NCBI GenBank assembly: GCA_027858895.1
Contig: JAQIBX010000029.1
Location: 1 to 32,006 of the forward strand
Source of the DNA: Desulfuromusa sp.
GTDB taxonomy: Bacteria > Desulfobacterota > Desulfuromonadia > Desulfuromonadales > Geopsychrobacteraceae
DNA: 32,006 nt
Direction of reading: 5' to 3'
Below are positions 1-32,006 of the stretch, in pieces (within the stretch, counting starts at the first letter, position 1; each line of letters starts with the position of its first letter). The notes under the pieces are model-generated. The model had not been told where the DNA came from. It saw only the letters and a list, made by a program, of their open reading frames with translations, and searched no databases. Made by a program: the position numbers and the translations under genes.

Positions 1-23
1 ATACCTGATATTACCTTATAAAA

Positions 24-63
24 TGGTCGGAGCGAGAAGATTCGAACCACCGACATCTTGGTC
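24..63 (-). pseudogene. 3' fragment of a tRNA-Pro gene (possible attachment-site scar)
   Basis: Read on the minus strand, this 40-nt stretch has the 3' half of an anticodon stem (CCAAG), a variable region, the T loop TTCGAAT and the tail CGCTCCGACCA, which resembles bacterial tRNA-Pro. The T stem pairs poorly (GGTGG against CTTCT) and the sequence loses tRNA character beyond 63, so no D arm, anticodon or 5' acceptor strand is present. Partial 3' tRNA copies are typical footprints of elements integrating into tRNA genes. If so, the element interior would lie to the right. No integrase is seen in the window. Confidence 0.7.
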
Positions 64-244
64 TCTATAAACATGCGCTAACTTCGATTTAAACGATTTC
101 CAAATTTTGTTACATTTGACAACTTCGCCTTCTGCTCGTTCGAGCGATTTTCACCGATCATAACGTCTAATTTTTAAAATCGTGCGTGTGTGCTGACAAA
201 CAATAGGTTGGTTGCAGACGATTACATGTGTAGAATCGGTGCCC

Positions 245-1492
245 ATGAATAGGAAAGAGATGCCAAACTTAACACCAAAAAGCAGGCTTCATTATGGCTG
301 GGTAATTGTTTTTGCCGGAACATTGACGATCGTGGCCTGCCTCGGGCTTGCTCGTTTCGCTTTCGGTATGCTGTTGCCTTCGATGCGTGATGCGCTGGGG
401 ATGTCATATGACGAAATGGGACTGCTTGGTACTGCGAATTTTGCAGGGTATCTGGTCGCTGTAGGTTTCACTCCGCTAATACTCCGTCGCCTCACCCCGC
501 GCAGTCTAATCACCATCGGTCTTATGCTAATTGCGGCCTGTATGTTCGGCATAAGTGCCAGCCGTAGCTATATCAGTGTCCTTTCACTCTATACGCTGGT
601 TGGCGTCGGAAGCGGTCTAGCCAATATTCCGCTGATGGTTTTAGTCTCCTACTGGTTCAGGCGTGAAAGGCGAGGTCGAGCTGCCGGGTTCATTGTCATT
701 GGCAGTGGTTTTGCCATCATATTCTCAGGGTTTCTAATTCCATATCTCAACACCCACTTCGGGACACAGGGATGGCGAATCAGCTGGTTGACTATCGGTT
801 TCATCGTACTGGTGATTGCTGCAATCGCGGCGGCCCTAATCCGCAACACCCCTGAGGAAAAAGGATTGGAACCACTTGGCGCCCACGGAAGTGTCGACTA
901 CGACCCTTCGGAGACAAAAGGACGGTTTTCGGTCGTACAAATACTGGCACACCTCGGTGCGCTTTATTTTGTGTTTGGTGCCACGTATGTCATCTATGGC
1001 ACCTTTATCGTAACGACTATGGTCGAAGAGTATGGTTTTGCCGAGGCGAGCGCAGGTCGATTCTGGTCGTGGGTCGGTTTCTTCAGCCTTTTTTCCGGAG
1101 TCGTATTCGGTATTCTTTCTGATCGCATCGGACGTAAAGGCGGACTGATGGTTGTTTTTGCGGTGCAGACTGCGGCGTATTTACTGGCGGGGTCAAGTCT
1201 GGGTGAGAAAGGCATTTTTATTTCAGTCGCGCTCTACGGTGTGGCGGCCTTTGCCATCCCCGCAATCATGGCCGCTGCAATCGGAGATTACCTTGGCAAG
1301 GCTCGTGCGGCAGCCGGATTTTCAATGATAACCTTCTGCTTCGCGATCGGTCAGACACTCGGACCGGCTCTCGCCGGAATTAATGCAGAATCGACCGGAA
1401 CCTTCACGGGAAGCTACCTTGCCTCGGGTGGTTTGACTCTTGCTGCCGTATTGCTTTCTTACTTTCTTCCCTCACCAGCAGAACGATATTAG
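245..1492 (+). CDS. MFS transporter, YbfB/YjiJ-like
   Basis: Inner-membrane major facilitator of about 415 residues with roughly twelve hydrophobic helices and a central hydrophilic loop (around residues 210-235). The first helix region reads LARFAFGMLLPSMRDALGMS and is followed by LGTANFAGYL, the signature of the YbfB/YjiJ subgroup. An RRERRGRAAG cytoplasmic loop sits between helices 4 and 5, and SDRIGRKG is the second-half copy of the MFS loop 2-3 motif. The substrate cannot be read from sequence. The frame is open from a TTG at 212, but the ATG at 245 or at 260 is more likely; AGGAAAG lies just before 260, a little too close to be ideal. It sits alone between a tRNA fragment and resolvase/toxin remnants, so it may be cargo of an old element. 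No regulator gene is adjacent. Confidence 0.85.
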   Translation: MNRKEMPNLTPKSRLHYGWVIVFAGTLTIVACLGLARFAFGMLLPSMRDALGMSYDEMGLLGTANFAGYLVAVGFTPLILRRLTPRSLITIGLMLIAACMFGISASRSYISVLSLYTLVGVGSGLANIPLMVLVSYWFRRERRGRAAGFIVIGSGFAIIFSGFLIPYLNTHFGTQGWRISWLTIGFIVLVIAAIAAALIRNTPEEKGLEPLGAHGSVDYDPSETKGRFSVVQILAHLGALYFVFGATYVIYGTFIVTTMVEEYGFAEASAGRFWSWVGFFSLFSGVVFGILSDRIGRKGGLMVVFAVQTAAYLLAGSSLGEKGIFISVALYGVAAFAIPAIMAAAIGDYLGKARAAAGFSMITFCFAIGQTLGPALAGINAESTGTFTGSYLASGGLTLAAVLLSYFLPSPAERY

Positions 1493-1723
1493 CCTGTTGA
1501 GGTTGGCTGAAGTTTGATGTTATGTGTTTCATTCACCACCTATTCCAGAAAGAAATATATCCCAGCCTGCCTATGCGGGCTGAGGCTTTCCAGCATGTTG
1601 TCCGAGAATATGATCCGGTATGATCTTAGGATAAATCGTACAAAACTGGTTTATCAAAAATCAGGATTGCATTTTTGGTAATGAATTTCGGAGCGATCTA
1701 CTCCTGTTGCAAAAATAGTAAAA
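1493..1723. other. Non-coding stretch after the MFS gene
   Basis: No convincing gene is visible. A compact 8-bp hairpin, CAGCCTGC-CTAT-GCGGGCTG at 1563-1582, lies 70 bases after the transporter stop. It has no T tract, so it is a poor intrinsic terminator. The rest is AT-rich and contains the first copy of the CAAAAAT/ATTTTTG hairpin repeat. Confidence 0.5.
1655..1677. repeat. Hairpin repeat, copy 1
   Basis: CAAAAAT (1655-1661), a 9-nt loop beginning CAGGA, then ATTTTTG (1671-1677): a perfect 7-bp inverted repeat. The same arms and the same first five loop bases recur at 2327-2349, both times preceded by AAAACTGGT. The two copies flank the resolvase and parDE remnants. Confidence 0.6.
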
Positions 1724-1822
1724 TCAGCATTTTGAAAGCAGACATAAAGAAAAGCCAGCCCCCTTCTTTTTCTGGGTTGTCGTGCTGACGCGAGCATATC
1801 CAACTCTTTGACCAACGACCAT
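1724..1822 (-). pseudogene. Truncated serine recombinase (Tn3-type resolvase N-terminus)
   Basis: From an ATG at 1822 the minus strand encodes MVVGQRVGYARVSTTTQ, then unrelated residues and a stop (32 codons in all). GYARVST..Q is the start of the resolvase/invertase catalytic domain, with the nucleophile serine in RVST. A good ribosome binding site (AAGGAGG, six bases before the ATG) is retained. Homology ends near 1772, so the rest of the catalytic domain and the HTH are gone. It is divergent from parD with 97 bp between, the layout of resolvase and toxin-antitoxin genes in many Tn3-family elements. It is too short to be active. Confidence 0.75.
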
Positions 1823-1851
1823 GATGTGCCTCCTTTCTGGCTGCTACAAAT

Positions 1852-1897
1852 TTGACAAAGATTGACAATTGACAGAGATTGCCATAGTCTGACTTTA
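1852..1897 (+). promoter_or_regulatory. Promoter/operator region of parD with three TTGACA repeats
   Basis: TTGACA occurs three times in 23 bases (1852, 1862, 1869). The second copy has TAGTCT 17 bases downstream and the third has ACTTTA at the same distance, either of which could serve as a weak -10. Iterated half-sites in front of an autoregulated ParD-type repressor are expected. In a Tn3-type module this segment would also overlap the recombination (res) site. The exact start site cannot be fixed by eye. Confidence 0.45.
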
Positions 1898-1919
1898 TCA
1901 GCCTACAAGAGGAGAAGCC

Positions 1920-2153
1920 ATGGCAACTATGAATGTTTCGCTACCGGATCAGATGAAAAACTGGGTTGAGGAGTGCGTTCAAAGCGGACGATATGCGAAT
2001 GCATCAGACTATGTACGAGATCTGATCAGGCGGGATCACGTAAAGTTGGAGGAATTAAGGCAGGCCCTGATCGCTGGGGAAAATTCCGGGCCATCAACGG
2101 GATTGGACTTAGATGCCTTCATCGCTGATAAAAGGAAGTCCCTGTCATTATGA
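1920..2153 (+). CDS. parD: ParD-family antitoxin
   Basis: A 77-residue ribbon-helix-helix antitoxin of the ParD/CC2985 family. The N-terminal strand MATMNVSLPDQMKNWVEECV is followed by SGRYANASDYVRDLIRRDH, the classic ParD helix-turn-helix segment. The C-terminal part (about residues 48-77), which would wrap the toxin, is acidic and ends in DAFIADKRKSLSL. A strong Shine-Dalgarno (GAGGAGA) precedes the ATG. The stop overlaps the ATG of the downstream parE remnant (ATGA), the usual translational coupling in such operons. The antitoxin looks complete while its partner toxin is truncated, so any present role would be autoregulation or neutralising a related toxin elsewhere. Confidence 0.9.
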   Translation: MATMNVSLPDQMKNWVEECVQSGRYANASDYVRDLIRRDHVKLEELRQALIAGENSGPSTGLDLDAFIADKRKSLSL

Positions 2154-2221
2154 GCCAGGTGATTTTATCTCCCAAGGCGAAGTCGGATCTGAGCGACATA
2201 TTTAGAGGCGCGCCTTCCTAA
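2150..2221 (+). pseudogene. parE: Truncated ParE toxin remnant
   Basis: The ATG overlapping the parD stop opens a 23-codon frame, MSQVILSPKAKSDLSDIFRG plus three residues, then TAA. The LSPKAKSDLSDI segment matches the N-terminal helix of RelE/ParE-superfamily toxins. Similarity stops after DI(F), where a Trp-Asp-Tyr motif would be expected, at a GGCGCGCC-containing junction. About 70-75 residues, including the whole beta sheet, are missing. No other frame downstream restores it, so this looks like a deletion or rearrangement rather than a simple frameshift. Confidence 0.8.
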
Positions 2222-2468
2222 AATCAAAATGTCACTTTTGACATTTCTTCTGCCGGGAATAATCCTGAGTGGGGTCGAAAATCATGACAGGACTTTCGAT
2301 GCGAAAAACTGGTCAGTCTGACCTGTCAAAAATCAGGAGTTTATTTTTGAAGGGAAAAATAATTCTACATTTATTTTGGGCATCTGGATTTTAGTTTTAA
2401 ACATTCGATCTACTGACTGAGAATACCTCGATTCTTTCCACATTAAATTCCGAAAACCCGATAAAAAC
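2222..2468. other. AT-rich non-coding junction with dyads
   Basis: No gene is visible. It contains AAATGTCA-CTTT-TGACATTT (2227-2246), a perfect 8-bp dyad immediately after the parE break, and a small GGTCA/TGACC dyad (2311-2323). Both could be recombinase or regulator recognition sequences left from the lost element. The second CAAAAAT/ATTTTTG hairpin is also here. Confidence 0.5.
2327..2349. repeat. Hairpin repeat, copy 2
   Basis: Second copy of the CAAAAAT/ATTTTTG hairpin with loop CAGGAGTTT. TCAAAAATCAGGA and ATTTTTG are identical to copy 1 at 1655-1677; only four loop bases differ. An extra short dyad is inserted between the shared AAAACTGGT and the hairpin. Confidence 0.6.
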
Positions 2469-2508
2469 AATAAAAGGCCGAACGATGCAAATCGCTCGGC
2501 CTTTTATT
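2469..2508 (-). terminator. Bidirectional rho-independent terminator after ydbL
   Basis: AATAAAAGGCCGA pairs with TCGGCCTTTTATT around an inner CGAT/ATCG stem. On the minus strand it lies about 25 bases after the ydbL stop and is followed by a T-rich tract; the symmetric arms also give T-rich sequence on the plus strand. It separates the scarred left end from the ydbHL operon. Confidence 0.85.
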
Positions 2509-2533
2509 GTTTTTGAACTTGTTAAAAATCCGG

Positions 2534-3121
2534 TTATTTCTGAGCCCAACTCCCGTCAGGTTTTTCCAGATACCAGCCTTTTTGAGCTTGCTTGCGCCAC
2601 GAATCAGCAAAAATATTCTGCACTTCGCCAGCCTTGTCCGGGAAATTGTTAGCAGCGGCGATTTCCTTGTAAAGGCGGTTGCGGTCTTGATTTTCCTCGT
2701 TAACCAACTTATTAACCTGACCCTTCTGCTTCAGAGATAACCCGTCAGTACTGCGAACCTTGAGTAAGCCATCGTCGCTGAGTCCGACATTCCCTGAGCT
2801 CAGGGAATTGATCAACTCAGCGGAGCGGGCTTTGATTGATTCTTTAATGGCCCGGATGGCTGGGGTACTGATATTAATATCCTGTGCGGCAATTGCGTTT
2901 GCTGGACGTAAAAGATCGTAAAAACTACTTCCGGGGGTTTTTCCCTTGGACTGTGGGAGCGCTTCATCAACTCCGTTCTGGAGTTGGTCACCCCAGACCT
3001 CATTGACGATCTTATCCGCGGCACCACGGAGTTCTTCTGCCGGGAAATAAATATTAATGGTCACACAAGAGATAACCGAGAGTGCCAGTAATAAGCTTAA
3101 ACTGCGCGCGATCTTTTTCAT
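2534..3121 (-). CDS. ydbL: YdbL-family (DUF1318) lipoprotein with a YnbE-like N-terminus
   Basis: A 195-residue exported protein. MKKIARSLSLLLALSVISC is a lipoprotein signal with a lipobox ending at Cys19. The segment just after it, VTINIYFPAEELRGAADKIV, resembles the short lipoprotein YnbE (TIN strand plus a charged helix). The C-terminal ~100 residues match YdbL/DUF1318: Lys/Arg-rich helices, then AQKGWYLEKPDGSWAQK. In E. coli, YdbH, YnbE and YdbL are separate proteins of one envelope phospholipid-transport machine; here YnbE and YdbL may be joined. The start at 3121 is chosen for the AGGAGA box and the lipoprotein signal; the frame is open further upstream into ydbH. It follows ydbH by 31 bases in one operon. 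Confidence 0.8.
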   Translation of the reverse strand: MKKIARSLSLLLALSVISCVTINIYFPAEELRGAADKIVNEVWGDQLQNGVDEALPQSKGKTPGSSFYDLLRPANAIAAQDINISTPAIRAIKESIKARSAELINSLSSGNVGLSDDGLLKVRSTDGLSLKQKGQVNKLVNEENQDRNRLYKEIAAANNFPDKAGEVQNIFADSWRKQAQKGWYLEKPDGSWAQK

Positions 3122-3152
3122 ATTAGGTTCTCCTTCGTTTGTTGTCCTCTGC

Positions 3153-6100
3153 CTAGTTCCCGGCGCGATCAATCCGGCCGAGGCGATTCATCATCTCTTT
3201 AAAAGAGATGGTTGGCGTGGTGGTTGTTATATCGATCCGAGGCGGGAGCAGCCCTCCGTGGACCAGGTATCTGTCCGAACCAGATAATGCCGTCCCCAGC
3301 AGGGTAAAGGTATCATTATTCAGTGAGCACTTGAAGCCGATCTTTTGATAACGGTAAAAATCGATGAAACGATAGATGCCTCGCGACAGTGCGGCCGACA
3401 TCCCACCCTGACTGATAATACTGAGATTGTTCAGAGCTTTGACGCTGATGTTGCGTTTTCCTTTAGCCCGGGTTGCAATGGCAGCGTCAAAAGCGGCAGG
3501 AGTGCTGCCGAAGAGTTGTAAACCATAGATATGTCCGTCAAGCAAGCCGTTCATCTCTCCGAAGTCGAAGGTTCGGGTCGCCTGCAATAGATCCAGGCCA
3601 GAGAAGTCGATATCAGTATGAAATGTCGGATAACTGGAGAACGGGTCACTGTAACGCATGTTGCGCAATTGAAATCGACCGCCAAAGACTTCGACGTTGG
3701 CGAGGCCGTCGGTGCTGAGTTGGCGGTTGGCATAGCGGAGTGTTCCTAAATTTGCGTTCAACCGACCCTGCATCACTGGCAGACCGAGTTTTTGTGTCAA
3801 GGTTTCAAGGTCGACTTGGGCAATATTGATTTTGGCTGAGCCTTGCGGCTTGCCAGTTGGCCATTTTAGAGTAAGATTTTCAATTTTCACTTGGCCACCA
3901 GCAAGCTGTAACAGAATTGGTGAAAGGAAGGAAAAACGGTTTCTTGCTGCGGTCAGTTCGAGGCAACCCTGCTCCAGGGTTGCCAGACCAGCGGACAACG
4001 TCTCGAAAGACATTTCGCCAGCATATTCTGTTCTAAGCCCCGACTCGCTCAAACCTTGCCCCGAGCTGATGGCAAAGGGAATAGTACCGTTTCCGCCAAT
4101 AATTTCCAGCTGCTGGCGATCCCAGTAGGCATCCACTTCCCTGAGTCGAAGGGCACCGTTGGTTTGCCAAACGTCAGAGTCCCAGCGCAGGTTATAGTCA
4201 AGAGACATGCCACCTTCGAGAGTCAGTCCTGCCAGTGCCGGTTTAAATTCACTCAAAAGCGGCCCGATCTGTTCCCCGTAGCTTTCAGCCAGGTCAGCGA
4301 CTTCTATGTGACCTTGTGTGCTGAAATGTTCCGGGCTGAACTGACCTTTCGCGGTCAGGAACCCGAGTTGCGGAAGGTTGATTTTAACTGAGCTAGCGGT
4401 CAATTTCCGTGTATCAGGTGCAAAGTTCCCGCTTAACAAAAAATCTCCCTGAAAGGCGGAAAGGTCGGCATAGAATTTACCCGCGAGCACTTCCTGGGCT
4501 GCGAAAGTTCCATTCAGTTCAAGCCCCATCGGGCCTTCCAGCCAGGATCCGCCGATGTTGCCCTGCAGATCGATAACTGCTTCGCCAACCCCTGTCTGCC
4601 CATCCGGGGCCATGTAGTTCAGGTGAGTAAGAGATAGTTGCTGCAGATCTAGAGAAAATTTCTTTGGCGAAAATTCCCCTGTACCCCGGACATTCATCTG
4701 GGCACTCAACTCGTCACCACGTGCAAGGGTGAAATGGATGGAAGTTTCTTCGAAACTGACCTGATCGGAGCTGAGATGTAGTTTCCCGCGGCTAACAACC
4801 TCTTTCAGGGTCAGGTCAGGCAGGCCAATATCATCGACAGTCAATTGGAAGTTTCCTGCCCAACCAGCTGCTTTTCTGGATAAGTTTCCTGCGACCATGA
4901 GTCCGGTTGCCGATTGTATCTGCCTGGGGATTTTCCCTGGAGCGAGCAACTTGGTGAAGTCCTGCAGATCTGACGCTGTTAGCGAAAAGTTCAATTGTTG
5001 AAAATTCCCGTCAACAGAAAGGAAAGGGCGTGAAGCCAGCTGCAGGTTGAGAGAGAATTTTTCTTTACGGTCGATAATGAGCAGCTTGCTCTGGCCGTTG
5101 AGTTTGCCGATATCGAGCAGGTAATCATTGTCAGGGTTTTTTACCGTGAGGCCTTGAATATCGATCGTCAGTTGAAATCTATCCTCCTGCAGAGAGTATT
5201 TTGCCGCCAGTTGTAATGCGCCGGTAATCTGCAGAGCCTGATCCCCGATAAGCTGAGTTTTGAAGTCGTCAGGATCAGGAACGTCCACCAGTACCTGCCC
5301 GGTTAAGTTGTTATTGTCATCAAGTTGGGTGCTGAAGTTGAAAGTTGATTTGGCCGGCCCTTGCAGCTGACCAGCAACTCGCCAGCCCTGCTGTTCCTGG
5401 TTGAGCAGAAGTTTGAGTTGAGAGAAATTTCCGCTCAGGTCGTTCCAGCCGATCTGGCCTTTCTTGACCTGAACTTCAAGGTCGATCGCCTGGTTTTTCA
5501 GGGCAAAGGTGATGCTTGCATCAGTGAGCGAAAAAGCCACTTCTTCGGGTAGCAGTGATGGCTGTCCAAGGGCTGTCAGGAGGCTCCGCAGCATGATGTG
5601 ATTAAATTGATCCAGATGTAAAATACTGTGACCCAGAGTGAGGTCAGACCCGGCGAGATTGATCTGCAGTGGAGCAGTAAGAAGCTGATGAGCCTGCCAT
5701 GAGAGGCTTTTTATGGTCAAGGTTTGCTGCTGGGATAGCTCGGCTGTCCCGGTGATGGCGACAGGATGGTTTTCATCAGGGCCGAAAAATGCGGAGAGGA
5801 TGAAATCACAATTTTGTTGCAGTGATCCTGAAAAGTTCAAATCATGTAGATTCCATTGGCGGTCGGCGCTATGGATCAATAGCTGACCGTTGGAAACTGT
5901 CAGATGTTTGATTGTCAGGGGCAGCTGGTCTGGCATTCTCAGGGTCGTTTTTGCCGGCTTGCTCTGGTTTCGTGACTGGACGATTTCAACGTGTGGTTGG
6001 GTGATGCGTAGCGCATCAAGCTGCCGGTACCAGAGTGATCGGGGGGTGAAGTTCAGTTCTATCCGCGGGACAACCACAAGGACTTGCTGCGGGACATTGA

Positions 6101-6308
6101 CGCTCAAGTCAAGGAACTCCAGCCCGGTTTCTGTCCAGACCAGTTGCCTGATCTGGACCTGTGCCTCAAACAATTGAGTCGCTATTTTTTCAACTTGGGG
6201 GCGAACAAATTGGTCCAGAATCTGATCAGCGTAAAGCCAGCAAATCCCAGCGAACAGGACAATCGCCAGCAACAGAATCAGGGCCATTCTGTAGATAAGT
6301 TTTTTCAT
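3153..6308 (-). CDS. ydbH: YdbH-like AsmA-superfamily intermembrane phospholipid transport protein
   Basis: A 1051-residue protein anchored by one N-terminal helix (LIYRMALILLLAIVLFAGIC) with the rest in the periplasm. The body is a long run of alternating beta-strand-like segments as in the TamB/YhdP/YdbH bridge proteins, which carry phospholipid between inner and outer membranes. The C-terminal ~100 residues, including NLSIISQGGMSAALSRGIYR and FKCSLNNDTFTLLG, are characteristic of YdbH. The start at 6308 puts a Lys-rich MKKLIYR before the membrane helix; a weak GCGGAAC precedes it. Pairing with ydbL immediately downstream supports the call. It is somewhat longer than the ~880-residue E. coli protein. 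The exact lipid handled is not known from sequence. Confidence 0.85.
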   Translation of the reverse strand: MKKLIYRMALILLLAIVLFAGICWLYADQILDQFVRPQVEKIATQLFEAQVQIRQLVWTETGLEFLDLSVNVPQQVLVVVPRIELNFTPRSLWYRQLDALRITQPHVEIVQSRNQSKPAKTTLRMPDQLPLTIKHLTVSNGQLLIHSADRQWNLHDLNFSGSLQQNCDFILSAFFGPDENHPVAITGTAELSQQQTLTIKSLSWQAHQLLTAPLQINLAGSDLTLGHSILHLDQFNHIMLRSLLTALGQPSLLPEEVAFSLTDASITFALKNQAIDLEVQVKKGQIGWNDLSGNFSQLKLLLNQEQQGWRVAGQLQGPAKSTFNFSTQLDDNNNLTGQVLVDVPDPDDFKTQLIGDQALQITGALQLAAKYSLQEDRFQLTIDIQGLTVKNPDNDYLLDIGKLNGQSKLLIIDRKEKFSLNLQLASRPFLSVDGNFQQLNFSLTASDLQDFTKLLAPGKIPRQIQSATGLMVAGNLSRKAAGWAGNFQLTVDDIGLPDLTLKEVVSRGKLHLSSDQVSFEETSIHFTLARGDELSAQMNVRGTGEFSPKKFSLDLQQLSLTHLNYMAPDGQTGVGEAVIDLQGNIGGSWLEGPMGLELNGTFAAQEVLAGKFYADLSAFQGDFLLSGNFAPDTRKLTASSVKINLPQLGFLTAKGQFSPEHFSTQGHIEVADLAESYGEQIGPLLSEFKPALAGLTLEGGMSLDYNLRWDSDVWQTNGALRLREVDAYWDRQQLEIIGGNGTIPFAISSGQGLSESGLRTEYAGEMSFETLSAGLATLEQGCLELTAARNRFSFLSPILLQLAGGQVKIENLTLKWPTGKPQGSAKINIAQVDLETLTQKLGLPVMQGRLNANLGTLRYANRQLSTDGLANVEVFGGRFQLRNMRYSDPFSSYPTFHTDIDFSGLDLLQATRTFDFGEMNGLLDGHIYGLQLFGSTPAAFDAAIATRAKGKRNISVKALNNLSIISQGGMSAALSRGIYRFIDFYRYQKIGFKCSLNNDTFTLLGTALSGSDRYLVHGGLLPPRIDITTTTPTISFKEMMNRLGRIDRAGN

Positions 6309-6490
6309 TGGGTTCCGCCAGCAGAAAAATATGGTCAAACATCTCTGCCTATTTTACCACAGGGCGAAGAGATATCTTATCCATGTTTCTCGGGGCTCTC
6401 AAAGCTGGTCAGCGTATCTTTCTGTATGTTATCTTGCCCGGTATAGTATCAGGAGATTGAAGCAGGAATCATCAGAATGCAGGACCCGAC

Positions 6491-6922
6491 ATGAACAAAC
6501 AGAAAATTCTTTTTCTCTGTACTGGTAATTCCTGCCGTAGCCAAATGGCTGAGGGCTGGTGCCGCCACCTGAAAAGTGAAGACTATGAAGTCTATTCTGC
6601 GGGGATTGAAACCCATGGTCTCAATCCCAATGCGGTCAGGGTGATGGCTGAATCTGGTGTTGATATTTCAACCCACAGAAGCAAGCATGTTGATGAGTTT
6701 GACGGGTTGCATTTTGATACCGTTGTGACTGTGTGCGGTCATGCCCATGAAAATTGTCCCCTTTTCACCCATGCGACCACTGTTTTCCACGTGGGCTTTG
6801 ATGATCCGCCTGCACTGGCAAAAACCGCAAAAACAGAAGATGAGGCTCTCAATCATTACCGGCGCGTGCGCGACGAGATCAGGGATTTTGTCGCTACTAT
6901 ATCCGTTTCTTTGCGCTGTTGA
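6491..6922 (+). CDS. arsC: Thioredoxin-coupled arsenate reductase (LMW-PTP fold)
   Basis: A 143-residue cytosolic enzyme reducing arsenate to arsenite. The P-loop CTGNSCRS gives nucleophile Cys10, Cys15 and Arg16. The redox relay cysteines are Cys82 and Cys89 in VCGHAHENCP, at the same numbers as in Staphylococcus aureus ArsC, and the DDPP segment (104-107) holds the general acid Asp. This distinguishes it from plain tyrosine phosphatases, which lack the Cys82/Cys89 pair, and implies thioredoxin coupling. No arsR, arsB or acr3 gene is nearby, so it looks like a stand-alone copy. It is divergent from ydbH across about 180 bp; a TATAGT at 6440 may be its -10, with no clear -35. Confidence 0.9.
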   Translation: MNKQKILFLCTGNSCRSQMAEGWCRHLKSEDYEVYSAGIETHGLNPNAVRVMAESGVDISTHRSKHVDEFDGLHFDTVVTVCGHAHENCPLFTHATTVFHVGFDDPPALAKTAKTEDEALNHYRRVRDEIRDFVATISVSLRC

Positions 6923-7019
6923 GCAGAACTCATCCCCATAGATTAAGAAATAGTCCTGTTGATTCCAGGGCCATGGCAACCCATTGTAGATTTACCCTTA
7001 TTCCCCCAGAAAAGCTTCT

Positions 7020-8402
7020 ATGAACCAGACCGTATTTACCACATTGCCACTGAAGAATTCGATGATTAAGAACCTTGCCTCTCTTGGCTACAATGCGATG
7101 ACCCCGATCCAGGCCGACAGTTTGCCGCTGATTCTGGCGGGGAGCGATGTGATTGCCCAGGCAAAGACCGGGAGTGGTAAAACGGCTGCTTTTGGCCTTG
7201 GTCTTTTGTCGCGCCTGGTAGCGACCCGCTTTTGCGTGCAAGGGCTGGTATTGTGCCCAACCCGGGAACTCGCCGATCAAGTAAGTAAGGAGTTACGGCG
7301 TCTGGCTCGATTCACCGACAATATCAAAATTCTCACCCTGTGTGGTGGCGTCCCTTTTGGCCCCCAGCTGGGTTCGCTTGAACACGGTGCCCATATCGTG
7401 GTTGGGACCCCGGGTCGGATTCTTGATCACTTGAGGCGCGGCAGCCTTGACCTGAAGGAGCTGCGGATGCTGGTTCTCGATGAAGCCGATCGGATGCTCG
7501 ACATGGGCTTTCAAGAAGATCTTGCTACCATCGTCGCTGCGACTCCGAGCAATCGACAGACCCTGCTTTTCTCAGCCACTTATCCGAAGTCGATTGCCAC
7601 CATGAGTGCGACGGTTCAGCAGAACCCGGTTACGGTGAAGGTTGAGGCAATCCATGACGGCCAGCAGATTGAGCAGCTTTTCTATTTTGTTGAGAGTGGC
7701 AAGCGGGTTGCCGCAGTGGCCCGGATTCTCGGCCATTACCGTTCGGAATCGACGCTGATTTTTTGTAATACCAAAAAAGATTGTCAGGAGGTGGCCGACG
7801 CGCTGACCGAACGTGGCTTTTCGGCGCTGGCGATCCATGGCGACCTGGAGCAGCACGAGCGCGACCAGGTGCTGGCACGCTTTGCCAATAAAAGCGTCTC
7901 AGTTCTGGTTGCGACCGATGTCGCGGCGCGCGGCATCGATATCAAGGAACTTGCCGCCGTGATTAACTATGAGCTGACCCGTGATCCGGAGGTTCATATT
8001 CATCGCATCGGTCGCACTGGTCGCGCCGGGGAACAAGGGTTGGCGCTAAGTCTGGTGACCGCTGCGGAGAGTCGGCGGGCGGCAGCAATTGAAGACTATC
8101 TTGGAACAACCGTTCCCCGCGCCGACCTTGAGACTTTAATCATGCCGTCGTCCGCATCTCTTGAAGCGCCGATGGTGACTCTCTGTATCGACGGTGGCCG
8201 CAAAAATAAGCTGCGTCCCGGCGATGTCCTCGGTGCCCTGACCGGCGAGGCAGGAGTTCCCGGCAGTGAGGTCGGAAAGATCAACGTTTTCGATTTTCAC
8301 ACCTACGTCGCTATTCGCCGGGCCAGTGCCAAGCTCGCTTTGGCTTGTTTGAGTGCAAATAAGATTAAAGGTCGGTTTTACAAAATCCGCAAATTCAACT
8401 GA
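7020..8402 (+). CDS. dbpA: DEAD-box ATP-dependent RNA helicase DbpA
   Basis: A 460-residue helicase. All core motifs are present in order: TPIQ (Q motif), AKTGSGKT (I, residues 48-55), PTRELA (Ia), VLDEADRMLDMGF (II), SAT (III), ATDVAARGID (V) and HRIGRTGRAG (VI). The C-terminal ~75 residues (LCIDGGRKNKLRPGDVLGAL to KGRFYKIRKF) are the DbpA-type RRM-like domain that binds hairpin 92 of 23S rRNA, so a role in large-subunit assembly is likely. It lies 97 bp after arsC and just ahead of the acetyltransferase gene, on the same strand. No distinct promoter or terminator was recognised. Confidence 0.95.
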   Translation: MNQTVFTTLPLKNSMIKNLASLGYNAMTPIQADSLPLILAGSDVIAQAKTGSGKTAAFGLGLLSRLVATRFCVQGLVLCPTRELADQVSKELRRLARFTDNIKILTLCGGVPFGPQLGSLEHGAHIVVGTPGRILDHLRRGSLDLKELRMLVLDEADRMLDMGFQEDLATIVAATPSNRQTLLFSATYPKSIATMSATVQQNPVTVKVEAIHDGQQIEQLFYFVESGKRVAAVARILGHYRSESTLIFCNTKKDCQEVADALTERGFSALAIHGDLEQHERDQVLARFANKSVSVLVATDVAARGIDIKELAAVINYELTRDPEVHIHRIGRTGRAGEQGLALSLVTAAESRRAAAIEDYLGTTVPRADLETLIMPSSASLEAPMVTLCIDGGRKNKLRPGDVLGALTGEAGVPGSEVGKINVFDFHTYVAIRRASAKLALACLSANKIKGRFYKIRKFN

Positions 8403-8422
8403 AATTTTCAGGAACCGAGATT

Positions 8423-8947
8423 ATGAAAATACAAAAATTGACCAAAGAGAACTACGCCAAGGTCTACGCGCTATTGCGTCGCGCTTTTCCAGGTAGTGAA
8501 TATGAAGCGGTTTTAGTGCAGAAATTTCACGACAATGAAAAACCGCTCCATGAATGGGTATGTCTGCATACCAATAAGGCCATCGCCTACATCGCTTTTT
8601 CCAATGCCTATAATGGCGACGAGGTTTGCGGGTTACACTTGGCACCCATGGCGGTGACACCCGATTTTCAAAAGCAGGGAGTTGGTTCGGAGCTGCTCAG
8701 ATTTGCTTTGCGTCAGGAAGAAATTAAAAGTCAGACCCTGTTTGTCTTAGGAGTGCCCCGTTATTATAAGAAGTTTGGCTTTGAACCATGCAGTCAGCCG
8801 ATTTGCCCTTTTGATAAGAAGAATACACACTTTTTAAGTATGCGAAATGCGGATGCGGCAGGTTTTGTGGTTGGCTATGAGCCAGAGTTTAAGGTTTCTT
8901 CCAAGCCGGCCAAATCGGCCATATTCAAAGTTAAGAAGCGTCGTTGA
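8423..8947 (+). CDS. GNAT-family N-acetyltransferase (YhbS-like)
   Basis: A 174-residue acetyl-CoA-dependent acetyltransferase. The acetyl-CoA binding motif A is clear: LAPMAVTPDFQKQGVGSELL (about residues 73-92), with the pyrophosphate loop Q-K-Q-G-V-G. The segment FVLGVPRYYKKFGFEP is the motif B region of YhbS-like enzymes, where Tyr is the usual general acid. The C-terminus is basic (KSAIFKVKKRR). It begins 20 bp after dbpA with AGGAACC upstream, so co-transcription is likely. The acceptor substrate is unknown. Confidence 0.85.
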   Translation: MKIQKLTKENYAKVYALLRRAFPGSEYEAVLVQKFHDNEKPLHEWVCLHTNKAIAYIAFSNAYNGDEVCGLHLAPMAVTPDFQKQGVGSELLRFALRQEEIKSQTLFVLGVPRYYKKFGFEPCSQPICPFDKKNTHFLSMRNADAAGFVVGYEPEFKVSSKPAKSAIFKVKKRR

Positions 8948-9169
8948 GTTGAGTGTTTTCTGCTCCCCCTGCAATCGATTGAACCATCAATTTAAGCAAC
9001 TTCCTCTTTTTTAGTATCAGAGCTCTTAAATGTGGACATTCTGCATGTTTTCTATGTCCGCCGGACTTCATGGCCGACAAGGGAATATCCGTATGGCCCA
9101 CATTGGCTCGCCCGAAGTCAAATCCAATTGATCTCCCATAAAAAATCTACTTTAAATGGTAAATAATCC
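8948..9169. other. Non-coding gap
   Basis: No gene or RNA was recognised between the acetyltransferase and the promoter of the small zinc-ribbon gene. The sequence becomes noticeably more AT-rich towards the promoter. A short CCGCCGG-centred dyad near 9060 has no T tract. Confidence 0.4.
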
Positions 9170-9197
9170 TTTACATTGTTCAAATTGGGTGTATAGT
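9170..9197 (+). promoter_or_regulatory. Sigma-70-type promoter for the zinc-ribbon gene
   Basis: TTTACA (9170-9175), a 16-base spacer, then TATAGT (9192-9197). The expected start site near 9204 lies about 25 bases before the ATG at 9229. It is close to consensus and sits in an AT-rich trough. Confidence 0.65.
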
Positions 9198-9228
9198 GAT
9201 AAAAAATTACACATAATGGAGTCTCACA

Positions 9229-9402
9229 ATGAATTGCCCTTACTGCGATCATAAAAATCATTTAGAAATTGACATGCACGCTGATGGTTACAGCTCTACG
9301 CTTTTGGAATGTAGTGAATGTGGAGCATTGCTGAATTTAAAACGAACAAACCTTGAGACAGTGCATGGCCCTACGGTACAGTTGCAAGCGAGACCGGAAT
9401 AA
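9229..9402 (+). CDS. Small zinc-ribbon protein (57 aa)
   Basis: A 57-residue protein with two cysteine knuckles, CPYC (residues 3-6) and CSEC (28-31), separated by HKNHLEIDMHADGYSSTLLE. This is the spacing of a compact zinc ribbon. A promoter is well placed upstream; the ATAATGGAGTCTC leader offers GGAG seven bases before the ATG. It ends 94 bases before the nitrilase-like gene on the same strand, so one transcript is possible. No function is recognisable; such proteins can be transcriptional or RNA-binding accessory factors, but nothing here shows it. Confidence 0.65.
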   Translation: MNCPYCDHKNHLEIDMHADGYSSTLLECSECGALLNLKRTNLETVHGPTVQLQARPE

Positions 9403-9496
9403 TCGCCCGATTGGAACTGAAAATTTCCGGAAGTCTCACCGGGAGATAATCATAGCCCTCTGGGACTGTTCACATTTTGATTTTTCCAGGTGAGAT

Positions 9497-10717
9497 ATGA
9501 TCCAGATTATTGAAAAGCAACTCTCAATTCTATTCCCGCGTCGGGAACATCTTCACGTGTTGTCCTGCCAGATTCCTAATACCCTTGAACGGCGCAATTT
9601 ACTCTATCGCCTGGTCAATCCTGAAAAAAACTGGCGAACCATTGAATCAATTTTTCAACTGGTCATTGAGGGCAAAGGGAACCTGAAGAAAATCAACTTT
9701 TTGTTCCTTCCGGAAACCTGCCTCCCTTTTGAAAAGCTGACACAAGCTTTGGCCTTACTTGATCAAATGCGGCCGAATACGGTCACGGTGATTGGTTTAG
9801 GCCCAATCGATCTGGCTACTTACAGGGACTTATTACAATCTTTTGCCGAAGATAATCAGGAAGCTCTTCAGTCAGTCCTTGAAGACATCGATTCCAGTGA
9901 TATCGAAGGTCTTCCAGTCAATAGCTGCATGGTTGCGGTGAAAGAGCAAGATGGCCGCATGCGGGTCTTTTTTGAAGCGAAGAGCCATCCTTTTGTTGGT
10001 GAAGAAAATCTCGATAGCGATCACAACCTATATCGTGGGAAGATATTTTCCCTGTTTCGTTGTAGCCCAAGCTGTTTTAATTTCATGGCTTTGATCTGCC
10101 TTGATTATGCTTATCGAGATCTATATCAGTCCAACATCAGCGTTATTATTGAAAAAGCTAATCAGCTTTTTTTTGAAACACGGCAACGACTTGATTTGTT
10201 GGCTGTCATTGAATGCAACCCTAAGCCCGAGCATTCGGCCTTTCGAGATGTCGCTAATGGATTTTACGGAGAGTATCTAGAGCGTTCTCCCGGCGTTAAC
10301 GATACCGTGACGCTATTTTGTAATGCATCTGAAGAGACACTGTGCACCGGGATTTCCCCAGGGGCAACCTTTGGTCACTCGTCGGTACTGCTGCATAAAA
10401 ACCATAAAATTGAACAGATAGATATGGATGAATACTCGACGGACGATTTTGGTGGGCTCCCAGTATGTCGCTTGCGTTTTGGTGCGGCGACCCGACTGTA
10501 CTATTTTAACTTACCTTTTTTTCATGAGCTCGATCCACGAACCACCCGCACCGCAATTAAGATTCATACAGTATTTAAACCTCATCAAGAAGGCTGGATT
10601 CGAGTTAATAGCGATGAAGTTCAACGAGAGGCAGCAGCTGTTCAAAAGGAAAAAAAGGTAGCATATTCAAGAAATATAAGGTCAATTGAAGGGCGGAGTG
10701 GGTCGGGGAGCACGTAG
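9497..10717 (+). CDS. Nitrilase-superfamily-like (carbon-nitrogen hydrolase) protein
   Basis: A 406-residue protein that I place in the CN-hydrolase fold from its catalytic triad: Glu73 in FLFLPETCLPF, Lys162 in FFEAKSHPF, and Cys201 in ALICLDYAYRDLY, followed by DLLAVIECNP. The order and rough spacing (Glu, +89, +39) fit nitrilases. Otherwise it resembles none of the common branches (NitFhit, NAD synthetase, Lnt, amidase). It has a long acidic insertion (about 115-140) and a basic, low-complexity C-terminus. There is no signal peptide or membrane helix, so it should be cytosolic. AGGTGAG lies just before the ATG. It stands in an AT-rich pocket between housekeeping genes and a palindromic repeat, suggesting acquisition. 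Nitrilase domains also occur in some antiphage reverse-transcriptase systems, but no reverse transcriptase is present here. Confidence 0.65.
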   Translation: MIQIIEKQLSILFPRREHLHVLSCQIPNTLERRNLLYRLVNPEKNWRTIESIFQLVIEGKGNLKKINFLFLPETCLPFEKLTQALALLDQMRPNTVTVIGLGPIDLATYRDLLQSFAEDNQEALQSVLEDIDSSDIEGLPVNSCMVAVKEQDGRMRVFFEAKSHPFVGEENLDSDHNLYRGKIFSLFRCSPSCFNFMALICLDYAYRDLYQSNISVIIEKANQLFFETRQRLDLLAVIECNPKPEHSAFRDVANGFYGEYLERSPGVNDTVTLFCNASEETLCTGISPGATFGHSSVLLHKNHKIEQIDMDEYSTDDFGGLPVCRLRFGAATRLYYFNLPFFHELDPRTTRTAIKIHTVFKPHQEGWIRVNSDEVQREAAAVQKEKKVAYSRNIRSIEGRSGSGST

Positions 10718-10823
10718 GTTTTACTCAATGATCCTCCCTGCTGGTGCGGAAGAATATGTTCAGATCAGTAGTAAATAGGTACTCCCTCTCTTTGCTTCTT
10801 ATTGTGTAACTATTCAGCAAAAT

Positions 10824-10911
10824 CGGGATGTCCCAGGCTTTTGCGGCGCGACCCAACGCAGTTTCAAAACCGTAAAACTGGGACAGCCCCCGATGACCCT
10901 GGGGGCATCCC
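10824..10911. repeat. REP-like composite palindrome
   Basis: Two nested dyads. TGTCCCAG (10829-10836) pairs with CTGGGACA (10878-10885). GCCCCC (10886-10891) pairs with GGGGGC (10901-10906) around a 9-nt loop, extended by GGGA/TCCC. Short GTTTT runs flank the inner hairpin on both strands, so it could also end both the nitrilase transcript and the minus-strand cytochrome transcript. The pattern of mirrored GGGAxxTCCC cores resembles REP/BIME elements rather than a simple terminator. Confidence 0.6.
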
Positions 10912-10966
10912 GTTTTACTAACAGTTGCGCTGAAAAGTTACCTTATTGTTTAACCAACTACGAAAG

Positions 10967-13609
10967 TTAAAGTCTTAACGAGTTGGGGTGATGTCCCTCA
11001 AACTCCGGTTGAACGGTATGACAGACCGTGCAGTCATTACCAATCGGGCGGTCATTGCCTTGGTACTGCAATGGCTGGATACTGTCTCGATTTTCACCCA
11101 GCAGATTAAAGGTTGCCGGATAGACAGCGTGGGGGCTGCTGTGACAGGCCGCGCACATCATCGCTTCCATCTGATCATGACGATTGCGGTACAAACCTTC
11201 AGCACCTTCTGTCCAGGTGTTGAACGCATCGGTTGAGCTGCCCATCTCAAAATCCACATGACAAGTCAGGCAATCAGGTTCATTGATCCATGGGGTACGG
11301 GGATTGATCTCTGCAACTGTTTCGACGGTTCGTGGTTTCAGGTTCTCCATCAGTCGAGCTGCACCTTTTTTACCGGCTTCAAGTTCTTTTTTCAGCAGGC
11401 TCAAGGAATGATCTTCCATGGTGCCGTGACAGTTGGTGCAGTCCATGAATTGGGCATGATGACTGCGGAAGCTCTGAGTTGGACCATCCGGACGGGACGG
11501 GTGACAGGCGACACAGGCCTGCATCCCTTCCCGGTCGGTCAGAAAGTTTGCATGCCAACCGTGGATCGCAGCTGAGAAATTGAGTAAATCCGGGTTCCCT
11601 TTGGTGCCCAGACGTGAATCGGCATGACATGACTGGCAGAGCATCGGCTCACCATTTTTTGCCTTTTCCACCAGATTGGTGCCGCTGTTTTTATCGTGAG
11701 CAGCGAGGACATCAAGGCTGGTCTCAGCAGTCACTCCAGCCACCCCAGCGACTTTCCAACCACCTCCATGGCAGTTTTTACAGCCCATCTCGGTCGATGT
11801 CGGGACCACTGTTTTGGTTGTTGCCAAAATTTCCCCGGTCGTTTCATCTGTGGCGGTAATGGTAAAAATTGGATACGGATTAAAGCGACCGTCCTCTGGA
11901 TAGGGAACCACTGGAACAGCTGCTGCGCTGAAGGCATGATGGTCTTCTTCAACTTGCATCGTTCCCGAGACTTTTAATCCTGTCATGCCAACACCAGGAG
12001 CCAGATCTGCTCCGAGTAATTTGTTGGCATAGTTCCAGAATTGAACTTTTTTTTCAGGGTATTCAAAGCCATCTTCGACCTGATAGCTGATTTTGACCCC
12101 TGCGGTGATGATTTCTGGAGAATCACCCCGTTTAACCAGCTGGGCAAAAATGTTATTGGCTGGTGGTTGTATAATCCAGTAGGGGCTGCTGTCCGAAACG
12201 GTGTGCATCGCCTGATCGTTCCAGGAAAGTAAAACGTATTCATCTTTTTCTTTGTCAAATGGGGGAATGGTCAGCGGAAGTTCCTTTTGTTCAACCACCG
12301 GATTTCCCATATTCATGTCATCAATATGATTCAGACCACTGACAATATAGTTAGCCAGTGCCCAACGCTCTTCGCGAGTGCCCATGAAATGTGGCATGTA
12401 GCCATTGAGTTTGCCGAGACCGTTCAGTTTGGCGTCCATGCCGAATGCATTGTCATATTTTTTGACCAATGGCTTGATATCGTTGAGGGGCCCATCGACC
12501 GAATGGCAGGCGCTGCACTGAAACTTGAACAGGTCCTGTCCTGCTTCCATCATGTTTTCGTCGGTGACTTTCTTATGCTTTGCCCATTTGGCCGTGGTCA
12601 GAAATCCAGCTTTCTGGACTTCCGGTACATCCTTGACGAAAACCTGATTCGAATACATGTGGTCGTAGATAATGAAGGGGCGTCGACCTCCCTCACGGAT
12701 GAATTCGAAGGCGCCGAAATAGACCAAGGCAATCCCAACAATGGCAAAACAGAAAACTTTCTGCAGACTGTTTGGCAGTTTGATGGTCATAACCATTGAG
12801 GCGATGAAAAAAATCGGCATCACCCAGGTCAATAGGAGTAGGTAGTTGGCGATTTCTGGAGATTTTTCCAGAATCATTGTTATTGCCGGCTCTGGGATTG
12901 CTTGGAAATACCACCAGCCACCTGCGATCATCAGGGTAAAGGGGATGGCAACCCAGGCAGCACAGGTGCGCATAATATTTTGCCGCAGTTTTTCGTCTTT
13001 TAGAAAAGCTGCCGTGACAAAGCCGAACACTCCGCAGAGGGTCAGGGAAATGCCGGTACGGAATATCAACGATGGCCAGAATGTCGGATTAAAGAAGCCC
13101 GACCAGAAGTTGTGGTTTTCAATCCAGGCGCCGGGAGTGAGCATGTAGCCGATAATCCCGTTGATCAAAAACAGTGACATCCAGGCGCTGATGAAATAGA
13201 GCCAACCGATGATGAGGTGGTTCTTCCGGTTCATCTTGCCGAAAGTATAAAAGTAGATGAACAGGGCGATGATTTCAGTGAGGAAGAAAACCCATTCTGC
13301 AGCCCAGCCGAACACAAAGGTATGAATCAGGCTAGAGGTTGCCGCCGGATTAAGCAGGGCAATGGTCCACCAGATTCCGACGCCGGTCAGTCCACCAAAA
13401 ACCATTGTGACGAGTAAGAAAAATTTACTGTGTTTTTTAACGTAATCAAGCAGCTGCGCGTTATCTTCTTTATAGGCCTTCTTTTCCAGCATGATCAGAT
13501 AAAGCCCACCGCCAACTGCGAAGTGTGAAACCAGAACATGGACGACAGCGACAAGCGCAATCAAAAAACCGCCACCATAAGTTGTCAGTTCCCAGACAGG
13601 ATAATTCAT
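10967..13609 (-). CDS. CydA-like membrane subunit fused to an eight-heme cytochrome c
   Basis: An 880-residue fusion. Residues 1-310 form about eight membrane helices resembling CydA of cytochrome bd: VHVLVSHFAVGGGLYLI (His24, His29) and EWVFFLTEI (Glu105, Glu112, cf. CydA Glu99/Glu107). Residues 350-430 are a class I cytochrome c (CSACH at 365; Met405 or Met409 as axial ligand). A beta-rich stretch (450-600) follows, then seven more CXXCH motifs at Cys610, 658, 699, 724, 780, 819 and 860. The c hemes should lie outside the membrane in the periplasm. Its start overlaps the stop of the upstream partner gene (ATGA), with a GGAGGTGA box. Likely role: electron transfer between a membrane b-type core and periplasmic c hemes, perhaps to O2 or another acceptor. 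The direction of flow is not visible. Confidence 0.85.
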   Translation of the reverse strand: MNYPVWELTTYGGGFLIALVAVVHVLVSHFAVGGGLYLIMLEKKAYKEDNAQLLDYVKKHSKFFLLVTMVFGGLTGVGIWWTIALLNPAATSSLIHTFVFGWAAEWVFFLTEIIALFIYFYTFGKMNRKNHLIIGWLYFISAWMSLFLINGIIGYMLTPGAWIENHNFWSGFFNPTFWPSLIFRTGISLTLCGVFGFVTAAFLKDEKLRQNIMRTCAAWVAIPFTLMIAGGWWYFQAIPEPAITMILEKSPEIANYLLLLTWVMPIFFIASMVMTIKLPNSLQKVFCFAIVGIALVYFGAFEFIREGGRRPFIIYDHMYSNQVFVKDVPEVQKAGFLTTAKWAKHKKVTDENMMEAGQDLFKFQCSACHSVDGPLNDIKPLVKKYDNAFGMDAKLNGLGKLNGYMPHFMGTREERWALANYIVSGLNHIDDMNMGNPVVEQKELPLTIPPFDKEKDEYVLLSWNDQAMHTVSDSSPYWIIQPPANNIFAQLVKRGDSPEIITAGVKISYQVEDGFEYPEKKVQFWNYANKLLGADLAPGVGMTGLKVSGTMQVEEDHHAFSAAAVPVVPYPEDGRFNPYPIFTITATDETTGEILATTKTVVPTSTEMGCKNCHGGGWKVAGVAGVTAETSLDVLAAHDKNSGTNLVEKAKNGEPMLCQSCHADSRLGTKGNPDLLNFSAAIHGWHANFLTDREGMQACVACHPSRPDGPTQSFRSHHAQFMDCTNCHGTMEDHSLSLLKKELEAGKKGAARLMENLKPRTVETVAEINPRTPWINEPDCLTCHVDFEMGSSTDAFNTWTEGAEGLYRNRHDQMEAMMCAACHSSPHAVYPATFNLLGENRDSIQPLQYQGNDRPIGNDCTVCHTVQPEFEGHHPNSLRL

Positions 13610-14679
13610 TTTGTCACCTCCTTGCGACAGCCAAAGGCAAGTTTAAGCATGTATCCAATCAGGGCTAAGCCGATGGCAAAGACCACCAGGAAAAAGATCA
13701 GCGGTGAATATTGTGGTTCCACGACCAGATCAGACAGTTGAAAGTAAGGTTTCAAGTAGGCAATACGAACCAAGTCACGCAAGAATATCATCACAATTAA
13801 TGTTAGCAGGGTGATGATAGATGCCAGAATGACTTGTTTTTTATAGCCAATATACAGAGCGGAAAATCCGAGAATAATTCCAATTAACAACAGGATCGTA
13901 GCCAAGCTACTGCCACCCATAAATACCATCATCACGTTTTTCGGCAGAGCAAGCAGGAACCAGAAACCGATAAAAATCTGAATTGCGGTGGCGTAGGTAA
14001 AATAGGTCATGCCTTGATCAATCAGAAACTCTCGATTAACGGCACTTTTCGTGAAACGGAAATGGGCCACAAGGGCGAAGAATAGTCCGGCAACTGCTAC
14101 TGCCCCAACGACAAAGTGAAGATAACGAGGGTATAAAGAAATGTCGCTCAGGTTAAGCAAAGTTCCCCCACCATTTTGGAAATAGGCCAGCCATTTTTCC
14201 GGTTGCAGCATCAGGGTCATATTGTTACTGAACATGAATCCGACAAACAGGAGAATGAGAACAGAAAATTCCAACATGAAGATGCGCGGGCTGCCTAAAG
14301 TCTCAAACTTAAAATCGTAGATATAGGCGCCATAATAGGCCAGGATCAGCAGGCCGAAGATGGAGAACCACCAGACTGCCATGAGAACTGAACTACTATA
14401 GATGAACTGGCCGTAAAGAACCTGGATAAATAGTAATGGAGCAACCCCCATATTGACAGCAAACGCGATAGTATAGGGCCATTTGTAGCCAAACTCTTTG
14501 TCCAACAGGGTGTTTTGTTCACCGCCGATAAAGGAACTGATCAGGGCAATGATGCCGCCACCAAGCATGACGTTCATGACCAGAATGTGCAGCAGAAAAG
14601 TTAGCATCAACAGAACATAGAACCAGCCCCAGGGAACGGAAAGGACATCAGGTGTGGGAATCAGTGCGGCAGGATTCAT
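13606..14679 (-). CDS. CydA-like membrane partner subunit
   Basis: A 357-residue integral membrane protein with about nine helices and no heme c motif. Its first helix, LLHILVMNVMLGGGIIAL, aligns with VHVLVSHFAVGGGLYLI of the downstream subunit: a shared His, then a GGG after eight to nine residues. The two subunits therefore look like paralogues, as in CydA/A'-type members of the cytochrome bd superfamily rather than classical CydAB. There is no recognisable CydB. The start at 14679 is supported by GGAGGAG five bases upstream; the frame extends ten codons further. It is the first gene of the two-gene operon and ends in the ATGA overlap with the octaheme subunit. Confidence 0.75.
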   Translation of the reverse strand: MNPAALIPTPDVLSVPWGWFYVLLMLTFLLHILVMNVMLGGGIIALISSFIGGEQNTLLDKEFGYKWPYTIAFAVNMGVAPLLFIQVLYGQFIYSSSVLMAVWWFSIFGLLILAYYGAYIYDFKFETLGSPRIFMLEFSVLILLFVGFMFSNNMTLMLQPEKWLAYFQNGGGTLLNLSDISLYPRYLHFVVGAVAVAGLFFALVAHFRFTKSAVNREFLIDQGMTYFTYATAIQIFIGFWFLLALPKNVMMVFMGGSSLATILLLIGIILGFSALYIGYKKQVILASIITLLTLIVMIFLRDLVRIAYLKPYFQLSDLVVEPQYSPLIFFLVVFAIGLALIGYMLKLAFGCRKEVTK

Positions 14680-14835
14680 CGACTCTCCTCCAAAAAAAAT
14701 TGTTAGCAATCAGTCCTTCTGTGGTCAACAGGCATTAGTATATCAACCCCTTCAATGAAATTCACTGTGGAAACTTAGCACGATAATTAGAAGAATAACA
14801 ACAAAACATACTAAGAAATGTACAGGTTTAGCTTC

Positions 14836-14864
14836 TTGTTGTGGCGATCCGATTCTGCTATCTT
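14836..14864 (+). promoter_or_regulatory. Possible promoter of the cupin gene
   Basis: TTGTTG (14836-14841), a 17-base spacer and TATCTT (14859-14864) lie about 37 bases before the cupin ATG. The match to sigma-70 consensus is moderate. Confidence 0.4.
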
Positions 14865-14901
14865 CGATAGCTATAACTACATAAACTCAAGGAGATATTT
14901 T

Positions 14902-15252
14902 ATGAAAATTATTTCGTTAGATCAGGTCCCTTCTGTGCCGATGCAAATGGAAGGAGCGGTTGGTGTGGTTAAGCAGGTTCCTCTTGGCAAGACCGATGGT
15001 GCTCCAAACTTTTCTTTTCGGGTTTTTACTGTCACACCTGGAGGGAACACTCCCTACCATGTGCATGACGCTGAGCATTTGAATTACATTCTTCAGGGTG
15101 AGGGCGTTCTGGTTGATCTGGATGGGAAGCAGCATCCGGTAAAGGCTGGTGATTTTTCCATGGTGATCCCGAATGAAAAGCATCAGTATCGCAATACCTC
15201 AACAACGGAAGAATTTAAATTTATTTGTGCGGTGCCGCTAGCTTACGAGTAG
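14902..15252 (+). CDS. Small single-domain cupin
   Basis: A 116-residue beta-barrel protein. Cupin motif 1 is TPYHVHDAEHLNYILQGEG, with two His, Glu and a third His as candidate metal ligands; motif 2 is AGDFSMVIPNEKHQYRNTS. The length and single barrel match stand-alone cupins that bind Fe, Mn or Zn or act as sensors or small isomerases/dioxygenases; the exact reaction cannot be inferred. The start at 14902 is set by AAGGAGA eight bases upstream; the frame is open earlier but that part looks non-coding. Monocistronic: own promoter candidate and a strong terminator after it. Confidence 0.85.
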   Translation: MKIISLDQVPSVPMQMEGAVGVVKQVPLGKTDGAPNFSFRVFTVTPGGNTPYHVHDAEHLNYILQGEGVLVDLDGKQHPVKAGDFSMVIPNEKHQYRNTSTTEEFKFICAVPLAYE

Positions 15253-15280
15253 GTGTGGATTTTTGGCGTGGTTCTTTAAA

Positions 15281-15320
15281 CGAAAAAAGCCCTCAATTGC
15301 AAGATTGAGGGCTTTTTTCG
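15281..15320 (+). terminator. Bidirectional rho-independent terminator
   Basis: A 17-bp perfect stem, CGAAAAAAGCCCTCAAT against ATTGAGGGCTTTTTTCG, with a 6-nt loop (TGCAAG). It has T runs on both strands, so it ends the plus-strand cupin and the converging minus-strand sthA transcript. Confidence 0.95.
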
Positions 15321-15379
15321 TTAGGTGATGATTTGTTGGGAGATGTTTCGCTGCCATTTTAAAACATTACGCTGTCAGT

Positions 15380-16783
15380 TTAAAGTCGATTATAGCCATT
15401 CAAGGCGGCAACCCGATATGCCTCAGCCATGGTGGGATAATTGAAGGTGGTATTGATGAAATATTTGATTGTGTTGTATGGCTTTGGTTGCGCCATGATG
15501 GCCTGCCCGATGTGCAGAATTTCGGCTGCGTTGTGTCCGAAGCAGTGGATACCAAGAATCTCCAGAGTCTCACGGTGAAAAAGAAGTTTGAGCATGCCCT
15601 CTTTCTGATCGGAGATCTGACCACGAGCTAAGTGGCGGAAAAAAGAGTGTCCCACCTCATAAGGGACACACTGCTCGGTCAATTCACCTTCTGTCTTGCC
15701 GAGACAGCTGATCTCCGGTGATGTGTAGATTCCGGTTGGAATATCGCTGACCAGATGATCATCACAGTGCCCTTCAACGATGTGTGTTCCAGTAAAACGT
15801 CCTTGATCGTAAGCGGCGCTCGCCAAATTGGGGAAGCCAATAATGTCCCCGACAGCGTAAATATGTGGCAGTTTTGTCTGATATGCATCATTTACGGCAA
15901 TATTGCCGCGATGATCAATGTCGATACCTAGCGTCTCAAGCCCCATCCCGGATGAATTGCCACTGCGACCGTTGGCCCACAGGAGCATCTCGGACTTGAT
16001 GATTTTTCCCGTCTTCAGATGTAAGACAACACCATCTTGGTTGGTCTCTACCCGCTCATACTCTTCATTCTGGCGAATCAGAATGCCCTTCTCGTCGCGC
16101 ATATTGTAGCTAAGTGCATTGCTGATTTCTTCGTCTAGAAACGCGAGCAGCCGCTCCCTGGTGTTGATCAGGTTGACTCTCACCCCCAGGTCTTTAAACG
16201 CCGAAGCATATTCACAACCAACTACGCCTGCGCCGTAAACTGTCAGCGTGGCGGGGAGTTCGCGCATCTGCAGGATCGTATCGCTATCGACCACACGCTC
16301 GCCATCAAAATTGATGTCTTCTGGTCGGTAGGGATGTGAGCCAGTCGCAATGACAAAAGTATCGGCAGTAAAATGGTGAGAATTGCCTGACTCGTCTGTG
16401 ACCCCAACACTGTGTGGATCGGTAAAGCGAGCATGCCCTTCGATTACTTCAACGCTATTGCGTTCATAGAATCCTTCGCGATTACTGACTTGTTGATCAA
16501 CGACATCTCTGACAATGTCCATAAGGTTGGTGGAGGTTGCCTTGATGTGCTGATGGCTTCGGTCGAACAAGCGGCTTTTTCTTGCTTCGGCGTATTGCCG
16601 CACTACATGGATAAGGGTCTTGCTTGGAATTGTCCCCGAGTGCGTGCATCCGCCGCCTACCCGCGCATGGCTTTCAATGATGGCGACGGATTTTCCTGCC
16701 TTGGCCAGCTTGATCGAGGCTCCTTCGCCGCCGGGGCCGCTGCCAATAATAATGACATCAAAATGGTTTTTTAGATCTTTCAT
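15380..16783 (-). CDS. sthA: Soluble pyridine nucleotide transhydrogenase
   Basis: A 467-residue cytosolic flavoprotein that exchanges reducing equivalents between NADPH and NAD+. FAD site GSGPGGEGA (14-22), second dinucleotide site [15 protein letters not shown]-ribityl motif [10 protein letters not shown], and the dimer-interface tail [20 protein letters not shown], all nearly as in E. coli SthA. The active-site loop is [13 protein letters not shown]: the first Cys is kept and the second is Thr, as expected for SthA and unlike disulfide reductases. The start at 16783 ([10 protein letters not shown]) aligns with known starts; the frame continues 14 codons upstream. It lies 182 bp downstream of the slipin gene. 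Confidence 0.95.
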
Positions 16784-16821
16784 ATGGATTTCTCTGCTCA
16801 CAGTTTCTGAAGAAATTGACG

Positions 16822-16833
16822 ACACGTACGTGT
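16822..16833. promoter_or_regulatory. 12-bp palindrome upstream of sthA
   Basis: ACACGTACGTGT is a perfect palindrome about 40 bases before the sthA start. On the minus strand a TATACT lies about 25 bases farther upstream. The position suits an operator, but no regulator is linked and the -35 is unclear. Confidence 0.3.
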
Positions 16834-16965
16834 TCTTGGTCGTAGTGTTTTTGACAGTATATGGTTTTGTCGCTTCTCGATCAGCGTCAGGATAGTTCTA
16901 CCATATTTTTCTACTGGAAGCAGTTATAGAAATTTTTTCACGATTGCAGCTAATATTATGGATTT

Positions 16966-17754
16966 TTAGTCCAAGGCTTCCAGGGCCGCTGCCTCTTTTT
17001 TCTCTGTCAGAAATGGTTTTAACAGATCAATTGGCATGGGGAAAAGGATTGTCGAATTTTTTTCTGCAGCAATTTCGGTCATGGTCTGTAAAAAGCGCAG
17101 TTGTAGAGCACCTGTTTCAGATGAAATTTGTTTGGCCGCCTTTGCCAGGTTTGCCGAGGCTTCGAATTCACCTTTTGCATGGATGACTTTGGAGCGCCGC
17201 TCCCGCTCTGCTTCCGCCTGTCGGGCCATGGCGCGCTGCATCTCCGTCGGCAGGTCAACATGCTTGATTTCGACGTTGGAAATTTTTACTCCCCAGGGAT
17301 CGGTCTGGCGATCCAGAATCTCCTGCAGGTTGCTATTGATTTTGTCCCGTTGGGCGAGCAGATCGTCCAGTTCCACCTGACCCAGCACACTACGTAATGA
17401 TGTCTGAGCCAGTTGGCTGGTTGCATAAAGGTAGTTATCCACTTCGATCAAGGCTTTTTCCGGATGGACGACCCTGAAGTAGAGCACGGCATTGACTTTA
17501 ACCGAGACGTTGTCGCGGGTGATAATGTCCTGCGGGGGGACATCCATAACGACGGTGCGCATGTTGATTTTTTTTAGCTGATCAATGATGGGGATGATGA
17601 ATTTCAAACCCGGCCCTTTGACCCCGGAAAAGCGCCCGAGTCGAAAAACCACTCCACGCTCATATTCAAGCAGAATTCGAATGGCAGATGCGATAATCAG
17701 CACCACGAAGGCCAGCGCGATAATCAAGAAAAATCCAGATCCCAATCCAAACAT
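16966..17754 (-). CDS. Slipin (SPFH/band 7, stomatin-like)
   Basis: A 262-residue membrane scaffold protein. One N-terminal hydrophobic segment ([18 protein letters not shown]) precedes the SPFH domain (about 28-195), which has the stomatin-type sequence [20 protein letters not shown] and the signature [17 protein letters not shown] charged coiled-coil stretch ([18 protein letters not shown]) leads to the C-terminal hydrophobic [20 protein letters not shown]. Slipins oligomerise at the membrane and are paired with NfeD proteases; here nfeD lies immediately upstream with a 2-bp gap, so the two are surely co-expressed. Likely role: membrane organisation or quality control. Confidence 0.9.
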
Positions 17755-17756
17755 GT

Positions 17757-19094
17757 TTAGTCCTCCTCTGACTTGTTTGCTGTTGCCGAGCTAATTGTCT
17801 CAATTGCCTTGACCTTCAGGCTGAGCCCATCCATAACCCGAATAATTTCAATTTTTGTCCCGGTCGCGATCGGTTGGTCGGAGCAGGCCTGCCATGATTC
17901 GCCATGAACAAATACCCGTCCATTTCCATTGATCGGTTCGATGGTTTCGCCGGTTTTCCCGACCATACCTTCTTGCCCTGATGTGACTGGTTTTCGCTGA
18001 GTTCGGATCACCATCCCTGTGGCGAGGAGAAAAAAGCCGGCACTGACTGTCACTGTTGCGGCGATCACGGCTCGGGAAATCTGCAGGTAAGGTTCGCTGC
18101 TGTCGATCAGCATTAAAGAGCCAAACGCCATGGATATCATTCCGCCAAGCGCAAGCATTCCGTAGGAGATGACTTTTACCTCAAGGATAAACAGTACGAT
18201 GGCCAGCAGAATCAGTAAAACACCAATGTAGTTAATCGGTAGGGAAGAAAAGGAAAATAGTGCCAACAGAATGGCGATGGCGCCGATTGCACCGGGCAGA
18301 ACAACGCCCGGCTGGGAAATTTCGAAGAAAATACCGATGATTCCGAGCATCATCAACAGGTAGGCAATATTCGGATTGCTCAGAGCATTGAGGATGCTCT
18401 GCCGCCAGTTCATCTCAACCAACTCCAGAACGATAGCTCTATTTTCAAAGACCAGGACCTTGCCGTCACGGATATATTTGTAGCCGTCCAGTTGTTTCAG
18501 CAAATTTTCAGTATTGTCCGCAATCAGATCAATGACCGACAAGTCCAGTGCTTCCTGCGCGGAGATCGAGACGCTCTCACGGACCGCTTGCTCTGCCCAA
18601 TCCTGATTGCGACCCCGTTTTTGCGCCAGGCTGCGCGCATAAGCAGCAGCATCATTTTCGACTTTTTTCATCATAGTGCTATCGGGCTGTTTGCCCGCGC
18701 CGATTGCCACCGGGTGGGCTGCGCCGATATTGGTGCCGGGAGCCATAACGGCAAAATCGGCTGCAAGGGCAATGAGTGCTCCGGCAGAGGCCGCTCGTGC
18801 TCCTTGCGGAGCAACGTAAACAATGACTGGGATTGTCGAGTTTAATTCGGCTTGAATAATCTCGCGCATAGATGTGTCAAGTCCGCCCGGAGTATCGATT
18901 TGAATCAGGATGGCCGGTTCGTTGTTCTGGTTGGCGGTGTTGATCTGTTCGACTATGAATGAGGCGGTGACCGGGTTGATAGATGAGGCAATATTCAGAT
19001 AGCGCATCGATGATTGTATTGCACCACCAGCCTGGGGTGAAAGCCCAACGAGCAGCAATAGATTGAGAAGTATTTTAAGTAAAGTTTTCTGCAT
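17757..19094 (-). CDS. nfeD: NfeD1-type membrane serine protease
   Basis: A 445-residue protein. A signal-like N-terminus ([20 protein letters not shown]) is followed by a ClpP/SppA-like protease domain (about 30-220): [13 protein letters not shown], then [11 protein letters not shown] with nucleophile Ser103, and a Lys at 143/144 as likely base (Ser-Lys dyad as in archaeal STOPP 1510-N). Four to five membrane helices occupy about 230-370 and a C-terminal NfeD OB-fold domain runs from about 380 to 445. The archaeal homologue cleaves the C-terminal hydrophobic tail of its slipin; the slipin encoded next door has such a tail. It is divergent from yqeY. The Shine-Dalgarno is weak (AAGATGAAG). 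Confidence 0.92.
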
Positions 19095-19183
19095 ATCTTC
19101 ATCTTAGCGTTGATTCTTGAACTGTCAATTCTATGATAGCTCTAAACAGGTATAAAAAAGAAGTGGGTGGGCCGAAGAATCTC

Positions 19184-19212
19184 TTGCTTTGTGGGTTTGA
19201 AAGAAATATACT
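19184..19212 (+). promoter_or_regulatory. Promoter of the yqeY-rpoD operon
   Basis: TTGCTT (19184-19189), a 17-base spacer and TATACT (19207-19212). It is the best sigma-70-like pair in the region and is well placed to drive the whole macromolecular-synthesis operon. Confidence 0.5.
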
Positions 19213-19298
19213 GCAAAATTCTTTTAAATGGGTATTACTGAAAAATGCTAATAATATCAGGGTCGTTTTAAGAAGATATTTGCAGAATATTTAAATAA

Positions 19299-19323
19299 GG
19301 GTGCCAGAATTCTCTAGGCACCC
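19299..19323 (+). terminator. Hairpin in the yqeY leader (possible attenuator)
   Basis: GGGTGCC pairs perfectly with GGCACCC around an 11-nt loop, followed by TCTTTGTATTT. The T tract is interrupted, so termination would be partial. Lying between promoter and first gene, it could attenuate the operon or be left over from a lost upstream gene such as rpsU. Confidence 0.5.
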
Positions 19324-19401
19324 TCTTTGTATTTAGTGCCAGAGGGAAACGGCTGATGAGCTGATGGCCACTGGTCACTTCTCCTATTCACGGGTGAATC
19401 T

Positions 19402-19848
19402 ATGAGTATCAAAGATCAGCTTATGCAGGATATGAAAGAGGCGATGAAGGCCAAACAGGTGAATCGTTTAGGCACGATTCGGCAGTTACGTAGTGCGATT
19501 AAGAATAAAGAGATCGAACTACGTCAGGATCTGGATGATAACGGCATTCTTGGTGTTATCGGTACAGCGGTGAAGCAACGACGTGATGCGGCGCAGATGT
19601 ACAGCGATAATGACCGTCCAGAGTTGGCGGCCAAAGAGGAGGCCGAACTGGCCGTTTTACAGGAGTATCTTCCCGCGCAGCTTAGTGAAGAAGAAGTCCG
19701 TACAATTGTGATTGCGGTCATCGCTGAAACTGGTGCTACGTCGCCGCAGGATATGGGTAAAGTCATGCCACAGGTTATGGCCAGAACCAAAGGCTCAGCC
19801 GATGGTAAAATGGTTAATCAGTTGGTGCGGGAACAATTGGCGGGATAA
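19402..19848 (+). CDS. yqeY: YqeY / GatB-tail domain protein
   Basis: A 148-residue cytosolic protein of the GatB/YqeY family: MKEAMKAKQVNRLGTIRQLR at the N-terminus, KQRRDAAQMYSDNDRPELAAKEEAEL in the middle and a helical tail (TSPQDMGKVMPQVMARTKGS) like the tail domain of the tRNA amidotransferase subunit GatB. YqeY proteins are thought to bind tRNA, but their role is unsettled. It is the first gene of the operon; the Shine-Dalgarno is weak (GGGTGAAT). It is followed after 15 bases by cvpA. Confidence 0.92.
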   Translation: MSIKDQLMQDMKEAMKAKQVNRLGTIRQLRSAIKNKEIELRQDLDDNGILGVIGTAVKQRRDAAQMYSDNDRPELAAKEEAELAVLQEYLPAQLSEEEVRTIVIAVIAETGATSPQDMGKVMPQVMARTKGSADGKMVNQLVREQLAG

Positions 19849-19863
19849 GTATCGGAGCAATCT

Positions 19864-20349
19864 TTGGGACTGGTTGATATCGCTATATTGGTGATTCTTT
19901 GTTTCTTCTTGTTGAAAGGGGTATTCAGAGGATTATTGAAAGAGGTTTGCTCGCTGCTAGGGTTGCTCCTGGGAGGAGTTTTTGCTTTTACCTTTCATCT
20001 GCCGTTGGCGCAGCTTCTCCAGGATTTTTTCAACCTGCCGGCTCAGCTCTGTATCTGGGGGTCTTTCCTCGCTATTTTTCTGTTGCTGGTTTTCCTTTTT
20101 GCGGTGATTGGCTTTGTCCTGCATCGATTTGTCAAACTTATTTTTCTGGGTGGATTTAACCGACTAGCCGGGGCGATATTTGGAATTATTCAGGGGGTCG
20201 TTATTCTGGCAATGATCGTTCTTGCCCTCAACTCATCGGTGGCTCCAGATACAGTCAGGGGGGTGGTTAAGGGGTCACAACTGGCACCCCCATTTGTCAC
20301 CCTTGGCGAATCAATATTTAGTGGAAGCCAAGGCTTGGTCGGGCGGTAA
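19864..20349 (+). CDS. cvpA: CvpA family membrane protein
   Basis: A 161-residue inner-membrane protein with four hydrophobic helices. The first is LVDIAILVILCFFLLKGVFR followed by GLLKEVCSLLGLLLGG, the CvpA signature (Asp in the first helix, then G-hydrophobic-E). The family is linked to colicin V export and envelope stress; the molecular role is uncertain. It starts at TTG (19864), preceded by CGGAG seven bases upstream; no ATG is better placed. It sits 15 bases after yqeY and 7 bases before mutS2, so it is part of the operon. Confidence 0.88.
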   Translation: MGLVDIAILVILCFFLLKGVFRGLLKEVCSLLGLLLGGVFAFTFHLPLAQLLQDFFNLPAQLCIWGSFLAIFLLLVFLFAVIGFVLHRFVKLIFLGGFNRLAGAIFGIIQGVVILAMIVLALNSSVAPDTVRGVVKGSQLAPPFVTLGESIFSGSQGLVGR

Positions 20350-20356
20350 CTGAGCA

Positions 20357-22726
20357 ATGATCTGTAACGAAGCGGCATTGCAAAGACTTGAATACCCGCG
20401 TTTGAGAACCCTGCTGGCAGGCCAAACGCAGTCGGAGCCGGGATATTTACAGGCAGAACAATTAGTTCCATTGCTTGACCAGGCTGCTGTTGAAACTGCA
20501 TTGACTGAGGTCGATGAGGCGGTTCGGTGGCTACTTGATGGACAGGCTCCATCTTTGGGTGGCTGTTGGAATCTATCCGCATTGCTGGGATCTGTCAGGG
20601 CTGAAGGGAGTTTGATTGCTGCCGAAGATTTGCTGAAAATCGCGCAATCATTGCGGGTTACGGGCGATTGTCGGCTCTGGTTCAAAGCGCAGAACCAACA
20701 GCTGTCATTAGCCCAAATAGCTGCCGGAATAACAGCGTTGCCTGAGTTGCAGCGGCGTTTGCAGGATTCAATTGGATCCCGTGGCGAACTACTCGATAGT
20801 GCCTCGTTTGAACTAGGCGATTTACGCTATCAGATTCGTCAGACCCGCAGTCGGATCAAACAACAGCTGGATCAGTTGTTGACTGGGGATCGTTCTTCCA
20901 GCTTGTTTCAGGAACGTTTGATAACAACCCGCAATAACCGCTATGTGGTGCCATTAAAAAGTGATTGTCGAGGCCAGTTAAAAGGTTTTGTTCAGGATGA
21001 ATCAGCAAGTGGACAAACTCTTTTCCTGGAGCCTTCTCAGGTGTTGGAAGGAAATAATCGCCTCCAGCAATTAGCTCGTGAAGAACAGCGTGAAGAGCGA
21101 CGAATTCTGTTGCAACTGGCAGAACTGGTACGGCGTGATGCCACTCTTCTGCATAAAAATCAGACTTTTTTGGCGCGCATTGATCTTCGTTTTGCTGCCG
21201 GCCGGTTGTCGCTTAGCTATCATGGTTGCCGACCTGAGTTGGTCAGCGCCTCAATTATCGAACTGAAGCAGGCTCGCCATCCGTTGTTGATGGAAGTTGA
21301 CGGAAGTTTTGACCTGTCCGCTGCCGTTGAAATTGATGTGTTGCTAGGTGAGGACTGTCAGGCTCTGGTGATCAGTGGTCCGAATACCGGGGGAAAGTCG
21401 GTTGCGTTAAAAACTTTAGGGTTGTTCTTGTTGATGGTGCGTTCAGGGCTGCATGTGCCCTGTCATGCTGACAGCCGGTTGCATCTCTATCAGCATCTGT
21501 GTGTCGATATCGGTGATGAGCAAAGTATCGCGCAAAATTTGTCGACCTTTTCGGGGCATTTACTCAAGGTACGGGATATTCTCGAGCAGGCTGATGCCGA
21601 AACGCTGGTGTTGCTCGATGAGGCCGGAACCGGAACCGATCCAGCGGAAGGGGCGGCGCTGGTGCAAGCGGTGCTTGATCAACTTTGCCAGCTGGGAGCG
21701 AAAACACTGCTGACAACCCACCTTGGGCAACTAAAACATTTTGCTCATGGACAGGCGACGATTGAAAATGCGGCGGTTGAGTTTGATCCCGAAACTCTGG
21801 TGCCGACTTACCGGTTACGCTATGGAATCCCGGGCGCCAGCAGTGCTCTGACAACGGCCAGCCGTTTGGGATTGCCAAAACAGGTTGTTCAGCGGGCGAT
21901 TCAATATCTGGGGCAGGAAGAGCATGATCACAGTGCCTTGTTGTCCAGATTGAATACTCGGCAGCAAGAGTTGGAGCATGAACTTTTGCAGGCTAAGCAG
22001 TCAAGGCTTGAGGCCGATGCAGCACAACAGTTGCGCAAGCAGCAATTACGACAGCTCAAGGAGCGGAAGCAGGAAATCCTTCTCCGGGCAACCCGCCAAG
22101 CTGATGAGTTGATTGCTGTCACAGAATCGCACATGAAACAATTGCGTAAACGCAAGCCAGGCCCTACGCCACCGCAGCAGGCTGTTGATGAACGGCAGCA
22201 ATTTGCAGCTGCCAGGGTAGATCTGACACCGTTTAAACCAAAACGGAAACGCTCGGGGACTATTCCTGTCGCGTTAAAAGTCGGAGAGTTGGTGCGGATT
22301 GCTGCGCTGGATATTGAGGCGCAGGTTGAGCGTTGGCATGGCGAGAGCATTGAATTGCAGGTTGGCGGAAAACGGATGCGTCAACCCATCGGCGCTCTGG
22401 AACAGTTTAGCCCGCGGCGCTTTACCTCTGCGCCCAAGAGGAGTGAACAGATCTCTCGCAAAGTGACAGATCGGCAGACCAGTCCGCAGCTTAAATTGAT
22501 TGGCCAGCGGGTTGATGAGGCGCTGGCGCAGTTGGAACGTTTTATCGATGATGCGGTGCTGGCAAATTTGCAGCTGGTGGAAATTGTCCACGGCTCAGGA
22601 GAAGGAATCCTGCGTCGTGCTGTGCGTGAGCACCTGGGCGGAGAACGCGAAGTTACAGCATTTTACGCCGCACCGATAAGTCAGGGCGGAGATAATATTA
22701 CCATTGCTGAATTGAGTCATCAATGA
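20357..22726 (+). CDS. mutS2: MutS2 endonuclease/ATPase
   Basis: A 789-residue homologue of mismatch protein MutS lacking the mismatch-binding domain. Walker A GPNTGGKS (341-348), Walker B plus signature LVLLDEAGTGTDP (417-429), then a long charged coiled coil (about 525-610) with many Gln/Arg, and a C-terminal Smr nuclease domain ending with VHGSGEG (744-750). The Smr segment reads LKLIGQRVDEAL where LDLRG is usual, so the LDxH-type catalytic patch is degenerate. Known roles: suppression of homologous recombination and rescue of collided ribosomes by splitting. It overlaps dnaG by the four bases ATGA. Confidence 0.95.
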   Translation: MICNEAALQRLEYPRLRTLLAGQTQSEPGYLQAEQLVPLLDQAAVETALTEVDEAVRWLLDGQAPSLGGCWNLSALLGSVRAEGSLIAAEDLLKIAQSLRVTGDCRLWFKAQNQQLSLAQIAAGITALPELQRRLQDSIGSRGELLDSASFELGDLRYQIRQTRSRIKQQLDQLLTGDRSSSLFQERLITTRNNRYVVPLKSDCRGQLKGFVQDESASGQTLFLEPSQVLEGNNRLQQLAREEQREERRILLQLAELVRRDATLLHKNQTFLARIDLRFAAGRLSLSYHGCRPELVSASIIELKQARHPLLMEVDGSFDLSAAVEIDVLLGEDCQALVISGPNTGGKSVALKTLGLFLLMVRSGLHVPCHADSRLHLYQHLCVDIGDEQSIAQNLSTFSGHLLKVRDILEQADAETLVLLDEAGTGTDPAEGAALVQAVLDQLCQLGAKTLLTTHLGQLKHFAHGQATIENAAVEFDPETLVPTYRLRYGIPGASSALTTASRLGLPKQVVQRAIQYLGQEEHDHSALLSRLNTRQQELEHELLQAKQSRLEADAAQQLRKQQLRQLKERKQEILLRATRQADELIAVTESHMKQLRKRKPGPTPPQQAVDERQQFAAARVDLTPFKPKRKRSGTIPVALKVGELVRIAALDIEAQVERWHGESIELQVGGKRMRQPIGALEQFSPRRFTSAPKRSEQISRKVTDRQTSPQLKLIGQRVDEALAQLERFIDDAVLANLQLVEIVHGSGEGILRRAVREHLGGEREVTAFYAAPISQGGDNITIAELSHQ

Positions 22727-24561
22727 CTGGGCAGATTTCAGAAGGTAAAATCAATGAAGTCCGCGAACAAACCGATATTGTCGAGTTGATTTCGCAATAT
22801 GTCAGTTTGAAACACTCCGGGGCTAATCACACCGGGCTCTGTCCGTTTCATTCGGAAAAATCCCCATCGTTCAGCGTGAATTCTGCCCGGCAATTTTTTC
22901 ATTGTTTCGGTTGCGGAGTTGGTGGCGATGTTTTCTCCTTTCTGATGAAGACCGAAGGGCTTGCCTTCCCCGATGCTGTACGGCGGTTGGCGGAACGGAT
23001 CGGCCTTGATTTGGAGGAGCGGACTCTGTCGCCTGAGGAAGAGCTGCGAGACCGGCAACGTGAGAGCCTTTATCGTGTGAATGAGGTTGCAGCTGCTTAT
23101 TTTCATCAATTGCTGATGGAACACCCGCTTGGTGAGCCAGCGCGAAAGTACATGAAAGTTCGTGGATATGGACGTAAGGCTGCCGGAGAATACCACATTG
23201 GCTTTGCTCTTGATTCCTGGGATGGATTAAAAAAACATCTGGAAGAGCAAGGGTTTGCGGACGAAGATGCGCGTACTCTGGGTTTGATCCGACCAGGAAA
23301 GCAGGGCCGTGGAGATTATGATCTATTTCGTGATCGGTTGATTTTCCCCGTTTATGACTTGTCTGGTCGAATTGTCGCTTTTGCCGGGCGGGTTTTGGAT
23401 GATAGTAAGCCTAAATATATTAATTCACCAGAATCGCCAGTTTATCACAAAGGGCGGGTCTTATTCGGTCTGTATCAGGCGCGTCAGGCAATGCGGCAGA
23501 GCGGTGAAGTTCTTCTGGTGGAAGGTTATTTCGATCAACTGGCATTGTATCGAGCCGGGTTTCCCCAAGTTGTTGCGACTTGCGGGACAGCACTCACATC
23601 TGATCACGCGCAACTCTTAAAGCGCTATGTCCAGCGAGTTGTTCTGTTGTTTGATCAGGATGCTGCGGGCAAGCAGGCGACGTTTAAGGCAATGACGGTA
23701 TTGCAGGAGGCCGGTGTTCCTGCCTCTGTGATTGAACTGCCAACCGGTGAAGATCCTGATTCCTTTATCCAGGGGCAGGGTGCGGAGGCTTTTCGGGTCA
23801 GGCTCGAAAAAGCACGTTCGGTTATGGATCTGTTTATGGATGACGTACTGACTGAAGCAGGCAGCGGTGTTGAACAGAAAGTTCGCGCGGCTGAGCAGAT
23901 TGTGGAAAAGATTTCCGGTCTGAACAGTGAGTTAGAGCAGGATCTTTATTTGAAAGAATTGGCTCGGCGTAGCGGTATTGATCTTGACCGGTTGAAACAG
24001 GTGAATAAAAAGGCTATGGGACGGGGGAATCAGGGGAAAAAAACATATTCGGCACCAGCGCAGCCAGAGAACTATCCGCTGCCGGAGCCACCTTTTTCTG
24101 GAATGACCGGTGGGAGTGATCCCAAATCAGCAAGGCGAACTGACTCAAAACCAGGCTGGAGTCGTTCGGAAGAAACGTTATTGTGTCTTTTTTTACAAAA
24201 GCATGTCAGCCGAGAAAAAATATTGGCAGCGGGCGGCCTTGATCTTTTTAACCATCAAGATGCTCTGGAAATAGCTCAGATACTGCTGGATAATTCAGTC
24301 GATTCCGAGTTTGAGATGAAATCTATAATTAGCAAGCTTGACCCCGATAAGACACGCTTGTTAACTGCTTTATCGACACATGATCAAGGTCAATTTGGTG
24401 AGAATGTTGAGGCTCTTTTTAGCGGCTGTCTGGAGGCATTAACGCGGGAGAAAAAAAAGCGCCAACGCGGAGAGTCGATTGATAAACTTCGTCAATTTGA
24501 GCAAGCGGGCGATACAGAAAACACAAAAGATTTGTTGAAACAGTTTAAAAATCTGAAGTAG
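22723..24561 (+). CDS. dnaG: DNA primase
   Basis: A 612-residue primase that makes RNA primers for replication. The CHC2 zinc site has Cys40, His43, Cys61 and Cys64 (LCPFHSEKSPSF then FHCFGCG). The RNA polymerase core includes DRLIFPVYDLSGRIVAFAGR and the Toprim domain EGYFDQLALYRAGFPQVVAT plus VVLLFDQDAAGKQA with the metal-binding acidic residues. The C-terminal ~180 residues are helical and more variable, as expected for the DnaB-binding domain, after a Pro/Ser-rich linker (about 445-490). The start codon overlaps the mutS2 stop, indicating translational coupling. Confidence 0.97.
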   Translation: MTGQISEGKINEVREQTDIVELISQYVSLKHSGANHTGLCPFHSEKSPSFSVNSARQFFHCFGCGVGGDVFSFLMKTEGLAFPDAVRRLAERIGLDLEERTLSPEEELRDRQRESLYRVNEVAAAYFHQLLMEHPLGEPARKYMKVRGYGRKAAGEYHIGFALDSWDGLKKHLEEQGFADEDARTLGLIRPGKQGRGDYDLFRDRLIFPVYDLSGRIVAFAGRVLDDSKPKYINSPESPVYHKGRVLFGLYQARQAMRQSGEVLLVEGYFDQLALYRAGFPQVVATCGTALTSDHAQLLKRYVQRVVLLFDQDAAGKQATFKAMTVLQEAGVPASVIELPTGEDPDSFIQGQGAEAFRVRLEKARSVMDLFMDDVLTEAGSGVEQKVRAAEQIVEKISGLNSELEQDLYLKELARRSGIDLDRLKQVNKKAMGRGNQGKKTYSAPAQPENYPLPEPPFSGMTGGSDPKSARRTDSKPGWSRSEETLLCLFLQKHVSREKILAAGGLDLFNHQDALEIAQILLDNSVDSEFEMKSIISKLDPDKTRLLTALSTHDQGQFGENVEALFSGCLEALTREKKKRQRGESIDKLRQFEQAGDTENTKDLLKQFKNLK

Positions 24562-24660
24562 CGGTTACACTTACTAAATATTTAAGTCTGCAGATAACTT
24601 GGATCCATCGAGTATTCACTATTCAGGTATAATTCAGACTCCAGAGGAGAGTAGGCAATA

Positions 24661-26406
24661 ATGGCAAAGAAAATAAATCCGGATGAAATTCAGCAACTGA
24701 TAGACATGGGCAAGGAAAAAGGCTTTCTCACCTATGATGAAGTGAATGAACTGTTGCCGGCCAACATGGTGTCCTCGGAACAGCTTGAGGATGTGATGAG
24801 CATGTTTGGTGAGATGGATATTGAAATCGTTGAATCAGAGGGTAAGGCGACAGGCTTAAAAGATGATGATAGCGATGATGATGAACGAGAAGTTGAGTTA
24901 GAGGCGGGCACCCTTGGTAGAACCAGCGATCCGGTGCGCATGTATCTGCGTGAAATGGGACAGGTTGCTCTGCTGACCCGTGAGGGCGAGGTAGTAATCG
25001 CTAAACGGATTGAAGAGGGCGAAGCTCAGGTGACTAAGGTGGTGATGCGCACCCCGATTGCTGCTCATGCAGTGAAGCAGTTGCTATTACGGCTTGAAAA
25101 AGGACAAAGCCGGGTTTCAGATATTACCCGCGACTACGATGAGGAAGAGGGCGGTGAAGTAGAAGGAAAACAGCGTAGGCGTCTACTGGAATTATATGAA
25201 AAACTCCGGTTGCTTGAGCAACATCTGCTAATAATCGAGGAATCCTTACAGACTGTTTCTGGCAAGAAAAAGCGTCAAGAGTTGGAGGCGCAGAAGGAGG
25301 CAGATCGCAAGCTGCAAATCAAACTGTTGCGTGAGGTTCGGCTGAAAGATTTCCAGGTCGCTAAAATTGTTGACCGTCTTAAGGATATGGGGAATCAAGT
25401 TAAAAAAGGAAAGGCCGAAATTGCTGATTGCGAGGATAAAGTCAGTCGTCCTTACGGCGAAATTAGCAGCTATTTGACACGCATGCGGCAAAACGATGTC
25501 GAAGCGCACGCCGTTGCCGATGAATTAAATGTTGCCGGCGATGTTCTGTTATCTGTTGAAAAGCGGCTGTTGTCTGCAGAGCGTAAATTTATCCGGGTGA
25601 CAGAAGAGTCCGGCTTTGAGCCCGACGATTTGCTGGAGTACTTAAAAAATGTTTATAAAGGCGAGTGGATTGCTAAAAAGGCAAAAGCTGAACTGGTTGA
25701 GGCTAACCTGCGCCTGGTTGTGTCAATTGCAAAAAAATATACCAACCGCGGGTTGCAGTTTCTCGATCTGATTCAGGAAGGGAATATCGGCTTGATGAAA
25801 GCGGTTGATAAGTTTGAGTATCGCCGTGGTTATAAGTTTTCGACTTATGCCACGTGGTGGATTCGTCAGGCCATCACCCGTGCCATTGCCGATCAGGCTC
25901 GGACCATCAGAATACCTGTCCATATGATTGAGACAATTAACAAACTCATAAGAACCACTCGACAGCTGGTGCAGGAATGCGGTCGTGAACCGACCCCGGA
26001 AGAAATTGCCGAACGGATGGATCTTCCCCTTGATAAGGTTCGGCGAGTGCTGAAAATTGCCAAAGAACCAATCAGTCTGGAGACTCCCATAGGTGAGGAA
26101 GAAGATTCATCTCTGGGTGATTTTATTGAAGATAAAGCAGTTGTTTCACCATTAGAATCTGTCCTTAAAGGGAATCTTACCGATCAGACTTCGCGAGTTC
26201 TGGCCTCTTTGACCCCTCGGGAAGAAAAGGTTTTACGGATGCGCTTTGGTATTGGTGAAAAATCTGATCATACCCTGGAGGAGGTTGGGCAGGATTTCAA
26301 TGTCACCCGTGAACGGATTCGGCAGATTGAAGCGAAAGCTTTGCGTAAATTGCGTCATCCCAGCCGAGCTAAAAGATTACGGGGGTTTGCTTCCACTGAG
26401 GGTTGA
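24661..26406 (+). CDS. rpoD: Housekeeping sigma factor RpoD (sigma-70)
   Basis: A 581-residue primary sigma factor. Region 1.1 ([20 protein letters not shown]) is followed by an acidic linker ([10 protein letters not shown]). Region 1.2 is [20 protein letters not shown] and a non-conserved insertion of roughly 200 residues follows. Regions 2.1-2.4 include [20 protein letters not shown] and [18 protein letters not shown]; region 4.2 is [20 protein letters not shown]. It is the last operon gene. A TATAAT at 24628 in the 99-bp gap after dnaG lacks a good -35, so an internal promoter is possible but unproven. GAGGAG lies upstream of the ATG. Confidence 0.98.
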
Positions 26407-26408
26407 TG

Positions 26409-26537
26409 AAATGGCGTCGCAAAAAAGTCCGCTCTGCTGCGTTGTAGCATTTTTTCAGGATCTCGACATACTTATGTATGTCTTCGCCCCTGAAAAAACA
26501 CTACGCCTTGCCGAACGAAATTTTTGCCTAGCCATTT
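26409..26537. repeat. 129-bp imperfect palindromic repeat element
   Basis: An inverted repeat centred at 26473: AAATGGC (26409) with GCCATTT (26531), GCAAAAA with TTTTTGC, TTTTTTCAGG (26450-26459) with CCTGAAAAAA (26489-26498), and GACATAC-TTAT-GTATGTC at the apex (26465-26482). It begins just after the rpoD stop. It codes for nothing and has no transposase, so it fits a MITE- or BIME-like dispersed element. As RNA it would fold into one long hairpin and could end or protect the rpoD message. Confidence 0.8.
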
Positions 26538-26615
26538 CTGAATCCAGTAAAAGTTGATAGCTTCGCCAGCGTATGATTCTGGCACAAATATTATAAGCGT
26601 AAATGATACTTTCTC

Positions 26616-26645
26616 TTGACAGTAGCGAGCTATTTTTCTTATTCT
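26616..26645 (+). promoter_or_regulatory. tRNA promoter
   Basis: TTGACA (26616-26621), an 18-base spacer and TATTCT (26640-26645), ending 15 bases before the tRNA. The perfect -35 fits a strong stable-RNA promoter. Confidence 0.7.
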
Positions 26646-26660
26646 GAGCTCTTGTGTGAA

Positions 26661-26737
26661 GGGCCCATAGCTCAGTTGGTTAGAGCCGCCGGCTCATAAC
26701 CGGCTGGTCCCAGGTTCGAGTCCTGGTGGGCCCACCA
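26661..26737 (+). tRNA. tRNA with CAU anticodon (Met or Ile2)
   Basis: A complete 77-nt cloverleaf: acceptor GGGCCCA/TGGGCCC, D arm GCTC..GAGC, anticodon stem GCCGG/CCGGC with loop CTCATAA, T arm CCAGG-TTCGAGT-CCTGG, discriminator A and encoded CCA. The CAU anticodon allows elongator Met or lysidine-modified Ile2. Initiator Met is excluded by the paired first position (G1-C72) and by the absence of the three G-C pairs at the base of the anticodon stem. Deciding between Met and Ile2 needs comparison with the other CAU tRNAs of the genome. Confidence 0.95.
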
Positions 26738-26746
26738 TTAACCCTA

Positions 26747-26762
26747 GCAGCGTTTACGCTGC
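26747..26762 (+). terminator. Short hairpin after the tRNA
   Basis: GCAGCG-TTTA-CGCTGC followed by CAATTTTA, ten bases after the tRNA CCA. The stem is strong and the T tract weak; it probably ends the tRNA transcript or marks 3' processing. Confidence 0.6.
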
Positions 26763-26892
26763 CAATTTTATCAGGCAATAGAGATTGAACAGAGATTATC
26801 GCTTAACAAAGTTGACGCTTCCAGATAACGAACCCGGGAGAAGCGTAGAGATTGCGGCACAGTTCGCAAGTGCAGAGAAACAGATCATGAGA

Positions 26893-26926
26893 GAGTGTAC
26901 CGAACAGCCGGTGCACTCTTTTTTTT
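26893..26926 (+). terminator. Strong rho-independent terminator directly before the NIF3 gene
   Basis: GAGTGTACCG pairs with CGGTGCACTC (one G-U) around AACAGC, followed by eight T. Only 12 bases separate its end from the NIF3 ATG, so no promoter can fit between. It either ends an unannotated RNA starting after the tRNA or acts as a conditional terminator for the NIF3 operon. The leader sequence AGTGCA near 26869 could pair with TGCACT of the 3' arm as an antiterminator, and TTGCG..CGCAA forms a separate small hairpin. Confidence 0.85.
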
Positions 26927-26938
26927 GTGGGGGGTACA

Positions 26939-28069
26939 ATGGCTAAGCAAAAAACAGCTTGTTTAGCGGATATCATTGGCCTGCTCAATCAGCTATGTCC
27001 CCCCGACTTAGCCGAAGATTGGGATAATGTGGGCTTGCAGGTGGGCGATCCAACAGCAAAAATTGATAAGATTCTTGTCTGTCTGGATGCCGAAGAAATT
27101 GCCATCCAAGAGGCACATCGCCAGGGCGCACAACTGCTTATCTCCCATCATCCCCTCATTTTTAAACCGCTTAAACGCCTGAGCCCTACCGATATGACCG
27201 GGCGGGTTCTATATCAAGCCATCAAGCAGGATATGGCCGTTGTCAGTGCGCACACCAATCTGGATCGTGCCGCCGATGGCTTAAATGACTGGCTTGCTAC
27301 TCGACTGGGGGTGAATGTCCCTATTCCTTTGGAACGCCCTGAAAAAGGTCATTTCTACAAGCTGGTCGTGTATGTTCCTCTTGGTCATGAAATGGCAGTC
27401 AGGGATGCCATTTTTGCTGCTGGAGCAGGGCAAATTGGCGCCTATGATCATTGTTCATTTAACAGTCGTGGAACCGGGACATTTCGTGGCTGTCAAGGAA
27501 CACAACCATTTATTGGCACTCCTGGAAAACTTGAAATGACTGAAGAGGTCCGCCTGGAGACGGTCGTTCCTGTCTCGGTATTGAACAAAGCGGTCTCGCG
27601 AATGTTGCAAGCACATCCTTATGAAGAAGTTGCTTATGATTTGATCCCTTTGGCTAATGAACGTTTGGATGTTGGCCTGGGACGAGTCGGTCACCTTGAA
27701 AAAACCATTTCATTGCGGCAATTTGCCGAACAGGTGAAGACATCGTTACAACTTACTTCACTCAAATTGGTTGGTGATTTACAACGACAGATCAGCCGAG
27801 TTGCTGTTTGTGGCGGCACTGGAATGTCATTGTTTTCCGCAGCTGTACGTCACGGTGCCGATTGTCTGGTTACGGCGGATATAAAGTTTCATGAAGCCCA
27901 AAGAGCGAGAGCCGAGGGAATCGCATTGATTGACGCCGGACATTTTGCTACGGAACAAATAATGGTGGCGGAGCTTTCCCAGAGGTTGCGGAAAGTCGCG
28001 AGCGAACGCCAATTTAGGATTGAGATTATTGAAATGACAGCAGAAAAGGACCCTTTGGTTGTATTCTGA
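26939..28069 (+). CDS. NIF3-like dinuclear metal-centre protein (YqfO/YbgI)
   Basis: A 376-residue cytosolic protein, the long form with an inserted PII-like middle domain as in Bacillus YqfO. Metal ligands are visible: LLISHHPLIFKPL (His70, His71), SAHTNLDRAADGLND (His105, Asp109) and the C-terminal DAGHFATEQ (His and Glu). The inserted domain runs from about 135 to 235 (HFYKLVVYVPLGHEMAVRDA). Family members have been proposed as GTP cyclohydrolase I type 2-like or metallochaperone enzymes; none is proven. The ATG at 26939 follows GGGGGG; a GTG at 26927 directly abuts the terminator T run and is unlikely. The zinc-ribbon coiled-coil gene follows. Confidence 0.9.
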   Translation: MAKQKTACLADIIGLLNQLCPPDLAEDWDNVGLQVGDPTAKIDKILVCLDAEEIAIQEAHRQGAQLLISHHPLIFKPLKRLSPTDMTGRVLYQAIKQDMAVVSAHTNLDRAADGLNDWLATRLGVNVPIPLERPEKGHFYKLVVYVPLGHEMAVRDAIFAAGAGQIGAYDHCSFNSRGTGTFRGCQGTQPFIGTPGKLEMTEEVRLETVVPVSVLNKAVSRMLQAHPYEEVAYDLIPLANERLDVGLGRVGHLEKTISLRQFAEQVKTSLQLTSLKLVGDLQRQISRVAVCGGTGMSLFSAAVRHGADCLVTADIKFHEAQRARAEGIALIDAGHFATEQIMVAELSQRLRKVASERQFRIEIIEMTAEKDPLVVF

Positions 28070-28105
28070 CTGTCACCACCTGTACTGAAAATGGAGGTTA
28101 TTAAC

Positions 28106-28816
28106 GTGAAAAACAAAATGAATCTGCTGAGAGATCTTCAGGAAATTGACCAGGAAATCAGCGCTATTGAGACAACCCGGCACGGTTACCGCAGTGAATT
28201 GGATGCATTTGAGGCTGATGTTGTGAGAGTTCAGGAAATGCTTGATCAATTGAACCAAGAAGTGGCTCAGTTGCAGCAGACCGAAGCTGAATTGCAGCAA
28301 GGTTTGCTTAAAGAACAGGATAATGTGAGACGGGTTGAGGCCCGCTTGCCTGAGATCCAGACGCAGAAAGAATATGTCGCTGTTCTGAAAGAGATTGATA
28401 TTGCAAAAAAATCGAACAAGGATGTTGAAGAACAAATGCGGGCTCAGCTGCAGGAAATCTCCGTCCTTGAGGAAGATATTGCGGAGAAGGAGGGTGAGCT
28501 TAAAGCGATCCAAGAAAAATCGGAAGCACGCGGTGCTGAATTGAAGCAATTGCTCACGGAGTCTGAGGCTATGTTGCTTAAGCGAACTCAGACACGAGAA
28601 TCGGTTGCTGCTGCACTTCCCGCGAGTCTGTTGCGCAAGTACCATACGTTGTTCAAGCGTCGGGGCGGGATGGCTCTGGCTTTGGCGAGTAACGGTGCCT
28701 GCCTTGGTTGTAATATGCAGTTGCCGCCACAGCAGTACAACAAGCTGTTAGAAGTAGCAGAAATTCAAAATTGCCCCCACTGTAACCGGATTCTTTACGT
28801 TGAGGTGGACGTTTAA
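28106..28816 (+). CDS. Coiled-coil protein with C4-type zinc ribbon
   Basis: A 236-residue protein of the C4-type zinc-ribbon family often found beside NIF3-like genes. Residues 1-170 are an almost continuous coiled coil rich in Gln, Glu and Leu. The C-terminus has two cysteine knuckles, ACLGCNMQLPP and NCPHCNRILYV, that would bind one zinc. The start is GTG at 28106: GGAGG lies eight bases before it, whereas the upstream in-frame ATG (28091) is part of that same ATGGAGG and has no Shine-Dalgarno. The role is unknown; domain order suggests a nucleic-acid or ribosome binding scaffold. It is 36 bases after the NIF3 gene, likely one transcript. Confidence 0.9.
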   Translation: MKNKMNLLRDLQEIDQEISAIETTRHGYRSELDAFEADVVRVQEMLDQLNQEVAQLQQTEAELQQGLLKEQDNVRRVEARLPEIQTQKEYVAVLKEIDIAKKSNKDVEEQMRAQLQEISVLEEDIAEKEGELKAIQEKSEARGAELKQLLTESEAMLLKRTQTRESVAAALPASLLRKYHTLFKRRGGMALALASNGACLGCNMQLPPQQYNKLLEVAEIQNCPHCNRILYVEVDV

Positions 28817-28831
28817 CATTTCGTTTAGAGG

Positions 28832-29238
28832 TTGGTCAAAGAAGGACAGATGATCGCCGTCTGCCGGGGCTTTAGCCGCGGTGGAGGGAGGAAAGTCCGG
28901 GCTCCACAGGACAGGATGGTTCCTAACGGGAACCGGGGGTAACCCCAGGGAAAGTGCCACAGAGAGAAGACCGTCTGCTGTAGCCCGTAGGGCTAAAAGT
29001 GGATAAGGGTGAAACGGTGAGGTAAGAGCTCACCAGTTCTGGCGGTGACGTCGGAAGCTTGGTAAACCCCATCCGGAGCAAGGCCAAATAGGGGAACGTT
29101 TGAGGGCTGTCCGCCCGAAGTTCCCGGGTTGGCTGCTTGAGGTCGTTGGCAACGACGATCCTAGATGAATGATCATCGCCTTGCTGCAGGTAACTTCAAC
29201 AGGGAACAGAACCCGGCTTACGGACTTCTTTGGCCACT
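28832..29238 (+). ncRNA. rnpB: RNase P RNA (type A)
   Basis: The catalytic RNA that matures tRNA 5' ends. GAGGAAAGTCCGGGCTCCAC (near 28904-28923) and the distal ACAGAACCCGGCTTAC (29206-29221) are the universal conserved cores. The ends pair as helix P1: GGTCAAAGAAG near 28835 with CTTCTTTGGCC at 29225-29235. Length (about 400 nt) fits bacterial type A. It starts just 15 bases after the zinc-ribbon stop, so it may share that transcript or have a promoter inside that gene; a run of T follows at 29238. Confidence 0.96.
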
Positions 29239-29244
29239 TTTTTC

Positions 29245-29279
29245 GCGACAGTATGATATCCTCATGCTGTCGCTTTTTT
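29245..29279 (+). terminator. Rho-independent terminator after rnpB
   Basis: GCGACAGTATGA pairs with TCATGCTGTCGC (12 bp, one G-U) around TATCC, followed by six T. It separates rnpB from the LOG gene. Confidence 0.92.
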
Positions 29280-29325
29280 CTTGAAATACTACTGATTTGA
29301 TTGTCCCCAGCTGGAGGAGTCTGTC

Positions 29326-30351
29326 ATGCCATTAAGTTTTGATCGTTGTAACGGTGAGATTGATGATCTTATTGATCTCCTGATGCGCAAAGCAGAGGTT
29401 TATCATCCTGACATGATCCGTGAAATGATTATCGGGGCGCTGAAATCGGGTCAGGAAAATGATTATCTTGCGGATCAGAAGCTGATGCGTACGACCATGA
29501 AGGAAATGCGTTATACCAATAAGATTTTTTCTCCTTACCGGAACCGCAAAAAAGTGACCGTGTTTGGTAGCGCCAGAACTTCTGCCGATGAACCAATTTA
29601 CAAAACATGTGTTGAATTCTGCAGGTTACTGGTTGAACATAATTATATGGTCATTACCGGCGGCGGCCCTGGAATTATGCGAGCAGGGAATGAAGGGGCT
29701 GGGGTGGAAAATTCTTTTGCGGTGAACATTCGACTGCCGTTTGAGCAAGATACCAACCCGGTGATGAACCAGGATAAAAAAGTTATCACTTATAAATATT
29801 TTTTCAATCGCAAGGTGGCTTTTCTTAAGGAAGCTGCCGCCGTTGTCATGTTTCCAGGCGGGTTTGGCACTCTGGATGAAACGATGGAAATAATGACCCT
29901 GATCCAAACAGGTAAAAATCCACCGATTCCTGTGGTGATGATCGATGATGATGGAGGATATTGGGAGGACTGGTTGGACTTTCTCAGAGGCAGTCTGCTC
30001 AAGAGGGGATTGATCTCCGGCGCGGATTTTTCTTTATTCTCGATTACCCGAGATCCCGCTGAGGCGGTACAGGTGATTGATGATTTTTATCGCAACTATC
30101 ATTCGCTGCGTTTTGTGGGGAACAAGCTAGTTATCCGTTTGAATAAGCCTCTCGATTCTGATCATCTCAATATATTAACTGGTGAGTTTGGAGAAATTTT
30201 GGTGCCAGGTGGAAAAATTAGTTTGAGTTCGCCATTGCCAGAGGAATATGATCAGCCTGACTTGAAGCATCTGCCGCGGTTGACTCTGGAATTTGACCGG
30301 CGCAGCTACGGGTTGCTTAAATCTTTTATCCGCCGGATCAATTCTTTTTAG
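29326..30351 (+). CDS. LOG-family nucleoside monophosphate phosphoribohydrolase-like protein
   Basis: A 341-residue protein of the lysine-decarboxylase-like/LOG family (Rossmann fold). VTVFGSARTS opens the core at about residue 77, VITGGGPGIMRAGNEGA (109-125) is the nucleotide-binding loop and PGGFGTLDE (177-185) is the catalytic PGGxGTxxE motif. The family hydrolyses nucleoside 5'-monophosphates to base and ribose phosphate (LOG, PpnN). It is longer than plant-type LOG (about 200 aa), with an N-terminal helical extension and a C-terminal beta-rich extension (about 265-341). GGAGGAG precedes the ATG. The ATP-grasp gene begins 10 bases after its stop. Confidence 0.9.
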   Translation: MPLSFDRCNGEIDDLIDLLMRKAEVYHPDMIREMIIGALKSGQENDYLADQKLMRTTMKEMRYTNKIFSPYRNRKKVTVFGSARTSADEPIYKTCVEFCRLLVEHNYMVITGGGPGIMRAGNEGAGVENSFAVNIRLPFEQDTNPVMNQDKKVITYKYFFNRKVAFLKEAAAVVMFPGGFGTLDETMEIMTLIQTGKNPPIPVVMIDDDGGYWEDWLDFLRGSLLKRGLISGADFSLFSITRDPAEAVQVIDDFYRNYHSLRFVGNKLVIRLNKPLDSDHLNILTGEFGEILVPGGKISLSSPLPEEYDQPDLKHLPRLTLEFDRRSYGLLKSFIRRINSF

Positions 30352-30361
30352 AAGGGACATA

Positions 30362-31477
30362 ATGTCTGTTGCTACAGGTCTGCCTATTAGCCGTCTGACC
30401 GCACATTTGCCACATCAGGATTTACGCCAAATGGTGCGGCTGGTCCGTTTGTTGTTCCGCTTGAGCCACTCAGAAACATACCGCAACCAGATTTTTCCTC
30501 AGATCCCCGCAGCTGCCAGATTCAATCCCGGCCATGCAGCATTGATGATGGGCTACGACTTTCATTTGACCGACCATGGACCCCGGTTGATTGAGGTCAA
30601 TACCAACGCAGGTGGCGGATATATCGCCTGGTTGAGTGAGCAGTTGGCTGGCGAGATGTCATCCCTCTCTCTGTCAAATCGTTTTCAGCAGCGTTTATTG
30701 CAAAGTTATCTGCAGGAATGGCGCGACTTTTCCGGGGGAGAACGACCATTGAAGCGGGTTGCCGTGGTTGATGAGGATCTGGAGCAGCAGGCACTTCTTC
30801 CGGAGATGGTTGGCTGTTGTGACTGGCTGTGTCAACATGGAATCGATGCACAAATGGCTTCCCCTGAACAACTTCAAGTTCGCTCAGGAGGAGTCTATCT
30901 GCACGAGAAAAAAATTGACCTGATCTATAACCGGCACTGTGATTTCTATCTTGAAACAGACCTGATGAATGATTTGAAGTTAGCCTATCTAGCGGCCAAG
31001 GTCTGCTTGTCCCCCAATCCTTTTGCCTACGGATTGTTGGCTGACAAGCGCAGGATGGTGCTCTGGTCTGATCCGGATGCTTTGGATGGATTAGATTTAT
31101 CAGTTCAAGATAAACAGTTATTGTTGGCAATGGTTCCCCCCAGCTTTTTGTTATCGACACAAGATCGGGACAATATTTGGACGCGACGTAAAAAGCTAAT
31201 TTTTAAGCCTGTCACCAGGTTTGGTGGTCGTGGAGTATTAATGGGAAAGGGTATTACGAAAAAACGGTTTGCCGATCTTGATCCAGAAACAACTCTGGTG
31301 CAGGAGGTGGTTGCACCCTCAATTGAAACTTCAGCAAACGGAGATGAGTTTAAGATGGATCTGCGCCTGTTTGTTTATCGCGATCGCCTGCTTGGGGTCG
31401 GAGCTAGATTATATCAAGGACAAGTGACAAATTTGAGAACGGAAGGTGGGGGGTTTGCACCGGTGCGGATTGTTTGA
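30362..31477 (+). CDS. Permuted ATP-grasp protein, glutathionylspermidine-synthase-like
   Basis: A 371-residue cytosolic protein of uncertain function. LIEVNTNAGGGYIAW (76-90) resembles the acidic Mg/ATP motif, and FKPVTRFGGRGVLMG (281-295) the phosphate-binding lysine loop, with KMDLRLFVYR (331-340) after it. The acidic motif precedes the lysine loop, the reverse of ordinary ATP-grasp enzymes and the order seen in circularly permuted ones such as glutathionylspermidine synthase. It would ligate an acid to an amine using ATP; substrates are unknown. The start at 30362 is favoured by AAGGGA upstream; the frame is open into the LOG gene. Coupling to the LOG gene suggests a joint pathway. Confidence 0.7.
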   Translation: MSVATGLPISRLTAHLPHQDLRQMVRLVRLLFRLSHSETYRNQIFPQIPAAARFNPGHAALMMGYDFHLTDHGPRLIEVNTNAGGGYIAWLSEQLAGEMSSLSLSNRFQQRLLQSYLQEWRDFSGGERPLKRVAVVDEDLEQQALLPEMVGCCDWLCQHGIDAQMASPEQLQVRSGGVYLHEKKIDLIYNRHCDFYLETDLMNDLKLAYLAAKVCLSPNPFAYGLLADKRRMVLWSDPDALDGLDLSVQDKQLLLAMVPPSFLLSTQDRDNIWTRRKKLIFKPVTRFGGRGVLMGKGITKKRFADLDPETTLVQEVVAPSIETSANGDEFKMDLRLFVYRDRLLGVGARLYQGQVTNLRTEGGGFAPVRIV

Positions 31478-31481
31478 AACC

Positions 31482-31841
31482 TTACCCGCCCGCTTTTTTA
31501 ACTTTCCAACCTTTATCCTCCAGCAAGCTTAACAGCAGGTCACGGTGATCACCCTGAATTTCGATCACACCATTTTTGATCGTCCCACCGGTTCCACATT
31601 TCTGCTTTATCTCTTTCGCCAGTGCCTTCAGGTCATCTCCCGTTAAAGGGACACCGGTGATCAGAGTAACCCCCTGACCTTTTCGCCCTTTTGTCTCCCG
31701 CTGAAGGCGGACAATACCATCGGATTTAGTTTTATTCGATGGTTTGTTATTGCACCGGCATTTTTGCAGACGTAGACCACACTTGGGACAGGTCGTTCCG
31801 GTTTCATCAGAATAAACGAGTCTATGATTTGAGTTTGCCAT
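31482..31841 (-). CDS. yciH: YciH / SUI1 (eIF1-like) translation factor
   Basis: A 119-residue protein. The C-terminal SUI1 fold (about 40-117) includes QRETKGRKGQGVTLITGVPL and KCGTGGTIKNGVIEIQGDHR, the eIF1 core and its basic loop. The N-terminus carries CPKCGLRLQKCRC (residues 18-30), a Cys cluster typical of the bacterial YciH group that may bind zinc. Bacterial YciH influences start-site fidelity and inhibits translation under stress. It converges with the ATP-grasp gene with only four bases between the stop codons and no terminator visible there. Confidence 0.93.
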   Translation of the reverse strand: MANSNHRLVYSDETGTTCPKCGLRLQKCRCNNKPSNKTKSDGIVRLQRETKGRKGQGVTLITGVPLTGDDLKALAKEIKQKCGTGGTIKNGVIEIQGDHRDLLLSLLEDKGWKVKKAGG

Positions 31842-31877
31842 GATTATCTCAGCCTTTAAAAGGGTCGGGCTTGGTAA

Positions 31878-32006
31878 CTACTGATGTATAGTTTTTCTGA
31901 ACTGACATTCAACACAGATCATTTGAAATTCGTAAAGCCCCGATTCCTTATTCATAACCGTTACATTGGTCATGTGTCGGTTGCAGGTGATTTTATAGCA
32001 TTCGCT
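31878..32006 (-). CDS. Partial Cys-rich ORF cut by the window edge
   Basis: On the minus strand a frame enters from the right edge and ends with TAG at 31878, giving 42 residues. It contains CYKITCN and CVECQFRKTIHQ, a spacing that suggests a zinc ribbon or finger, separated by MTNVTVMNKESGLYEFQMI. It lies upstream of yciH on the same strand. The start is outside the window, so its length and family cannot be judged and a chance frame is possible. Confidence 0.4.
   Translation of the reverse strand, partial: SECYKITCNRHMTNVTVMNKESGLYEFQMICVECQFRKTIHQ

Follow-up and report, generated by a model that had tools for sequence, protein, structure and literature searches.

A CydA-like subunit pair with an eight-heme cytochrome c arm: a candidate quinone-independent bd-type oxygen reductase of anaerobic bacteria

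Overview of the locus

Two adjacent genes in the genome of a sediment bacterium, a Desulfuromusa, encode a pair of CydA-like membrane subunits, A and B, of which A continues into a cytochrome c arm with eight CXXCH motifs. We consider it probable that the pair is a bd-type O2 reductase that works without quinone, takes its electrons from periplasmic cytochromes and serves the oxygen defence of anaerobes. The observation from which this analysis started is confirmed, and the reading first attached to it, made from the sequence alone, is partly supported.

The genes lie on contig C183, which holds the whole 32,006-nucleotide stretch of DNA that was analyzed (the window), in a genome of 2.78 Mb that is 98.66% complete. 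The nearest named relatives of the window are Desulfuromusa MAGs and strains. Both open reading frames were found on the minus strand where the sequence-only reading had placed them, with a four-base overlap. Subunit B (13606..14679, 357 aa) starts with an ATG at 14679, preceded by the ribosome-binding sequence GGAGGAG (14685..14691, minus strand), which is conserved in most close relatives in the alignment. Subunit A (10967..13609, 880 aa, whole gene including stop) follows it. The absence of CydB noticed earlier holds for the 15 window ORFs scanned with Pfam, and the adjacent partner B has no match to PF02322. The same genome encodes a canonical CydA elsewhere and also carries a gene for a heme-copper oxidase. 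Chance can be ruled out as the source of the A and B features, since they are conserved over 41 named loci in several phyla.

Membrane core of subunit A

The membrane domain of A (residues 13-309; 12683..13573, minus strand) proved to be homologous to CydA, as had been proposed. It scores 45.3 bits against the Pfam family PF01654 (Cyt_bd_oxida_I, cut-off 26.2) and 98.0% in hhalign against a reference set of ten canonical CydAs. An AlphaFold2 model made from 30 sequences (pLDDT 84.8, pTM 0.79) has eight membrane helices within residues 13-309. Its residues 6-323 align with E. coli CydA (7ose_A) at a VIA-align Z of 32.2 and an rmsd of 2.8 over 315 residues; the next nine bd chains score at least 29.7 and ActC/PsrC folds then follow at 16-18, while matches ranking under these two groups were left unused.

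Ligand positions were mapped by hhalign profile alignment to the ten reference CydAs, using residue numbers that we take to be those of E. coli CydA. Residues H24, E105, E112, E306 and R309 of A are equivalent to H19, E99, E107, E445 and R448, and each of the five is conserved in all 64 A sequences of every type. The CydA-like Glu residues mentioned at the start are thereby confirmed. As a control, H19, E99, E107, H186, M393, E445, K252 and E257 were each found in 10/10 canonical CydAs. At the position of the b558 ligand H186, in contrast, the window has F183, and none of the 64 A sequences has His (F in 46, L in 8, V in 3, A and M in 2 each, S, Y and T in one each); the adjoining R184 is invariant. 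The M393 position is occupied by V263, the K252 and E257 positions are gaps, and a helix 6-7 loop of 13 residues replaces the quinol loop. H96, beside the heme site, is His in 61/64 sequences.

Subunit A therefore combines the CydA fold and the two-heme active-site residues of the bd superfamily with the loss of what characterizes a canonical quinol-oxidizing bd enzyme (qOR, CydAB), namely the quinol loop, the b558 ligands H186 and M393, and a CydB partner. It further differs from canonical CydA, which has nine helices, in its eight helices and its C-terminal heme arm. The loops of A contain 0, 0, 0 and 1 Lys+Arg on the N-terminal side versus 3, 3, 3 and 2 on the opposite side. This positive-inside charge bias, together with the eight helices, puts the N-terminus and the heme arm on the periplasmic side, in agreement with the periplasm-facing arm envisaged before.

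Subunit B and its pairing with A

Searches of subunit B against Pfam (E<=10) and NCBIfam (E<=1) both found nothing. It matches subunit A in hhalign with probabilities of 94.7% and 95.9%; against canonical CydA the value is only 0.6% in global mode, which is not significant. The predicted model (pLDDT 85.9, pTM 0.87) has a CydA-like fold with nine membrane helices, and CXXCH is absent from the protein. In VIA-align the model matches CydA at a Z of 29.2 with an rmsd of 3.6 over 334 residues. Foldseek by itself yields no match at E<=0.001 (best 1.8e-3), and the best 16 matches, a mixture of CydA and CydB, all belong to cytochrome bd. By its profile match to A, its fold and its co-occurrence with A, the second subunit is a CydA paralogue, so that the view of a complex with two CydA-like subunits stands (Z of 32 for A and 29 for B).

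Four residues of B, H31 (H19 position), H188 (H186 position), M297 and R301, are conserved in 64/64 sequences. The His..GGG pattern of the first helix, described before for both subunits, is thereby anchored on H24 in A and H31 in B, each without exception in 64 sequences. The active-site Glu pair is absent from B and the E445 position is variable, which leaves the H19 position as the only active-site position strictly kept; a 13-residue loop stands in place of the quinol loop. This residue mapping rests on a weak alignment, because the profile match between B and CydA is not significant (0.6%), and it agrees with the B-A and A-CydA alignments. When the proposed His ligands and quinol site were checked, the H19 position was thus retained in both subunits, the H186 position in B and not in A, and the quinol loop in neither. 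The b558-type His appears, as it were, shifted from A to its partner, where it may bind a heme.

The A/B pairing is obligate. In raw counts that ignore kinship, 67 of 345 genomes of the phylum carry an A-core and 68 carry B, with both in 65. There are 62 A-B pairs at most 2 kb apart; in one of them, G367, both models match one and the same stretch. Genomes with A or B only comprise weak matches (G400, G475 and G420), a distant CydA-like protein (G434) and a B gene at a contig end (G244). All 16 A-bearing genomes chosen for the test contain B, unlinked cases included: in G320 the two genes are 1.83 Mb apart on the same contig, and the L041 and L046 genomes have them on different contigs. Among the 41 named loci, B adjoins A in 36; the other five are two unlinked cases and three loci at contig ends.

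Heme arm and its variants

Behind its membrane domain, A consists of three further parts, all on the minus strand: (i) a class I cytochrome c (residues 354-424; 12338..12550) with CXXCH at 365-369, (ii) a beta-rich domain between both heme parts (455-605; 11795..12247), with strands in the predicted model, and (iii) a seven-heme domain (606-880; 10967..11794). Pfam assigns a CBB3-type cytochrome c right at the cut-off (27) and, for the C-terminal part, the multiheme families MtrC/MtrF II-IV and C7. The beta-rich domain resembles unrelated beta-sandwich chains weakly, at a Z of about 5. The eight CXXCH motifs begin at residues 365, 610, 658, 699, 724, 780, 819 and 860.

Fused relatives were compared in an alignment (A1) of the window and 29 of the 41 loci. 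Near copies or truncated forms (L023, L027, L028), loci at contig ends or in fragments (L039, L057, L063), split genes (L051, L053, L054, L061) and broken reading frames (L052, L058) were left out. By alignment column all eight motifs are conserved in 30/30 sequences, so the earlier count of one class I cytochrome c plus seven further CXXCH is upheld; a gap within the last motif of L056 lowers a plain CXXCH count to seven in that row. M405 is likewise conserved in 30/30. The seven-heme domain contains eight extra conserved His for its seven hemes (six in 30/30 and two in 29/30), a number that would fit bis-His electron carriers.

The seven-heme arm is an add-on module, as is evident from relatives without it, from its occurrence as a split-off gene and from a fusion to cytochrome c3 in Desulfovibrio cuneatus. 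Of the 345 genomes of the phylum, 15 contain the fused form, as open frames 849-982 aa long. Related pairs in which A has one CXXCH account for 11 loci, and short forms with one to four hemes for 17 loci and L189. In the five type II loci, one heme is in A and two are in B, with a diheme cytochrome as neighbor. The lone CXXCH after the membrane domain is present in every intact A examined, and the class I heme is therefore likely to be the constant entry point. The series illustrates how a single oxidase core was equipped with donor modules carrying between one and eight c hemes.

In a tree of A cores, one clade unites the fused and split forms and separates them from the short forms, with support (86/100) that stays below the strict mark. 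Canonical CydA, included as the sequence-only reading had advised, is far off on long branches (100/100). The split genes of L051, L053, L054 and L061 sit within the fused clade, which requires three changes on supported branches, and the second gene of split loci begins with a signal-like peptide (judged by eye). In D. cuneatus, a species described from oxic freshwater sediment according to a title cited in PMC4383621, the split arm and a class III cytochrome c3 domain (PF02085) are joined in one protein.

The seven-heme arm also occurs as a separate exported cytochrome in 11 loci. Its use as a diagnostic of electron export was considered and rejected: stand-alone homologues are without A or B alongside in 11 of 12 stretches, the twelfth (L154) having no match among the ORFs chosen. 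Because A and B are absent beside them, these homologues say little on electron export.

Gene neighborhoods and regulation

No recurrent operon partners besides A and B were found in the neighborhoods scanned. Across 470 kb from 40 named loci, members of six O2/ROS gene families lie near the pair in just four loci; individual neighborhoods thus point strongly to oxygen, but the association is not general. The richest case is a Desulfoplanes MAG (L060), where 14 kb contain canonical CydA, DUF4492, Fe-SOD, cytochrome c3, B, A, a flavodiiron protein, rubrerythrin and Fur. CydAB is divergent from B-A in L042, a PF00141 peroxidase adjoins A in L059, and a piece of rubrerythrin lies near the pair in L047. 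Upstream sites of the FNR, HcpR, NsrR and PerR types were not found except for two chance-like matches in one locus. YeeE/YedE sulfur-transport pairs are upstream of B in L047 and L049, an arrangement that is not general.

Some observations count against a function in O2 reduction. The Desulfuromusa genome already has its canonical CydA as well as the heme-copper oxidase gene, O2/ROS neighbors are few (4/40), and a convincing regulator site upstream is lacking.

Proposed function and alternatives

In the proposed mechanism, periplasmic cytochromes of low potential (cytochrome c3 or PpcA-like) would donate electrons to the seven-heme arm, and the class I cytochrome c domain would relay them to the two-heme active site of A, presumably bound by H24, E105 and E306. 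Protons would come from the cytoplasm via E112, the E107 equivalent, and such cytoplasmic uptake should make the reaction electrogenic. Titles cited in PMC8951039 tie E107 to a cytoplasmic proton path and E445/E99 to proton-coupled electron transfer. Subunit B would be an obligate partner that replaces CydB, with H188 as a possible ligand of a b heme. The complex would serve to remove oxygen, and perhaps to save energy, in anaerobes at oxic-anoxic borders.

A cytochrome-fed reductase fits best because the quinol site is lost, the two-heme site is intact, the class I cytochrome c is constant and the arm is fused to c3 in one species. O2 is the likeliest substrate in view of the bd core's own chemistry and of the context in single loci. 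The sequence-only reading had left the direction open, with electrons either fed to O2 or NO or passed outward from quinol. The evidence leans to O2 or NO and away from outward transfer, since both subunits are without the quinol loop, A is without the b558 ligand, the active site is invariant, and the arm-c3 fusion exists.

Outward transfer would mean that menaquinol is oxidized in the membrane part and that electrons leave via the arm to periplasmic or extracellular acceptors, as with CbcBA or CbcL in Geobacter. Judging by their Desulfuromonadales names, the host genomes do come from a group in which extracellular electron transfer is widespread, the stand-alone homologues of the arm are exported cytochromes, and the models of A and B both also resemble the quinone-binding NrfD-like ActC/PsrC fold (Z 16-19). 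We nevertheless regard this export as unlikely: the loss of the CydA quinol loop and b558 ligands from A and of the quinol loop from B speaks against it, as does the full conservation of the residues for O2 chemistry, and electron flow from menaquinol to cytochrome c3 would run uphill. The same anatomy and electron route would serve a nitric oxide reductase or another detoxifying reductase. Canonical bd enzymes reportedly resist NO or deal with it, and single loci have as neighbors a PF00141 peroxidase and a flavodiiron protein, whose family includes O2 and NO reductases. The genes identified among the minority of neighbors that were scanned are nonetheless O2-defence rather than nitrogen-oxide genes, and no NO-responsive site was found upstream, which makes a role in NO reduction rather improbable. 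Finally, the pair might be no terminal reductase at all and, having given up O2 chemistry, serve as a charge-coupled electron relay or as a redox sensor. Subunit B has indeed lost its Glu residues, and the catalytic role of the pair is putative; H24, E105, E112 and E306 of A, however, are invariant in 64 minimal, short, split and fused sequences, and we consider such a loss very unlikely.

Under the preferred reading as a cytochrome-fed O2 reductase, the complex may let oxygen-averse bacteria burn off O2 with electrons from beyond the inner membrane. A more tentative proposal is a quinone-independent oxidase hard-wired to the low-potential periplasmic multiheme pool, in which eight c hemes conduct electrons of cytochrome c3 or PpcA directly to a bd-type site. 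If true, this would account for the hydrogenase-linked consumption of O2 in the periplasm of sulfate and sulfur reducers, and the enzyme would be, to our knowledge, the most heme-rich of the bd superfamily. A concrete candidate is available in the cultured strains Desulfuromusa kysingii and Malonomonas rubra, in which the genes are intact.

Relation to known systems

Branches OR-C, OR-N and CydAA' of the cytochrome bd superfamily were reportedly distinguished by Murali, Gennis and Hemp in 2021. According to the sections of PMC10839748 that deal with them, OR-N likely uses cytochrome c and not quinol, and OR-N1 and OR-N2 may pair as CydAA'. Both there and in the corresponding parts of PMC12342949, the OR-N and CydAA' types are presented as O2 reductases that putatively use cytochrome c, a function for which experimental proof is lacking. 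Enzymes of this general type are therefore already known. The A/B pair shares with OR-C, OR-N and CydAA' the CydA-type core, the paired CydA-like subunits, the absence of a quinol site and a likely cytochrome c donor, and differs in the octaheme arm on A. By such features, matched to descriptions, the pair is a putative variant of this CydA-paralogue branch (OR-C/OR-N, CydAA'). A connection with bd-superfamily branches that carry c hemes or pair two CydA-like subunits, as suggested at the start, is supported. The literature searched, which covers the field in part, contains no description of an octaheme fusion.

Other systems resemble the pair in single respects. The bd-like oxidases of Nitrospira, as far as described in the relevant part of PMC6606698, cluster with c-type cytochromes and are of unproven function; bd-like subunits beside cytochromes c are common to both systems, and our type II loci are similar in layout by that description, whereas a fused seven-heme arm is not part of it. 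The membrane subunit and multiheme cytochrome c at the inner membrane recall Geobacter CbcBA, which the passages on it in PMC10553843 describe as moving electrons between quinones and periplasmic cytochromes; by this description CbcBA is quinone-linked, unlike the A/B pair as proposed here. In D. vulgaris, the part of PMC4383621 devoted to the cc(o/b)o3 cytochrome c oxidase has c-type cytochrome c553 feeding O2 reduction, a parallel from a sulfate reducer in which the oxidase is a heme-copper enzyme of unrelated fold.

Gene neighbourhoods of the AB pair

The genes for the two CydA-like subunits, A and B, occur together with CydA, DUF4492, Fe-SOD, cytochrome c3, flavodiiron protein, rubrerythrin and Fur on a Desulfoplanes MAG contig (L060:1-14446), which is an apparent oxygen-defence island. 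In two other loci (L047, 3288-4339, and L049, 3926-4960), a YeeE/YedE-type sulfur transport pair lies directly upstream of subunit B.

Variation in subunit and heme architecture

A second architecture, found in five loci (L183-L187), comprises subunit A with one heme and subunit B with two hemes, and also includes a diheme cytochrome of SoxA/TsdA-like plus CBB3-type; a 4- or 7-heme cytochrome is encoded close to these genes in three of the five. L189:5933-7435 encodes a protein with eight CXXCH motifs and a Cytochrome_cB domain (PF11783); it immediately follows an AB pair of the short form, in which A has one to four hemes and lacks the seven-heme arm, on the downstream side. In Desulfovibrio cuneatus, a single protein (L061:7348-9165) contains both the seven-heme module itself and a class III cytochrome c3 domain. 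The reading frame of subunit A is broken in the complete genome of Desulfosarcina widdelii (L052:6001-8683) and in Salidesulfovibrio brasiliensis (L058:3329-5888), reflecting either decay or sequencing error.

Other genes of the window

A Pfam scan gave no match at the thresholds applied for two window ORFs, at 3153-6338 (- strand, 1061 aa) and 9497-10717 (+ strand, 406 aa). At 16966-19094 (- strand), an NfeD protein adjoins an SPFH/Band 7 protein, a common pairing.
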